Source of the DNA: Enterococcus pallens ATCC BAA-351
GTDB lineage: Bacteria; Bacillota; Bacilli; Lactobacillales; Enterococcaceae
Direction: 5' to 3'
Assembly (NCBI RefSeq): GCF_000407485.1
Contig: NZ_ASWD01000005.1
Location: 186,001 to 250,000, forward strand
DNA: 64,000 nucleotides
Shown one piece after another: positions 1 through 64,000 of the stretch (position 1 is the stretch's first letter; each line of letters starts with the position of its first letter). A program made the translations under genes and the position numbers. A model generated the notes under the pieces. That model was not told where the DNA came from. It saw nothing but the letters and a program-made list of their open reading frames with translations, and did not search any database.

Positions 1-974
1 TCTTCTACCAGCATGTGAGGATCAAAATTTTGTGCTGGTTCGGCTTTTCTATTAATAAAATTATAGATTTTTTCGTAACGCCCACGATCCGCCAGAGCAT
101 TGTATTCCATCACCGTTGGTAAAAGAATCGCATTCGCCACCCCGTGTGCAATGTGGAAATGCGCACTTAATGGGTGACTCATCGCATGAACATTTCCTAA
201 TTTAGCCCAGGCAAAGGCAATACCAGCAAAGGTTGAACCTGACATCATTGCACAGGCGGCTTCCTCGTCTTGTCGATTCGCAACAAACTGACGTAGATTG
301 CCCCCGATTAAGCTCATTGCCTTTTCTGCCATGGCATCAGTAAATGGCGAAGCATTCTTCGAAATATAAGCTTCCATCGCATGAATCAGTGCATCAATAC
401 CACAAGAAGCTGCAATCGATGCTGGTGCAGTCATAATCATCTCCGGATCTAACACGGCATATTTCGGCAGCATTTCATAGCTGATAACTGACATTTTGTA
501 ATTTCTTGATTCATCAGTAATCACAGCAGAAGCTGTTACTTCGCTGCCGGAGCCGGCAGTTGTCGGAATAGCGACAATCGGTACAACCGGTCCCGGAACC
601 TTATGCAGCCCCTCGTAATCAGTGATTTCACCACCATACTTAGCTAAAACACCTGTTGCTTTTGCCACATCCATTGAGCTGCCGCCCCCTAAAGCAACAA
701 TGCTGGTAGCTCCGCATTCCTTATACAGCTTGGTTGATTCATTTACGACCTCAACAGTTGGGTTTGGTACTGTGCCTAGATAAGTAGTGCACTTAATTCC
801 ACCAGCCTCAATGATTTTCTGAATCTTTTTAACTACACCTAAACTCTCTAAGCCCCGATCAGAAATCAGAAATACATCCTGTGACTGATTTTCCTTTAAT
901 ATGTCCGGCAGCTTCTTCAAGCTTCCCATGCCAAATTCAATACTTTGAGGTATTTTAAATGTAAAATCTTTCAT
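1..974 (-). CDS. Iron-containing alcohol dehydrogenase (3' end outside window)
   Basis: About 324 codons are present; the reading frame stays open to the window edge, so the C-terminus is missing. The ATG at 974 follows a GGAGAGG-like ribosome site. The protein shows the Rossmann-type GGGSSMDVAK motif, the TTAGSGSEVT motif and the metal-site region GIDALIHAMEAYIS with a later histidine-rich stretch (HAMSHPLSAHFHIAHG), all typical of group III Fe-dependent alcohol dehydrogenases. The family reduces aldehydes or ketones with NAD(P)H. It is the last visible gene of the glycyl-radical operon, 21 bases after the permease. Inference: it reduces the carbonyl product of the glycyl-radical enzyme or makes its hydroxylated substrate, as sulfoacetaldehyde reductase does in taurine pathways. 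The exact substrate is unknown. Confidence 0.88.
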   Translation of the reverse strand, partial: MKDFTFKIPQSIEFGMGSLKKLPDILKENQSQDVFLISDRGLESLGVVKKIQKIIEAGGIKCTTYLGTVPNPTVEVVNESTKLYKECGATSIVALGGGSSMDVAKATGVLAKYGGEITDYEGLHKVPGPVVPIVAIPTTAGSGSEVTASAVITDESRNYKMSVISYEMLPKYAVLDPEMIMTAPASIAASCGIDALIHAMEAYISKNASPFTDAMAEKAMSLIGGNLRQFVANRQDEEAACAMMSGSTFAGIAFAWAKLGNVHAMSHPLSAHFHIAHGVANAILLPTVMEYNALADRGRYEKIYNFINRKAEPAQNFDPHMLVE

Positions 975-995
975 ATTCTGTGTCCCTCTCCATCT

Positions 996-1784
996 CTAGA
1001 TTACGGATAACAAGCTAGTAACCAGCATATTTCCGCCGACAAATAGCAATACAACATAGACAATTTGTAAAAATTGTTCGCGATTGATTCGTTTTAGAAA
1101 GCCCATTCCCAAGAAAAAGCCGATTGCAGCCATTGGGAGACCGATTGCCAAAGCGCTCCACATATATGGGGTAAATGCGCCATTTCTGTATTGAGTAAAG
1201 GCATTCCATGTATTTAAAATCACCCAGACCATGTTCATCGTATTGCGGAATTTTTCTTTGTCTTGAACGGCTTCAATCGTGTAAACAGTGATTAAGGGGC
1301 CGCCGATTGTAAAAGCACCATGAACGATGCCGCCAAGGATCAGACAGCCGTATCGGAAAATTTTTTTAGCTGGCGTGTCTACTGCTTCTGCTACTACGGT
1401 TTCTTTTGATATCCGTGGCTTTACAATATATTTGTAAACATTCATTAAAGCAATTAACGTTACCATTAGACCGATTCCGATTTTCGCTGTGGTCGGACTA
1501 ATAGCATAAAACAAATAATTTCCGACTAGAATCCCTGGTAAACATAAAGCTAAGATCTTAGCCAAATCTTTCCAAGAAACATCTTTAAAAGCCCGAATAC
1601 CTAAATAGTAAAGAAACGGCAAGGTAATCAACGTTCCATAAGGCACTCCTACTTCAGTTCCCAATAACCCATTGGTAACGGCTGCCGCAATCACGGTACA
1701 GCCGAAACCAGTACACCCCTGTACGAAAAATCCAATTACCTGCATCAACGCAACCAAGATAAAGTTAATTTCGAAGCTCAACAT
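996..1784 (-). CDS. TauE/SafE-family membrane permease
   Basis: About 262 residues with some eight hydrophobic segments and the family-typical N-terminal glycine-rich helix (QGCTGFGCTVIAAA) and a related repeat in the second half (GIVHGAFTIGGPLITVY). The family includes sulfite and sulfoacetate exporters and other small-anion carriers. I place the start at the ATG at 1784, nine bases after GGGAG; a GTG at 1790 is the alternative. It lies between the glycyl-radical enzyme (20 bases upstream) and the alcohol dehydrogenase. Inference: it exports a small anion released by the radical enzyme, for example sulfite, or imports the substrate. A second, unrelated-looking TauE gene lies at 47745-48623. 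Confidence 0.85.
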   Translation of the reverse strand: MLSFEINFILVALMQVIGFFVQGCTGFGCTVIAAAVTNGLLGTEVGVPYGTLITLPFLYYLGIRAFKDVSWKDLAKILALCLPGILVGNYLFYAISPTTAKIGIGLMVTLIALMNVYKYIVKPRISKETVVAEAVDTPAKKIFRYGCLILGGIVHGAFTIGGPLITVYTIEAVQDKEKFRNTMNMVWVILNTWNAFTQYRNGAFTPYMWSALAIGLPMAAIGFFLGMGFLKRINREQFLQIVYVVLLFVGGNMLVTSLLSVI

Positions 1785-1804
1785 TCCCACCTACTCCCAT
1801 TTTA

Positions 1805-4285
1805 TTAGAAACTCAATTCTGTTCGTTGGATCAAATCCTTTTGTAATGGTTTGCCAAGTTCAACGAAGTAGGCACTGTATCCGGCAACACGTACCAGCAT
1901 GTCTCTATAATCCTCCGGTTTCTTTTGCGCTGCTCGCATTGTCGCGGAGCTCATGATATTAAATTGAACATGCATCAGCTGCTTGACCATATAAGCATCC
2001 ACAAAGCTGATTAGATTATTCCTACCTTCGACTCCAGCCACTGCTTCTTCAGGAAAACGCAGATTCATTAATGTTCCGTTGGTAGCTAAGCTATGATCAA
2101 CCTTCGCCAAAGAGTTCACTAGCGCCGTGGGTCCTGCAATATCGTGCGACCCAGCATCTGTATGGACCGGACCCATATTATCCGAGATCGCTTCACCTTT
2201 TTTACGACCATCAACGGAAGCATTCGTGTTCATTCCCATCGCCACATTGGCATTTACTGAATAAACACCTGGGCTAAATTCTCCACCTCGTGGATTTTTA
2301 CGACCACTAATATGTCGGCAATAACACTCGAACATAAATTTAAATAATTCGTCAGCGTAATCATCATCATTTCCGTAATGATGTACTTTTGAACTATTGA
2401 CTAAGGCATAAAGAACTTCATGACCTTTCCAGTTGTCCTTAACTGCCTGTAAAAGCTCAGATCCAGTGTACCGTTTTTCCTCAAATACTAACTGCTTAAT
2501 TGCTGATAACGAATCTGCACAGGTAGCCATACCGCTTGCTTGCGGTCCTGTACCATTATATTTTGCTCCTCCTTCAGTCAAATCCTTCCCTGACTCTAAG
2601 CAATCCTCAAAAAAGGCTGAAACATAAGGAAGCGGTTTAAGTTCTCTATGAACTGTATCAATAATATTCAAGCTGCTGCACATTTGATCGGTCCAATACT
2701 CAAATTGCTGGTCAACACTCTCTAACACTTCATCAAAGCTTTGATAAGTATCTAAACTGCCGGTATCCGGTCCCAGTTGCTTCCCTGTGTTTAAACTACG
2801 ACCGCCATTTACTACCATTTCCATCATTTTTGGTGTATTCACATATGCTGCATCATGCCAGCCATACTCTTTGCCAGGCAAGCTTATTTCAACGCAGCCG
2901 ACCACACAGTAATCTCTTGCTTCTTCCAGAGTCATTCCTTTGCGCATCATTCCTTTAATTGTTGGTGTATCGTTAAACAATTTCGGATGACCATAGCCTG
3001 CTCGAATGCATTCGATGGTTTTTACTTTTAGCTCGTAAGGCGTGTGTTCATGCATCCTCACACAAACCCATGGGTTCATCATACGAGTATGAGCAGAAGC
3101 TTCCAGCATCAGCATAGTCAAATCATTAGTGGCATCATTTCCGTTCCGGTCTACTCCACCAATAGTCAGACTCTCTCCACCGAAGCCTCGGCCATTACGT
3201 AGAGCCATACTCCCTTTATCTTTTAGTTTCGTAGGATTGTTCATTTTTACATAAACAACCTCAAGCAATTCTAAAATAAATTCTTTAGAGACAGTGCCTT
3301 TTTTCATATCCGCTTCATAGTAAGGCTTCAACCATTGATCCATGCGGCCGTATGAAATTGAGTGTCCATTACTTTCCACTTGAATCAAAGTAGTCGCAAT
3401 ATTAAACAGCTGCAGTGCCTGCCAAAAAGTTTGCGGAGCTCCGTCCGCGATTTGATAACAGTTCACTGCCATCTCCTTAAGCTCCAGCTTACGCGTCGGA
3501 TCCTCTGTGGTTTTCGCTTGGTCTTCTGCTAGTACGGCATAACGTTTAATGTATTTTCTGGCAGCCTCATGCATAATAATCATAGCCTTATAGAAATCAC
3601 GTTTTTCGCCATATTCGGGGTCACGTTTGCTTAGCTTAGCCAAACGAGCTTTGGCTTCTTCAATTAAGCCGATATAGCCAACACGCATCAGCTTCGCGTA
3701 GTCAATTGCCAAATGTCCAGCTCCTGCATAATGATAAAGATTGGTTTGGAAAATCTTTTCTCCAACCTCGGAGCCTTTTGTTTGGTCCTCATCCAATTTA
3801 ACATTGACCAAATCATCAACAGTTTTTCCCTTCCACCAAGCGCAAAGCTCGAGAATTTCATTTCGTTCTTCCTCGTTGCGAATATAGAATTGATCATTGG
3901 GCCGCTCTTCAAAAGGCGAATGCAGAATCTCGTCAATGATCCAGTTAACAGAAAATTCTGGATAAATGGGCGAAGCTTTGGCTGGTGCCGCAATTTCTCC
4001 CAGTATCAAATCTTCATCATAAATGTACAAGGTGGAATTTAGTAAAACATTTTCAAAGGCATACGCGCATTTTAATTTGCGTGAGCATGTCTCATGTGTT
4101 TGATAAGCTTCTGTAACTAATCTTAGCCGCTCTACATCCACCTCATAAGGTCGATCCAAAAAAGTTTCTCTTAACTGATTTACGCGAGGAAACGGTGACC
4201 AATCCTCGTGGTGAACCTGATATCCGATACTATAGGTTTTATTATAGGGCTCCGTTCCAACTGCTGTGGTTTGCTTGATACTCAT
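1805..4285 (-). CDS. Glycyl-radical enzyme, lyase/dehydratase clade, substrate unknown
   Basis: 826 residues with the full set of glycyl-radical enzyme features: thiyl cysteine Cys464 and Glu466 in YCVVGCVEISLPG, and the C-terminal radical loop RVAGYSAYF with Gly802. The QVESNGHSISYGRMDQ stretch near residue 305 places it with the diol dehydratase / choline lyase / isethionate sulfite-lyase group rather than with true pyruvate formate-lyase. AAGGAGG precedes the ATG. The activase gene lies 32 bases upstream. The TauE permease and alcohol dehydrogenase suggest a C-S, C-O or C-N lyase that yields a carbonyl compound. By position only, I do not see the Arg/Gln pair reported for isethionate lyase (local residues are His185 and Ala189), so that substrate is not assured. 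Confidence 0.85.
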   Translation of the reverse strand: MSIKQTTAVGTEPYNKTYSIGYQVHHEDWSPFPRVNQLRETFLDRPYEVDVERLRLVTEAYQTHETCSRKLKCAYAFENVLLNSTLYIYDEDLILGEIAAPAKASPIYPEFSVNWIIDEILHSPFEERPNDQFYIRNEEERNEILELCAWWKGKTVDDLVNVKLDEDQTKGSEVGEKIFQTNLYHYAGAGHLAIDYAKLMRVGYIGLIEEAKARLAKLSKRDPEYGEKRDFYKAMIIMHEAARKYIKRYAVLAEDQAKTTEDPTRKLELKEMAVNCYQIADGAPQTFWQALQLFNIATTLIQVESNGHSISYGRMDQWLKPYYEADMKKGTVSKEFILELLEVVYVKMNNPTKLKDKGSMALRNGRGFGGESLTIGGVDRNGNDATNDLTMLMLEASAHTRMMNPWVCVRMHEHTPYELKVKTIECIRAGYGHPKLFNDTPTIKGMMRKGMTLEEARDYCVVGCVEISLPGKEYGWHDAAYVNTPKMMEMVVNGGRSLNTGKQLGPDTGSLDTYQSFDEVLESVDQQFEYWTDQMCSSLNIIDTVHRELKPLPYVSAFFEDCLESGKDLTEGGAKYNGTGPQASGMATCADSLSAIKQLVFEEKRYTGSELLQAVKDNWKGHEVLYALVNSSKVHHYGNDDDYADELFKFMFECYCRHISGRKNPRGGEFSPGVYSVNANVAMGMNTNASVDGRKKGEAISDNMGPVHTDAGSHDIAGPTALVNSLAKVDHSLATNGTLMNLRFPEEAVAGVEGRNNLISFVDAYMVKQLMHVQFNIMSSATMRAAQKKPEDYRDMLVRVAGYSAYFVELGKPLQKDLIQRTELSF

Positions 4286-4317
4286 TTATAAAATCCTCCT
4301 TCAATAAATAAACAGAT

Positions 4318-5268
4318 TTATTCCTGCTCCTTAGTTCCGACTAAACAATGAATGCCACGGGTATTAAAGTAATCAGCAATTTTACTCACTTTTTTCTGGA
4401 AAGACTTTCGTCTAATCTTGACCCCCTTCATACCATAGGGAATCCCTAATGCTTGATATTTTTCCTCTCCTAGTCGCATAAAGCTCAAGAGCTGCAGTGT
4501 TCGAACACGACCGCCTAATTCATTTAAAATAAAATCTGCGGTTGCTTCAATGTTTTCCTGATCATCATTGACCTCTGGAATAACCGGAATACGAAGAATC
4601 AATTCCCGTTCTAAATCAGTCAGTTTTTTTAAATTTTCTAAAATTCGATTGTTGCGGACACCAGTATGCTTTTGATGAAGCCTGCTGTCCATATGCTTAA
4701 TGTCTGAAATCCAAATATCTGTATAAGGTAAAAGCTTTTCCACCTCTCGCCAATTCCCGTAAAAAGTCGTCTCAAAACAGGTTTGAATGCCTTCTGTCTT
4801 ACAAGCTGCAAACAGCTCAGCTACAAAATCACTCTGCAATAATGCCTCTCCACCTGAAACTGTCACTCCTCCCCCGGATTGTTCATAATATTCTCGATCT
4901 TTGCGAATGATTTCCATGCATTCTTCCACAGACATCTCTTTTCCCCACTGCTTAATGGCATCGGCTGGACAAACTTCAGCATAGATTGAACAATCAGAAC
5001 ATTGCCTGTTTTCTATTTCTACCAATTTACCCCGATGAAACTGAAGATCAGCTTTCTGATCGCTTACACCTTCACAAAGTCCACATTTTTTCTGGGAAAT
5101 ACATTTTGATTTGTAAACGCCCAGCTCGATTTTTGTTGACCAGCTTTCGGGATTTCCACACCATTCACAGCGCATTGGACAACCCTTTAAAAACAGTTCT
5201 GTTCGGAGTCCTGGCCCATCGTGGAGGGTAAATCTCTGAATGTCAAAAACGACTCCTTGCTGAGACAT
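4318..5268 (-). CDS. Glycyl-radical enzyme activating protein (radical SAM)
   Basis: About 316 residues. It carries the activase-type CxxxCxxC motif (GCPMRCEWCGNPE) that binds the SAM-cleaving 4Fe-4S cluster, then an inserted eight-cysteine ferredoxin-like region (CISQKKCGLC... and CSDCSIYAEVCPADAI) as in lyase-type activases. VSGGEALLQ matches the SAM-binding GGE motif. It should install the glycyl radical on Gly802 of the neighbouring enzyme under anaerobic conditions. I choose the ATG at 5268, which has GAAGGGA just upstream; the ATG at 5286 has no ribosome site. It is the first gene of the operon after the regulator's terminator. Confidence 0.9.
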   Translation of the reverse strand: MSQQGVVFDIQRFTLHDGPGLRTELFLKGCPMRCEWCGNPESWSTKIELGVYKSKCISQKKCGLCEGVSDQKADLQFHRGKLVEIENRQCSDCSIYAEVCPADAIKQWGKEMSVEECMEIIRKDREYYEQSGGGVTVSGGEALLQSDFVAELFAACKTEGIQTCFETTFYGNWREVEKLLPYTDIWISDIKHMDSRLHQKHTGVRNNRILENLKKLTDLERELILRIPVIPEVNDDQENIEATADFILNELGGRVRTLQLLSFMRLGEEKYQALGIPYGMKGVKIRRKSFQKKVSKIADYFNTRGIHCLVGTKEQE

Positions 5269-5365
5269 AGCTTCCCTTCTCTCCATCCGTTCTAAGAATC
5301 TTTAACTTGCTCAAAGTTTAACAAAATTGAAGTTTTAACATAAGTGGGCATCAGGGTTATTTCAT

Positions 5366-5383
5366 ATAGGGAATGTTCCCTAT
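5366..5383. promoter_or_regulatory. Perfect 8+2+8 palindrome, candidate operator
   Basis: ATAGGGAATGTTCCCTAT has perfect 8-base arms around a two-base centre. It lies between the regulator's terminator and the activase start, about 100 bases upstream of that start, in the only stretch that can hold the operon promoter. It is a natural candidate site for the LuxR-type regulator encoded next to it. Binding is inference. Confidence 0.5.
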
Positions 5384-5424
5384 TCTTTCTACAATTTATC
5401 GAAAACGATCTCAAAAATAGACCA

Positions 5425-5457
5425 CGAAAAAGAGCCTTAGACATTTGTCTAGGCTCT
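5425..5457 (-). terminator. Rho-independent terminator after the LuxR-type gene
   Basis: On the minus strand the stem AGAGCCTAGACA pairs with TGTCTAAGGCTCT (one bulge) and is followed by TTTTTCG. It separates the regulator from the activase-lyase operon, so the operon needs its own promoter downstream. Confidence 0.8.
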
Positions 5458-5477
5458 ACGTATATTTTGTTCAAGTT

Positions 5478-6584
5478 TTAGTTTTCTTGACTCTCCATTA
5501 ATTTGTACAGTTCAAATCGACTATTCACTTCACATTTAATATAAATATTTTGGACATGCTTTTTGATGGTATGATAGCTGACTACCATCTTATCAGCAAT
5601 TGCCTTATAGGTTAGTCCTTGATACATCAACTCGGCCACGCGTTGTTCAGTTGCTGTTAGTGGTAAATTGTTCAACGAAAAAGCGGGGACTTTTTCTTCA
5701 TCCTTTTTAGCAATCGTAATCCAATGGTAACGATCAATGATACCATTGGAATAGGTTTGATCATAGGTATAAATTTTGAAGATATAGTTTTTAATGATTT
5801 TTTTCTGAACACGTTCTGAGCTAGTGCCTTCTTCTCCTCCTAAAAGGAATGGCAGCCAGCTGCAAGGTGTGGTGCTGCTTATCTGGTCAGCAATCACAGG
5901 ACCTAAAATATCAGTCAAGCACTTAACCGCAGTTTGACTATAACTCATAATATGCATAAAATCATCGGTAACCAGATAGGCTTTCTCACCGGAAGCAATA
6001 ATTTCATTTTGAATATTTTGAACAATCTTGGCCTGCTCGAACTTCTTAAAGTTCTTGTAGGAATTTGCCAGATAAACGTAAATCTCATTAAGCTGGGCAA
6101 GCTCCTCTACGGTAAAATCTCCTTGATCCCAAGTTTTGAAAAAAGTTACCTGGATGTAGCCATTCATTCCAAAGGCTAAGGTTGTACTATAATGCTGCTG
6201 AAAATTTTCTTCAATGAAACGGACATAAGCAGAGGGCTCATAATCTCTTTGCGCAATGATATCAGTGGACTTGTATACGCGCGGTTCAACGTTGAAATAG
6301 GTCAATTGATCTCGCAAAGCCTCCTGGTAGATCACATGTCGAATAACATCATTGGCGAAAAAAATTCGGTACGGATGCTCACTATGATCCATTGAGATCC
6401 CTTGCCAGCTAGTCCAAGATAGAAAATCTCCCTGCGTATCGTAATAAGAAATGAGTACCTTCTTCCAGCCAAAATTCTTAGCTAAATAATCCAATAAAAC
6501 AGTACTAAAAAATTCGCGGGCAGCAATTTGATATTCGGAAATTTCTGAGAAAAAATTAACCTGATCAGCATGCTCTTCATTCAT
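5478..6584 (-). CDS. LuxR-type transcriptional regulator
   Basis: About 368 residues. The last 65 residues form a LuxR/FixJ-type helix-turn-helix (LTATEQRVAELMYQGLTYKA and VSYHTIKKHVQNIY). The N-terminal 290 residues are a predicted sensor region that I do not recognise; they are rich in aromatic residues and show no phospho-acceptor motif. The ATG at 6584 has GGGGGA seven bases upstream, so I prefer it to the GTG/ATG further out. It stands just upstream of the glycyl-radical operon in the same orientation and is separated from it by a terminator. Inference: it activates that operon in response to the substrate. Confidence 0.8.
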   Translation of the reverse strand: MNEEHADQVNFFSEISEYQIAAREFFSTVLLDYLAKNFGWKKVLISYYDTQGDFLSWTSWQGISMDHSEHPYRIFFANDVIRHVIYQEALRDQLTYFNVEPRVYKSTDIIAQRDYEPSAYVRFIEENFQQHYSTTLAFGMNGYIQVTFFKTWDQGDFTVEELAQLNEIYVYLANSYKNFKKFEQAKIVQNIQNEIIASGEKAYLVTDDFMHIMSYSQTAVKCLTDILGPVIADQISSTTPCSWLPFLLGGEEGTSSERVQKKIIKNYIFKIYTYDQTYSNGIIDRYHWITIAKKDEEKVPAFSLNNLPLTATEQRVAELMYQGLTYKAIADKMVVSYHTIKKHVQNIYIKCEVNSRFELYKLMESQEN

Positions 6585-6788
6585 AATGCTTCCCCCATCA
6601 TTAAACATTGTTTTGCAGTTGATCTGTGTATGCGATTCACAGACATCTTTCCTACTGATTAGTAGTTAGATTATAGCATGCCTCTTCTTAGCACGTCATT
6701 GGAATATTGAAAACAAGCAACAGGCACTTGAATTAAATAACTGAGGAAATAGACAAAAACTGAGGCTGCGTAACAAAGCAAAAAGAAA

Positions 6789-7115
6789 TCAACGAGGTAT
6801 TTCTACTGTATAGCTCTCATTTACTTGCTTATTGTAGAGAATAAACGTATCATTATCCACCCACTCTACATCAAACTGGAGGGTCTCCATAAAACCTGGA
6901 CCTTCATAACTATAAATCTCTCTTCCATCTTTTAAGAATACACTTGGCCGACTTACATAGTCATAGCGCACAAAAATTTTAGTATTCCGATTGGGTGATA
7001 TAAAACTTTGATCAAATGTTGTTTCATATCGCAGGTTTCTAAACAATCCTTTACAGGTAAAGAAAAAACCAATTATTAAAACGAAAACCAGCAAAAGTTT
7101 CCTATATTTCCTCAA
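6789..7115 (-). CDS. Small membrane-anchored protein, unknown function
   Basis: 108 residues: a basic N-terminus (MRKYRKL) and one hydrophobic segment (LLVFVLIIGFFFTC), then about 80 polar residues likely outside the membrane. The start has AAAGGAGAAAAA upstream. The cysteine after the hydrophobic segment is not in a convincing lipobox. I do not recognise the family. It stands alone between the glycyl-radical regulator and the next plus-strand gene. Confidence 0.6.
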   Translation of the reverse strand: MRKYRKLLLVFVLIIGFFFTCKGLFRNLRYETTFDQSFISPNRNTKIFVRYDYVSRPSVFLKDGREIYSYEGPGFMETLQFDVEWVDNDTFILYNKQVNESYTVEIPR

Positions 7116-7857
7116 CTATTTTTCTCCTTTATCCTATTCAAATAGGGCAATTCATAATCAGCTCTAAAAGCTATTTGGATTAAACTACTAAACTAGATTT
7201 TCTTATCGATAGACGTCATACTCTATCTAAGTAAAGCTTCTACTCCTACTCTTTAAACATATTTTTTAACTTGTGTGATTATTAATGATTATAACCTATT
7301 ACATGGGGTGATTTTTTTTCTTTTTATATTTTATCGAATGAAGTCGATTATCAGTGTGGAATTTCCTTTAGAAAATAGTTTGAAAAGAGGGTGTTTTTGG
7401 TTTTCTAATGCTCAGATTGTCAGCATTCTATCTGTGTTGTTGAGCTGTACTTTTTTATGGAAAGTATATCAGTCACTTGATCGCTTTCCGGGATGGTCAC
7501 TTCTTATTCATTATCGTTTTTTGTCATATGAAAACTATTATTTTAATTTTTAGAACATAAAATCTAGACATTCTTAACCTACGATCAGCTAAACATCCTT
7601 TCTCTGATAACACTCAATAAAATCCTATCCCTTCCATTCAATTAATTTTTAGACTTTTAAAAACTTTATCTGATACATTTTTTAAAATCCAACCCTATTT
7701 TGTTAAACGTAAATAACTAATTTATACGTAAAAATAAGTGTTATCATTTGTAAAAAATAAGAATAGTAATGCTATTGCATTAATCAAATATGAAAGGTAA
7801 AATAAAGGAGTACAAAAATAAAGCGCTTTTAAAGCGTAAATTTTGGAGGAGATGAAC
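7116..7857. other. Intergenic region, no convincing gene
   Basis: About 740 AT-rich bases between divergent genes. A plus-strand frame at 7275-7553 (92 codons) encodes a hydrophobic peptide but has no ribosome site; I do not call it. Bases 7824-7836 form a 6+1+6 palindrome (CGCTTTTAAAGCG) in the leader of the following gene. Confidence 0.5.
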
Positions 7858-9015
7858 ATGAAGAAAGGGTTTTCTTATGCTTTTGTTGGGGCAGCGATGC
7901 TAATGTTGGGTGCTGCGGTCGTTCAAGCGGATTCTGCTGATGCGTCTACTTTGTACCGCGCATATAATCCTAATACAGGTGAACATCTGTATACGCAGTA
8001 TTACAATGAAATTCCATTTGTAGTTAACGCAGGTTGGCAGGATGAAGGAACTGCGTGGACAGCTCCAGACAAAGGTGTTCAGGTACACCGTCTGTTTAAT
8101 CCCAATAACGGAGGCGACCACTTCTACACGCTAGATACAAACGAACGTGATCATTTAACAAGAGTTGGTTGGCGTTATGAGGGTATTTCATGGCACTCAG
8201 GTGGCGCAATTCCTGTCTATCGCTTATACAACCCAAATGCAAAATCTGGTACTCACCACTATACTACGGATGGGAATGAAAGAAACCATCTAGTTGGTCT
8301 AGGCTGGCGATCTGAAGGAACTGCGTTTTACGCTTCAGCGGTTGGTCAAGGAAATCCTAATCCCGCACCAAATCCTGGAGTAACACCGAAAAAGGTTGAC
8401 GTAAACATTACTGGTACAGGTGGTACAGAGCAAAATAATCCGGGCTCCTATCGTTTGCTTTATTCAAATAAAGCCTTTGATAATGCATCATTAGGAACAG
8501 CGACTATCGAGTTTGTCGCAGATGTTGCAATGGTAGGATCAGGAAGTGATTACGAAACACAATTTGTAATTGCTGGAAATGGTAATGCTAGTGGCCAAAT
8601 TGGTGTTGGGTTGCACTATCAAGCTGGTAACGATGGAAACTTTGCACAAGGGCGAATCAATACGACTAATATTAACTTCCCTGCTGGTGCAGGAAATACT
8701 GGTCAACAGTATTACTCGGTAAATACAAACGCGCCTAGAATTGCTAGTAACCAATCAGTAAATCTGAAAGTAAGATATTATGACTCCGGTTATATGCAAG
8801 CCTACGTGAACAATACCTTAGTTGGTCAGTACAAAACTAAATTAGTTCCCGGTGGAAATGCTTATATCTTACACGTGAACAGCACAAACGCAACCGCAAA
8901 AGTGCGCAATTTGAAAGTATACAAAAATGGTGCAGATGTTACTACGAAGGGACAAGTACCGTTCAAACAAACGTCATTTGATATTACAAATAACGTACGA
9001 GATGGTGCTTACTAA
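7858..9015 (+). CDS. Secreted protein with three YRLYNPN-type (DUF5648-like) repeats
   Basis: About 385 residues. The ATG at 7858 follows GGAGG by eight bases, so I reject the upstream TTG. Residues 1-27 are a signal peptide with an Ala-rich end. Residues about 30-165 hold three copies of a repeat around YRxYNPNxGEHxYT with a GW-x-EGxxW partner, as in DUF5648 domains that often sit on secreted cell-wall hydrolases and lectins. A Pro/Asn linker follows, then about 200 residues of beta-rich sequence of unknown family. There is no LPXTG motif or transmembrane anchor, so it is released or held by the repeats. A terminator follows directly, so it is monocistronic. The role is unknown; binding to cell wall or glycans is plausible. 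Confidence 0.85.
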   Translation: MKKGFSYAFVGAAMLMLGAAVVQADSADASTLYRAYNPNTGEHLYTQYYNEIPFVVNAGWQDEGTAWTAPDKGVQVHRLFNPNNGGDHFYTLDTNERDHLTRVGWRYEGISWHSGGAIPVYRLYNPNAKSGTHHYTTDGNERNHLVGLGWRSEGTAFYASAVGQGNPNPAPNPGVTPKKVDVNITGTGGTEQNNPGSYRLLYSNKAFDNASLGTATIEFVADVAMVGSGSDYETQFVIAGNGNASGQIGVGLHYQAGNDGNFAQGRINTTNINFPAGAGNTGQQYYSVNTNAPRIASNQSVNLKVRYYDSGYMQAYVNNTLVGQYKTKLVPGGNAYILHVNSTNATAKVRNLKVYKNGADVTTKGQVPFKQTSFDITNNVRDGAY

Positions 9016-9030
9016 AATTTAATTACTATG

Positions 9031-9074
9031 AAACACTCCTTAGAACAAAGTGTCAGCTCTAAGGAGTGTTTTTT
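9031..9074 (+). terminator. Terminator of the secreted-protein gene
   Basis: AACACTCCTTAGA pairs with TCTAAGGAGTGTT, followed by six T residues. It starts 15 bases after the stop codon. Confidence 0.9.
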
Positions 9075-9093
9075 CAAACATAAAAAAGTTCAA

Positions 9094-9444
9094 CTACTTA
9101 ATATCGAAAATGAACTGCACTAGATACTTCCCTTCAAAATCTTTGTAATAACGGATCGAATGAATTTTACCTAAACAATCGGAATCGATTTCTTCTTGAA
9201 GTGCTGCTTTGTAGAAATCTGATTTAAAACTTTTTTCTACATATTTTTCAGGCATCTTAACCAGATAAGTACGTTTATTCCCATCCTCTGTCATTTGACG
9301 CTCAAATTCTTCTAACGGCTTGTCCTCTACTGATTCAAACAAATCACCTATAGATAGCTGAAAATTATCAATAGCTGCAGGAAGAACATCACCGAAAAAA
9401 GTTAGTCCTGGAATATTTTTTTGCTGTATTTTTTTGTAATTCAT
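9094..9444 (-). CDS. Hypothetical cytosolic protein
   Basis: 116 residues, acidic and soluble, with no signal or membrane segment. The ATG follows GGAG by nine bases. I see no known motif. It converges on the secreted-protein gene, and 110 bases upstream of its start a plus-strand terminator ends a possible small RNA. Confidence 0.6.
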   Translation of the reverse strand: MNYKKIQQKNIPGLTFFGDVLPAAIDNFQLSIGDLFESVEDKPLEEFERQMTEDGNKRTYLVKMPEKYVEKSFKSDFYKAALQEEIDSDCLGKIHSIRYYKDFEGKYLVQFIFDIK

Positions 9445-9508
9445 CAGGTGTCTCCAATTCTTAATTAGTAATGATTGCTCTAATTTGATTTTATGCTATT
9501 AGGCATCT

Positions 9509-9599
9509 TTTGTATAGGGATACCTTAATTAAGTAAGTACAAATAACACTTAATCAGCAGTCGATTTGTCGAAGAAACGACAGATCGGCTGCTTTTTTC
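9509..9599 (+). ncRNA. Candidate small RNA of about 90 nt
   Basis: A promoter-like pair, TTGCTC (9475-9480) and extended TGCTATTAG (9495-9502) with 16-base spacing, precedes this stretch. It ends in a strong intrinsic terminator: AGCAGTCGATTTGTCG pairs with CGACAGATCGGCTGCT and is followed by six T residues. No open frame with a ribosome site fits between them, and no plus-strand gene lies close upstream to own the terminator. The transcript itself is inference. Confidence 0.4.
9556..9599 (+). terminator. Strong orphan intrinsic terminator
   Basis: A 16-base stem with two G-T or mismatch positions, a short loop and a T6 tail. The nearest upstream plus-strand gene already has its own terminator at 9031-9074, so this one belongs to another transcript. 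Confidence 0.8.
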
Positions 9600-9620
9600 T
9601 ATTTTTTTGCTTTCATGGTT

Positions 9621-9850
9621 CTAAAACTACCCTTTAAGAAAAAAATCTCGAAAAATATTTACACCTCATATTCCTTGATTTAACAATGTTTCTAGCGTAT
9701 TTCTCCTCTTTTTTTAACCAAAAAAGCAAAAAAATATTTTGGGTAGTTATAGGGGGCCTTTTTTCGCTCTTTTTTTTAAGAATCCTATTAAATCAACCTT
9801 TTCAAAAATTGGAGGGGGTCTATAACTACCCAAACCTGCCTATAACGACT
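9621..9850. repeat. Repeated motif CTATAACTACCC upstream of the DUF1659 gene
   Basis: CTATAACTACCC occurs exactly at 9820-9831 and inverted at 9741-9752. A one-mismatch copy (CTAAAACTACCC) lies at 9621-9632, and a weaker one (CTATAACGACTC) at 9839-9850. All lie in the 510-base gene-poor stretch in front of 9956. They may be regulator sites, or the inverted pair may form a long hairpin. A 76-codon frame at 9686-9916 overlaps them but has no ribosome site. Confidence 0.5.
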
Positions 9851-9955
9851 CTTTCTTTTTTTCGAGAAATCCGTTATCTTTTAGTCACCGGCCGGGAAAC
9901 AAAACAAGCACCATAATCCAAAATAAAAAAACATTACAGAAACGGAGGAACCGAA

Positions 9956-10171
9956 ATGATACAAAAATTGGGCACAAAATTACAAGTACAAATTGAACAA
10001 GCAGGCGAAGATAAACAAAAGAAAGTGAATTTTTCAAACGTGATCGACAATCCACCTGAAGAAGATGTAGTAAAGTTGGGGGAAATTATGGCAGATTTGT
10101 CTCAACAAGGTAGCTCATTGGATAGTGTGATTATGACTGTGCAGTCACGAATTACCATGGAGGTTGAATAA
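9956..10171 (+). CDS. DUF1659-like small protein
   Basis: 71 residues, preceded by CGGAGGA. The overall pattern (KLxTKLQVQIE...G.D..KK.NFSNV...) matches the DUF1659 family of small Firmicutes proteins of unknown function, typically encoded just before a DUF2922 gene, as here (two bases to the next start). The likely operon is 9956-11588 or on to the toxin at 11755. Confidence 0.75.
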   Translation: MIQKLGTKLQVQIEQAGEDKQKKVNFSNVIDNPPEEDVVKLGEIMADLSQQGSSLDSVIMTVQSRITMEVE

Positions 10172-10173
10172 GC

Positions 10174-10416
10174 ATGAAAAAAGTCGTTAAGTTAGTCTCT
10201 ATTTTTAGAAATGGTATGGGAAAAAATCAGACCTGGAGCTTGAGCAATCCTGATACCACCAAGACACCTTCACAAATTAAAGCTCTTTTGGAAGAAATGG
10301 CGAAATTGAACCTCTTTCATAAAGACGGGATTCGCCAATATGAATCCGTCGTAAGTGCCAAGTATGTCGAAACGATTGAAACACCGATCTTTGAAGAAGT
10401 TCCTGTTACACGCTAA
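10174..10416 (+). CDS. DUF2922-like small protein
   Basis: 80 residues. It has the DUF2922 outline: a short beta-strand with LVSIFRN, a WSLSNPD turn and the conserved C-terminal AKYVETIETPIF. Function is unknown in the family. It is close-coupled to the DUF1659 gene and has a longer paralogue at 10995. The two share the SxxNPDxTK and AKYVETIxTPIFE segments, so they arose by duplication. Confidence 0.75.
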   Translation: MKKVVKLVSIFRNGMGKNQTWSLSNPDTTKTPSQIKALLEEMAKLNLFHKDGIRQYESVVSAKYVETIETPIFEEVPVTR

Positions 10417-10425
10417 TTATTAATT

Positions 10426-10456
10426 GAGAAGCAGCGACAGACGTGTCATGCTTCTC
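10426..10456 (+). terminator. Hairpin after the first DUF2922 gene (weak terminator or attenuator)
   Basis: GAGAAGC pairs with GCTTCTC around an inner GACA/TGTC stem. The tail (TTGCATTACTTT) is poor in T, so readthrough into the next gene is likely. Confidence 0.45.
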
Positions 10457-10543
10457 TTGCATTACTTTATGATTGAACCAGCTTTCCTAGGTAGTTGGTT
10501 GAATGAATACTTATCTATAAAGAAAAGAAATGAGGAATCCATT

Positions 10544-10936
10544 ATGATGTCAGAGCAACCCTTCACCCACCAACAACTGTTTAACTTAAAACTCGAAACT
10601 ATTGAACAAAGACTCATGGAATATTACCAGGAAACTCAGAATGGCACCATGACCATCAAGCTATTACTTGCTTTACGTGTCCGATACCAGCTTGGTGCGA
10701 AGGAGTTTGCTCTGGTATTGCAAGACTTAGTTCGTCACTTATTTATGAATACCAAGGCGACGAGAACCATGAAGCAGTTTTTCTGGTATTTTGTAGATTA
10801 TTTTGAAACCAGTGAATTGCGCATCCTGAATTTAAAGCTGAACCCTGTTCGCAATTTTATCGAAAAAGCCAAGTCTCTGATCAAGTCACAAGTTGCCAAA
10901 TTATTCCATACAGAAGCTGACACTGAAGCCACCTGA
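10544..10936 (+). CDS. Hypothetical protein in the DUF2922 cluster
   Basis: About 130 residues starting at MMSEQPF; GAGGAA lies six bases upstream of the ATG at 10544, whereas the longer frame from 10424 begins inside a hairpin. It is rich in charged and aromatic residues and probably all-helical (KLETIEQRLMEYYQE...). There is no signal peptide. I do not recognise it. It lies between the two DUF2922 paralogues and is presumably co-transcribed with them. Confidence 0.55.
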   Translation: MMSEQPFTHQQLFNLKLETIEQRLMEYYQETQNGTMTIKLLLALRVRYQLGAKEFALVLQDLVRHLFMNTKATRTMKQFFWYFVDYFETSELRILNLKLNPVRNFIEKAKSLIKSQVAKLFHTEADTEAT

Positions 10937-10994
10937 AAATGATACTTATCGTCTGTCTCACCTACGCGAATAAATGATGAAAGGAGCCAAACCA

Positions 10995-11588
10995 ATGATC
11001 AGACTAGTGTCTACCTTCCTGAATAGTGAAGGCAAGAAACATAATTTTTCTTTTAATAATCCTGATATCACCAAAAGTTCTGAAGAGATCAAAGAAACAC
11101 TGGCTTTGCTAACCAGATTGGAACTCTTCGAAAAAGATGGCGTAGGATTGTTTAAGAAAGTCGTGAAAGCGAAATATGTAGAAACAATTGTCACACCAAT
11201 TTTTGAAGGCGATGAACTGTTTGGAGCCTCTGCTCCCAAAGAACCGGAGGTAACTGAAAATAATACTGCTGAACAATCGACTGCACTTCGCTGTTTACGG
11301 GAGGAAACACCGAAAGTTCCAGAGGTATCTTTTAATTTATCACCTATTAGAAGTAAAGCTCACGAGGTTCTGTCTGCTTCACTAACTAATGAAGCTTCTG
11401 CAGACCAGACTGGAGTAACTATATCGAACCCTTTAACAATTAAATCAATCAATACTACGGAGGAAGCCGCTCCTATTTCTGATAATTTCTACGATGTTGT
11501 CAAAGAAATGGTGAAGCGAAGAAAAAGAAGGAAAGCCAAGGAGCAGGAGAAAAGAAAACAAAAGAACCCACCTGAAACACCTTCATGA
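10995..11588 (+). CDS. DUF2922-like protein with long basic C-terminal extension
   Basis: About 197 residues from the ATG at 10995, nine bases after AAGGAG. Residues 1-75 match the neighbouring DUF2922 protein (FNNPDITKS, AKYVETIVTPIFEG). The remaining 120 residues look disordered, with Glu/Thr/Pro-rich sequence, and end in a strongly basic tail (VKRRKRRKAKEQEKRKQK). Such a tail may contact nucleic acid or membrane, but no function is known. It is followed by the Fst-like toxin gene 68 bases downstream. Confidence 0.7.
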   Translation: MIRLVSTFLNSEGKKHNFSFNNPDITKSSEEIKETLALLTRLELFEKDGVGLFKKVVKAKYVETIVTPIFEGDELFGASAPKEPEVTENNTAEQSTALRCLREETPKVPEVSFNLSPIRSKAHEVLSASLTNEASADQTGVTISNPLTIKSINTTEEAAPISDNFYDVVKEMVKRRKRRKAKEQEKRKQKNPPETPS

Positions 11589-11656
11589 TGTCTGATCATT
11601 TACCAGCGTAGGTAAAATAGATTCGTCTGGATCATGAGCTGCACTGAAGGGGGGTG

Positions 11657-11755
11657 ATGAATTTGCAATCTCTTGTACAGTATATTTTAGCCCCGATTTT
11701 TGTCGGACTGGTTATCGCATTGGTTAATCACTGGTTAGATGATCATGATCCCTGA
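11657..11755 (+). CDS. Fst/Ldr-type small membrane toxin (type I TA)
   Basis: 32 residues with a ribosome site (AAGGGGGGTG) directly upstream. The core APIFVGLVIALV followed by a polar acidic tail (DDHDP) is the layout of Fst from enterococcal par loci, in which APIFVGLV is a hallmark. These peptides insert in the membrane and are silenced by an antisense RNA. A hairpin 75 bases downstream (11830-11861) fits the convergent terminator of such loci. The antisense RNA would run from about 11875 towards the toxin on the minus strand; I infer it but did not prove a promoter. Confidence 0.75.
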   Translation: MNLQSLVQYILAPIFVGLVIALVNHWLDDHDP

Positions 11756-11829
11756 CGATACAACAAGCTATTGCAAAATGAGACAGTTGTAATAGCTACA
11801 CGTTCATTGAAATCTGAATAAAAGCGAAA

Positions 11830-11861
11830 CCACCTGTAAAGATGGCGCCCTTTGCAGGTGG
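11830..11861. terminator. Hairpin downstream of the Fst-like toxin
   Basis: CCACCTGTAAAG pairs with CTTTGCAGGTGG around GATGGCGC-type loop bases. The minus-strand tail (TTTCGCTTTTATT) is T-rich, and the plus-strand tail is weaker. In known par loci the toxin mRNA and the antisense RNA share such a terminator, which is also where they pair. Confidence 0.6.
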
Positions 11862-12446
11862 TCATTTGATGACTATTAATTTTTATATATTTACTTGAAT
11901 TGAAAGACTGTTAAAAATATACATAATGAGTTATTTTGACTATTGCTTGATTGAAAAGCATTTTCAAATTAAAAGATAAAACTTTAGTAATTGCCTCTCT
12001 CTTCTTACGTTAAAAACTAAATAGAAGACAGGTATAGAACAAAGTAGTATGGTTTTCTTTATTTTGCATCTCTGTAAAAACGTCTAATTTATTTCTTTAA
12101 GCGATTTGTTAGTGCTTCAACAAGCTAATAAGTTGAAGGACATGTTGGATAAGCTTATGATCATTCTCTAAACAAAAAAGAAGACGTGAATAAGCCGGTG
12201 AATCTATACGAGAATTTAATACTGTAGATAAAAGAACCATTTATTTCTGTATTAACTACGGATAAAGCTAATTCTTTCTATAATAAGTTAAAATTGAATC
12301 TATAGTCATAGTGATTTTTTACCTCTCTGGTGACTAAACGAATTCACAAATTTTTGTCTATTTGTGAATCGAATCAATATTAGTGTTTTACTGGATATTA
12401 TATATTTTCTTTTTTGTAAATACGTGAAAGAAATGAGGGTAAAAAA
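11862..12446. other. AT-rich gene-free region
   Basis: About 585 bases without a convincing frame. The first part may hold the antitoxin RNA promoter (minus-strand TTAACA and TATATA-like boxes near 11880-11915). The rest shows only short broken frames and looks like decayed DNA. Confidence 0.4.
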
Positions 12447-13446
12447 ATGGTAAAAGATAACTATCATGATTTTCTGTTGGCTACTTGGAAGCCAGCTGAA
12501 ACCGAAGCCATTCTAACAGCCTTAGAATTAGAACTTTTCGATAAGATTGATCAAGGCTTTGATACGGCCGAAGACTTGAGTAAAGAAGGAAATTATCATT
12601 TACCTACCATTGAGCGAATTCTCACTTTGCTTGAGAACTCTGATTTCCTAATAGAAGAGTCTGGAAACTACTCGATTAGTGAAAAGTATTCTGCCTATGT
12701 ATTGAAGAGCAGCCCTTGGTATAATGGAGAGATTTGGTTACTTCATCAGCAGCTAAATCGAGAATTATTTGGACATTTGACAGAAATGGCTAGAACTGGA
12801 GAGAGTGGGATCAATGTCTTTGCGAGTAATAACACCAAGGTTTGGGATAGTGCAATGCCTTTTCTTAATTCCTTGGCTAAAATAAGCGCCGAAGCTATTG
12901 TGAACCACTTCAAAGATAGTCTTTTAGAAAAGGATCATTTGACGATATTAGACTTAGGCTGTGGAACCGGCTTCTATACCGCTTCTTTACTTAAAGAAAA
13001 CGTGACCTGGCAAGGGATTGGGATTGAACACCGAAACAGTCACTAAGATTGCAGAAGATAAGAATAAAGATCTGGTTGCTCAAGGGCGTCTTCAGTTTCA
13101 AGCAGGAAATATTTTCGAAGAACTGCCGGATGTTTCTAAAGTCGATATTATTATTTTAAGTAATGTCATGCATGGCTATAATCAAGAAGAAAATATTGAG
13201 TTGATAAAAAATGCTAGACGTTACTTGAAGCCTAATGGGTTAATTCTCGTGAACGAATTTTTGCTAACAAATCCTTCTGATAGTTTAGAGTCAATGTTTG
13301 ATTCGTTCTTTTCACTTGTTGGTACCGGAAGCTCCTTCACAGATAAGCAGCTGCTTCAAATTTTTGAAGCTGTTCATCTGTCAAAAATTGATCAAATTGA
13401 TTTGAATGGGCCTTCAACAGTTTATATCTTTTCCAACAATCAATAG
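12447..13446 (+). pseudogene. Class I SAM-dependent methyltransferase, frameshifted
   Basis: Two overlapping frames join into one protein of about 333 residues. The first (12447-13046) has a winged-helix-like dimerisation region and motif I (ILDLGCGTGFY), then stops soon after WQGIG. The second continues with LNTETVTK..., motif II-like VDIIILSNVMHG and the C-terminal strands. Removing one G from the second GGG of GGGATTGGG near 13017-13022 restores one frame. The layout matches O-methyltransferase-like proteins with an N-terminal helix-turn-helix-like domain. A genuine frameshift would remove most of the SAM fold; a sequencing error in a G-run is the other explanation. Confidence 0.75.
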
Positions 13447-13473
13447 ATTCATGATTCGCTGCGTTTCACTTAC

Positions 13474-13520
13474 AAAAAAGTCTCTAAGTACCGAAATACA
13501 CGCATTTAGAGACTTTTCTT
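13474..13520. terminator. Bidirectional terminator
   Basis: AAGTCTCTAA pairs with TTTAGAGACTT, flanked by A6 on the left and TTTTC on the right. It serves the methyltransferase gene and the convergent UroD-fold gene. Confidence 0.8.
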
Positions 13521-13522
13521 TC

Positions 13523-14476
13523 TTATTGTTGAAGATATTCGTGAATGTGACGAAGCTTAGCCAATGGAATATCTGTTGGTAAGGTACAATCCGCACCGAT
13601 AATATAGCGATTGCCTTTAAATTCTTGGTGAATTTTATTTAGTTTCTCTTGTATCTCCTGTTCGCTTCCGTCAACCAATGCCCCGGATCGATCATCGAAT
13701 CCACCTAAATAGACTTTGTTACCAAAAATTTGACGTGCCTCGTCAAAGGAATAGCTGCTTTCATGCATCGCCCAATTGACAACATCGCAAGGATAATCTT
13801 GGTAATTCCTTAAAATAGTGTCTTCTTTACAAATATGAAGAAAAATGGAGATGGTTTCTCTTTCCTCAGCATGTTTTAGTAAGCCACTTTCTGCTGGCTT
13901 TAGTAGCTCTTGGATAAATGTTTCGTTGAACTTATGTTTCTCTCCCCCTAAAGCGGCATAATAGATGCCTTGTACACCTGAATTCATCGTCATCTCTAAA
14001 ACATGTTGTGTATTTTCTTCAATAATCTTTAGCCCATCCATCACAGCCTCAGGATCTCGCTGATAATGGTCATTAATTAAAGCAGGAGAAACAGAATAAC
14101 TATGACCTGAAGCATGGGACAGGGAAGCAATTAAGCCATGAACCGTTCCCAACAAGTAACAATCTTCTTGGTTAGCTTCTACAATTCTTTGCAGAATATC
14201 CGCTTGATCGGTAATCAACTTAGAAGTCTTGGAGAGCTTCGGGATATTTTTCCATTCGTGAAGCTGTTCAATTTTATGATTACCGCGCATCTCATTTTCG
14301 TTCATGATTTTCAAAATATCTGTTTGAGTTTTGTCTTTAAAATCAAGATGAGCAGCAACTTGTGCCTCTACGCCTTTAGAAATAATGTCTTTAGGAAAAT
14401 GCAACCAAAATCCCATAGGAATCTGGTCGGGTATTTCTCCTTTTAGCACGCAGTTTACTCGTTCAATTTTCTTCAT
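13523..14476 (-). CDS. UroD/MtaA-fold methyltransferase-like protein
   Basis: About 317 residues from the ATG at 14476, which has GAAGGAG seven bases upstream inside the end of the preceding gene. The fold is that of uroporphyrinogen decarboxylase, but the N-terminus (IPMGFWLHFP) lacks the HemE substrate motif. Instead His214, Cys216 (FLHICKED) and Cys297 (IIGADCTLP) form the HxC...C zinc set of thiol methyltransferases such as MtaA, MtbA and MtsA. It probably activates a thiol for methyl transfer. It is the last gene of the PTS operon, after a C-S-lyase-like enzyme, which suggests a methylthio or other sulfur substrate. No corrinoid protein is encoded nearby. Confidence 0.75.
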   Translation of the reverse strand: MKKIERVNCVLKGEIPDQIPMGFWLHFPKDIISKGVEAQVAAHLDFKDKTQTDILKIMNENEMRGNHKIEQLHEWKNIPKLSKTSKLITDQADILQRIVEANQEDCYLLGTVHGLIASLSHASGHSYSVSPALINDHYQRDPEAVMDGLKIIEENTQHVLEMTMNSGVQGIYYAALGGEKHKFNETFIQELLKPAESGLLKHAEERETISIFLHICKEDTILRNYQDYPCDVVNWAMHESSYSFDEARQIFGNKVYLGGFDDRSGALVDGSEQEIQEKLNKIHQEFKGNRYIIGADCTLPTDIPLAKLRHIHEYLQQ

Positions 14477-15617
14477 TTTCTTCTCCTTCAAGTGCTTGCT
14501 GAATGTCTAGCCATAAATCGTCAACATCTTCTATACCGCAAGACAGCCTTACTAGTTTGGGCGTTACGCCAGCTTTTAAACGGTCAGATTCAGCCATACA
14601 GGCATGGGACATTGTCCATGGATAGGATAAAATACTCTCCACACCACCTAAACTTACCGCTACGATCGGAAGTTTTATTCGCTGAAATAATTGATGAACT
14701 TGCCTTTCCGTATTCAGCTCAAAGGATAAGACTGCTCCTCCATTGGTTGCTTGTTTAAAATGCTGCAAATGATCTGGGTGATTCTCCAGTCCCGGATAAT
14801 GAACAGCCTGTACGTTGACTAGTGATTGCAGCCTGTTGGCTAAAATTAGTGCATTACAGCTGGCTTGTTTCATTCTCACTGCTAAGGTTTTTATGCCTCT
14901 TAACAAGAGCCACGCTTCCTCAATGCCGGGAATTGATCCGATAATTTTTTGATTTTTACGCAGCTTTTCTTTGAGCTCTTCGCTATTCGTTACTGCAACC
15001 CCCATAACTATATCGCTGTGCCCACCCAGAAACTTCGTGGCACTGTGTATAACGATGTCTACACCGAGGATCAATGGTTGTTGAAAATAGGGTGTCATAA
15101 AGGTATTATCACAAATAGTTATGAGCCCATGCGTTTTGGCAATTCTACAAACTGCTTGAATATCTGTAACTGTCAGCAAAGGATTGGAAGGAGTCTCCAA
15201 ATAGAACATCTTAGTATTAGAACGTATAGCCTCCTCCCAAGCTAAAGGATTTCGTTCATCGACAAAGGTATAAGTAACGTTAAATCTATTCAACAGCTCT
15301 GTCAGCAATTGGAAGGTACCACCATAAATATTCCCTCCTAGGACAAGATGATCTCCTGAATTTAAGACTAGCAATGACGCTGTTATTGCGGCCATACCAG
15401 AAGAAAAAGCAATGCCGTATTTAGCATCTTCTAAAGCTGCTACAGCTTTTTCGGCAGCCTTCACCGTAGGATTACCAAAACGGGTATAGGTGTACTCCTG
15501 ACTGTCAGGAAAGTTTTTTTGATGAAAGGTTGAAGCTTGATATTTAGGAATAGCTGCTGCTCCAGTCTCTGAATCAATCACTGGGTAGCTGTGGAGTACT
15601 TTAGTATCAACGTTCAT
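14463..15617 (-). CDS. Cys/Met-metabolism PLP enzyme (cystathionine lyase/synthase family)
   Basis: 384 residues. The PLP lysine is in SATKFLGGHSD, the phosphate-binding region is SSGMAAITA, and YTYTRFGNPT is the family signature near the N-terminus. The family covers cystathionine beta-lyase, gamma-synthase, methionine gamma-lyase and O-acetylhomoserine sulfhydrylase; sequence alone does not fix which. Its start overlaps the stop of the dipeptidase gene (ATGA), so the two are translationally coupled. Inference: it cleaves the C-S bond of an amino acid released by the dipeptidase, feeding pyruvate or oxobutyrate to the cell. Confidence 0.88.
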   Translation of the reverse strand: MNVDTKVLHSYPVIDSETGAAAIPKYQASTFHQKNFPDSQEYTYTRFGNPTVKAAEKAVAALEDAKYGIAFSSGMAAITASLLVLNSGDHLVLGGNIYGGTFQLLTELLNRFNVTYTFVDERNPLAWEEAIRSNTKMFYLETPSNPLLTVTDIQAVCRIAKTHGLITICDNTFMTPYFQQPLILGVDIVIHSATKFLGGHSDIVMGVAVTNSEELKEKLRKNQKIIGSIPGIEEAWLLLRGIKTLAVRMKQASCNALILANRLQSLVNVQAVHYPGLENHPDHLQHFKQATNGGAVLSFELNTERQVHQLFQRIKLPIVAVSLGGVESILSYPWTMSHACMAESDRLKAGVTPKLVRLSCGIEDVDDLWLDIQQALEGEENEEN

Positions 15618-16903
15618 GTTTTTATCGCCTCTTCTATGACTATTTGAATCGCGTCTTTGTAAATTTGTAGTAGCTTTTCTAAATCAGACAGCTTCATGCG
15701 TTCATTTTTCCCGTGGGCATAGGTTCGAGTATCAGGAAACCTCGGACCAAAAGCTGTAAAATTATCGAAGTAGCTGGCATAGGTACTTCCACCCATATAA
15801 ATTGGCTCTGTTTGATCTGTCGGATAATACTGACGATAAAGACCAACTAATTGATCTGCTAAGTGCCTGTTTTCTACTAAATGCACATCTTTAGTGTTTA
15901 GAACCTTCAGCGTCCAATCAGGGAAAAACTGCCGAAGCTTGTGCAAAATCGTTTCTTGAGTCAGGTTATTATTAAAACGAATGTCTAGTTCAACCTGCCA
16001 TTTATTCTCTTTAAAATTGATTATGCCAGCGTTAATTGTGGTATTTCCAAAACGACTTTCGGGACAGCTTAATCCAATACTTTCACCGTTCAAGTCAGAA
16101 ATTTGTAGTAAATTATTCATTTTTTTAGATCGAATCGCAGGAGCCATCGCATTCATCAGCAGGTAGAAAGCATTTTTACCCGCCTCTGGTTTCGCAGCAT
16201 GGGCGGAAACACCTTGATAAACAACCATTTCATTTTCATGGTTGCTTGCACCAGTGAGAACCATCCTGTCTAATACTTTTTTACTTTTCACTTTCATCGT
16301 TGCGCGATCCGGTACTGAATTTACTTGCTCACCGGCAAGGATTTCATCAAGCCAGGCAATCTCCTCCGTTGATTCTAGGAGAATATGCATCCGGCCTTTT
16401 TCGCTAACAACAATTGGAAACATAGCATCAGGGACAAACCCGGAAATCGGTTTTTCTTCCCGTAAAGTATAGTGCTGGATACAAGCCATTCCAGTTTCTT
16501 CTTGGGCACCCAGGATAATTCTTGCACGTACACCTTTTTCTTCAATTTTCTGTCTGAGTTCATTTAAAAGGACAATCATCACTGCTGCTGGTCCCTTGTT
16601 ATCATATACACCTCTACCGTAAAGCGTCTGAGCCTGCTCGACTAAGGTAAATGGATCGGTGTCCCAACCATTTCCTGGAGGAACAACATCTAGGTGAACA
16701 GGAAATGCAACAAGAGGACCTTCTGTGCCTAGTTGAACCCAACCTAATGTGCTGGTTACTTTTTTGACTATGAATCCAAGCTCAGAGCAATAGTCTAAAG
16801 TAAAATCCAAAATATCCTCTTGGTCAGTCGTATTACTGGTAGGATAAGAATGATAAGAGATCATTTTTTTCAAAAGAGCAATCGTTTCCTGTAGTAACGT
16901 CAC
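15614..16903 (-). CDS. M20-family (Sapep/PepV-like) metallodipeptidase
   Basis: About 429 residues from a GTG at 16903 that has GGGGGGAG upstream; the longer frame would run into the preceding PTS gene. Metal ligands are visible in order: FPVHLDVVPPG, YGRGVYDNKGP, the catalytic GAQEETG and the C-terminal YAHGKNER. The family hydrolyses dipeptides and related amides in the cytosol with Zn or Mn. A large insert (about residues 170-310) forms the lid domain. Position in a PTS operon suggests it splits an amide or peptide bond in an imported, phosphorylated conjugate or a product of it. Confidence 0.88.
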   Translation of the reverse strand: MTLLQETIALLKKMISYHSYPTSNTTDQEDILDFTLDYCSELGFIVKKVTSTLGWVQLGTEGPLVAFPVHLDVVPPGNGWDTDPFTLVEQAQTLYGRGVYDNKGPAAVMIVLLNELRQKIEEKGVRARIILGAQEETGMACIQHYTLREEKPISGFVPDAMFPIVVSEKGRMHILLESTEEIAWLDEILAGEQVNSVPDRATMKVKSKKVLDRMVLTGASNHENEMVVYQGVSAHAAKPEAGKNAFYLLMNAMAPAIRSKKMNNLLQISDLNGESIGLSCPESRFGNTTINAGIINFKENKWQVELDIRFNNNLTQETILHKLRQFFPDWTLKVLNTKDVHLVENRHLADQLVGLYRQYYPTDQTEPIYMGGSTYASYFDNFTAFGPRFPDTRTYAHGKNERMKLSDLEKLLQIYKDAIQIVIEEAIKT

Positions 16904-16920
16904 TATTAGACTCCCCCCTT

Positions 16921-17745
16921 CTAGAATAGACGAATAAGCGACCCCACCAGACTGAAGATTATTAGAATCCACAAAAGCTTCGAAGCATTCCATTTTTTAG
17001 CGGTCATCCCCCAGTAAACAAAGAATACGAGAATTAATGGCAGCAGTCCTGGAGCAATCTTGTCTAACGTTTCTTGCAGACTGATCTCTTTGCCGGAAAT
17101 ATTTAGCGAAACCGTCGTGGAAAGTGAAACCATTGCGGCTGATAGAGCCCCCATCATAAACATGCCTAAGATACTGCCGCCTTTTATAATGCTGTTGACT
17201 AACCCACCTTGGAGAACTTTGACAATCGAGCCTCTTCCAAGCTTGTAGCCATAATGAAAGAAAAAGTATCCTTCAAAGAAATTAATAATGCACCAGATAA
17301 CAATAAAGAATGCGCCAATAACGTTTCCTTCTGCTGCAAATGAAGCCCCCAGTGCTGAAAAAATTGCTAAAAATGTTCCTGCATCAATTGCGTCGCCGAT
17401 ACCAGCCATTGGCCCCATCAATCCTGTTTTAAAATCCGTAATTACTTCATCAGGAATAGGTTCTCCTTGCGCTTTTTGCTCTTCCATCGCTAACACACTT
17501 CCGTGAATTAATCCTCCCCAAATGGCTTGAGTGTTGAAGAATCCAAGGTGCCTTTTCATTGCTGCTTTCAGGTCCTTTTCTTCTGGATAGAGCTTCTTCA
17601 AGACAGGGGCAAAAGAAGCTCCTACAGCCAAAGCTTGCATTCGTTCAAAGCTATTGGACAATTCTGCTGTCCACCACCATCTTAAATACGTTTTCGTTAC
17701 ATCCTTCTTGGTTAGCAGGCCTTTTCTTTCTTCTGTATTTTCCAT
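16921..17745 (-). CDS. PTS system mannose-family IID component
   Basis: About 274 residues. The N-terminus (LTKKDVTKTYLRWWW... and SFERMQALAVGASFAPVLKKLY) is typical of mannose/fructose/sorbose IID. GPMAGIGDAIDAGTF is the conserved loop, and the C-terminus has a hydrophobic segment (WILIIFSLVGSLIRLF). IIC and IID together form the membrane channel. The ATG at 17745 begins one base after the IIC stop. Sugar specificity cannot be told from sequence. Confidence 0.93.
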   Translation of the reverse strand: MENTEERKGLLTKKDVTKTYLRWWWTAELSNSFERMQALAVGASFAPVLKKLYPEEKDLKAAMKRHLGFFNTQAIWGGLIHGSVLAMEEQKAQGEPIPDEVITDFKTGLMGPMAGIGDAIDAGTFLAIFSALGASFAAEGNVIGAFFIVIWCIINFFEGYFFFHYGYKLGRGSIVKVLQGGLVNSIIKGGSILGMFMMGALSAAMVSLSTTVSLNISGKEISLQETLDKIAPGLLPLILVFFVYWGMTAKKWNASKLLWILIIFSLVGSLIRLF

Positions 17746-17746
17746 T

Positions 17747-18499
17747 TTATGCACCCTCCGTTCCAACACTACTGCCGATAGTCATCATTAATGCTAAACA
17801 GGTTCCAAATATTGCGGCCCCCATAATCGGAAGTTCAAAATACTTAACTAGGAAGAAACCTGCAATGAACAATGGAATGTACTGCTTTTTACCGATCATA
17901 AAGATTGTTGTCGCAAATCCTAACGCTGGCAACACGCCACCCATTACCGTTAACCCATTCATTACCCATTCTGGGATAACCTTGAGGATTTTATCGACTA
18001 AATCTGACCCATAATAATTCACTAAAAAAATGATTGGAAACCTTAGGAAAAAACCAAAAATAAGTGAGTAAGTAGTAGCACATCGCCAAACTCCCTTAAT
18101 ATTGCCAGCTTCTGCATAGTCATCAGCTTTATGAACCAGAAAAGCATTCCCTGTACGGCGAATGTTATTAATGAAAACACCTATGATCCCCATCGGTACA
18201 GCGATACTTACGGCAACCTCGGTAGAAACTCCAGTTTGAAGTACAATTGGGATAGCAATTAACGCAGCCAGTGATTTATCTGACGGAATGTTTCCACCCG
18301 CAGCCACCATTCCTAAGTAGATTACTTCAATTCCAGCTCCGGTTATTAACCCTGTGGTAACATCTCCCCAAAAAAGTCCTAGTGCAAAACCAATAAACGT
18401 TGGTGATTTAAGAATTGGATAAAGTGTATAGCCAGCGATACTGGCTGCTATCCAATACCATAAAGCTGTGAAAAGAGCTAACATTACTGTAGATTGCAT
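17747..18499 (-). CDS. PTS system mannose-family IIC component
   Basis: 250 residues, strongly hydrophobic, with the family hallmarks FWGDVTTGLITGAGIEVIYLG and AAGGNIPSDKSLAALI. It is preceded by AGGGGGAG. It is the membrane permease subunit. The gene order IIA-IIB-(IIA-IIB)-IIC-IID matches LevR-controlled PTS operons. Confidence 0.93.
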   Translation of the reverse strand: MQSTVMLALFTALWYWIAASIAGYTLYPILKSPTFIGFALGLFWGDVTTGLITGAGIEVIYLGMVAAGGNIPSDKSLAALIAIPIVLQTGVSTEVAVSIAVPMGIIGVFINNIRRTGNAFLVHKADDYAEAGNIKGVWRCATTYSLIFGFFLRFPIIFLVNYYGSDLVDKILKVIPEWVMNGLTVMGGVLPALGFATTIFMIGKKQYIPLFIAGFFLVKYFELPIMGAAIFGTCLALMMTIGSSVGTEGA

Positions 18500-18511
18500 A
18501 GAAATCTCCCC

Positions 18512-19357
18512 CTAAAATTTATTTTTAATTTCGTCAAACCCCATCGCCGATTCCTCTGGCACAATTTGTGCAACAACCTCTGTTCCACTGCTGGTCAATT
18601 CTTCTAAGAAATCCACTTCTTCTTTTAGTAATGATACAGCTGAGATAACCTTTGTCCGTCCTTGTTCGTAAGGGACACCGCCTAATTGGAGCTGTTTCAG
18701 TTTTAATCCATTGTTGACAGCATTCTTTACGGAAGAAATATTTTTGAACAATAAGAAAAGCTGATCATTTGCATATATCCCGTTAGTTAGTCGTTCAACA
18801 ATTTCTTGTGTATCAATAATTTCAACCTTTACACCTTCTGGAGCGGCCATAGCATATACATCAGCCATAAAGGGATCTTTTCCCAACGTGTCATCAACAA
18901 TCACAATCTTGTTAGCATTGACTAATTTCATCCATTTGGTAATTACCTGTCCATGAATTAAGCGATGATCTACACGAGCAAATTTAATTTCTTCCATAGT
19001 TGATTCCTCCATTTTAAATTGATTAAATGTTTCGATGACATCTTCATAGTACTCGCTGCAATTACTCATTAAATCAAGTAATAGACGCAATGATAAGTCA
19101 GTGTATACTTTAGCGCCTAAGTCTAGACCTAAACGGATGGAGATTTTGTACGTAGTACTACCATGCAAATCACTAACGATAATCAATTCTTTTTTTTCAA
19201 CAAGCTCTTGTTTCATTTGCTTCAAGAGCTGTTCATGGTCCATATCAGCATTTAATGAATAATGCAGCAGTTCATCTCTTGTTCCAAAATGTACTTTGAC
19301 ATCCTCAATCAAACTGCTCCCCCAAGTGCCATGTGTTAGCAATACGATTGTCTTCAT
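18512..19357 (-). CDS. PTS mannose-family IIA-IIB fusion protein
   Basis: 281 residues. Residues 1-115 form a IIA domain with phospho-His9 (LLTHGTWG). Residues about 121-281 form a IIB domain with its active His in ARVDHRLIHGQV. This duplicates both domains, since separate IIA and IIB genes lie immediately upstream. IIA takes phosphate from HPr and IIB passes it to the sugar. The start overlaps the IIB stop by four bases. The IIA half lacks the usual VDLxGGSP pattern and has VSDLHGSTTY instead, so one copy may be regulatory or diverged. Confidence 0.9.
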   Translation of the reverse strand: MKTIVLLTHGTWGSSLIEDVKVHFGTRDELLHYSLNADMDHEQLLKQMKQELVEKKELIIVSDLHGSTTYKISIRLGLDLGAKVYTDLSLRLLLDLMSNCSEYYEDVIETFNQFKMEESTMEEIKFARVDHRLIHGQVITKWMKLVNANKIVIVDDTLGKDPFMADVYAMAAPEGVKVEIIDTQEIVERLTNGIYANDQLFLLFKNISSVKNAVNNGLKLKQLQLGGVPYEQGRTKVISAVSLLKEEVDFLEELTSSGTEVVAQIVPEESAMGFDEIKNKF

Positions 19358-19833
19358 AAACTGAGCTCCTCAATTATTTTTTTCAAATCGACCGCTTTTT
19401 CATCGGGTACCATTTGATAATATACGTAGACTTTTTTATCTATTAGTTGTTGGAGATTAGCAATTTCTTCTCTAGTTAAAAATAAATTATTAAACAATTT
19501 GATTCTTCCAATACCAGAAGCCATTCTACCAATATTCAAACAGTCGATATGACGATTTATTACAAAGGAGCATGCCGTTTGAATATCCTTAAAGAGAATC
19601 ATTAATGCTTCCTGCGTTTCCTGAGAAATACGATCCATTTCTGTACTACGTAAAATTTCAATCTCACAATCTTTGGGCTTTGACATTAAAATCATTTGTT
19701 TTTCGATCAAATCGGATGCTGTGGCTGTATCTACGACAACAATTTTTTTGATGTTCTTTTTATTTGTCCATTTAAAAAGGACTTGTCCGTGAACCAATCG
19801 GTCATCACAACGAATAAATAGCATTTTGTCCAC
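19354..19833 (-). CDS. PTS mannose-family IIB component
   Basis: 159 residues with the IIB signature IRCDDRLVHGQVLFKWT, the active His being residue 15. The start may be the GTG at 19833 (AGGAAAG just upstream) or the ATG at 19824. It is paralogous to the IIB half of the following fusion. Two IIB proteins for one IIC/IID pair may give two specificities or a regulatory copy that signals to the LevR-type activator. Confidence 0.9.
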   Translation of the reverse strand: MDKMLFIRCDDRLVHGQVLFKWTNKKNIKKIVVVDTATASDLIEKQMILMSKPKDCEIEILRSTEMDRISQETQEALMILFKDIQTACSFVINRHIDCLNIGRMASGIGRIKLFNNLFLTREEIANLQQLIDKKVYVYYQMVPDEKAVDLKKIIEELSL

Positions 19834-19839
19834 TCTTTC

Positions 19840-20229
19840 CTATGGATTGACTTCAATTACACTATTGATTCCTGTTTGTTTGCAATGCTTCGTTAAGTCG
19901 TCGAGTCTCATCGTTTCCCGCATCATTGCACCTTCCACGATCATGGATAAATTTAAGCCGGATAACAGTTTGAAGTTTCGTCTTTGTTTTAAGGTTACCG
20001 AACAGACGTTAAATGGTGAGCCACCAACCAAATCCACCAAAACGATAACCCCTTCTCCTTGATTTAGACTGTCCAATGCCGCTTCTACCTCGTCCTTCAG
20101 ATTTGAAATACTATCATCTCTGTTTAACGAAATCGTCTGGCAATTGGAAATAGGACCAATAATCAATTCGGCACTGCGCTTTATTTCTTCTCCAAATTCT
20201 CCATGTGTCACTAAGAGAATCCCTATCAT
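19840..20229 (-). CDS. PTS mannose-family IIA component
   Basis: About 129 residues from the ATG at 20229, which has GAGGAGGGG upstream; longer frames begin inside the promoter. Phospho-His9 lies in LLVTHGEFG, and VDLVGGSPFNV is the conserved second motif. It is the first gene of the operon, directly behind the sigma-54 promoter. Confidence 0.9.
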   Translation of the reverse strand: MIGILLVTHGEFGEEIKRSAELIIGPISNCQTISLNRDDSISNLKDEVEAALDSLNQGEGVIVLVDLVGGSPFNVCSVTLKQRRNFKLLSGLNLSMIVEGAMMRETMRLDDLTKHCKQTGINSVIEVNP

Positions 20230-20256
20230 GTCATCCCCTCCTCTCACTCCTTTAAT

Positions 20257-20272
20257 AGCAAGTTGCATGCCA
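20257..20272 (-). promoter_or_regulatory. Sigma-54 (-24/-12) promoter of the PTS operon
   Basis: On the minus strand TGGCATGCAACTTGCT matches the consensus TGGCAC-N5-TTGCA. The GG and GC pairs are separated by exactly ten bases. It lies 28 bases upstream of the IIA start, and a sigma-54 activator gene lies next to it. Confidence 0.8.
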
Positions 20273-20313
20273 ACTTTTCTTTTCCGTGTTTTCATGCGCT
20301 TTGTACAACACAA

Positions 20314-20372
20314 ACAACCCACTAAACCTCCAGTTCACTTCCTGAAAGTTTAGTGGGTTGTCTTGTGGGTTG
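20314..20372. repeat. 14-base inverted repeat and third half-site: activator site or terminator
   Basis: ACAACCCACTAAAC (20314-20327) and its exact complement (20348-20361) flank 20 bases, and a further GTGGGTTG follows at 20365-20372. It lies 40 to 100 bases upstream of the -24/-12 promoter, where an enhancer for a LevR-type protein is expected. It could also terminate the activator transcript, since the minus-strand tail is TTGTTTGTGTTGT. Confidence 0.55.
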
Positions 20373-20397
20373 AATCTTAGTTCTCTTACCGGCCCGA

Positions 20398-22890
20398 TTA
20401 ACCTACTGGGTCATATAAAAATAATTGTTCTGGAAATTCGTAAACAAAGATATCGGCCACATTCATTAATTCCTTTTTTGGAACCTCAATACCAAAGAAT
20501 TCATCTACAATCAAATAGTGCTTTTCCAGCAACTCAATTAAATGAGACGATGATTGATAATTAACAGGAATCTCTTCTTGTTCTGAGGAATCAACTAAAA
20601 CTTTTTCAATCATGCAGCCATTGTGGAAAATAAACTTTAATAGAAACTCATCGGTAACGTCAATTTTAAGATCTGCAGCAATTGCCTTTAAAACTGATTT
20701 GAAAAGCAAAAATACTTTTTTACTATCCAGGAAGACCAAAATTTTCTTCATGCGCTGAATCATCATAGTCTCGAAATGACGAAAATCATCACTAGGATCA
20801 AAACTCTCTTGCGTAGACTGCCAATGACGCGACATTACAGAAAGAAGTGACTGAACAAGCTCTTCTAAAGACAGCTTGCGGCTTAAGGATAACTTAGCTG
20901 CTTCTAGAATTAATGGGGTACTTGCCATGTCTATCACACGAACGGTAATTCCTAGGTCGTCTTTTAATTTCTGTTCAAAAGATTTAATTGAACCCATATC
21001 AGCCATTATTAATACACCGAGCCCATTGTCTAATTCACGAACCTTTTTCTTGGTTCTTTCGTAGACCTCCTGAACTTTTTCTTCCAAACTCATATTAATC
21101 GCTTTTACACTAGTGATACCTAAAAGTGAATTTACCGTGTCAGCAATACTGGAAGCCGTGTTTTCCCCATGCATAACAACCAATAAAGAAACATGTGGAC
21201 GATCCGTATATTGAATCAACTGATTCAACATGCGATCAACAATTTTGATATCCAATTCGGATAAAGAAAGGCCTAAATTGTTTTTCGTTTGGTAAACGAT
21301 TTGTTTGGTCGCCATGGAAATTTCTCCAGATTCACCCAGCAGATTGTCTAGGTCATTCTCTTCAAAAGTTGTTGCTGCATTTTTCCAAACAATAGTGAGG
21401 TGATAGGCAATGATTTTACTATAAAGTTCCAAATTCTCCTTATCGACAAAGCTGGCTAAAGGCTGCTTAACAGCTGCCAAAATATTGCCGTCAATAAACA
21501 TGTTCTTCACAACAGCATCTTTACTAATGGCTTCTTGGTTAACTTTTTGCATCATTTTCCCTGTATATTCGGAAATAACTACCTGTGCTTCGTCTTCATA
21601 AACAGCAGTATTACCCGCATTTTTCATTAATAAGAAATTCTCTTTAATTCGTTGATAAACTTCCTGCTCATTTTTTTCAAAGGAAAACATCTGTACACTT
21701 TTTTCATGTTTAAAAAGCAAACTCTCCGGTAAGTTATGAGCAAGTCTTCGCTGATCTTCGATACCATCCAAATGTTGAGCAATACTTACAGGTAGATGCC
21801 GAATTTCTATTGATACTTCATGAGATCCATTTTTTATTGTATCGACAAAGGCATTGGCACAGGAAAACTGAAGATCGCTTTTTAATTGTCCAATATTTCC
21901 TTCAAAATGATAATTCAACAAGAGGCTCAGCACTTCTTGGTTCATTCGAATATCTCGGCTGATCCTGCGGCTTTCTTCTCTGGCAAAACGACTAATAAAG
22001 GCCATTTTTTCTTCCCAGCTTCTCTGATATAAAGGTGGCAAATGGATATGAACAGGTATACGTCTCAAGAAAGTATTCAACATCACCTCAGAGGGCTGCT
22101 CAGTAGTAGCCATAATCAAACGAACATTTGTTACATAGTCGTGTTCAACGTCACCTAATTTCCGATAAATTCCTTTATCCATCAAATAAAACAGCATTTC
22201 TTGTCCTTTGGCACTCAAACGATGCACTTCATCAAGAAATAAAAAGCCATTGTTTGCTGCCTCAACGAGACCTTTGCTGTCTTCTGTTGCACCAGTGAAG
22301 GATCCTTTTTTGTGACCAAAAAGATGAGACAGCAGCAATTGTTGATTATCAGCAAAGTCAGCACAATTAAAAGTAATGAAGGGAGCTTTCTCTGGCACCT
22401 TTCCCTCATTTAAAGCATACAGGTACATTCTTTCAGCAAATAACGATTTTCCTACGCCGGTTTCTCCAGTTATCAACGTCGTCAATCCATTGACTGGATA
22501 TAAAATTGCCGCTTGTGCTTTCTTTACCGCTTCTTTCAGTGAACCTGCTTCACCAACTAAATCGAAGAAGCCTGAATCTTGCGTTCGTTGCTCTTTCGCT
22601 AACATTTTCTGCAGCTGTTCCAGAGATGAAAAAGAAGCCTCTTTTATAGTAAAATGAAAGCCATCTTCAATCGTTTGCTTATCAATAAATAGTACCGGTC
22701 TTCTATTTATTTTGATAGCCTTTTGTTCACCCACTAAGCGATTCAAATCCTTGCTGACATTTGCTCGATCCAAACCAAGCTCATCTGCAATCTCCGTTGA
22801 AGTACTTCCTTTAATTTCGGTTCCATACAAAGCCAGCTGCTCACGAGAAGTATCTATTAATTTTTGATGCACTAAATCAATTCTTTTCAT
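20398..22890 (-). CDS. LevR-type sigma-54 activator with PRD and EIIA domains
   Basis: 830 residues. An N-terminal winged-helix region is followed by an AAA+ domain with Walker A GETGVGKS (142-149), the sigma-54 contact loop GSFTGA (196-201) and Walker B FLFLDE (216-221). A first PRD follows at about 410-520, then a mannose-type EIIA domain (SLLVVMHGENTAS) and a C-terminal PRD. Such proteins open sigma-54 promoters of PTS operons, and PTS phosphorylation of their PRDs reports sugar flux and HPr state. Its target is almost certainly the operon below (13523-20229), whose -24/-12 promoter lies about 130 bases past its stop. RpoN is encoded elsewhere. Confidence 0.92.
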   Translation of the reverse strand: MKRIDLVHQKLIDTSREQLALYGTEIKGSTSTEIADELGLDRANVSKDLNRLVGEQKAIKINRRPVLFIDKQTIEDGFHFTIKEASFSSLEQLQKMLAKEQRTQDSGFFDLVGEAGSLKEAVKKAQAAILYPVNGLTTLITGETGVGKSLFAERMYLYALNEGKVPEKAPFITFNCADFADNQQLLLSHLFGHKKGSFTGATEDSKGLVEAANNGFLFLDEVHRLSAKGQEMLFYLMDKGIYRKLGDVEHDYVTNVRLIMATTEQPSEVMLNTFLRRIPVHIHLPPLYQRSWEEKMAFISRFAREESRRISRDIRMNQEVLSLLLNYHFEGNIGQLKSDLQFSCANAFVDTIKNGSHEVSIEIRHLPVSIAQHLDGIEDQRRLAHNLPESLLFKHEKSVQMFSFEKNEQEVYQRIKENFLLMKNAGNTAVYEDEAQVVISEYTGKMMQKVNQEAISKDAVVKNMFIDGNILAAVKQPLASFVDKENLELYSKIIAYHLTIVWKNAATTFEENDLDNLLGESGEISMATKQIVYQTKNNLGLSLSELDIKIVDRMLNQLIQYTDRPHVSLLVVMHGENTASSIADTVNSLLGITSVKAINMSLEEKVQEVYERTKKKVRELDNGLGVLIMADMGSIKSFEQKLKDDLGITVRVIDMASTPLILEAAKLSLSRKLSLEELVQSLLSVMSRHWQSTQESFDPSDDFRHFETMMIQRMKKILVFLDSKKVFLLFKSVLKAIAADLKIDVTDEFLLKFIFHNGCMIEKVLVDSSEQEEIPVNYQSSSHLIELLEKHYLIVDEFFGIEVPKKELMNVADIFVYEFPEQLFLYDPVG

Positions 22891-23163
22891 TAACTTCCCC
22901 GCCTCATTCTCATTTTACGACTTCCCCAAATCGTTTTTAGTATGTACTTTTACCAAGTATAGTATCCGAAAATCTGATTATCAAGTGAAACTAAAAAATA
23001 AGAATAGATACTTATTTAAGTTATTTACATTTCAAAGATGAGAAATTTTTTTTGTAAGATGAACGCCTCTTTTTGTTAAAAACTTCTAGTTGCTATCAGA
23101 AGCTTATATTTCTAAATTATGGTCTACCTACCAGAATCTATGCCCTAAAAAGATTGTTTTCCA
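22891..23163. other. Upstream region of the LevR-type gene
   Basis: AT-rich intergenic stretch, presumably with the activator's own promoter. I see no further gene or structure. Confidence 0.4.
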
Positions 23164-23223
23164 TTATTTAGCAGCACCTCAATCATCTTTTGTATCACAG
23201 ATGGCTAAGGTGCTGCTAAATAA
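23164..23223. repeat. 16-base perfect inverted repeat
   Basis: TTATTTAGCAGCACCT and its exact complement enclose 28 bases that can pair further (ATCATCT/AGATGG). Neither side has a T-run, so it is not a standard terminator. The stop codon of the S66 remnant lies in its right arm. Confidence 0.6.
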
Positions 23224-23446
23224 CAGGATTTTCAATTAAGGTTACTTCTTCGGGCCAACAGTCAATTTCCACCTTACAGCCAATTGGCAAACTAATTATC
23301 GTGGTGTTATGTCCGAAGTTTAGATTATAAATAATTGGCAAATTCGGAAGCCTGCACTCGTTTTTGATTACCTGCAGTAAGTCTGCTTTATACTCAAATT
23401 AATAGACTTCTCCCATAGGTTTTGCTACTAGCAAGAGAGCTGATAG
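23216..23446 (-). pseudogene. Remnant of an S66 LD-carboxypeptidase gene (C-terminus)
   Basis: Minus-strand translation gives SALLLVAKPMGEVY, an in-frame TAA, then FEYKADLLQVIKNE and NLPIIYNLNFGHNTTIIS followed by LPIGCKVEIDCW. The NLxFGHxxxxxxLPIG block is the C-terminal signature of S66 (LD-carboxypeptidase/MccF) peptidases. Only the last 75 or so codons are left, with one internal stop. The N-terminal part has been lost, and the next gene lies where it should be. Confidence 0.7.
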
Positions 23447-23851
23447 TTAAAATCTATCTGTTTCATTGTCAATTTTTAGCCATTCATATTGCAACCATAG
23501 TTTCACTTCGGGAGAACATGGAACATTTTCAGCAGGTCTTTCCGCTAAAATTATCTCAATCTGCTTATCATGAATCAAATTCTGACTCACTGCATAAGCA
23601 AGCTCCGAGAAGCTAGCCGCACCGATATAACCGGGCATTTCGTTTTTTTCTTTGTTAAACAAATAAAATATATCTGCTGCTTCAATATTTCTAAAATAAT
23701 TGGAAAGGATGATCGGATACTCCTCTGCCAAGTTATTGCTTAACTTGGGATAGTCGATAACTACACAACCTTTAGATTCAAAACTTTGAACTAGCTCTTT
23801 ATACTCTTTCTGAAAATCCATACTTCCTGAGATAACTACTTTTGGGCTCAT
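23447..23851 (-). CDS. Nucleoside 2-deoxyribosyltransferase-like protein
   Basis: About 134 residues from MSPKVVISGS; AAAGG lies nine bases before the ATG at 23851. The short length, the beta-strand opening VVISGSMDF and the later GYIGAASFSELAYA resemble nucleoside 2-deoxyribosyltransferase-fold proteins, whose Glu in xGxxxExxxA is catalytic (ASFSELAYA here). The resemblance is from memory and modest. It borders the peptidase remnant. Confidence 0.5.
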   Translation of the reverse strand: MSPKVVISGSMDFQKEYKELVQSFESKGCVVIDYPKLSNNLAEEYPIILSNYFRNIEAADIFYLFNKEKNEMPGYIGAASFSELAYAVSQNLIHDKQIEIILAERPAENVPCSPEVKLWLQYEWLKIDNETDRF

Positions 23852-24148
23852 TGTGCTCATCCTTTTTGATGGTTTCATTTTATTATACGCTATCTTGAGG
23901 AAAAATCCTTGATGAGTCTTTGTGTCTTTTTTAAGAATGTATCTCTGAATGTTCAAAATAATCTTATTTCTAAGGTTGCTGTATTGAAAGATAAAGGTAG
24001 GTAATTTTGATACACTCTTGCTTTTTTTAGATAATTGATAACAGCTATTTATACTGGGATCTGTTTTTTCTCATTTTAAATAGATTGATAAACATGTAAA
24101 TAATCTTCTAAGCATTTTTCTCAAAAGTTTCATACTTCAACCATACCA
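23852..24148. other. Intergenic stretch without gene
   Basis: AT-rich, with no frame or structure of note before the terminator at 24152. Confidence 0.4.
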
Positions 24149-24151
24149 AAT

Positions 24152-24190
24152 ACACCCACTTGCTAAAACAACTAGCAAGTGGGTGTGTTT
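24152..24190. terminator. Terminator hairpin after the adhesin gene
   Basis: ACACCCACTTGCTA pairs perfectly with TAGCAAGTGGGTGT. T-richness is moderate on both sides (TATTTGG on the minus strand, GTTTCAC on the plus). It lies eight bases past the adhesin stop. Confidence 0.75.
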
Positions 24191-24193
24191 CAC

Positions 24194-27100
24194 TTATTTA
24201 ACTTTTCTTTGTCTCTTCCATAAGACGACACTGACAGCAACAATCCCGATCCCCATCACTATCAGCAATTGATTCGTTGGATCATTCAATTGTGGAATCA
24301 ATCGTGAGAGAGTTCCTTTGGTTGACTGAGAATGAGCAGAACCTGGCGTATCTGGTGCTGGTGGTACTGTGGTCCCTTCCTTCGCATTGACGAAATTCCC
24401 AGCATTTACTCTCGCTGGAGCAGCTTTCGCTGAGGAATCAATCGTAAATTCCAACTGCTGCGTGTTTAGAATATAGCCTGCTGGTGCTTTGGTTTCAACA
24501 AAAGAATAGGTTCCTGGCTGTAGATTATCCAGCTGAATCTTCCCTTGATCGTTAGAGACTAGCTTCTCTGCGACAGTGACACCTTCTTGATTGACTACCT
24601 TAAATTCTGCTCCTTGGAGAGGATCTCCCTTGGCATCAACCTTTGTCAATTCGGCAGAGCCTTGATAATTAATAAAGTTGTTACTAGCTACTTCAATCGC
24701 TGGTTTCCCAGCTGCTTCATCGGTAATCGTAAAATCAATTGGTGTTGTATTCAACAGATAACCATCTGGTGACTTGGTTTCAATGAATTGGTAGTCCCCT
24801 GGAGCTAATCCTTCAGCACTTACTAGTCCTTCATCATTAGACCTTAATCCTTGCTGGATTGTTTTGCCATTCGTATCGACTATTTTAAATTCTGCTCCTG
24901 ATAATTTTTTGCCCGCGGCATTCTTCTTAACTAATTGAGCGATTCCTTGATAGTTGATTAAGGTATCAGTAACTAACAATTCTTGCGAAGAATTACTATT
25001 TGCAGGGATTGTTATTTTGATCGGTTCGGTATTTAAGATGAAGCCTGAAGGTGCTTTGATTTCAACTAAATAATAGGTGCCTGGCGCTATACCTTGAGCT
25101 TGTATATGCCCATCCTTAGCATGAAATTCCGTGTTTTCCTTACCATCAATATCAAAGACTGTTATAGGATTTTTCCCATCTTCAGTTGTTGATAAGACAA
25201 AGGTTCCACCATTTAACAGTTGATTGTCTTCGTCAGTTTTTTTGATATCGATTTTTCCTCTGTAATTATCGATTTCTCCTAAATTAATTGCTTCTGGTTC
25301 TCCTAGTGATGAGCTGATTTCAAAAGGAATCTCTTTGGTACCTAGGGCAAAATTCTCAGGTGCTTTGGTCTCAACTAAAAGATACCTGCCTTCTTCCAAT
25401 CCCTTAATTAGGAATTTTCCGTTCTCGCCAGTAACAACCGTATCTGTCGATTGATCGTCTTCATCAAAGAACGAAACAGGCCCTTCGCCACGTGAACCGT
25501 CGGCATTTTGTTTGTAAACCTGAAACTCAGCTCCGGCTAACAATTGATTAGATTGCTCTGATAATTTATCGCCATCAACTTTTGTTCCAGCAACGGTTGA
25601 TTGATAATTAGTAAAGGAGAAGGCATCAATCGGACCGGATTCCAAGTCTGGACTGACAACAAAGTAAATCGGCTGTGTGTTTAGAATATAGCCAGGTGCT
25701 GGCTTAGTTTCGATCAGTTTATAGCTTCCAGCTCCTAATCCTTCTAACGGAATATTGCCGTCTTGATCTGAGATTATTTCGCCAATTCGATGTTCCTCTC
25801 CAGTAGCTGGATCAGATAGATACAAATCAAAATGAGCGTTGGCAATTGGTGCTCCGTTACCTTCTTTAGTAATTTGCGCTTTTCCTTTGAAATTCTGGAA
25901 ATCGCCTAGATTAATGATTTCAGGTTTTCCGTTTGCTTTTTCAGGAATTTCCACTCGTATCATGTATGGATTAATCACATAGGATGAACCATCCGGCAGC
26001 AGTGGTGCTTTAGTTTCCTGAAGATAATAAACACCTGGAGCCAAATCGTCAAATTGAATCCAGCCATCCGAGTTACTGGTTTTCGTGATGTTGAGACTTT
26101 CTTGATTACTATCATATAAAGTAAATTCACTGCCAGATAATGGTTCTTCTGACGTATTCACTTTACGAATCTTGACACTTCCTTGATAGTTTTGGAATTC
26201 TCCAACCTCAACTTTAACTGGCTTATCCATCGCTGAATTAGTAATGGTAAATTCTTTTTTACTTGTATTCATTAGATACCCATCAGGCGCTTTAGTTTCT
26301 ACAATTGTATAGTTTCCTGGCGCTAGATTGTTGATAGCTACCTTACCTTCTTGATCCGAGGTTAAATTATCCTTCACAATATTGCCTGCCGAATCCTTCA
26401 CTTGGAACACTGCACCAGATAATGCATTGCCGTCTTCATCTTGTTTGATCAATTCGGCTGAACCTTGATAATTGGTTGCAGAACCAACCTTGACAGTCGC
26501 TGGCTTTCCGACAGCACGATCAATAATGGTGAACGGATATTCTTTTTGATTTAAAACATAACCATCTGGTGCCTGTGTTTCAACAAATCGATAATCTCCG
26601 GGGGCCAATCCATTTACGGAAATCAATCCGGTACTATCTGAAGTAAGATTATCCTTCACTGTATTCCCTGAACTGTCCACTACTTTAAATATTGCACCGG
26701 CCAGTACATCCTGATTTTCATCTTGTTTCTGTAATTGAGCTGAGCCTTGGTAATCTGTCATATTAAGATTCACAGTAGGAATTTGATTATTCCCATTACG
26801 GACAACATAGAATTCAATTGGTTTTGTATCAATCACGTAATTAGCTGGTGCTTTAGTTTCCGTTAAGCGGTAATGCCCTGGAGCCAAGCTTTCAATTTCT
26901 AAAATCCCTTGACTGTTTGTCACATAAGGACCGCCAGCCTGTGTTTGCCAAATACCTAGAATGTTTCTTTTTTGCAGCATAAATTCGGCGCCGGCCAAAC
27001 GTTCCTGATTTTCACCAGTTTTAGTCAGCAACACTCTGTTAGGTGAGTTGGTAATCGCAGTAGGAACTGCTCCTTCGACAGATGTCTCGGCGGTGATTTC

Positions 27101-30100
27101 AATACGGCGTCCATGAACCAATTCGTCTGGGATCGTATAGCCATCCGGTGCCTTGGTTTCAACCAAAAGATAGTCCCCTAAAATGAGATTTCCAAAGGTG
27201 ATTTCACCATTTCCATCAACATCTCCTTCTCTGAGAAGGACTGTCTTCGTGGTATCCCATAACTGGAAATGAGCACCGGTCAAACTGGTAGTGCCGTCTT
27301 CTGTTGTTTTCTTAATAGTAATTTTCCCTTTAGTTCCATGAGCAGAACCTCCGCTGTGATTAAGACCGACAGTGACATCTTTTCCGCCATCATCTTTAAT
27401 GACATAAGAGCCGTCACCTGTGATGTCAACCTGATTGGAAACTACGTCACTGCTTCCGGTTGCTGAAGAACTAATAAGTGCACGATAGTCCATGTAATAA
27501 GCAGTAGATATCTTATGCAAGAATTCAACTGTCAGCACCTGCTCGCCAGTAACATTATCTGTTGTGATGGAAAGCTGATAATCGGTTCCTTCGATTAACG
27601 GTTTAGTCCGATCGGGTGTAACCGTTCCATCTTCAGCAATTGTCGTTTCATACAATACCACGGAGTTCTGATCAATAATTTGATTGTTAGATGGATGGTC
27701 GGTCACCTTCACATGGTCCAACTCTGATTGTGCTGGATTTATCACTAAATGCCAATTTACAAAGTCTGGTGCAGAAGGATCCTGCTCGCCAGTTTTTTGA
27801 ATATGTGAGCCACCGTTTTTAACAGATACTTCGCCAGTGACTTCTCGATCATCGTTATTATTGCTGTAATCCGCCACGTTTTCGTAATTCTTCGAAGCTT
27901 CAACAACTTTACCTTCTACTGAAGTCTCAAACTCAATCAGATACGTGTGTTGACTTTCATTAGGGAAGCGAATCTCAAAGGTCTGATCGTTGGCTGCTGA
28001 GGGCTCCTCGATCGACATCTTATCATTAACTGGTGTATCGCTATCCTTTACCACAGTTCCATCAGCCGAGGTCGTTGCTTCATAAACCTTCAACGAACCA
28101 GCTACATAATCTTGATTATCTTTGATCTGGTCTTTTAAAAAGGCATCCTTCAGCAAGTTTCTGCTTAAATTAACCGCAATCGTCCAAGTAATATGCTTAT
28201 TCTGAGCATTATAGCTGCCGCTTTTTTGAGCATTTAATGAATAGTTCGGTCTCGGTTTAAAGCTTGAATTGTCCTCCGAATGGTGATTGTCACCATTTTT
28301 ATCCTGCCAATCTGCTCGTATGTCGTTGTTAAAGTGGTCCAGCTCAGGTGTGTCTGGATCTAACAGAGTGATATCAAAATCCGTCGTATACCGAATCGTA
28401 AAGCTTTCTTCCGTTGGGTTATACTGTCCTAAAAATTCAATTTTGAATCCTGTTTCGTTCCCTTTACTATCATATGTTTGCGTCAAACGGTAGTCAGTTC
28501 CAGCAGCTAGTACTGCTCCAGTCGAACTAGTAACCGTCATTTGGTATCCTTGATCAGGTGTGCGACTTAAAGACAAGCCTGGAACTGGACTAAAGGTATC
28601 TGTTAATACTAAATTTTCCATGTAGTATTTATTTTGATTTACTTTGATGGTCCAATCCACTTTACCGTCAGCATAATCAACATTGCTGTAATTCTTAATC
28701 ACGTTTTGCTGCTGAGCAGTGCCATTGCCTTCGTCCTGTTGCCCCGTTCCAATTTCTACCTTGTTATTAACTTGAGTTGGGTCAGTAACTAGACCGTTAA
28801 CACTGGTTTTATAGGTTACTTTGATTGCTTCATTCACATCATTTGTAAATTGAATGACAAAGCCTTTGCCATCCTCCGTAGGAACTAACGTATAGTCTTC
28901 CGGGTCACTTAGTTTTCTCCCAACAATCTCATTGCCATTTTGATCAAAATCAATGGCATGAAGCTCTACAGAATCGGTAATCAAATCCATGTTGTTGCTT
29001 AAAGTATCGGTAATTACCGCATCTTTTTTCGGAATGCTTTTCTCGCCATAATTGTATTTAATCTCCCAAGAAAATTCTTGTTTGTTAGGATCATAGCCAG
29101 TTTCATTTTTTTCCAATAATTTTCCATACGTATTGGTTACACTAGCTTTAGCATCAATACCATCCTGATCATTATCGTCTGTCAGTGTAGCGGTGTTGGT
29201 AAAGCTGACTTTTCCACCTTCTTCAGGAATAACTGAATCATCAATACTGGTATGGTATTCGACACGATATGCATCAGAAACGTCTCCAAGAATCGTTACA
29301 TTTCCATTTTCGTCTACTTTGTACTGATCCGGACTTAATGTCTCTCCTACAGATGCTACTGTTCCATCTAGATTCATGACCAATTTGTAAACGACTACTG
29401 ATTCATAGGTTAAACCCTTAGGCCATTGTTCAGTGATAGTCGGATTAGATAAGTTTTCCATTCCTTGGTTGAAATCTACTTCCCATTTCACTTCGGTAGG
29501 ATTAGGCGTCCGATCAAAAGATCCTTTTTTGGCAATTGATGTATCTGTTGCTGGTCGAATAGGTACAGTAATGGGCGGCAAATTATCCTCTTCTGGAAAG
29601 GTAATCGTAATATCGCCTGGTCCATCAATATGAGTAGTGTCAAATTCAGTATCGAAATTGAAGGTTCCGTTAATATCAGATTCCTGAGCTACCCGTTCAT
29701 TAAAAACAATTTTTACTTGCCCATTTTCATCTACTGTATAATGAGCATAAACCTCTCCGTCATCATTCAGTAAATCCCCTTCTTGTTGGCCAGTAATCAA
29801 TACTCCTTCAGGAAGCTGAAAGGTAAAATAATCGCCTGCCTTGATTTGAGCTCGCACATCTTCAGGGATAGACCAATCATAATGTAAACGAACGGTGGTA
29901 TCCGCGGGAACTGGCGGGGTTAATGCTACCCCATTTTTATCGAAATAATTTGCTTCGGCGTTGGTAATGATTGTACCTGTCCCATTTGGAAAATAGGTTC
30001 GAATATCATTGGCAGCTTCAGGTTCCTTAGCCTTAACAGTTGGCTGCTTTTCTACTTGACTTTCTTGTGCTTGTTCCTTTTTTGTTGCATCTGTTGATTG

Positions 30101-30631
30101 TGAGGGTGATGTTTTATTGCTTAGTTCCTCACTTGAATTTTCAGATGAAGAATTTGTTTCTTGTGTCTGAACAGGTGCTTTGCTCAACTCTTGAGGTATT
30201 TGAACTGTAGTAGACTGATTGTTGTACACCAATTGGAAACTTTCTTTTTCTAAAAGAGAGTGAGTAAGTAAGGGAATCTTAATTGAAAAATCTCCCTCAC
30301 TTTCAGGATTAAGAGAAAAAGTTATTTTACTCGCTTCTACCGAATAGGCGCTATCTGGAACATTTGACAAAGTTTGTTGACCTTGCGGGATAAACGAAAC
30401 ACCCTCAGAGAGCACAACATCCTCAGTCACCGCTTTTTCTGGTGTTTGAATCTGTCCTTCCACCGTTAGGAATGCCTGGTCATTTTCCGCACTTACAGTT
30501 GTTTTAGTCAGATTGATTGGCGACGGGACTGGGATCGTTTCTGCCAATCCAATGACTGGTGCTAAATATTGTAAAAAAATAAGGATTGTCATAAATCCGT
30601 AAATTAGTTTGTTCTTATTTTCACTTTTCAT
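24194..30631 (-). CDS. Giant surface adhesin with collagen-binding-type and ten CnaB/SpaA repeats
   Basis: About 2145 residues from MKSENKNK at 30631. A signal peptide is followed by a Ser/Thr/Gln-rich stretch, then several tandem Ig-like collagen-binding-type modules (recurring VxWxxxxN and TDTL patterns) to about residue 1150. Next come ten CnaB/SpaA-like domains of 75-95 residues, each with a KxD..G.xLxGAxFxV start and a GxYxxxETKAPxGY end, the pattern that forms isopeptide bonds. The end is a wall-sorting tail: hydrophobic segment LLIVMGIGIVAVSVVLW and KRQRK. The sorting motif is not LPXTG; the corresponding residues are RLIPQLND. No sortase gene adjoins it. It is probably a wall-anchored adhesin for host matrix. 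Confidence 0.9.
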   Translation of the reverse strand: MKSENKNKLIYGFMTILIFLQYLAPVIGLAETIPVPSPINLTKTTVSAENDQAFLTVEGQIQTPEKAVTEDVVLSEGVSFIPQGQQTLSNVPDSAYSVEASKITFSLNPESEGDFSIKIPLLTHSLLEKESFQLVYNNQSTTVQIPQELSKAPVQTQETNSSSENSSEELSNKTSPSQSTDATKKEQAQESQVEKQPTVKAKEPEAANDIRTYFPNGTGTIITNAEANYFDKNGVALTPPVPADTTVRLHYDWSIPEDVRAQIKAGDYFTFQLPEGVLITGQQEGDLLNDDGEVYAHYTVDENGQVKIVFNERVAQESDINGTFNFDTEFDTTHIDGPGDITITFPEEDNLPPITVPIRPATDTSIAKKGSFDRTPNPTEVKWEVDFNQGMENLSNPTITEQWPKGLTYESVVVYKLVMNLDGTVASVGETLSPDQYKVDENGNVTILGDVSDAYRVEYHTSIDDSVIPEEGGKVSFTNTATLTDDNDQDGIDAKASVTNTYGKLLEKNETGYDPNKQEFSWEIKYNYGEKSIPKKDAVITDTLSNNMDLITDSVELHAIDFDQNGNEIVGRKLSDPEDYTLVPTEDGKGFVIQFTNDVNEAIKVTYKTSVNGLVTDPTQVNNKVEIGTGQQDEGNGTAQQQNVIKNYSNVDYADGKVDWTIKVNQNKYYMENLVLTDTFSPVPGLSLSRTPDQGYQMTVTSSTGAVLAAGTDYRLTQTYDSKGNETGFKIEFLGQYNPTEESFTIRYTTDFDITLLDPDTPELDHFNNDIRADWQDKNGDNHHSEDNSSFKPRPNYSLNAQKSGSYNAQNKHITWTIAVNLSRNLLKDAFLKDQIKDNQDYVAGSLKVYEATTSADGTVVKDSDTPVNDKMSIEEPSAANDQTFEIRFPNESQHTYLIEFETSVEGKVVEASKNYENVADYSNNNDDREVTGEVSVKNGGSHIQKTGEQDPSAPDFVNWHLVINPAQSELDHVKVTDHPSNNQIIDQNSVVLYETTIAEDGTVTPDRTKPLIEGTDYQLSITTDNVTGEQVLTVEFLHKISTAYYMDYRALISSSATGSSDVVSNQVDITGDGSYVIKDDGGKDVTVGLNHSGGSAHGTKGKITIKKTTEDGTTSLTGAHFQLWDTTKTVLLREGDVDGNGEITFGNLILGDYLLVETKAPDGYTIPDELVHGRRIEITAETSVEGAVPTAITNSPNRVLLTKTGENQERLAGAEFMLQKRNILGIWQTQAGGPYVTNSQGILEIESLAPGHYRLTETKAPANYVIDTKPIEFYVVRNGNNQIPTVNLNMTDYQGSAQLQKQDENQDVLAGAIFKVVDSSGNTVKDNLTSDSTGLISVNGLAPGDYRFVETQAPDGYVLNQKEYPFTIIDRAVGKPATVKVGSATNYQGSAELIKQDEDGNALSGAVFQVKDSAGNIVKDNLTSDQEGKVAINNLAPGNYTIVETKAPDGYLMNTSKKEFTITNSAMDKPVKVEVGEFQNYQGSVKIRKVNTSEEPLSGSEFTLYDSNQESLNITKTSNSDGWIQFDDLAPGVYYLQETKAPLLPDGSSYVINPYMIRVEIPEKANGKPEIINLGDFQNFKGKAQITKEGNGAPIANAHFDLYLSDPATGEEHRIGEIISDQDGNIPLEGLGAGSYKLIETKPAPGYILNTQPIYFVVSPDLESGPIDAFSFTNYQSTVAGTKVDGDKLSEQSNQLLAGAEFQVYKQNADGSRGEGPVSFFDEDDQSTDTVVTGENGKFLIKGLEEGRYLLVETKAPENFALGTKEIPFEISSSLGEPEAINLGEIDNYRGKIDIKKTDEDNQLLNGGTFVLSTTEDGKNPITVFDIDGKENTEFHAKDGHIQAQGIAPGTYYLVEIKAPSGFILNTEPIKITIPANSNSSQELLVTDTLINYQGIAQLVKKNAAGKKLSGAEFKIVDTNGKTIQQGLRSNDEGLVSAEGLAPGDYQFIETKSPDGYLLNTTPIDFTITDEAAGKPAIEVASNNFINYQGSAELTKVDAKGDPLQGAEFKVVNQEGVTVAEKLVSNDQGKIQLDNLQPGTYSFVETKAPAGYILNTQQLEFTIDSSAKAAPARVNAGNFVNAKEGTTVPPAPDTPGSAHSQSTKGTLSRLIPQLNDPTNQLLIVMGIGIVAVSVVLWKRQRKVK

Positions 30632-30787
30632 CTCATCATCGCTCTCTATGTTTTTATAAATGTTATTATATAGATGAATGTTCAATATATCGAAAATTTT
30701 GCATCACATTAGAAGATTTTGTGAACATTCTTAGTCTAATCACTGAGAAGCCTTATTGTTTCCGGTTTCTTGTAACTGGATTGTGAA

Positions 30788-30826
30788 TAAAAAAGGAACT
30801 ACTCTTAAGGATTCTAAGTTGTTCCT
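30788..30826 (-). terminator. Terminator of the ZIP-like gene
   Basis: On the minus strand GGAACAACTTA and TAAGAGTAGTTCC form an imperfect stem followed by TTTTTTATTC, 25 bases past the stop codon. Confidence 0.65.
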
Positions 30827-30850
30827 CTGAAAAAAATTGAGAATATACCA

Positions 30851-31594
30851 CTAAATGAAAATAAACAAAATGCTTGAACAAACTGTTCCTACCAAGAAAG
30901 CCTTGATACTACCTTGATTCCCATCAGGCAGCTCAAATTTAATGATATTCATCAACATCGCTCCAGTAATAAAAGCTTCAATTGAGACTACTACGTAATA
31001 AGGCAAAGAAAGGACAATAGATAAAAGAGCCCCGACTAAAATACTCAGCGAAAGTACATAACGTCCCTTTTTGTGATATATTTTTCCATGATGATGACTC
31101 AATGACCAATCATTCATCAAAAAATGTAATCCAAAGGCCACAAAATACATCAACATATAAAAATGCTCCGAGAACGTATTGGCAATCACTAAATAGCCAA
31201 TCATGATATTGTAAACCGAGTAGAACGATATGTCCGACCAAAAATAGGCCATCTCAGCACTAGTCACATCCCGTTTCTCCACGATATTGAAGTTTCGTTC
31301 ATCCAACTTATACATAATGTAGGAAACGACTAGTCCCAGCAATACAATGGCATAGATAGCATGCGTGTATCGAATTCCTGAATCCCACCCAAATTCATCC
31401 ACCAACACTCCTTGTGAATAAGCTAGTTGCGGTAATAAGTGTATAATTGCATACGATACGCCAACTCCAGCCGCAAACGACATCATAAATTCTACATTAA
31501 GCTTCTCGAACAAAAAGAATCTCGAACCTATATGGATAATGATAAATCCACTGATCACTAAAAAGTTCACCAAATTATTTTGTAAATCTACCAT
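30851..31594 (-). CDS. Multi-pass membrane protein, ZIP-transporter-like
   Basis: 247 residues with seven or eight hydrophobic segments. AAGVGVSYAIIHLLPQLA resembles the conserved ZIP helix (AGxxLGxxxxHLLP), and a later polar segment (HFLMNDWSLSHHHGK) is rich in histidine. ZIP proteins carry divalent metals inward. The usual HxxPEG signature is not seen, so the family call is tentative. It is monocistronic with its own terminator. Confidence 0.5.
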   Translation of the reverse strand: MVDLQNNLVNFLVISGFIIIHIGSRFFLFEKLNVEFMMSFAAGVGVSYAIIHLLPQLAYSQGVLVDEFGWDSGIRYTHAIYAIVLLGLVVSYIMYKLDERNFNIVEKRDVTSAEMAYFWSDISFYSVYNIMIGYLVIANTFSEHFYMLMYFVAFGLHFLMNDWSLSHHHGKIYHKKGRYVLSLSILVGALLSIVLSLPYYVVVSIEAFITGAMLMNIIKFELPDGNQGSIKAFLVGTVCSSILFIFI

Positions 31595-31850
31595 AATCCC
31601 TTAGTTCCTCCAGTCTAATCACTTTACGTTTCGTTAATCTCCTCAAATTATAAACTGTAAAGTTCTAATGCTGTCAATAAATGTGATTATTACAGAAGGC
31701 GTTCATCTGTTTTAAAATATACTATTCTTCCTATTTGAAATATTTCGTTTAAAAGCAAGCATATGTTGTAAAGTATTAGGTTAGACGTGATATGTTATAA
31801 CTTATACAATAGGTCAATTTGTTGATTGATAATTTGCTAAGGAGGTCTAT

Positions 31851-33395
31851 ATGGAACTATTTGTCGATACCCCTGATAAAAAAAAGATTGTTTTCATCCA
31901 GACTATTTTTGATTCTGATCAACACACATGCGCATTAGATACACTGGAAGATGCTGTTAAGGTTAATCGCCAAACAATTTTTTCTCTCTGGCAGTCTATT
32001 CTTGAAGATATTCGGTTAGCCAATTTTTCAGAATTGATTACGATAGATTATTTTTCTACCAATTATTTATTTAGGATGAGTATTGCAGAAGCTTTCAATA
32101 TCCAGACGCTTATTAATCTTTACGTGAAACGATCGATTAAATATCGCCTGCTCTATTCATTGTTAACTACAACTTTCGGAACATTGCAGGAAGCAGCAGA
32201 CAGGTTAAATGTCTCTTATATACAGATTAGAAGGGTTATTGCAGATTTAAATGTGTTTTTGGAATCAATTAACTTAACCATCCATTCAAGGCGAACTGTT
32301 TTTTTAGCCGGAGACGAAATCACGCTGCGCTTTTTCTATACTGTGCTTTTTGTATCAACCGATGGGATAACATTCTGGCCTTTTCCTTCCTTTCGCTATC
32401 ATGAAATCTCTGCCCTTTTGGATAACTGTCCGAAAGAAGTTTTCCATTCGAAGTCATTGGACAAGCTAGCCTTTACTCATTTTTATTTAGCAGTTCACCT
32501 TTTAAGAGAACGTCAAGGCTTCCCTGTGGGTAAAAAAGACCTTACAATTTCTCTTTATCAACCTTATTCCGATTCAAGTAAAGATGAATTTAGGGCATTT
32601 TGTCATTCGCTTAGAACATATTTACCCCAATACTCTGAAGCAAAATTGATCGAAAACGCGCAAATTATCTGCAGCAGCATAGTCGCTCTCGGCGGATATG
32701 CTTCGGTCGATGCGGTGCCTGATTTTTTCTTTGCTGATAATGAGTTATTTCAGCAAGATTTTACTCAAAAGGCTGCCGCCATCATTGCTCAAATTGATAA
32801 TTATCTATACCAACCATTGACTGCAGATGAAAAAAACCGAATGCTGTATTTGATCTTGTGCTTGCATTATCGAATTGCCTACATTGGTAAACCGTTGGAA
32901 AAACTCAGAAACTTACTGCCTTATTACTTTCATGAAGCTACTGACTTACGTAAGCAATACAAAATGGCCGCTACTCAATCATTAATTGAACAGGTCTTAC
33001 ACTCAATGGATTTAAGTCCAGCAGATCCTTTTTATGACTACATGCTCTTTCAATATTGTCTCATCTATGATAAATGTACAGAATTCGAAAAACACAATGC
33101 GCCGATTACTGTGGCCTTCGTTTCTATCATCTCGAATCATACGATGCAAAAGGATATCACACAGTATTTTTCATCCTATTTCAACCTGACAATCGCTGAC
33201 AGTCTGTCCCGTGAGATTGATTTGATTATTAGTGAAGTGACTATTTCAGCTGAGGTCGTTTCGGTCTTGAGACTTCACCCGCCCATTCTCTATTGTCATC
33301 AGAAGCTAGTGGATTCCGATTATGAGAAATTGACCGAGGCACTAGCTGCTATCGCTAATAAAAATTCTAAGCTCATCTTAGACGGCAGAACATGA
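31851..33395 (+). CDS. Mga-family transcriptional regulator
   Basis: 514 residues, preceded by AAGGAGG. A helix-turn-helix near residues 105-135 (GTLQEAADRLNVSYIQIRRVI) precedes the central domain common to Mga/AtxA regulators (LSxGDEITLRFFYTVLF-like GDEITLR), and an EIIB-like region closes the protein. It resembles the second Mga-type protein at 34794 in layout (both have GDEITxR and WPF segments). In Gram-positive cocci such proteins control surface proteins; the adhesin lies close by. No direct link is proved. Confidence 0.75.
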   Translation: MELFVDTPDKKKIVFIQTIFDSDQHTCALDTLEDAVKVNRQTIFSLWQSILEDIRLANFSELITIDYFSTNYLFRMSIAEAFNIQTLINLYVKRSIKYRLLYSLLTTTFGTLQEAADRLNVSYIQIRRVIADLNVFLESINLTIHSRRTVFLAGDEITLRFFYTVLFVSTDGITFWPFPSFRYHEISALLDNCPKEVFHSKSLDKLAFTHFYLAVHLLRERQGFPVGKKDLTISLYQPYSDSSKDEFRAFCHSLRTYLPQYSEAKLIENAQIICSSIVALGGYASVDAVPDFFFADNELFQQDFTQKAAAIIAQIDNYLYQPLTADEKNRMLYLILCLHYRIAYIGKPLEKLRNLLPYYFHEATDLRKQYKMAATQSLIEQVLHSMDLSPADPFYDYMLFQYCLIYDKCTEFEKHNAPITVAFVSIISNHTMQKDITQYFSSYFNLTIADSLSREIDLIISEVTISAEVVSVLRLHPPILYCHQKLVDSDYEKLTEALAAIANKNSKLILDGRT

Positions 33396-33411
33396 TTGAT
33401 GTTCAAATATA

Positions 33412-33460
33412 CACCAAAAACGGCCTCCTACATCAAACTATTGTAGGGCCGTTTTTGGGA
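33412..33460. terminator. Bidirectional terminator
   Basis: CCAAAAACGGCC(T)CCTACA pairs with TGTAGGGCCGTTTTTGG. It serves the Mga gene on the plus strand and the convergent winged-helix gene. Confidence 0.9.
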
Positions 33461-33478
33461 TATTCTTAGATCGTTTGA

Positions 33479-34231
33479 CTAAAAGCTCAGATTTTGAATT
33501 AATTCTTTTTGCATACTCGGAAATCCGTGTTTTTTTAGGAAAGAGTACAATTCTTCTTCAATTCGATATCCTTTTCCCCAAAGAGTTTGCAGCTCATTGT
33601 CATCAAAGCCAATAGAAGAAATTTTTGCCTTCAGTTTGACAATCAATGAGGATAATTGACTCAAGTTGGACGGAGTAGAAGGAGCTTCCCAAATCAATTG
33701 ACACAATGTTTCTCTAGGAACTACTCTTCCTTTTGCATTATAAAGATTGATCAATAGTTCTTTCTCATTTTTTGACAAACTCCTCATAAACATAGCATAA
33801 ATTTCTTTTGATGGAATAGTTACTGCACTATCCGTTAATCCGGCTTCATTAGTGTCACTGTCAATAAGATAAGAAAAAATATGTTCAGCAACATTTTCAA
33901 TCATCTCTGAAATAGGAGCATCCTCATCAATCCAACCATCTACTTCATTTTCAATCCATGCAAGCTCTGACTGTCTAATTTTAGCTGGGTTGCCTCTTCT
34001 AAATATAGGGACATTGTACTTTTTCAAACGAGGTAAATAATGTTGCAGCTCAATCGTCGAGATTGTTTCGCTAATGATAATCAATGAGAAATAGCTAATA
34101 ATATCAGCACAAGATTGATCGCGAGATAATAAACTCGAAGAACAGTACACTTCCATATTTAATCGCTGAAATAATTCCTGCAATTTCTTTTCTCCAAACG
34201 GATCTTTACTTAATATCAATACACGTTCCAT
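33479..34231 (-). CDS. OmpR-type winged-helix regulator with degenerate receiver-like domain
   Basis: 250 residues, preceded by GGAGGAAAAA. The C-terminal 100 residues form an OmpR/PhoB-type DNA-binding domain (LSKNEKELLINLYNAKGRVV, ETLCQLIW and GKGYRIEEEL). The N-terminal 120 residues start like a receiver (RVLILSKDPFGEKKLQELF) but lack a phospho-Asp in the usual place, so control is not by a normal kinase. Similar stand-alone proteins are common beside enterococcal surface-protein genes. It lies between two Mga genes. Confidence 0.7.
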   Translation of the reverse strand: MERVLILSKDPFGEKKLQELFQRLNMEVYCSSSLLSRDQSCADIISYFSLIIISETISTIELQHYLPRLKKYNVPIFRRGNPAKIRQSELAWIENEVDGWIDEDAPISEMIENVAEHIFSYLIDSDTNEAGLTDSAVTIPSKEIYAMFMRSLSKNEKELLINLYNAKGRVVPRETLCQLIWEAPSTPSNLSQLSSLIVKLKAKISSIGFDDNELQTLWGKGYRIEEELYSFLKKHGFPSMQKELIQNLSF

Positions 34232-34703
34232 TTTTTCCTCCTAAAAATTACATTATTTTTTTGGATAACACTTGAGCTAAATAACTAAGGTTCCAAAGTT
34301 TAACGGTAATTAATTATTAGTTATTCTGCTTACATATAGCTTTGATGTTACTTAAACTTTATAAAAGCAAATAGACAAACCTTCTTTTATTATTTATATC
34401 ATAATATTACACAAGATGATTTTCGATTTTTTTCTCATAATCGATAGAGAGATGAACATTGCTTTCATAACGGCACTGATTCATTAAAACGATTTCTTGA
34501 TTTTGATATTTTTTTAAGTGCCTTATTGTAATGAAGTAAAAATTGATCCTCAACTATTTTTGAGTTACTTTCAGCACTCTATGCTTACAATAAGATTGTT
34601 TATGTTCAAAAAAGCTCTTACAAATAAATTCCAAGAGTTCTTTATCTCATTAACGCTCACTCCAGAAGCCATTTCCTTAAACTGAAATGTAAATTACCAA
34701 CTA
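34232..34703. other. AT-rich gap
   Basis: About 470 bases with no gene-like frame; it contains the promoter of the winged-helix gene. Confidence 0.4.
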
Positions 34704-34741
34704 CAAAAAATGATAAAGGAATGCTCCTATGAACATTCCTT
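34704..34741 (-). terminator. Terminator of the second Mga-type gene
   Basis: On the minus strand AAGGAATG pairs with CATTCCTT and is followed by TATCATTTTTTG. Confidence 0.7.
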
Positions 34742-34793
34742 CACTGTCATTTATTCTTAAAATATTAATGTGAAACTTGAGATTTGTAGTTCG

Positions 34794-36326
34794 TCATATA
34801 TTCGTTTTCTCCAACGGTATTTTTTGTTGTTTATATTTTTCGTCTGCAATCTTAGTTAAGGTCTCTTGAAGAAGTTCACTATCTTTTGCACAATACGTAC
34901 TATTTAAATAAACGATGGGGGTTCTTTTCGGTAAGATCACATTGTTTACAGTTGATAGCGCGATATCCGAAATAATCAGATCAACATCCTCGCTAAAGTT
35001 TTTAACTACTTCCACAAGAAAATAATTACCAACCGTTTGCATTTTTGTACTAAGCAACATTTCAGGAGTTCGACAACCCATAATAAAGATGCGTATTTTA
35101 GGGTGAAATAGATAGCGATCCAATTCAAAGAACAGAAATTTATAATAGGCTACGCACAAATACTCTACGTAGTCTGATTCAATACTCTCAGATTTATCAT
35201 AGGCTTTTTTCATAAAAATACGGTAAAAGGTTCGCTCACGTTCTTTGTTTTCCGGAAACTCAAAAGGATAGTGAACAAAAAGATCTAGGATTGACTGTTG
35301 CAACGCTTCTTTATATAGAAGAATTTGATAAAAAATGCCATTTAATCTAGCTTTTGCCATCATTCGTTCTTCCTTAGTCATGGTCCTTAAAGCATACTGT
35401 TCGACAACTTCTAGTTTTTCTCCTACCCACGAGGAAAAATTTATTTCCTCCAACTTGGGATTATTCATAAAAAAATCAGAGGTATATCCAGTATTATTTC
35501 CAACATCATTTGCGATAAGGCAGCTGATCAGAAACTTTGCTTCCCTTTCTAAAGCGTTGGTATTTATCATTGTTCCTTTCCTTTTTAACAAGTTAATAAA
35601 CGCCTCATACATATTTTTTTCGCGATCATTCGCAGGTGACCAATAATAAGGATTATTTGGAATGGGTTGTTTCTTTGCTCTTAACAAGGAAACAGCTAAT
35701 CCAAAGCGGATACTTAAGAATCGTGGCGTGAATTCCTGGTAGACTTTTCCAGCTAACACACTTAATACCTCTGACACCTCATGAGTGCTTATAAAAAGAA
35801 ACGGCCATTTGTATCCTCCATATACATTTTGAAATACTCCAGTGTACAAGAGTCTGATTGTAATCTCATCCCCTTGCAAAAAGATTTTACGTTCGTGATT
35901 TAACTTGATGTTTTTAGCATATAGCTGAAAATATGTGCTTAGAAATGAAATCTCTTTTTTTGCCATAGCATAGGTAATATTTAGTTTTTTTGTGATATCA
36001 GATACTGTCCATTTCTTAGGTTCAAGAAAAAGGGAAAACACTCTGAACCGATAAGATTGCTCCAAATAATACAATCGAAAGACAGATAGCGAAAAATTTT
36101 TTTTAACGTTCCAAATGACTCGATTGTGCTCGAAAACATCTGTTAACTCTACGTAAGATTGATAGTCGAGTTCTTCAATATCAAATTTTATTTCATTAAT
36201 AATTTTTTTAACGGTGGGATAAGAAACGTTTAAGAGCTTAACTATTTTTATCAATTCAATAGAACTATTCTGGTTACTATGTAGGTGTTCAATTAATAAA
36301 AATCGTCTTAAATAACGAATATCCAT
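34794..36326 (-). CDS. Mga-family transcriptional regulator
   Basis: 510 residues, preceded by AAGGAGG with long spacing across an A/T leader. A helix-turn-helix lies at about 20-45 (VKLLNVSYPTVKKIINEI) and another at about 110-135 (LNITYAMAKKEISFL), then the Mga central region with QGDEITIRLLYTGVF. It shares architecture with the plus-strand Mga gene at 31851. Two of these with the winged-helix protein form a small regulator island next to the adhesin. The ligand is unknown. Confidence 0.75.
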   Translation of the reverse strand: MDIRYLRRFLLIEHLHSNQNSSIELIKIVKLLNVSYPTVKKIINEIKFDIEELDYQSYVELTDVFEHNRVIWNVKKNFSLSVFRLYYLEQSYRFRVFSLFLEPKKWTVSDITKKLNITYAMAKKEISFLSTYFQLYAKNIKLNHERKIFLQGDEITIRLLYTGVFQNVYGGYKWPFLFISTHEVSEVLSVLAGKVYQEFTPRFLSIRFGLAVSLLRAKKQPIPNNPYYWSPANDREKNMYEAFINLLKRKGTMINTNALEREAKFLISCLIANDVGNNTGYTSDFFMNNPKLEEINFSSWVGEKLEVVEQYALRTMTKEERMMAKARLNGIFYQILLYKEALQQSILDLFVHYPFEFPENKERERTFYRIFMKKAYDKSESIESDYVEYLCVAYYKFLFFELDRYLFHPKIRIFIMGCRTPEMLLSTKMQTVGNYFLVEVVKNFSEDVDLIISDIALSTVNNVILPKRTPIVYLNSTYCAKDSELLQETLTKIADEKYKQQKIPLEKTNI

Positions 36327-36797
36327 TAAATTGTTAATTATTATTTTTACCTCCTTCTAATTACTATAAGCTTGCTTCTTCTCTAAATAAACTACTGCTT
36401 CTATCATACAAAATAGAACAGATGATTTTTTTACGATATTTTCTTAAGATTAGAAAAATATCGTTTAATCTAATTAAATCACTGGCTATTCAACTTAATT
36501 TTTTATTCTAAATAAAGTTACAATCATCTTTGATCTAGAACCATCGTTCGTCAAAACTTATTAATCAGGACTTAACACTATAGATAAAGACCCTTAGTAA
36601 ATTTTTTCAGGTCTTAGAAGCTAAACTGCCCTAGGTATTAGAATACGGAAAAAAGATTGCCTGATTTGCTCATTATTTTGGTAAGTGGCAGAAAAATTGA
36701 GCAAATCGTATGGTGAATGACTAGAGTATAGTGTTTAAGTGTGAGTTTTCCATAAAAAGTATCACTGAAGATTACCCACGAAAAATCATATTTTTTC
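36327..36797. other. Intergenic region
   Basis: About 470 bases. A minus-strand frame of 79 codons (36638-36877) covers the next gene's promoter and has no ribosome site, so I do not call it. Otherwise nothing. Confidence 0.4.
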
Positions 36798-36828
36798 TTG
36801 ACCAGCACGTTGCGTGTTGGTCTATAGT
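36798..36828 (+). promoter_or_regulatory. MerR-type promoter with dyad in a 19-base spacer
   Basis: TTGACC (36798-36803) and TATAGT (36823-36828) are separated by 19 bases. The dyad GACCAGCACG / CGTGTTGGTC (36800-36822, one mismatch, TTG centre) fills the spacer. Over-long spacers with such dyads are the hallmark of promoters activated by MerR-family proteins. It drives the ClbS-like gene 83 bases on. Confidence 0.6.
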
Positions 36829-36910
36829 AAAGATAGAAGTCAGGTGACTCTAGACGGAATTGCCTGACAACAGTCAATTGTCTTATTAAAAATTAGAGGA
36901 GGAATTATTC

Positions 36911-37447
36911 ATGGCTAGGCCAAAAACAAAAATAGACTTAATTCAAACAGGAAATGAAAGCTTCACTAAGTTTATCGATCTTTTGGATTCGATACCGACT
37001 AGTCAAGTAACTGCTGCATTTACTTTCGATACCGCTAATGAAAAAGGGGCACATTGGGAAAGGGACAAAAATCTTCGCGATGTCTTAGTCCATTTATACG
37101 AGTGGCACCAATTGATCATTAATTGGGTAAATTCTAATCTTGAAGGTGAGAAAAAAACGTTCTTAAAGGAAGGGTATAATTGGAAGACTTATGAAGCTAT
37201 GAATGATGAATTTTGGGAAAAACATCAAGATACTTCTTATGAAGAGGCACTGTCTTTATTAAAAGATAGTCATGTTTCAGTAATCAAGCTGGCAGAACAA
37301 TTTTCAACTGATGAATTGTTCTCAAAAGGCGTTTTTGCATGGGTTGGCGGAAGTACTTTAGGCAGCTATTTTGTTTCGAACACCTCCAGTCATTACGAAT
37401 GGGCCCTGAAAAAAACACGAAAATTCAAAAAATCTTTAATGATTTAG
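36911..37447 (+). CDS. ClbS/DfsB-family four-helix protein (DUF1706)
   Basis: 178 residues, preceded by GAGGAGG. Features: ARPKTKxDLIxxxxxxFxKF at the N-terminus, conserved RDVLVHLYEWHQLIINW and the C-terminal SSHYEWALKK. ClbS of colibactin producers opens a cyclopropane warhead and protects the cell; most homologues are uncharacterised. The MerR-like promoter upstream suggests induction by a drug, metal or reactive compound. A terminator follows directly, so it is monocistronic. Confidence 0.85.
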   Translation: MARPKTKIDLIQTGNESFTKFIDLLDSIPTSQVTAAFTFDTANEKGAHWERDKNLRDVLVHLYEWHQLIINWVNSNLEGEKKTFLKEGYNWKTYEAMNDEFWEKHQDTSYEEALSLLKDSHVSVIKLAEQFSTDELFSKGVFAWVGGSTLGSYFVSNTSSHYEWALKKTRKFKKSLMI

Positions 37448-37510
37448 CCCTAAGCAATTCCTTTATGCTATACTACTAATACCTTGGCAGGGGCAATTCA
37501 TATTGCTACG

Positions 37511-37543
37511 GCATCGAGCGCTCGATTGGCTCGGTGCTTTTTT
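37511..37543 (+). terminator. Terminator of the ClbS-like gene
   Basis: GCATCGAGC pairs with GCTCGGTGC, followed by TTTTTT. Confidence 0.85.
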
Positions 37544-37563
37544 ATATGACCAAAACTAAACAC

Positions 37564-37601
37564 AAAAGTAGCTGAGATAGAAAATTATCTCAGCTACTTT
37601 T
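37564..37601. terminator. Bidirectional terminator
   Basis: AAAAGTAGCTGAGATA pairs perfectly with TATCTCAGCTACTTTT. On the minus strand it ends the two-component/ABC operon. Confidence 0.85.
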
Positions 37602-37618
37602 GATACTCATTTTTTTCG

Positions 37619-38536
37619 TTATTTAGAAAGCGCAATAACAAATCTTTTCTGGTGCTCATCCTCGTCTTGAACTAGCTGGATAGAGAAGCCATGTTTTTCG
37701 ACAATCGTCTTTGTGATCGCTAATCCAAGGCCGCTGCCAGTGAAATTTCGTTCCGTTTCATTTTCACTCACAAAAGGCTCAAACAATCGCTCCCGTTTGG
37801 TATTAGGAATAGGCATTCCATTATCAGCAAAAACAATAACTGCTTCGTCATGTTTTTGCTGAATAGAAATGTTCAGCATAGTCCTAGGTGGATTGTGTTT
37901 ACAAGCGTTAATGATTAAATTAGAAAAAACTCTCTTCATTTCCGTCTTATCAATTTCATAATACAAAGGCTCCTCTGGCAATTCTAAATTCAAGTCTATC
38001 TCCTGATGTTCAATTAGATCATAGTTATCTGCAGTGGTCTGCTTTAAAAGATAGCTAATGTCTTCTCGCTGCTTTTTCAATTCATAATCAGCCGATTTCA
38101 ACTTTGTGTAATGAAACATTAAATCCAATAATTCATTGGCCGCAACCGATTTCTGATAAATAATTGCTGAGACTTCCTTCTTTTCTTCCGAATCTACAAT
38201 GTCCTCACTTAAGGCCTTTGAAAATCCAGTAATGCTAGTCAAAGGCGTTTTTAAATCATGGGCTATATTAGCAAAAAGAATACTTTGCTCTTTTGCCAGC
38301 TGCTGACTTTTTTGAGTAATTTTTTGATCCAAGCTGCGATAAAATAAGAAAGAAAAAATTGCAACTGCTGAAAACTGCAGACAGACACAGACAGCCATAA
38401 GTGGCAGCTCATATTCAGGAGGAAACACCTTTGTGACACCTCCACTGAACAATTCTTCCAATAATGAAACTGTAATAGAAAGACCAAAGAAATATAGGAC
38501 AAAAGCTTTCAATATCGATCGCTTAAGATCTTTCAT
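37619..38536 (-). CDS. Sensor histidine kinase
   Basis: 305 residues. Two membrane segments with a very short outer loop (residues about 10-70), then the H-box ANIAHDLKTPLTSITGF, an N-box NLIINACKHNP and G-boxes VIVFADNGMPIP and GSGLGLAITKTIVEKHG. The small extracellular part suggests it senses the membrane or the ABC transporter. Its start overlaps the response-regulator stop by 14 bases, so they are coupled. Confidence 0.92.
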   Translation of the reverse strand: MKDLKRSILKAFVLYFFGLSITVSLLEELFSGGVTKVFPPEYELPLMAVCVCLQFSAVAIFSFLFYRSLDQKITQKSQQLAKEQSILFANIAHDLKTPLTSITGFSKALSEDIVDSEEKKEVSAIIYQKSVAANELLDLMFHYTKLKSADYELKKQREDISYLLKQTTADNYDLIEHQEIDLNLELPEEPLYYEIDKTEMKRVFSNLIINACKHNPPRTMLNISIQQKHDEAVIVFADNGMPIPNTKRERLFEPFVSENETERNFTGSGLGLAITKTIVEKHGFSIQLVQDEDEHQKRFVIALSK

Positions 38537-39212
38537 TGACTACCTCCAGTCGATAACCTAAGCCGCGAATTGTTCGAATTCGTTCATTGCCAATTTTTTC
38601 TCTCAGCTTACTCATCATGACCCGAACATTATTATAGCCAGTGAGAGAATCTCGCCAGCCGTGCTCGTAAATTTGTTCTTTAGTAAATACCCGACCAGGT
38701 TGTTCCATCATAAGCTTGAGCACTCTGAATTCAACGGCTGTCAGTTCAATTGTTTTTTCTAACACGGTAGCTATACAGGAATGAGTATCTAACTCCAAAT
38801 CTCCAACTGTTAATAAAGCTGGCTGCCTTTCCTTGGATACTCCCAACTCATGATACCGTCTCAACAAGGCCTTCACTCGCGCAATCGCCTCATGGGGATC
38901 GAATGGCTTGATCAAATAGTCATCCGCCCCTAATTCTAGGCCAAAAATTCGGTCTGATGCCTCCACTCTAGCAGAAATAACCAAAATTGGAATGTTGCTC
39001 TCTTTTCTGATTGTACGAATCAGTTCAAAACCATCAATCTTCGGCATCATTACATCAACGATCATTAAATCAATTGGATGCTGCCTAAATATCTCTAAGG
39101 CTTCCTGACCATCATAAGCTGCAAGAAGCTCCCATTCCTCACTGTTTAAATACATCTTCACTAGCTTAACAATCTCTTTTTCATCATCAACATGTAAAAT
39201 CGTATACTTCAT
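38523..39212 (-). CDS. OmpR-family response regulator
   Basis: 229 residues. The receiver has the acidic pair DD (residues 10-11 area, HVDDEKE), phospho-Asp in LMIVDVMMPKIDG, and KPFDPHE with the conserved Lys. The C-terminal winged helix ends in TIRGLGYRLE. Partner of the kinase; likely target is the ABC transporter upstream in the same direction. Confidence 0.93.
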   Translation of the reverse strand: MKYTILHVDDEKEIVKLVKMYLNSEEWELLAAYDGQEALEIFRQHPIDLMIVDVMMPKIDGFELIRTIRKESNIPILVISARVEASDRIFGLELGADDYLIKPFDPHEAIARVKALLRRYHELGVSKERQPALLTVGDLELDTHSCIATVLEKTIELTAVEFRVLKLMMEQPGRVFTKEQIYEHGWRDSLTGYNNVRVMMSKLREKIGNERIRTIRGLGYRLEVVNERS

Positions 39213-39284
39213 CTTTCCAACTCATCCTTGCCTAGTCCTTTTTTAAAGTTTATCACAGGGGTGACGAGGATTTACAGCCTTTTT

Positions 39285-40043
39285 TTACATCTCCGTTTTT
39301 ATAACTGTTTCATTTACTAGCTCCATTCGCCGATCCAATTCTTTATTTGTGAATTTACCTAGATAGAGCTCATCAACCAGCTGACCATCGCCAACAAATA
39401 AAATCCGTTCACTTTGAGCTGCGACTTTTGCATCGTGTGTAACTACAATGATTGTTGTTCCTTCTGCATTGATTTCCAGTAAAATAGTTAAAATTTCTTG
39501 CGCTGCTTTTGAGTTTAATGCACCTGTGGGCTCATCTCCAAAAATAATTTTTGGTTGACCCATTAGTGCGCGGCAAATACCTGCTCGTTGCAGTTGTCCT
39601 CCAGAAACCTGATTGATTTTTCGATTCTTCAACTCACTAATTCCGACCTTTTTCATTAAACCTTCAGCGTGCTCCACTAACTCGTTCATTGTTACCTTCT
39701 TTTCTTTCAGACTAGGAAGAATGATGTTATCGAGAATGGATAAATTTTTCAAAAAAGTGGGCTGCTGAAAGATGAAACCCATCTTTTCCCTACGTAAATC
39801 TGTCAAAGCAGCCTCGTCCATTGTATCGATAGATTGTTGGTCAAAAGTGACCGTTCCTGAGTCGATTGTATCCATCCCACTGATCGCATACATCAACGTC
39901 GATTTACCAGAACCAGAAGGACCCATAATAGCAACAAACTGTCCTTCTTCAACGTGAATGTCTAAATTGTTGAGCACTTGTACGCTTTCTTGGCCTTTGC
40001 CAAAACTTTTTACAATGTTTTTTCCTGCGATGATTGTTTTCAT
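39285..40043 (-). CDS. ABC transporter ATP-binding protein
   Basis: About 252 residues from MKTIIAG at 40043 (AAGGTGAG upstream). Walker A GPSGSGKST, signature VSGGQLQRAGICRAL, Walker B IIFGDEPTGALN and a switch His (VVTHD). It is a MacB/LolD-type ATPase that pairs with the FtsX permease encoded just before it. Such pairs with a two-component system often handle antimicrobial peptides or lipid extraction; the substrate is unknown. Confidence 0.93.
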   Translation of the reverse strand: MKTIIAGKNIVKSFGKGQESVQVLNNLDIHVEEGQFVAIMGPSGSGKSTLMYAISGMDTIDSGTVTFDQQSIDTMDEAALTDLRREKMGFIFQQPTFLKNLSILDNIILPSLKEKKVTMNELVEHAEGLMKKVGISELKNRKINQVSGGQLQRAGICRALMGQPKIIFGDEPTGALNSKAAQEILTILLEINAEGTTIIVVTHDAKVAAQSERILFVGDGQLVDELYLGKFTNKELDRRMELVNETVIKTEM

Positions 40044-40053
40044 TTTTCTCACC

Positions 40054-42378
40054 TTATTCTTTCAAGTTTTCAGCAACTTCAATGTCACCGGTTCGACTTG
40101 TAACTAATCTTGTCGCTAATGCAGTAGTGATTATCATTAATACTGGACAACCTAGATAAATCAGCAAATTGCCGCTAAATCGGATTGACGTTAAGCCCAT
40201 GAAGGAAACCATCACTGCCGCTAACGCTTTACCAATGGTCATCGCCAGCAAAGTTCCGGTGATTAAGCCGAGGAATAAAACCACTATACTGCGTGACAGA
40301 TATTGCTGAGCTAATTCTTGGTTCGTAAAACCCAGTGCTTTTAAGGTGGCAATTTCTCTTCTGTCTTTGGTCATCAGCAGCTTCAAGAAGAGTGACGTGA
40401 TCAGTGCAGTAATTATTACCGCTGTAATGGTTGAACCGATTGCTGCAATAAAAATTGAACGTATGCTGGGTCCAAGAGTTTGTTCTCTAAAGGCAGTTAT
40501 ACTGTTGACTTTAGCAAAAGGCAGCTTCTGCTTGTATTGATCAGCTTTTTCTTCAATCAAAGCTGATGGCTTCAGATGAATGAAGATAGTCGTCCACATT
40601 TTTTCAGTGTCCTCATCCTTAAAGGAGGCCTTAGCTGTCTTTCCTCCGTTAAAAGCATTGGTATAGATTCCACAAACCGTCAACTTCTTTTCTTTACCAT
40701 TCTGCAGGATAGTTAATGAGTCTCCTACATTTTTTCCATAATCTTCCGCATTGATGGTTGATAGTGCAATTTCGTCTTCTGCTTTTGGAGCTCTACCAGC
40801 TGTGTAGTCTACGGGAAATTTTTGATGGTCACCTAATTCAATTCGCAGCACTCCGTCCACATTTTTTTCTTTTACATTAAAGCTTTTTGCGACAATTTTA
40901 TTGTAATCCTCAACCTCAGGATCAGCCTTTAACACTTCTTCAATTGCTTTTTCCTGTTTTAAACTATCAGGTGAGTCATAAAGACTAGCTAGAATATTTA
41001 CTTTCTCACTATACCCAATAAATTTAACAAAGGAGTCATCTTCTATTGTTTGATAAGCCATCCATGGCACAATCATGATAAAAGAAGAGAGAATAAAAAC
41101 CAACAGCATTGTCAGATACATTTTTTTTCGATTGAAAATATCGATCATTGCCATTCGCATATTCATTGGTAAAAAGGTCATTCTTCTTAAATTCATTTTA
41201 GAACTGCTAGAGATTTTCTCGTTAGCACCGCTGTGCCGGATCGCTTCGACAGCTGAAATCTTTTTGAACCGATTCAGTAGTAATAAGACATATATTATTA
41301 GCACAGCTGCTACAATCAAAACACCCATGATTGCTAAGAGCTTACTCATTTGTTCCTTGCCACTTTCGCCGAAATTCAGTTTAATATTCTCTAGCAGCCT
41401 TGTACTAATTGGCAATGAAATTCCATAACCTAATAAGCTGCCAACAACGGAAATGGCAAAATATTTAGCAACATAAATCTTTTTTATTTCTTTTACTTGC
41501 ATCCCGATAGCTTTCATCACACCAATTTCTTGATAGTCTGACTCAATCTTCGCTAAAAGAGTAAAGCGAATACACATAAAGGTCATGAGAACTACCAAGA
41601 GACTAACTAGTAACAAGATTGCTATCAGCATTCCATCCGAGATTGCACTTGCCAAGCGAAACAATTGATGAGTAACCGTGGGACCATTCATTTCTAATCC
41701 TGCTTTTTCATAGGCTGATTGGAAATCATTTAGCTTTGATAAATCCTTTAAACGAAACTGAATCAAATGCTCTGGTGTTCCCGAAGATACTAATGCATCA
41801 AAGTCCTGCTGATGGACCAAAAAACGTTTGGACCCAGTCATTGGCGAATTCATCTCTCCATCTCTGACAAAACCGTTTACTTTGAATTTTCTACCTGCAA
41901 TAATTACTTTATCACCAATAGTTGCGATACCGCTCCTCTTTAACGATATGGGAACGTACAGCTCTCCAGGTTTTGGTTTAATCGGCTGATTATTCATATC
42001 CAACAAGTAATCCAAATGCTTGTTTTGAGTGGCTAAACCATTGTCAACAATACTGTCGGAAAAATTGTACTCACCAATTTGAATTTTTGACCCTTCGATA
42101 TTCAAAAAGATCGAATCTTCGTAACGAGCAATATTCTCGTTCGTTTCGATGAATCGCTTCATTCTTTCCTCATCAAGATTCCCCGTATGCATTTGCATGT
42201 AATGAGCAACTTCGGATTTTTCCAACAGGGTATCAATCGAACCTAACAAATTAATGCTCAAAATTGTTGCCAAAGCAACTAATAAAGCTGCTACAGCAAC
42301 AAATATCGTTGTAGTCACCGTGATTAATTTACTTTGCAAAACATCATTGCGTAAAATTCTGAAATACATTTTTATCAC
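40054..42378 (-). CDS. FtsX-type ABC permease, two FtsX domains
   Basis: 774 residues. One N-terminal membrane helix, a large outer domain (about 50-240), a first FtsX helix set (about 250-380), a second outer domain (about 440-640) and a second FtsX set at the C-terminus (DRREIATLKALGFTNQELAQQYLSRS). Both QEIGVMKAIGM and REIATLKALGF are FtsX coupling motifs. It forms a transporter with the ATPase eleven bases downstream. Transport or mechanical signalling for antimicrobial resistance is likely. Confidence 0.9.
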   Translation of the reverse strand: MIKMYFRILRNDVLQSKLITVTTTIFVAVAALLVALATILSINLLGSIDTLLEKSEVAHYMQMHTGNLDEERMKRFIETNENIARYEDSIFLNIEGSKIQIGEYNFSDSIVDNGLATQNKHLDYLLDMNNQPIKPKPGELYVPISLKRSGIATIGDKVIIAGRKFKVNGFVRDGEMNSPMTGSKRFLVHQQDFDALVSSGTPEHLIQFRLKDLSKLNDFQSAYEKAGLEMNGPTVTHQLFRLASAISDGMLIAILLLVSLLVVLMTFMCIRFTLLAKIESDYQEIGVMKAIGMQVKEIKKIYVAKYFAISVVGSLLGYGISLPISTRLLENIKLNFGESGKEQMSKLLAIMGVLIVAAVLIIYVLLLLNRFKKISAVEAIRHSGANEKISSSSKMNLRRMTFLPMNMRMAMIDIFNRKKMYLTMLLVFILSSFIMIVPWMAYQTIEDDSFVKFIGYSEKVNILASLYDSPDSLKQEKAIEEVLKADPEVEDYNKIVAKSFNVKEKNVDGVLRIELGDHQKFPVDYTAGRAPKAEDEIALSTINAEDYGKNVGDSLTILQNGKEKKLTVCGIYTNAFNGGKTAKASFKDEDTEKMWTTIFIHLKPSALIEEKADQYKQKLPFAKVNSITAFREQTLGPSIRSIFIAAIGSTITAVIITALITSLFLKLLMTKDRREIATLKALGFTNQELAQQYLSRSIVVLFLGLITGTLLAMTIGKALAAVMVSFMGLTSIRFSGNLLIYLGCPVLMIITTALATRLVTSRTGDIEVAENLKE

Positions 42379-42523
42379 TCCTAACTCCTTCGTAATAACA
42401 CTACCTATACAAATCCCTTTAAATTATTGATTATTACTGCAAACCATTTGTCAGGATTTATATACACTATAGCTAGCTAAGGTTGCTTGAATGTACAGGA
42501 AGTATTAACTGAATATTAAAGTT

Positions 42524-42570
42524 AAAAAAAGACATCTAACTCAAACATTCCTGTCTGAATTTGATGTCTT
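42524..42570 (-). terminator. Terminator of the SDR gene
   Basis: On the minus strand AAGACATC pairs with GATGTCTT and is followed by TTTTT; the loop of 26 bases may pair further. Confidence 0.65.
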
Positions 42571-42628
42571 AATTGAATTTGAATAGAATAACCGGAACTT
42601 AACTGCCTTCTGCTAAATGATCAGCGGT

Positions 42629-43489
42629 TCAACGAAACTCTCCCACTGGGACTGCAATCTTTTCCCACTTTTCAGCCACTTCTTCCGCGGTCTTACAAGA
42701 CTGACCTAGAATATTCATGGGATAATCTACTCCTAAGGCTTCCTGCCAGCGAATCCCATGAAATTGTCCATTACTTGCACGTAACACCCAGGCAGAATCC
42801 CTACATTCTGAAGAAGCAAGATAGATCACACCGGGTACAATACTTGCCGGTTTCAGATCCAGCGGTTCACGATTTACTCCCCACATTCTGGTACGAGCTA
42901 CTGGGGAGACCGCGTTAATTTCGATTCCTAAACCGTTGCTTTCAGTCGCTAATACATTCATAAGACCGATTTGGCTAATCTTCGTCGCCGCATAAGCACT
43001 TAGTCCTGCTGAAGCATACTCTGTATAAATAGCCCGACAAGAGGTGGTTAACACAATTCTTCCATAGTTCTGCTTTTGCATGTGAGGCCATACTGCTTGA
43101 GCCAGCCAAGTAGGGGCTTCCATTTGAACAGCTATCGCACGATGAAGAAACTCAGGTGTTAGTTCAGTAATGGTTTGATAGCCAACCCAACCAGCATTAT
43201 GGATTAGAATGTCTACTCGTCCAAATGCTTCAATCGTTTCCTTAATTAGTGCCTGACAACCACTACGATTATTGATATTGGTTGTTGAAGCGACTGCCTG
43301 ACCGCCTTGTTGAATAATTTTTTGGGCTTGGTTTTCTGCGATTGAGGGATCATTTCCTGTGCCGTCTAAACTGACTCCGCCATCGTGAATCACTACCTTA
43401 GCACCTCTTTTAGCAAGCTCTTCTGCATAGGCTGCTCCTAGACCTCTGCCACTTCCAGTAATAATAGCAACTTGGTTCTCAAAGTTCAT
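42629..43489 (-). CDS. Short-chain dehydrogenase/reductase
   Basis: About 286 residues from MNFENQVAI at 43489 (GGAGTGAT upstream). Cofactor motif TGSGRGLG, NAG motif HNAGWVG, catalytic Ser in LTTSCRAIY, and Tyr/Lys in SAYAATK. The later KxxxDG insert after strand 2 (VVIHDGGVSLDGTG) resembles large SDRs such as hydroxyacyl-CoA dehydrogenases. Substrate unknown. It follows the SUMF1-domain lipoprotein gene by 24 bases and is probably co-transcribed with it and controlled by the divergent LysR protein. Confidence 0.88.
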   Translation of the reverse strand: MNFENQVAIITGSGRGLGAAYAEELAKRGAKVVIHDGGVSLDGTGNDPSIAENQAQKIIQQGGQAVASTTNINNRSGCQALIKETIEAFGRVDILIHNAGWVGYQTITELTPEFLHRAIAVQMEAPTWLAQAVWPHMQKQNYGRIVLTTSCRAIYTEYASAGLSAYAATKISQIGLMNVLATESNGLGIEINAVSPVARTRMWGVNREPLDLKPASIVPGVIYLASSECRDSAWVLRASNGQFHGIRWQEALGVDYPMNILGQSCKTAEEVAEKWEKIAVPVGEFR

Positions 43490-43513
43490 TTTTATCACTC
43501 CAATCAATCCTCC

Positions 43514-44470
43514 TCACTCAGTACAATTTCTGACCACTCGGAACCCTATATTGCTCCATTGAAAGTCAGGAGTATGATTCAAACGAAATGCCATAGCACA
43601 ACGATAAGCTGGATTGTGCCAGCTGCCGCCATGGAGAACGCGTTCTTCACCTTCACCTGAGCCGCGAAAAGAATCCAAAATGCCCTCTGGTAACACATCA
43701 TAACTATCCCAACACCATTCCCACACATTTCCTGTCATATCATATAGGCCAAGTTCGTTGGGTTCTTTCTCAGCTGCAGGATGCGTTCTTGCACCAGAAT
43801 TCGTTTGATACCAGACGTAATCCTCCATATTCTCTGTACCGGTATCTCCAGCAAATCGTTTGTTGAAGCCAGTCGTATTTATTTCTCCTATTGCTGCATG
43901 ATCAGCTCCCATGGCAGCCCATAGCCATTCCATCTCTGTCGGTAACCGATAACCGTTGGCTTCCCAATTGGCTGTGACATTGTTCCATTCTTTGTCATTT
44001 TCACTAGGAATATCTCCCCAATCAGCCGGATTTGAGCTTCCAGCAATATAATAAACAGGATCCAACTGCTCTTTTAGGCTCAAGTAATTGCAAAAAACAA
44101 GTGTGTGATACCAAAGAATATTCTGTACTGGATCATTTGGATTATTCTCAAAGGAGCTGCTAGGATCATCTATTTCTGTAACTTCGCTGAATTGTTGACG
44201 AGTGATTTCTGTACGGCTGATTGAGAAAGAGGCGACACGACTGATATTATCTGTTTGCTCGTCTCGCTGGAAGCTGCCCGCCGGAACAACAAGCAGTGTA
44301 CCTAAGTGAGGGGAATCTATTGCATCTAATTGATCCGCCATTTTCGGTTCCTCCAATTCACTTTCAGCGGAATTCTGGATTGTTTCAGTAGAAGGATCAT
44401 TGGTAGCACATGCGGAAAGTACAGTTAATACCGTTAGATAGAAGAAACAAATCATCGCGTTTTTTTTCAT
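43514..44470 (-). CDS. Lipoprotein with formylglycine-generating-enzyme-like (SUMF1) domain
   Basis: 318 residues. A signal peptide ends in the lipobox LSAC (Cys21), so it is tethered outside. The rest is a SUMF1/FGE-type domain: VPAGSF, RTEITRQQFSEV, YRLPTEMEWLWAA, GLYDMTGNVWEWCWD and LHGGSWHNP...RCAMAFRLNH, ending IGFRVV. True FGE oxidises sulfatase cysteines with copper; many bacterial members are instead ligand-binding or ergothioneine-type oxidases. No sulfatase gene is seen in the window, so the role is open. First gene of the pair with the SDR. Confidence 0.85.
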   Translation of the reverse strand: MKKNAMICFFYLTVLTVLSACATNDPSTETIQNSAESELEEPKMADQLDAIDSPHLGTLLVVPAGSFQRDEQTDNISRVASFSISRTEITRQQFSEVTEIDDPSSSFENNPNDPVQNILWYHTLVFCNYLSLKEQLDPVYYIAGSSNPADWGDIPSENDKEWNNVTANWEANGYRLPTEMEWLWAAMGADHAAIGEINTTGFNKRFAGDTGTENMEDYVWYQTNSGARTHPAAEKEPNELGLYDMTGNVWEWCWDSYDVLPEGILDSFRGSGEGEERVLHGGSWHNPAYRCAMAFRLNHTPDFQWSNIGFRVVRNCTE

Positions 44471-44608
44471 ATCGAGTCCCCATTTCTGCTAAATTGACCA
44501 TTGTTTCATCCTTAAGTTCATTATAAAATGGAGTTGATAATAAGAGAAATAGAAAAAAAGTCTTACAGTTATCTTGAAATCAGATAAACAATGAAGGGAG
44601 AAAAAATA

Positions 44609-45496
44609 ATGGAATTGAGACAAATTCGATATTTTGTCATTCTGGCAGAGGAATTGCATTTTGGACGAGCAGCCAAACGGATTTGCATTGCACAATCTGC
44701 CCTCAGCCAACAAATTCAAAAGTTGGAAGATGAATTAGGCAGCAGCCTTTTTACTCGAAATACGCATAAAGTTGAATTGACTGAAACAGGATTCGTATTT
44801 TTAAAACGTGCTAGAAGTATTCTAGACGAGGTTCGGCAAGCTGAAACGGCTGTGTCACAAGCCGAGCATGGCTATTCCGGCAAATTAACTATGGGTTTCG
44901 TGGAAGCTGCGCTTTGGGATATTGCCCCTCATTTAATTCGCTCTTTCATTCAAAAATATCCCCAGGTTGAATTTGTTCCTTATCAAATGAATACACTTAC
45001 ACAAATAGAAGCTTTAAAGCGTCACAAACTTCAGATTGGAATTGTTGGCTCGAAGGTTCCACTTCTTGATTTTGATTATCACCTAATCCGCGAGGAAGAA
45101 TGTGTGTTAGCGGTCCCTTCTTGGCACCCGCTTGCAAATAAAAAGCAGGTGGCTATTAAGGATTTAGCTAATGAACGATTTGTTGCTATCCGCAGAGAAT
45201 CTGGCGCGTTTTATTTTGACCAGTTTATTCAAACCTGCATGGATAACGGCTTCAGTCCAACTATCGTTTTAACAGCTGACAAAATGCAGCCCCTGTTAGC
45301 CTTTGTTGCTGGTGGAATTGGCGTTGCATTAATTCATGAATCTGCTAAAAATATTCGGAAGGATCTCTGCTATATTCCGCTAAACGGAGTTATTCAAACT
45401 CGATACAAGCTGTTTCTGACTTGGAGGGTTAACGAGCAATCTAAAGTTGTGACGAATTTTGTAGAAGAAGCTCGCTCCATATTCCCATCTCCTTAA
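44609..45496 (+). CDS. LysR-family transcriptional regulator
   Basis: About 295 residues from MELRQIRYF; AGGGAG lies eight bases upstream. N-terminal helix-turn-helix (HFGRAAKRICIAQSALSQQI) and a substrate-binding domain at 90-295. It is divergent from the SUMF1/SDR pair with 138 bases between starts, the usual LysR arrangement, so it probably controls that pair. Confidence 0.93.
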   Translation: MELRQIRYFVILAEELHFGRAAKRICIAQSALSQQIQKLEDELGSSLFTRNTHKVELTETGFVFLKRARSILDEVRQAETAVSQAEHGYSGKLTMGFVEAALWDIAPHLIRSFIQKYPQVEFVPYQMNTLTQIEALKRHKLQIGIVGSKVPLLDFDYHLIREEECVLAVPSWHPLANKKQVAIKDLANERFVAIRRESGAFYFDQFIQTCMDNGFSPTIVLTADKMQPLLAFVAGGIGVALIHESAKNIRKDLCYIPLNGVIQTRYKLFLTWRVNEQSKVVTNFVEEARSIFPSP

Positions 45497-45686
45497 AATA
45501 AAAAAAGAGCCTGAACTTAATCAGACTTTTGCTTACTATTAAGTTATCTGCTTAGAATATGTCGCCTATAAATAGTCAGAAATGGATTAATTTCTGCTAT
45601 CCTTGAAAAGTTGCAAAAAACTTACTCTTGGTGGATACGTTTATTGATAGCTCTTAACTATTACACTTAAGTTACTTTTGAGTATA

Positions 45687-46019
45687 CTAAAATTGCTTGT
45701 TTCCATGTTTAAATTGGCGTCTTTTATTGTATTCATGTTTTTCTAAAATGGTCGATTCAAGATTAATCCCATAATGTTCACAAATATCCATGACTCTAAT
45801 CACTACATCCGCTAATTCAGAAGGAACACCTTCCATTTTGCCCGAATCGGTATAGTAGGTTTCGTTAATTTCGTGACCTTTGCGAAGTTCTTCCAGTGCT
45901 TCTGACAATTCAGAATGACAAAGAGCAATTAAGGTGCCAAATTCTCTTTCGGATTCCCACCACCCATGTTCAACAGCATTTTCATGAATCATCTTTTGTA
46001 CCTCATGGATTGAGCTCAT
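45687..46019 (-). CDS. MazG-like nucleotide pyrophosphohydrolase
   Basis: 110 residues with AAAGGAGAA upstream. The four-helix MazG-type motifs are seen: CHSELSEALEELRKG (ExxEA-type metal ligands) and SELADVVIRVMDI (second pair). Such proteins clear damaged or non-canonical NTPs. Stands alone. Confidence 0.85.
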   Translation of the reverse strand: MSSIHEVQKMIHENAVEHGWWESEREFGTLIALCHSELSEALEELRKGHEINETYYTDSGKMEGVPSELADVVIRVMDICEHYGINLESTILEKHEYNKRRQFKHGNKQF

Positions 46020-46131
46020 TGTTCAAATTCTCCTTTTACTTTTATCTGACGCTTTCGTATTCCATTATTAGTTCATTTAGTTGCGACTGCTTTTCTTAAT
46101 TATCATATTACTTACTACCTCGCAGACAGCT

Positions 46132-46620
46132 TCAAAGATCCAATACCATGTCGTACCAAGTTTCTCCTGCATGCTGGGAAGCGGATACCCCTTCCACCTT
46201 GTAGCCATTTCTTTCGTAAAATGGAATAAGCATAGCCAAGCAGGTTAACGTGATTCCTTTTCGTCCACGACTAATTGCTATCTGCCTTAGTTCTTTCAGC
46301 AGCTCACCAGCAATCCCTTTACCTTGGTACTCTGGTGCCACAACTAAACTAAGTATGCTTTGGTAACCACCTGCTTTAGGATTGACTGCAATTGTCTCAA
46401 ATAATTCGTCATATAAATATCTTTCTTGAATAACTGGACCAACTACATAACCGATTGGTTGATTCTCTTCGTCTGCAGCTACAATAAAGCTGTCACCAAT
46501 CAGTCGAATTCTTTGTATCATTGCTTCTTGTGTAGCAGCTTCATCTGGTGAGAATCCGCTAATTTCAATTGCAATAATTTTATCAATATCTGTAATCAAT
46601 GGTGCTCGAAAGTTAATCAC
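46132..46620 (-). CDS. GNAT-family N-acetyltransferase
   Basis: About 162 residues from a GTG at 46620 that has AAGGAG eight bases upstream; the longer frame lacks a site. Acetyl-CoA binding motif VVAPEYQGKGIAGELL, then the late strand region ITLTCLAMLIPFYERNGYKVEG. It resembles polyamine or aminoalkyl acetyltransferases. It lies just 46 bases after the membrane-protein gene. Confidence 0.88.
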   Translation of the reverse strand: MINFRAPLITDIDKIIAIEISGFSPDEAATQEAMIQRIRLIGDSFIVAADEENQPIGYVVGPVIQERYLYDELFETIAVNPKAGGYQSILSLVVAPEYQGKGIAGELLKELRQIAISRGRKGITLTCLAMLIPFYERNGYKVEGVSASQHAGETWYDMVLDL

Positions 46621-46666
46621 TTTATTGACTCCTTCCCATATCTCATGTTTTGATACACATTCCAAC

Positions 46667-47080
46667 TTATCGAGTTTTCCAAAACACTTTAAAAGCTTCA
46701 GTCCTTCTTTTTCCGCAATTTATTCTTGTTAACTTATTGGTTTGCTTATCTCGAATATCAATCGGATACATATTGGGAGATTTCCCTGATATTATTACCT
46801 TTTTGTCGAAGGTTACTGTAACCTTTTTTAAGTCAAAAGATTTTTTTCGCAAACTACCGAAGGACAGAACTTCCAGCTGTTTATTCCTAATTTGAAAGGT
46901 CGTAAATTGTCCCCAAAGAGCTAAGCAAGATAACAAAAACATCAATGGAAAAAAGATCCAGAAACTTGTTTGTTCACCGTATCCGTGCGTGTAAGCGAAT
47001 TGGCACCAATAAATTAAAAAAATCAAAAATAAGCCAATAGATACTACATAAGCCCAATTCCATACAATTACCTTTTTCAT
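46667..47080 (-). CDS. Small two-helix membrane protein with PH-like tail
   Basis: 137 residues. Two membrane segments (VVSIGLFLIFLIYW and FFPLMFLLSCLALWG), then about 75 residues with a repeated beta-strand pattern, like bacterial PH-domain or EbsA-type proteins. AAGGAGTAAAA precedes the ATG. Function unknown. Confidence 0.6.
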   Translation of the reverse strand: MKKVIVWNWAYVVSIGLFLIFLIYWCQFAYTHGYGEQTSFWIFFPLMFLLSCLALWGQFTTFQIRNKQLEVLSFGSLRKKSFDLKKVTVTFDKKVIISGKSPNMYPIDIRDKQTNKLTRINCGKRRTEAFKVFWKTR

Positions 47081-47264
47081 TTTTACTCCTTACTCGTACT
47101 ATCTAATAAAGGACAACCTATTTAACAAGCTGCTTGAAGCGAATTTTATTATTTAGCAGATTGCTTTGGTCAAATTTCCAATCTTCACTAATGCATCTGC
47201 CAAATTACCAATTACAGAAAGACCGCCTTCATATTTCAACTCTCAACAAAGAATAAGTTCACTA

Positions 47265-47304
47265 GAAAATGCCCCGGACTATGCTTACATTCATCTCCAG
47301 AGCA
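47265..47304 (-). terminator. Terminator of the 66-codon gene
   Basis: On the minus strand TGCTCTGGA pairs with TCCGGGGCA (two G-U pairs), followed by TTTTC. Confidence 0.5.
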
Positions 47305-47314
47305 CTGATAAAAT

Positions 47315-47515
47315 CTAATCTTCAATTACAATACGCTGAACGACTGCCAAATTGATCAAACGAGAATTACTTGATTGTGTGTGTCGGACATGAATCCAGT
47401 TCGGTTCTTCGGAAAGTTCATTGACAAGGGTATTAGCATGGAAATTATTTCCTCGACCATACCGAAAAGCAACTTCCTTCCCATTGTTTAAAGCATCAAT
47501 TATGATCTGTTTCAA
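47315..47515 (-). CDS. Small hypothetical protein
   Basis: 66 residues starting at a TTG with GTGGTGAT upstream. Soluble, with a basic middle (FRYGRGNNFHANT). Own terminator. No known family; a short gene of this kind may be a genuine but uncharacterised one. Confidence 0.5.
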   Translation of the reverse strand: MKQIIIDALNNGKEVAFRYGRGNNFHANTLVNELSEEPNWIHVRHTQSSNSRLINLAVVQRIVIED

Positions 47516-47696
47516 AGCACTATCACCACACTTTCTAAGCTAATTATAGCACTTTTAGAATGACGAAAAAGTCTGTTTGTAAATAATTTGTTCTACTAGC
47601 TTACAAAAGGAAATTCTCCTCCTGAGCAAAAATCAAGTTATCACTATGATAATCTCAAAATCGAATTAAGTAGGCTGTTATTACAATAGAAATTTG

Positions 47697-47738
47697 TTCA
47701 AAAAAATCGCCACCTCTTTATTTAGAGAGTGACGATTT
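47697..47738 (-). terminator. Terminator of the proline reductase operon
   Basis: On the minus strand AAATCGTCACTCTCT pairs with AAAGAGGTGGCGATTT and continues in T residues, just after the permease stop. Confidence 0.85.
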
Positions 47739-47744
47739 TATAAA

Positions 47745-48623
47745 TTATACCATGACTGCTTTACTACGACTTTTCCGAATATATGTGATCCCAGTGTAAA
47801 CAATTACTACAATAATAATCCAAGTTAAAATATCTAAATTCAAACCAGTTACAAATTTAGCAGCAATAACTACACCAAACACACCTAAGATAGTGATAGC
47901 CAAACTTACTTTTCGTGCATAGTTTCCTGACTTGATAAAGTTAATGCTGGCCACTGGCATCAATCCGGCACAAGAACCCATCATAATGGGAAAAGCTACC
48001 AAAGGATTCAGGCCCAACATATAAACCATAGCCATACACGGCGCATATAATCCTACACCGATCGTCATCAAAGCACCAAAAATGAAATTACCAACTACAC
48101 CAATTAGTAATCGACCACCCGTTAGAGCCGTTGCTGTATTTCCTGCACCTAACAAATTAATCATACCAGTTTGACGAAGTGCCATTAAGACTGCCGTAGC
48201 AATCAAAGCCCAACCCATCCAAAATTGAACCGTCTTTTCAGGCAGTTTGGTTACTGTACGGGAACCCACGAAGGACCCGACAGTCGCTGCTGCAATTAGG
48301 GCAAACAATGTTACTGGTGCTACATCCACCACGGTAATAAAAATCATTGCTTCCACTAAAACAGGAATTGCATGACCGACATTCAAGGTTCCAGGCAATA
48401 AGCGATCATGATCTAGTTGTTTTGTTAAATCCAGCAGCATAGCTGTTGGGGCAAAACAACCAATTCCTAATGTATCTAAAAAATCTGTTACAAATCCAAT
48501 TAACCCAGAAACAATCCAGCTTCCGCCACCTAGATTGCCCTTATTTGCGAGAAGGTCTCTTCCCATCAAAACAGCTTGCATCACTGTAAAAATTGCTAAA
48601 ATAGCTAGTACAACTTGTACCAT
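47745..48623 (-). CDS. TauE/SafE-family permease of the proline reductase operon
   Basis: 292 residues with about eight membrane segments. Internal duplication: SGLIGFVTDFLDTLGIGCFAPT and GALMTIGVGLYAPCMAMVYMLG. AAGGAG precedes the ATG. It lies 183 bases after prdB in the same direction, with no promoter-like element I can name between them, only a hairpin, and it ends at the operon's terminator. Possible cargo: 5-aminovalerate out, proline in, or a sulfur/selenium anion in, which would suit two selenoproteins. All three are guesses. Confidence 0.85.
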   Translation of the reverse strand: MVQVVLAILAIFTVMQAVLMGRDLLANKGNLGGGSWIVSGLIGFVTDFLDTLGIGCFAPTAMLLDLTKQLDHDRLLPGTLNVGHAIPVLVEAMIFITVVDVAPVTLFALIAAATVGSFVGSRTVTKLPEKTVQFWMGWALIATAVLMALRQTGMINLLGAGNTATALTGGRLLIGVVGNFIFGALMTIGVGLYAPCMAMVYMLGLNPLVAFPIMMGSCAGLMPVASINFIKSGNYARKVSLAITILGVFGVVIAAKFVTGLNLDILTWIIIVVIVYTGITYIRKSRSKAVMV

Positions 48624-48716
48624 TTTTATTCTGCTCCTTCATCCAAAATAGATTTTTTCTGTTTTTGGGCGCAAAAAAATAACACCCTATCATAAGAAGA
48701 AAAATTCCCAATACTT

Positions 48717-48752
48717 CAGAGCAAGGATGAATCAGCCAACATCCTTACTCTG
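48717..48752. repeat. 13-base-pair hairpin between prdB and the permease gene
   Basis: CAGAGCAAGGATG pairs with CATCCTTACTCTG (one G-U). There is no T-run at its end, so it may slow decay or set the ratio of prdB to permease rather than terminate. Confidence 0.55.
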
Positions 48753-48806
48753 GCAAAGTAATCTCTGCACAAGTAATGGGAATTATTCCTTCGTTCTTAA
48801 ATTACC

Positions 48807-49532
48807 CTACACATGCGCAATGTATTCGTAAGGTAATGGAACGATCTTACCTGGTGTCTCGATGGTTACTAAGTTGGTTAACGTATCCTTTAAGATACCT
48901 GTTTGCATCTCAATGTTGTGTGGTTCTCCAGAGTTAGCGCCCATTGGAACCATCGGTGCTACCGCACGTGGTGATCCATTTTGACGTACTACTGGTGGTA
49001 ATGCTGCAATTAAAATAGTAGGAATTCCCGCTTCCTCAATAGCTCTCTGCACGATCACGGCAGTTCTATGACAGGTTCCTCAGCCAGCGGTCATTACGAC
49101 AGCGTCGACTTCTTCGTCTACTAATTTTTGTGCGATCTCAGGTCCAGTCACATCGTGAAAGGCTTCTTGGTCGCCCCCGCCGCCCATAAATGCATAATGA
49201 ACGGGTGCTGCTTCTTTAATAAAGCCTTCTTTGACTAATTCATGCAAACGGTCTATCGGAAACATTGCGTTCACGTCGCGGTTGACATCGGCATTGTCGT
49301 ACCCACCGTGCGATACCATTAATTCGTCGCTTGGTGTACCATCTGGCACTTCGCGGTACGTCGTATCCCCTGCTAAATTGAATCGTTTGTCACTCTTTAA
49401 ATGAACACCTGCTGCAGTAGCTAGTGCAACACGCATTTCTTTCAGCTCTTTTTTGACCGGTGTGAAGACAGATTTCGGCGTGATTGGCACGAAAATTTCT
49501 GACTGCAACCCTTCAAAGACTGTTAAGCCCAT
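48807..49532 (-). CDS. prdB: D-proline reductase selenoprotein subunit PrdB (in-frame UGA)
   Basis: One frame of 241 residues interrupted by a single TGA (bases 49080-49082), codon 151. Read as selenocysteine it gives VVMTAG-U-GTCHRTAV, the active-site context of PrdB, and the frame runs on in family-like sequence to TAG at 48807. The total length equals that of clostridial PrdB as I remember it. The selenocysteine attacks D-proline and, with the pyruvoyl group of PrdA, opens the ring to 5-aminovalerate. An RNA hairpin (CUGC...GCAG) lies just after the UGA, as needed for SelB. The ribosome site (GAGGAG) lies in the end of the upstream gene. Simple gene callers would split it. Confidence 0.93.
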
Positions 49533-49535
49533 GTG

Positions 49536-49835
49536 TTAATTCTCCTCTCTGTGTGTCTGTTCGCGTTTTTTCTGATTTTCCAACCGACGTCGTTCGTGCT
49601 CTTTAATGGCATGAACATAATGATCGTTTGGCTCCTCTTCCAAAACCTCTGGATACGTCATTAAAAATCCAACTTCCTGACCAATTGCTAAATCATATTC
49701 AGAAATGATCATGCGTCGAGGAATTTTTAATTGACCTAAACGTCCTTTGATATCGATTGTTACGCTTGCATCGTGAAGCTCAACAATAATTCCCTCAAAC
49801 ATTTGTTCCGTTGAAATGTATTTGAGTCTGTCCAT
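49536..49835 (-). CDS. Small conserved protein of proline reductase clusters
   Basis: 99 residues between prdA (21 bases) and prdB (3 bases). The N-terminal 65 residues look like a small beta-barrel (IIVELHDASVTIDIKGRLGQL and KIPRRMIIS) followed by an acidic/basic helical tail. Small proteins of this kind occur between prdA and prdB in clostridial clusters (CBO2463/CBO2479-type, from memory). Role unknown, perhaps in assembly. Confidence 0.7.
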   Translation of the reverse strand: MDRLKYISTEQMFEGIIVELHDASVTIDIKGRLGQLKIPRRMIISEYDLAIGQEVGFLMTYPEVLEEEPNDHYVHAIKEHERRRLENQKKREQTHREEN

Positions 49836-49855
49836 AATTTTTTCGTCACCTAAAT

Positions 49856-51754
49856 CTAGTCTTTTTCGTAAATCTCTTGACGTTTTTTGCTCTTAGGTAA
49901 AATTTGTTCATTGTCAACCAGGTCAACTTTCTTGCCCGTCGTCTTTTCAATGATTTCGATATTGTTTAACTTCACATTTGGATTCCACTTGCGTTCAGCT
50001 GCTTTAATTTCGCCGCCGCCCATCAGTGTTTTCAACATTGCCAAGTCGCGAATGGCGTCTTCTTTACACAACGTATTGTTAGACAAGATTTCATTTTCGA
50101 TCCCTTGTTTTGATTTGTTGTTATCCACCATTGCGCCCATTTCTGGGTTTCCGACAACTAGAGCCCCTTGAACGGCAGAGTAGGAATCCCCTACAACCTT
50201 GACGCCTCGTTTACCGATTTCTTCGATATGAGAAGCAAAGTCAATGTGGTTATTTCCGAATCCTTCTGTCGTTACAATCGCTCCGTCAATATCCATCGCT
50301 TCAATCGTCATACCTAGACGTTTTGACACATAGTATTTTTCAGTATTTGCCTGAGGTGAACCGACAAACATCACGCCTACCAAATCAATTTCTGGATCTT
50401 CCATCGCTTCCATCACCAATGGTTCTCTCCAGTAATGACGCGACGTTTCTTTTGATGCAGGTCCAATACAAGTCAATGCATGAATACCACCATCTAATAC
50501 TTCGGTCGGTGCTAACATGATTGGCAGGTTGCCAAGGTCAACGTTGGGTTTTGCACCAAGGGTGCCGACTGGCTCAACAGGCATAATCAAGTTATCGTGC
50601 ATCGCCCCTTGTCCCATGATTTCTTTAACAATCAAGACACGTTTGTTACCAAAACGGCGTTTTTGCACGATTTCTTCTGACGCACTTACCAATGCTTCGT
50701 CTGCTTTTTTAATCGCTTCACGAATCTCTTGGGTAATATAATCGGACGCTTTATGGGCTGCCAATGGACCTGGGCGTTCCATATTCGCCCCTTCTTTAAT
50801 TGTTACTTGCGTTTTAATGAAAATTTCGCCTTTTTCTGGTGCTCCAGGACGTCCCCACATGATGTTGCGGTCCAATTCACCTTCCGATGAACCGAATTCG
50901 CCGATTTGAACACCATTTGCGTCTGTTCCTGTTACTACCAAGACCACACCGTCCAATACGCGTGTTACGCCATGGCCGATATCGCCTTCTGCTTTTGCAG
51001 CAATTGGTTGAACGTCCATGATGGTTTCGCTGTATTCGTTGTAACGGTCTGGCGTAATGATTTCAAAGGTCATGCTTTCCACTAGTTCTTCTAGTTCAAC
51101 TGCTTCAGCACACATTTCTTCCATCTTACGTAAGATTAAGGTTGTTCCTTCAATTTTCGTCTCTTCGCCAAATTTTACTTTGTCGATCGTTAAGTAGTCA
51201 CGACGAACCGAGCGAATCACTTTCTCTTCTACTTCTGCCTCCGCAGCTGGTGCCTGCGGTGCAGGAGCGGCTGCTTGTTCTGGCGCAATTGGCGCTGGTG
51301 CAGCAGGTGCTGCCACGCCCATTGATCCAGCAACGGACATAGGGACTTCTAAGTCAATACCTTTTCCTTCTGCAATGTGAATCTTGATGGTTCCTCCTGC
51401 AAATGGTACTGCTGATGCTGCAGGCGGTACGGGGTGAACAGGTGCTTCTGACACTGCGGGCATTGGTTCTTCTGCCACTTCTGGTTCGGCAGCTTCCACT
51501 TCCTTCACACCATCAAGAATCTCTCTTGTTAAAGGAATCAAGGCATCTGTGGTTTCCTTTAACGTTGTTCCAAGTACTTGTTCGATTGTTAACGCGTTTT
51601 CAGGGATTTCTAGTAACCCTGAATCCTCCAAATCTTCAAAGATCGCTGGATCTTCTAAATCATCTGGTGCGATCACTTTCCCTGCTTCTGCACGGCAACA
51701 TAATACTGCAGGATCTTTTGCATGTTCTTTCGCAGTTTCTGCTGTAATAGACAT
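49856..51754 (-). CDS. prdA: D-proline reductase proprotein PrdA
   Basis: 632 residues, preceded by TTAGGAGG. The start MSITAETAKEHAKDPAVLCCRAE matches the PrdA family. Residues 145-175 form an Ala/Pro linker. Self-cleavage before Cys429 in HALTCIGPASKET should create the pyruvoyl group that binds proline. The product forms two subunits that assemble with PrdB. The reaction reduces D-proline to 5-aminovalerate as an electron sink (Stickland fermentation). It lies 26 bases after prdC. No proline racemase gene (prdF) is present in the window, so racemisation must be encoded elsewhere. Confidence 0.95.
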   Translation of the reverse strand: MSITAETAKEHAKDPAVLCCRAEAGKVIAPDDLEDPAIFEDLEDSGLLEIPENALTIEQVLGTTLKETTDALIPLTREILDGVKEVEAAEPEVAEEPMPAVSEAPVHPVPPAASAVPFAGGTIKIHIAEGKGIDLEVPMSVAGSMGVAAPAAPAPIAPEQAAAPAPQAPAAEAEVEEKVIRSVRRDYLTIDKVKFGEETKIEGTTLILRKMEEMCAEAVELEELVESMTFEIITPDRYNEYSETIMDVQPIAAKAEGDIGHGVTRVLDGVVLVVTGTDANGVQIGEFGSSEGELDRNIMWGRPGAPEKGEIFIKTQVTIKEGANMERPGPLAAHKASDYITQEIREAIKKADEALVSASEEIVQKRRFGNKRVLIVKEIMGQGAMHDNLIMPVEPVGTLGAKPNVDLGNLPIMLAPTEVLDGGIHALTCIGPASKETSRHYWREPLVMEAMEDPEIDLVGVMFVGSPQANTEKYYVSKRLGMTIEAMDIDGAIVTTEGFGNNHIDFASHIEEIGKRGVKVVGDSYSAVQGALVVGNPEMGAMVDNNKSKQGIENEILSNNTLCKEDAIRDLAMLKTLMGGGEIKAAERKWNPNVKLNNIEIIEKTTGKKVDLVDNEQILPKSKKRQEIYEKD

Positions 51755-51780
51755 TCGTTAATTCCTCCTAAGATTTTTTC

Positions 51781-53070
51781 TTAATTTGTCGGTAATTTAC
51801 GATATAGTCTGTGCCCATCAGCCCGCAGTACGTGATCTGTATGATGATAAACCGGAACTCCTAACCTAGGAGCTACACCCATGACGGTGTTCGTTCAATC
51901 AGAACAGGAGCCAGTCATTACGACTTCGGCGCCTTGTTTTTTCAAGGACATTACCGCCTTCGCTTGACCTGGACATATACCTGGTAAGGCACACCTATAT
52001 CTTCCATTTACTTCTACCATTCGCTTACAGCGTTCTGCAGCGACAACTTCAGCGCCCATGTTATTCACGATTTCGGTCATCCGTTCTGCGGAACCTCCGC
52101 ATTCGCAAATCAGCAAGCCGACTTTGCGGTGTTCCTGTGGAAATGGCATAGCTACTAGCACGCCTCCACTTGTTTTCGTAATTGGCGTTGTTTCTTCCCC
52201 GCTGCGTCCAGTCATCGGTCCGCCGATAACGATTTCGCCATGAGGCTCTACATAGCCGCCTACATTATTAATTAATGTTTTGACAGGTGTTCCCATCGGA
52301 ACATCTACAAAGACCGTTTCCTTTTGTTTCACCCGTCCAGAAACCGTGACATCCTTGTCGATGAATGGCTTGCGATCTTCAATGGCCTCTGCAATCCGTT
52401 TGATCGTTTCGACATTATCAATGACTGCACCGACTTCCGTTGGAAGCTGGCCTGGTTCCAAGACAACATCCATCACCTCACGAACAATCATACGTTCATC
52501 GCCTGCTGGATAAATATCCGGCAGTTGATACACCTCAATATTCGCTTCGGCCTCCACTGCTTTGATTAAGCGCAGCACTAATTGGCGATGTTTACCTTTC
52601 ACCGCAATGACACCTTTAGGTGCCTTCACCATCTCCATACAATACTTCGTTCCACGGATCAACTGATCAATATGCTCACTCATTTGTTTCACGTTATGAG
52701 CAAGCAGCGCTTCACACTCCGCTCCATTGGCAATAAATACGCCCTCAGAAATTTCACAGGACAGTTTTAGAAATGTTGGGAAACCAGCTCCGCCAGCACC
52801 AACAACTCCGGCTTCTTCTACCGCTTTAATCATGGAATCTGTTTCTGGAATCGGTACATAGCTGGAAAAGTCCTGTTCCTCATCAATCATCAGAACAACA
52901 CTTTCGTCACTAACATCTACTACTTTGCCAGAAAAACTGCTGTGAATATTGGCTCCAAGACCATTTGGCTCCGCAACCAACTGACCTCGTTTAACCTTTT
53001 CTCCAGCTTGGACAATCCCTTTACAAGGAGCGCCAACATGTTGCTTTAATGGTATAAGAATTTGTGTCAA
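51781..53070 (-). CDS. prdC: Electron-transfer protein PrdC (RnfC-like), in-frame UGA selenoprotein
   Basis: 429 residues if TGA at 51895-51897 (codon 392) is read as selenocysteine. The motif is TGSCSD-U-TNTVMG, after which 37 more codons (VAPRLGVPVYHHTDHVLRAD...) run in family-like sequence to TAA, so stopping at the UGA would remove the C-terminus. The N-terminus has an RnfC-like biotinyl-type fold (GIVQAGEKVKRGQ), the flavin/NADH loop GAGGAGFPTFLKL and later CxCGG and RCALPGICPG. It should pass electrons from NADH to the reductase. It starts at a TTG, nine bases after AGGAGGTGA. A CUCCUA/UAGGAG hairpin lies about 25 bases past the UGA, a typical bacterial SECIS position. Confidence 0.92.
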
Positions 53071-53125
53071 TTTATTTCACCTCCTGTATTTATACTGCCG
53101 CTATATTAGTAAAATTTAATAGCTC

Positions 53126-53146
53126 ACGATTGCGTTCGCTAATCGT
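53126..53146. promoter_or_regulatory. LysR-type operator candidate
   Basis: ACGATT-N9-AATCGT is a dyad of the ATT-N9-AAT type that LysR proteins bind; the spacer (GCGTTCGCT) extends the symmetry. It lies 56 bases upstream of the prdC start. Confidence 0.5.
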
Positions 53147-53245
53147 TTCAAATTAAGATGTACTAGCAAATGATGAAACTGCGCCTAGTACATTTAGTCA
53201 TTAGCCAGCTTAGTGTTTAAGTACCCCATGCATTTTTACTGGACT

Positions 53246-53420
53246 AGTGGATTTCCGTTCAACTTCCATTTTTGTTTAATGTCTTCTGGATGCTCCACAA
53301 TTCTATAAACTTTGTAAAAAACATCACGAATCAGTTGAACAGAAAGAGCTCCTTGTGAATAATATAATTTAGCAGTATCATTAAGTAAATCGCTATTTTT
53401 TAAACTTATCCTTGAAGATC
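53246..53420 (-). pseudogene. Short 3'-end-like frame, possible gene remnant
   Basis: A minus-strand frame without a start codon reads ...TAKLYYSQGALSVQLIRD and VFYKVYRIVEHPEDIKQK, then TAA. It looks like real protein sequence of a C-terminus, but I do not know the family. Upstream the frame is closed by TGA. Confidence 0.35.
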
Positions 53421-53481
53421 ATTCAACAATACGCGATTAATCGGCAAATTAATAAGAAATACTGATAAAGGTGGACTAGGA

Positions 53482-54360
53482 ATGGATACTAGAAAATACA
53501 AAGTATTATTGACAGTAGTGGATTTAGGAAGCTTTACTAAAGCAGCAGATGAGCTGGGGTATACGGTCTCAGGTATTTCTCATATGATGAATTCTTTAGA
53601 AGAAGAAATCGGTTTTAAAATCCTATTTCGTTCCAAAAAAGGGGTAACATTATCTCATGATGGTGCTGAGCTCTTGCCAATTTTACGTTCTATTATCAAA
53701 TTGGAGGAGAAATACGAGCAAACATTGAGTGAGATGCATGACTTGAACCAAGGAAGTATTCATATAGGAAGCTATCCCAGTGTTGCCAACCACTGGCTGC
53801 CAAAAATTATCAAGCAATTTAATCGACAATACCCTAAAATAAGAATAAAGATAACTGAAGGAGTTAATCAGGAAATCTTAAAATTACTAGATGAAAAAAG
53901 AGTTGATTTTGGATTTGCCAGTAGTCAAAATATCGGAAATTACAAATGGATTCCTCTCGGGACAGATCCAATGATTGCCGTTTTACCGTTGGATCACCCT
54001 AAAGCAGAGGATGAATACTATGATTTGAGAGATGTTGAACATGATGATTTTATTGTTACAGCTGGAGGAAATGATGAGGATGTGTCTAATTTATTGAGAA
54101 AATATTCACTTACTCCAAATATTAGTTATCAAACCTTCGAAAACTACTCAGCTTTAGCGATGATCGAAGAAGGTTTAGGCATGAGTGTGATGAATGAATT
54201 AATCACTAAAGGAAGAAATGTTACCTTAGTTAAGAAAAAATTAAACCCACCAGCATTCATTGAATTAGGCATGCTAATACCAAAGGACATTGTAACGCCG
54301 GCAGTTGTAAAGTTTGTTGAGTACACTAAAAATTATTTTGAAGAACACCCAACTATTTAA
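53482..54360 (+). CDS. LysR-family regulator, probable controller of the prd operon
   Basis: 292 residues, preceded by AAGGTGG. Helix-turn-helix GSFTKAADELGYTVSGISHM and a LysR effector domain (HIGSYPSVANHWLPKIIKQF). It is divergent from prdC across 411 bases with a LysR-type dyad between them. In clostridia the operon is run by the sigma-54 activator PrdR; no such gene or -24/-12 box is seen here, so regulation appears different. The effector may be proline. Confidence 0.85.
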   Translation: MDTRKYKVLLTVVDLGSFTKAADELGYTVSGISHMMNSLEEEIGFKILFRSKKGVTLSHDGAELLPILRSIIKLEEKYEQTLSEMHDLNQGSIHIGSYPSVANHWLPKIIKQFNRQYPKIRIKITEGVNQEILKLLDEKRVDFGFASSQNIGNYKWIPLGTDPMIAVLPLDHPKAEDEYYDLRDVEHDDFIVTAGGNDEDVSNLLRKYSLTPNISYQTFENYSALAMIEEGLGMSVMNELITKGRNVTLVKKKLNPPAFIELGMLIPKDIVTPAVVKFVEYTKNYFEEHPTI

Positions 54361-54389
54361 AGATTAGTATGAAAAAAATTGTATATCAA

Positions 54390-54440
54390 TAAGAGACTGA
54401 CTTACACCAATACGATTGGTGCGAGTCAGCCTCTTGAATT
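54390..54440. terminator. Bidirectional terminator
   Basis: AAGAGACTGACTTACACCAAT pairs with ATTGGTGCGAGTCAGCCTCTT (mismatched centre) and is followed by TTTTTAA. It ends the LysR gene and, on the minus strand, the pdh operon. Confidence 0.85.
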
Positions 54441-54451
54441 TTTAATTTATA

Positions 54452-55858
54452 TTAAATATGGATCGGCATTCCAAGAGCTAGCTCAGAAGCATCCATCACG
54501 ATTTCCCCTAATGATGGGTGTGGGTGGATCGTTAATGCAATATCTTCTGCATTCATGCCTGATTCAATTGCCAATGCTAATTCAGAAACCATATCACTGG
54601 CCCCAACCCCAGCGATTTGAGCACCAATAATTACATTGTCCTCAACAGTTGTCACCAAACGGATGAATCCTTCTGTTTTAGCTAATGACAAAGCACGACC
54701 GTTACCAGAGAATGGGAATTTAAAGGCTTTTGCTTCAAGCCCAGCTTCTTTGGCTTCTTTGATCGTCATACCAACCGATGCTAATTCTGGATCAGTAAAG
54801 GCAACAGCTGGCATTGCTTTGTAATCCACAGCTACCTTCTTACCAGAAATGGCTTCAGCAGCAATTTTGGCTTCATAACTGGCTTTGTGAGCCAAAGCAG
54901 CACCTGGAACTATGTCGCCGATTGCGTAAATATTTGGAATATTGGTACGTCCTTGATTATCTACTTGGATCAAGCCGCGTTCGTTCATTTCAACACCGGC
55001 TTGTTCTAATCCCATATCGTTTGTATTCGGACGACGACCAACTGTTACCATAACATAATCAGCTTCGATTGTTTCTTCTTTGCCGTCAACTTCGTAGCGA
55101 ACACTTACGCTGTCACCGTTATCCACTGCTTCACGGGCCATAGCAGAAGTGACAATTTTAACGCCTTTTTTCTTGAAGTCTTCTTCCACGATTTTTACCA
55201 TGTCTTTTTCATAGGTAGGTAAAATTTGTGGAGTTCCTTCAATAATAGTTACTTCCGAGCCTAAGTTGGCATAAGCTGCGCCTAATTCCGCACCAATTAC
55301 ACCGCCACCAATGATAACGAATTTCTTCGGTACTTCCTTCAATGACAACCCGCCAGTAGAGTCTAATACCCGTCCGCCGAATTTAAATCCAGGAATTTCA
55401 ATTGGGCGAGAACCGGTTGCGACGATGGCATTGTTAAATGAATAGGTTTGCGCAGAATCTGGATGGATCACACGCAAGGTTTTATCATCCACAAAGAAGG
55501 CTTCTCCTTCAATGATTTCGACTTTGTGTTTCTTCAATAGAAATTTTACGCCGGAGGTTAATTTGTTTACTACACCGTTCTCTTTCCATTCTTGGGTTTT
55601 TTCAAAGTCTAATTTAACGTTTTCGGCAGTTACACCAAAGGTTGAAGAATCCAACGCTTCTTGGTAGTGATGGCCTGCAGAAATTAAGGCCTTGGAAGGA
55701 ATACATCCAACGTTCAAACAAACGCCTCCGATGAATTCTCTTTCAATAATGGCAACGGTTTGTCCCATTTCAGCAGCCCGGATGGCGGCAACATATCCGC
55801 CAGGCCCGGAACCGATCACGACTGTATCTAATTCAATAGCAAAATCTCCAACTACCAT
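54452..55858 (-). CDS. pdhD: Dihydrolipoamide dehydrogenase (E3) of the pyruvate dehydrogenase complex
   Basis: 468 residues. FAD motif [20 protein letters not shown], redox pair [19 protein letters not shown] site [20 protein letters not shown], second FAD motif [18 protein letters not shown], and the active-site His-Glu in HPHPSLGE. It reoxidises the lipoyl groups of E2 and makes NADH. Last gene of pdhA-B-C-D; its ribosome site overlaps the end of the E2 gene. Confidence 0.96.
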
Positions 55859-55865
55859 GTTTCTA

Positions 55866-57521
55866 TCATCCTTCCATTAGTAATAATTCTGGTTCAGCCA
55901 ATAGACGTTTGATGTTGTTCATGGCTTGTTGAGCAGTTGCACCATCAACGATCCGGTGGTCAAAGCTTAGAGAAAGTTTCATTACGCGTCCAACAGCTAA
56001 TTCGCCTTCTGCATTTACAATTGGTTGTTGAGCAATCGTACCTACACCTAAAATCGCTACTTCAGGATAGTTAATTACTGGAGTAAAGAAGCCGCCGCCT
56101 ACTGAACCGATATTTGAAATTGTAATTGTTCCGTTACGCATATCGTCAGCGGAAAGTTTGCCGTCATGAGCCAAGGCAGCTTTTTCGTTGATTTCATCAG
56201 CGATAGCAAACATACCTTTCATATTGGCATTTTTAATGTTTGGTACATATAAACCTGCATCCGTATCTGTTGCGATACCAATGTTGTAGTAATTTTTGTA
56301 AACAATTTCTTGTGCTGCGTCATCGATTGATGCATTCAAGACTGGGTATTTCTTAACAGTTGCTGTCAGTGCTTTAACAACATATGGTAAGAAGGTTAAT
56401 TTCGTACCGTTGTCAGCAGCAACTTGTTTGAATTTCTTGCGATGATCCCAAAGTTTTGATACTTCGACTTCATCATGCAAGGTTACATGTGGTGCTGTGT
56501 GCTTGCTGTTCACCATTGCTTTAGAAATTGCTTTGCGCATTGGTGTTAATTTTTCACGCGTTTCCATTTCACCCATGTTGGAAGTGAATGGCTTCGCTGG
56601 TGTAGCTGGTTTTGCTGACTCAGTTGCTGAAGCTTGTGGCGCTGCTTCTTGTTGTACTTCTGAGCTGCTTTCTGCTGATGCACTAGCTTGTTGTCCACCA
56701 GATGCAAAAGCATCGATGTCTTCTTTTGTTACTCGGCCGCCTTTACCCGTTGCGTTCACTTGAGTAATGTCCACATCTTTTTCACGAGCGTATTGGCGAA
56801 CTGAAGGCATAGCCAGTACACGTTTATTTGGATCTGCTGCTGTGACAACCGGTCCTGCTTCAGCTGATGTTTCAACTGCCTCGGTTGTTTGATTGGATTT
56901 GCTTGCTTCTGGTGCAGCAGTTGCTGTATCGCTATTATGACCTGGTGCGTCGATTTCCACCAACACGTCACCTACATTTGCGACAGTTCCTTCAGAAACT
57001 ACGATCTTCTTGATCGTTCCAGTAACTGGAGATGGAATTTCTTCCACTGATTTATCGTTTTGAACTTCTAATAAAGTATCATCTTCTTCAATAGTGTCAC
57101 CATCTTTGACGAACCATTTAACGATTTCGCCTTCAGCAATTCCTTCACCGATATCTGGTAATTTGAATTGGAAAACACCGCCGCCATCATTGCTGACAGC
57201 TTCAGTAGGTTCAGCCGCTGGATGTGCTGGTGTTTGAGCTTCCGCTGGTGCTGGAGAAGATGCTTCGCTGTCGTCTTCATGCCCTGGAGCATCGATTTCA
57301 ACTAAGACATCGCCAACGTTTGCGACTGTGCCCTCTTCTACTACAATTTTTTTGATAGTTCCGCTAACTGGTGATGGAATTTCTTCCACTGATTTATCAT
57401 TTTGTACTTCTAATAATGTATCGTCTTCTTCGATGGTGTCGCCAGCTTTAACAAACCACTTAACGATTTCACCCTCTGCGATACCTTCGCCAATGTCTGG
57501 CAGCTTAAATTGGAAAGCCAT
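55866..57521 (-). CDS. pdhC: Dihydrolipoamide acetyltransferase (E2)
   Basis: 551 residues. Two lipoyl domains with the lipoylated Lys in [11 protein letters not shown] (about residues 43 and 159), Ala/Pro/Ser linkers, the peripheral subunit-binding domain ([18 protein letters not shown]... [10 protein letters not shown]) and the catalytic domain ending [13 protein letters not shown], with catalytic His. It is the core of the complex that makes acetyl-CoA. The two lipoyl domains are nearly identical in DNA, which can confuse assembly. Confidence 0.96.
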
Positions 57522-57541
57522 GTTTGTATTCGCTCCTTTTC

Positions 57542-58519
57542 TTAAAACTCTACGATTTCTTTCACTTTTGCTTCGATATCTGCTGCATTAGGAAGCCAGA
57601 TGCCTTCTGCTTGTCCAAATGGGAAAATCGTATCTGGAGCAGAAACACGTCCAATTGGTGCTTCTAATGAAAGAATAGCCCGCTCGGAAATTTCAGAAAT
57701 GACTTGAGCAGAAACCCCCGCTTGTTTTTGTGCTTCTTGAACTACCACAACACGACCAGTTTTTTCAACTGATTTTATGATCGTTTCCACATCTAGCGGT
57801 GCTACTGTACGCAAATCAATGATTTCAGCATTGATGTTTTCTTTTGCCAAATTATCGGCAGCTTTAATCGCTTCACGAACCATTGCACCATATGTGATGA
57901 TGGATACATCAGAACCTTCTTTAGTTACAGCTGCTTTATCTAATGGTACTTCATAAATACCATCTGGCACTTCCTCACGGAACGAACGGTATAGTTTCAT
58001 GTGTTCCAAGAAAATAACTGGATCGTTGTTACGAATAGACGCAATCAATAGACCTTTAGCATCGTAAGGATTTGATGGAATAACCACACGCAAACCAGGT
58101 GATTGAGCCATTAATCCTTCTAAGTTATCTGAGTGAAGCTCTGGTGTATGCACGCCGCCACCAAATGGTGAACGGACAGTCACTGCCAAATTACGAGTAT
58201 TGCCCATACGGTAGCGAGTACGAGCCATTTGCCCAACAATCTCGTCCATTGTTTCAAATACAAAGCCGAAGAATTGAATTTCGGGAACGGGACGAAAGCC
58301 TTCTAGTGCTAATCCGAAAGCTAAACCACCAATTCCTGATTCAGCAAGGGGGGTATCAAATACTCGTTCTTCACCAAATTTATCTTGCAGTCCTTCTGTT
58401 GCTCGGAAGACCCCACCGTTTTTACCAACGTCTTCACCGAAAACCAAGACATCTTCATCTTTTTCAAGCATCAGAGCTAAGGCATCTGTAATTGCTTGGA
58501 TCATTGTTTTTTGTGCCAT
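57542..58519 (-). CDS. pdhB: Pyruvate dehydrogenase E1 beta subunit
   Basis: 325 residues: [20 protein letters not shown] start, [32 protein letters not shown] and the C-terminal transketolase-like domain. With pdhA it forms the thiamine-diphosphate enzyme that decarboxylates pyruvate. Starts two bases after pdhA ends, with AAGGAG upstream. Confidence 0.97.
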
Positions 58520-58521
58520 TT

Positions 58522-59971
<1,450 letters not shown>

Positions 59972-60011
59972 GCAAAAAAAGAAACAGAGTAACGAAAATC
60001 GTTACTCTGTT
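59972..60011 (-). terminator. Terminator of mgtA
   Basis: On the minus strand AACAGAGTAACG pairs with CGTTACTCTGTT and runs into TTTCTTTTTTT. Confidence 0.9.
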
Positions 60012-60015
60012 ACAA

Positions 60016-62619
60016 TCAAATCCATTCTTTTGCAATTTTTATATAAAGGAACTTAGCAAATTGGACTGCCGCCATATACGCTGCGACAATACCTACAAAC
60101 CAAACCCAGTAATTGACAGGTAATTGGACAAATTCAAATTGTTCTCGGAATGGCGACAAAACAATAATCATACCAATGATAACCGCTGACATTATGCTAG
60201 CAAATACTGGCAGAGAAGGTCGGCTTTGAATAAATGGAATTTTTCGTGTTCTTACCATTAAAACGACTAAAGCCTGAGTTGCTAATCCCACCATGAACCA
60301 GCCTGTTTGAAATAAGCTTTGGTTTCCAACAGTATTTGCTCCAAATACGAACCACATCACTAAGAAAGTAATCACATCGAAAATTGAACTGACTGGTCCA
60401 ATACAAACAGTAAATTTCATAAGCCCATTGGTTTCCCATTTAGTTGGCTTTAGCAGCTCCTCTTCATCAACGTTATCCCAAGGAATAGTTAGTTGAGCAA
60501 TATCATAAATTAGGTTTTGCAGCAAAAGTTGCAATGACAGCATTGGCAAGAAAGGCAAGAAAGCACTGGCAATCAAAATGGAAAACACATTTCCGAAGTT
60601 TGAACTAATGGTAATCTTGATGTATTTCATCATATTACTAAACACTCTGCGGCCTTCAATTACTCCACTTTCCAATACATTCAAACTTTTTTCTAAAAGT
60701 ATAATTGAACTTGCATCTTTAGTAATATCCGCTGCTGTATCCACTGAAATTCCTACATCTGCTTTACGCAAAGCAGGCGCATCGTTTATTCCATCACCCA
60801 TAAAACCAACTGTGTGACCCGTTGTTTGTAAAGCTTCAATAATTCGTGCTTTTTGCATGGGATTCAATTTAGCGAATAAATGAGTTTGATTTGCTGCCTG
60901 CTGCAGCTCTTCATCACTCATTTGATCGACCTGGTTGCCTAAAACAAATCTATTTGCGTCAATACCTACATCTTGGCAAACCTTTTGCGCTACAATTGCA
61001 TTGTCGCCTGTTAGAACTTTTACATCTACCCCGTGTTCATGCAAAGAAGCGATCGCAGTAATTGCTGATTCTTTCGCCGGATCTAAAAAGCCCATAAAAC
61101 CAATCAAGGTCATGTCCTTTTCGTCCTCTGTACTATAAACAGCTTCGTCATGCGCGTCTCGTTTAATTGCCACTGTAATTACACGCATCCCCTGACGATT
61201 CATTCGCTCGTTAACACTTTTCAACTGTTGATGCAGTTCCTCAGTGAATTCAAGTACTTCACCATCAATTTCAACATATTTACAGATTGACGCCATCTCT
61301 TCAACCGCACCTTTAGTAATCATCCATTGGTGTTCGTCCGCCTTTACCACGACAGTTAAACGACGTCGAGAAAAATCAAACGGTATTTCATCAATTTTTT
61401 GCACCGAATCAAAAGGTAATTTTCGACTTTCCTCCTCGTAGTAATTAATGACAGCAATGTCCATTAGGTTTTTCCAGCCTGTTTGATAATTTGAATTCAA
61501 AAAGGCCAAATCCAAGACCTGAGTATTTTCTTTGCCTAATGGATCAAGGTGCTGAACTAAAACTACTCGATCCTCAGTAATCGTGCCTGTCTTATCTGTA
61601 CATAATACATCCATACTCCCTAAGTTTTGAATTGAAGGAAGTTCCTTCACGATTACTTTATGCTTTGATAAGGTTAATGCTCCTTTTGCTAAGTTAGAGC
61701 TGACAATCATTGGCAGCATTTCTGGTGTTAAACCGACTGCAACAGCAATAGCGAAGAAAAAGGCATTGCTCCAATCACCCTTTGTGAGTCCATTAATTAA
61801 GAAAACTAATGGGAAAAGCACCATAATCAAGCGCAACAATACTTTACTGACACGAGCTAAACCAACGTCAAAGGAAGTTTTGCCGCGTTTGGTTGTGGCA
61901 TTTTTCGCAATATCGCCAAAGAAAGTCTGTTGGCCAGTTTTCAAAATAATTGCTCGTCCCTGACCGCTTAATACATCCGTCCCCATAAAAACTAAATTTG
62001 ACATATCTAATGCATTATTTTCATCATCAGAATCTATGGAAGCGGATTTCTCTACTGGCATTGATTCACCAGTCAAAGAAGATTGATTCACAAATAAATC
62101 CTTCGTCCAAATTAAAACTGCATCTGCAGGAATCATATCGCCAGTCGCTAAAGTTAAAATATCTCCTGGTACTACTTCATCCATGGGAATTTCTTTTGTC
62201 TGACCTTCCCTAGTAATTGCCGCCGTATTTTCAATCATTTCCCGCAATTCAATACTTGCTTTTTGCGAACGATATTCTTGAATGAAAGTAATCAGGACAC
62301 TAGCTAAGATCATTATTCCCATAACAATAGCTGCTTCGTAATCAGAAGTTAAAAAAGATACGATCATCAATAGTGCCAACACATATACAAACAAGTCATT
62401 GAATGCTTGAATGAATAAAATAATTGCTGGAGTAGGCTTTTGAGCTGATACTTCATTGGGACCATACTCTTCTAATCTTGCTTGAGCATCCTCTTCAGAT
62501 AATCCTTTCAAAGATGTGCGTAAATTCAGGAATAAATCACGATCTGATAATAGTGCTAGTTTCATTAATTCTTGATCTTTACTTATTTTGCGTGTGATGA
62601 GGTTCTTTTTGTTCATCAT
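60016..62619 (-). CDS. mgtA: Magnesium-transporting P-type ATPase
   Basis: 867 residues. Phosphorylated Asp in CTDKTGTIT, hinge MGDGINDAPALRKADVGISV, TGES in SLTGES, and ten predicted membrane segments with the P3-type C-terminal half; the opening region matches MgtA/MgtB. It imports magnesium under limitation. GGTAGGAGG precedes the ATG. Its start lies within the end of a 40-codon upstream frame, and an M-box RNA and a terminator lie ahead, so expression should rise when magnesium is low. Confidence 0.95.
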   Translation of the reverse strand: MMNKKNLITRKISKDQELMKLALLSDRDLFLNLRTSLKGLSEEDAQARLEEYGPNEVSAQKPTPAIILFIQAFNDLFVYVLALLMIVSFLTSDYEAAIVMGIMILASVLITFIQEYRSQKASIELREMIENTAAITREGQTKEIPMDEVVPGDILTLATGDMIPADAVLIWTKDLFVNQSSLTGESMPVEKSASIDSDDENNALDMSNLVFMGTDVLSGQGRAIILKTGQQTFFGDIAKNATTKRGKTSFDVGLARVSKVLLRLIMVLFPLVFLINGLTKGDWSNAFFFAIAVAVGLTPEMLPMIVSSNLAKGALTLSKHKVIVKELPSIQNLGSMDVLCTDKTGTITEDRVVLVQHLDPLGKENTQVLDLAFLNSNYQTGWKNLMDIAVINYYEEESRKLPFDSVQKIDEIPFDFSRRRLTVVVKADEHQWMITKGAVEEMASICKYVEIDGEVLEFTEELHQQLKSVNERMNRQGMRVITVAIKRDAHDEAVYSTEDEKDMTLIGFMGFLDPAKESAITAIASLHEHGVDVKVLTGDNAIVAQKVCQDVGIDANRFVLGNQVDQMSDEELQQAANQTHLFAKLNPMQKARIIEALQTTGHTVGFMGDGINDAPALRKADVGISVDTAADITKDASSIILLEKSLNVLESGVIEGRRVFSNMMKYIKITISSNFGNVFSILIASAFLPFLPMLSLQLLLQNLIYDIAQLTIPWDNVDEEELLKPTKWETNGLMKFTVCIGPVSSIFDVITFLVMWFVFGANTVGNQSLFQTGWFMVGLATQALVVLMVRTRKIPFIQSRPSLPVFASIMSAVIIGMIIVLSPFREQFEFVQLPVNYWVWFVGIVAAYMAAVQFAKFLYIKIAKEWI

Positions 62620-62701
62620 AGTATTTCCTCCTACCAGTAGAGAAAGTCACTGTCTTCCCTACTTTTTCTATTTTCGGTCGACTTTCATCTGGATGATCCA
62701 T
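62579..62701 (-). CDS. 40-codon leader ORF overlapping the mgtA start
   Basis: Starts at ATG 62701 with a strong ribosome site (GGGAGGTGAGGA) after the M-box terminator and ends 41 bases inside mgtA in another frame. The peptide is basic and hydrophilic (MDHPDESRPKIEKVGKTV...). It spans the mgtA ribosome site, so its translation must affect mgtA initiation. No hydrophobic segment, so not a membrane peptide. Possible leader peptide; function unproved. Confidence 0.5.
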   Translation of the reverse strand: MDHPDESRPKIEKVGKTVTFSTGRRKYYDEQKEPHHTQNK

Positions 62702-62730
62702 AGATCCTCACCTCCCTTTCTTTCAGGCAA

Positions 62731-62764
62731 AGCAAAAAGCGCGTACTCGATAATGAGTACGCGC
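62731..62764 (-). terminator. Riboswitch-controlled intrinsic terminator
   Basis: GCGCGTACTC pairs with GAGTACGCGC, followed by TTTTTGC, between the M-box and the leader ORF. It is the expected expression platform. Confidence 0.85.
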
Positions 62765-62775
62765 AAAAGCAATCA

Positions 62776-62937
62776 CGGTCGTCATCGTCGAGCTTTAGCA
62801 CTATAGGGCGTAGACAGATAAATCTGTCAGCTGCGTTATGAATCACCTTCACGATGATTCCTGTTCAACCAACTAAGAGTCTCTCGATTCTTTCGCGGCA
62901 GCAGCTTGTGTCCATATAGGAGCCTCACCTAACAATT
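62776..62937 (-). ncRNA. M-box (ykoK) magnesium riboswitch
   Basis: The minus strand shows the conserved M-box start (TTAGGTGAGGCTCCTATATG followed by CTGCTGCC), the central AACAGGAATCATCG...AGGTGATTCATAACGCAGCTG and the end CCCTATAGTGCTAAAGCTC. Folding around magnesium favours the downstream terminator, so mgtA is read only when magnesium is scarce. Confidence 0.92.
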
Positions 62938-62955
62938 AATATAATTTCCATCTTT

Positions 62956-62984
62956 ACTATAGTAGACATAGATAACAGTGTCAA
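62956..62984 (-). promoter_or_regulatory. Consensus sigma-70-type promoter of mgtA
   Basis: On the minus strand TTGACA and TATAGT are exactly 17 bases apart. The start point would fall near 62949, about 12 bases ahead of the M-box. Confidence 0.85.
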
Positions 62985-63169
62985 CTATTAGAATGCTATC
63001 TGTGAAAAATCAAATAGAAATTAAACAATAGATTGACAATACCTGTCTAGCCTGAAGAACAACTATCAGCAGTATTTTACTATTATTCATCAAAAATAAG
63101 ACTTTGATGTAGTAGTCTACAATAGTAAACCCATGATTTTTAAAACTATGTAATAAAATTACTAATTCT

Positions 63170-63209
63170 AAAAAAACCTTCCTTGAATCTATCATTCATC
63201 AAGAAAGGT
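63170..63209 (-). terminator. Terminator of the nitroreductase gene
   Basis: On the minus strand ACCTTTCTTGA pairs with TCAAGGAAGGT (one mismatch), followed by T7. Confidence 0.8.
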
Positions 63210-63217
63210 CTAAATAG

Positions 63218-63946
63218 TTATTCTTTTATCAAGTGCTGCTCTTTTGCAAATTCATCCACAGCAGAATTGGGCTTATTACTAAAATAATCCGCAAACTTTT
63301 TACTCCATAATTTAGTTTCCCGAGCTTCAGCAAAAATTTCCATCGTTTGATCGTACTCTTCAATTTCTTGATAGTCATAATCTTGATACCCATCGTAATG
63401 GACAACTACTTTTTCTGGTAAACGAGGTTTTACCTGCATTTCCACAGTTGGTTTTCCAATGCTTAAGCCAGCGATTGGTAGGACATAATCTGGCAAATTC
63501 AGTAGTTCACTGATTTTTTTTATGTCTTTTCGGATGCTGCCGACTACCACACTACCTAAGCCTAATGATTCAGTGGCTATAACCGCATTTTGTAAAGCTA
63601 GCGCAGTATCTGTTACTGCCGTAATTAAGGGATCAATTCCTTCAGAAATTGGATAATCTACCTGATAATGCTCTGAAACTTTTTGTGTGCGTTTCAGATC
63701 GGCAGCAAACAATAAGAATACAGAACTCTTTAACATATGAGGATTACCTGGATTCATTTCAACAAACTTTTGGCGAATGTCTGGATTCTTGATGACAATA
63801 ATGCTGTACATTTGACCATTCATCCAACTGGGTGCTTGACGGCTAGCATCTAAAATTTGCTGTAGTTCTTCATCTGTCAGCTGATAATTTTCATCAAAGT
63901 CACGATAAGTACGATGATTTTTCAATACTTCAATTGTTTCATTCAA
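63218..63946 (-). CDS. NfsA-like flavin nitroreductase
   Basis: 242 residues, preceded by AGGAGGACG with a 10-base gap. NAD(P)H-FMN nitroreductase-fold features: HRTYRDF at the N-terminus, ASRQAPSWMNGQMYSIIVI, ATESLGLGSVVVGSIRKD and the C-terminal GLSIGKP. Reduces nitro compounds, quinones or FMN. Monocistronic. Confidence 0.9.
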   Translation of the reverse strand: MNETIEVLKNHRTYRDFDENYQLTDEELQQILDASRQAPSWMNGQMYSIIVIKNPDIRQKFVEMNPGNPHMLKSSVFLLFAADLKRTQKVSEHYQVDYPISEGIDPLITAVTDTALALQNAVIATESLGLGSVVVGSIRKDIKKISELLNLPDYVLPIAGLSIGKPTVEMQVKPRLPEKVVVHYDGYQDYDYQEIEEYDQTMEIFAEARETKLWSKKFADYFSNKPNSAVDEFAKEQHLIKE

Positions 63947-64000
63947 CCTTACGTCCTCCTATAATTCCCGATATTTTTTTTAATTTCACAAAAAAGGCGC

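Follow-up and report, generated by a model that had tools for sequence, protein, structure and literature searches.

The prdC gene in the 64,000-nucleotide stretch of Enterococcus pallens DNA analysed here (the window) almost certainly encodes a selenoprotein: PrdC, an RnfC-like protein that serves selenium-dependent D-proline reductase as electron-transfer partner, in which an in-frame UGA would be decoded as selenocysteine (Sec) through SelB, tRNA-Sec and a SECIS hairpin. The UGA codon, a conserved tail beyond it, the constraint that the hairpin shows at the nucleotide level and the genes of the Sec machinery can all be read in the DNA, and from them we infer Sec insertion and the route of the electrons. 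The original prediction had placed prdC next to prdB as the second gene of the operon to decode UGA, and this reading agrees with a profile match, the conservation of the tail, a relative with Cys at the Sec position, published SECIS constraints, a run of codons frozen at synonymous sites and the presence of the Sec machinery. The gene is of a kind already described, known from Clostridia since 2010 and here carried by a lactic acid bacterium. A gene caller using the plain code table would cut PrdC at residue 391 and lose the redox centre, so a sound annotation of the gene depends on reading this codon correctly. The gene is also a pointer to Sec decoding, and to proline fermentation that depends on selenium, among the Lactobacillales.

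The prdC gene, its frame and its product

The prdC frame comprises 430 codons, which yield 429 residues with Sec at position 392; residues 389–392 read CSDU (Table 1). The extent and minus strand of the gene, the place of the UGA, the 37 in-frame codons after it and the terminal TAA had all been given in the original prediction, and they prove exact to the base. The window protein scores 575 bits against TIGR04481, the equivalog model of PrdC (cut-off 490), in a match that spans residues 6–426 of 429 and profile positions 3–424 of 425; because the match extends to residue 426, the profile itself takes in the tail. The N-terminal ~300 residues match the RnfC chains 9eri_C and 7zc6_C of the PDB.

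Table 1. Features of the prd locus in the window (positions are those of the window)
Feature	Position	Strand	Remarks
TauE/SafE-type membrane protein	47745..48623	-	PF01925, 41.1 bits
prdB, selenoprotein subunit	48807..49532	-	UGA codon 151 at 49080-49082; TIGR04483, 403.6 bits through the UGA
CBO2463/CBO2479 domain protein	49536..49835	-	NF041553, 88.5 bits
prdA, D-proline reductase proprotein	49856..51754	-	TIGR04480, 973.6 bits
prdC	51781..53070	-	TTG start at 53070, TAA stop 51781-51783; TIGR04481 match
prdC 37-codon tail after the UGA	51784..51894	-	sense codons up to the TAA
Putative bacterial SECIS hairpin	51856..51874	-	core 51858-51872 (arms 51867-51872 and 51858-51863, loop GGU 51864-51866); two outer pairs extend it to the full span
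UGA codon 392 of prdC	51895..51897	-	probably read as selenocysteine; C389-x-x-U392 motif
Shine-Dalgarno-like AGGAGGTG	53078..53085	-	precedes the prdC TTG start; read from the sequence
Divergent LysR-type regulator	53482..54360	+	PF00126/PF03466

Conservation of the tail and of codon 392

To the window PrdC we aligned those of four loci of Enterococcaceae, of Acetoanaerobium and of 13 loci from a genome scan (n = 19). Position 389 is Cys in all 19 sequences and position 392 is Sec or Cys in every one; within the tail, T395, V396, A400, P401, Y408, H409, T411, D412, R416 and L422 are invariant throughout the alignment. Eight of the 19 are Cys-type PrdCs, with no stop at 392, and the same tail continues in them. 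The 37 codons had been taken for a real C-terminal part of the protein, and the aligned homologues do keep it.

The scan yielded at least 80 loci, of which the best 14 (L056–L069) were examined as PrdC and the remaining 66 are RnfC-like matches, 29–40% identical; L056 and L057 are not independent of L026 and L021. The UGA/Cys site was inspected in 15 loci (L055 and L056–L069), and a Paraclostridium plasmid copy (L171) was left out, as it is not readable in one frame. In all 10 Cys-type loci examined, the site of codon 392 is TGT or TGC.

These data bear on two other explanations of the UGA. If it were a true stop, the protein would end at residue 391 and the open frame beyond it would be a relic or a product of chance. 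An open reading frame listing made with code table 11 does end at the UGA, but the conservation of the tail in the 19 aligned PrdCs, eight of which (the Cys-type) read straight through, makes a true stop extremely improbable, and further evidence against it is given below. Alternatively, the TGA could stand in place of a Cys codon (TGT or TGC to TGA), either as an error of sequencing or through a nonsense mutation of recent date, since it lies one base from the Cys codons of the Cys-type relatives. However, TGA together with the hairpin also occurs in the second prdC copy of this genome and in 22 more genomes of the family, as it does in Gemella, Colibacter, Halanaerobium and further Clostridia; we regard an error or recent mutation as ruled out by these independent copies, with a probability that is extremely small.

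A hairpin constrained at the nucleotide level

A CUCCUA/UAGGAG hairpin had been predicted about 25 bases past the UGA. It is present; its stem begins 22 nt from the UGA and its loop 28 nt from it. The constraints on bacterial SECIS elements given in the Fig. 2 legend of a 2026 review (PMC13188914) are a stem of 4–16 bp, 16–37 nt from UGA to loop and a minimum free energy of at most -7.5 kcal/mol. With its 3-nt GGU loop, in which G is the first base, an 8-bp stem and the 28-nt spacing, the window hairpin fits the constraints in that legend, and its 30-nt core folds at -9.7 kcal/mol, versus the limit of -7.5. A SECIS-type structure, on which the original prediction depended, was searched for and found.

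Stronger evidence comes from the sequence of the hairpin region. Codons +6 to +17 form a run of 12 consecutive degenerate codons with zero synonymous difference in 24 prdC copies (from 23 genomes, both copies of the window genome included); the gene-wide mean pair difference is 0.43, the next-longest frozen run is 2 codons, and when the order of the codons was shuffled 10,000 times a 12-codon run was never reached. The exact pattern of UGA-N21-hairpin occurs twice in the 5.4-Mb genome, each time in a prdC. The reading of the UGA as a true stop can draw on the fact that a comparable perfect hairpin follows 112 of 2720 TGA trinucleotides by chance (4.1%; window, both strands, all frames), but it is opposed by the freezing of these 12 codons at the nucleotide level.

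Other measures give the hairpin less prominence. The 58-nt stretch does not stand out by its folding energy (z = -1.47; 16 of 200 shuffled sequences are at least as stable), and Rfam searched at gathering thresholds returns no SECIS match in the window, its sole match there being an M-box riboswitch. Inspection of 16 distinct sequences by eye revealed no compensatory base changes in the stem; the case for the hairpin rests on conservation because the stem hardly varies and so offers no covariation. By itself the hairpin is weak evidence, and it is the nucleotide-level conservation that makes the putative SECIS convincing.

The distribution of the core follows the type of PrdC. The core GCTCCTAGGTTAGGAG is found in 15 of the 16 distinct UGA-PrdC sequences, and its carriers, all Bacillota, belong to Bacilli (enterococci, Gemella), Negativicutes (Colibacter) and Clostridia (Acetoanaerobium, along with Alkalithermobacter and a Tissierellales MAG, both of which we take to be Clostridia). 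The sixteenth, from Halanaerobium, keeps the stem and has the loop CGGGU, departing from the others at a single base of the loop and at one of the two bases in the innermost pair; cut to the same 30 nt it has a folding energy of -7.3 kcal/mol, which narrowly misses the limit of -7.5. The core is absent from all 10 Cys-type loci examined. Some other perfect 5-bp hairpin lies at a comparable distance in three of these 10, so a small hairpin at that place is not in itself diagnostic.

Co-occurrence with SelB and the selenocysteine machinery

Among 105 Enterococcaceae genomes, PrdC scores above cut-off in 24, of which 23 have one TGA in the gene and one (G095) has none. SelB scores above cut-off in exactly the same 23 genomes as UGA PrdC (Fisher p ~1e-23, computed ignoring shared ancestry); all 105 genomes match the SelB model at E <= 0.001, and it is only the cut-off that tells them apart. 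This coincidence in 23 of 23 genomes also argues against a true stop. The relative with no TGA carries Cys at the same place, which the original prediction had proposed to look for in Sec-less relatives: G095 has TGT at PrdC position 392, a PrdB without TGA and no SelB above cut-off. Outside the enterococci, SelB is above cut-off in all four UGA-PrdC genomes tested (L058, L059, L061, L068). Tissierella sp. P1 has a Cys-PrdC, yet its SelB match, in two adjoining pieces, is above cut-off. Because Cys-PrdC occurs beside SelB both there and on a Ligilactobacillus salivarius plasmid, Sec in PrdC, judging from these sequences, is used but not obligatory; for C. difficile this was noted earlier, in a passage of PMC3091704.

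SelA, SelB, SelD and tRNA-Sec are all present in the window genome (5.44 Mb, 13 contigs). A row of genes at G000:C1:928195-934561 consists of selD, yedF, a small ORF, selB, a cysteine desulfurase-family gene and selA; the profile scores of selA, selB and selD are 606.5 (TIGR00474), 369.4 (TIGR00475) and 372.7 bits (TIGR00476), respectively, the cut-off of the selB model being 242. The tRNA-Sec gene lies at C1:940079-940171 (RF01852, 70.9 bits versus a gathering threshold of 47). About 215 bases from it there is a match to the sRNA family BsrC (L009 1808-1897; 50.5 bits, gathering threshold 38).

The machinery also bears on whether the UGA might be read as some residue other than selenocysteine, by near-cognate suppression or under a reassigned code. 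Such a reading is compatible with the sequence of the gene alone, but we consider it very improbable. Against it stand the Cys that occupies exactly this position in a relative with no SelB above cut-off, the CxxU motif, the SECIS hairpin and the set of SelA, SelB, SelD and tRNA-Sec, and the neighbouring genes are long, ordinary table-11 frames.

The prd operon and its neighbours

Downstream of prdC, prdA and prdB follow on the same strand, which is the linkage expected of the PrdC family. The prdB gene shows a freeze of its own: 11 degenerate codons past its UGA are without synonymous change (window 49020-49082, minus strand) across 22 rows, which represent 21 distinct loci as L161 is the window itself; L138, L140, L157 and L168 were left out. 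The prdB of L. salivarius has nearly the same bases as the frozen stretch past the UGA. These patterns are pointing to a second, putative SECIS in prdB after its UGA.

The TauE/SafE-type gene likewise stands downstream of prd genes in E. raffinosus and L. salivarius. On the other side, the divergent LysR-type regulator possibly regulates the operon; among NCBIfam models it scores highest with NF040786, that of the selenium-metabolism LysR, at 125 bits and so well below the cut-off of 250. The M-box (magnesium) riboswitch of the window lies farther off, at 62774-62943 (118.8 bits), upstream of an 867-aa ORF at 60016-62619.

A second prd operon in the same genome

The window genome has a second, larger prd operon on contig C1, in which prdB is followed by prdD-like, component-B-like and proline racemase-like genes, names that rest on their counterparts in the annotated operon of E. 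raffinosus. The window operon is without prdD, prdE and prdF between prdB and the TauE gene. In no other of the 105 genomes are two PrdCs above cut-off.

The two operons share a core of 4278 ungapped nucleotides (window 48807-53084; L048 10785-15062 on C1) with 52 differences, or 98.8% identity; its ends are the ribosome-binding site of prdC (53084) and the final base of prdB (48807). In the immediate flanks outside this core nothing aligns between the window and the C1 copy; the TauE genes farther downstream of both operons are 72–74% identical. The 111-nt prdC tail has 0 differences between the copies. In the 3′ part of prdB (window 48810-49076), 12 of 267 sites differ, all of them in the last 180 nt of the duplicate; this is far more divergence than elsewhere in the core, and it possibly marks the end of a gene-conversion tract.

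In a sister genome (G006) the surroundings of both operons are present, the upstream ones on contigs C98 and C56 and the downstream ones on C57 and C86; its core is assembled only in part and once, with contigs ending within it. The two prdC copies of the window genome are 99.1% identical to each other and 87.1–87.5% identical to that of the sister genome. The simplest reading of this pattern, made with an incomplete sister core, is that the duplication is older than the species split and has been kept uniform by gene conversion. More tentatively, and with somewhat less than even confidence, we suggest that this lineage has two prd loci whose prdC-prdA-CBO2463-prdB core, with both UGA genes, has been kept near-identical by gene conversion since before the sister-species split while the flanks and prdD/E/F differ; the reduced copy might then serve, under regulation of its own, as an additional source of both selenoproteins and of the catalytic subunit, with PrdD/E/F and the racemase shared from the other locus.

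Proposed mechanism and known systems

In the mechanism that we propose, SelB with tRNA-Sec would decode the in-frame UGA, directed by the SECIS hairpin whose loop follows downstream, and the Sec so inserted would complete a redox centre, C389-x-x-U392, that lies in the C-terminal part of PrdC. According to the C. sticklandii model, as set out in part of PMC3091704, NADH would reduce the C-x-x-U centre of PrdC, PrdC would pass the electrons by exchange to the selenide-sulphide of PrdB, and PrdB would cleave the D-proline bound to the pyruvoyl group of PrdA, giving 5-aminovalerate. The original prediction further held that two selenoproteins in one operon make selenium supply a real limit on the fermentation. 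This is only plausible, because PrdB alone makes the reductase selenium-dependent and Cys-PrdC occurs beside Sec-PrdB; a second selenoprotein adds selenium demand without creating dependence.

The publication of PrdC as a CxxU selenoprotein dates from 2010, when PMC3091704, in one of its passages, placed the Sec of the C. sticklandii protein at residue 392 of 428; parts of the 2026 review (PMC13188914) list PrdC form 1 (CxxU) and name prdB-prdC as a typical selenoprotein operon. As far as those passages of PMC3091704 describe it, the PrdC of C. (now Acetoanaerobium) sticklandii, CLOST_2236, resembles that of the window in its TIGR04481 match, its CxxU motif, its operon with a Sec-PrdB and the position of Sec (392 of 428 versus 392 of 429). 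Unlike C. sticklandii, the window host is an enterococcus, its prdC has a TTG start, and the operon is a reduced duplicate that lacks prdD, prdE and prdF between prdB and TauE. The PrdC of a congener of sticklandii, Acetoanaerobium noterae, is 58% identical to that of the window. A second form of PrdC (UPGQ), in the portion of PMC13188914 that describes it, matches TIGR04481 like the window protein, but has its Sec in a UPGQ motif; by motif, the corresponding place in the window PrdC would be Cys366-PGQ, and Sec is at 392 instead.

Closer relatives are found among the enterococci. The prdC of E. raffinosus (WP_222227466.1), on the 985-kb plasmid pCX012922, has 90% protein identity to the window's and UGA at codon 392; its annotation is a single gene of 1290 bp that runs through the UGA, and the order of the genes is prdC-prdA-CBO2463-prdB as in the window. 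The E. raffinosus operon continues with prdD, a component B subunit and a proline racemase family gene, which the window copy lacks. RefSeq annotates enterococcal prdC across the UGA in both E. raffinosus and E. gilvus. We found no paper on enterococcal PrdC among the matches listed from the open-licence PMC literature, which says little about what is in print overall; a section of a 2006 survey gives, among Lactobacillales, only an orphan SelD, in E. faecalis (PMC1794560).

Another lineage of Lactobacillales has prd genes together with selB and selA on the L. salivarius plasmid NZ_LT604075.1 (L168, L169), where PrdB is a Sec protein with UGA codon 151, as in the window. The PrdC of this plasmid differs in being Cys-type; it is 44% identical to the window's, and its gene stands between selA and selD, apart from prdA. 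The plasmid is typed as mobilizable and carries prdA, UGA-prdB, prdD, a racemase family gene, selB, selA, selD and the Cys-type prdC, so that it holds by itself most of a selenium-dependent proline reductase kit.
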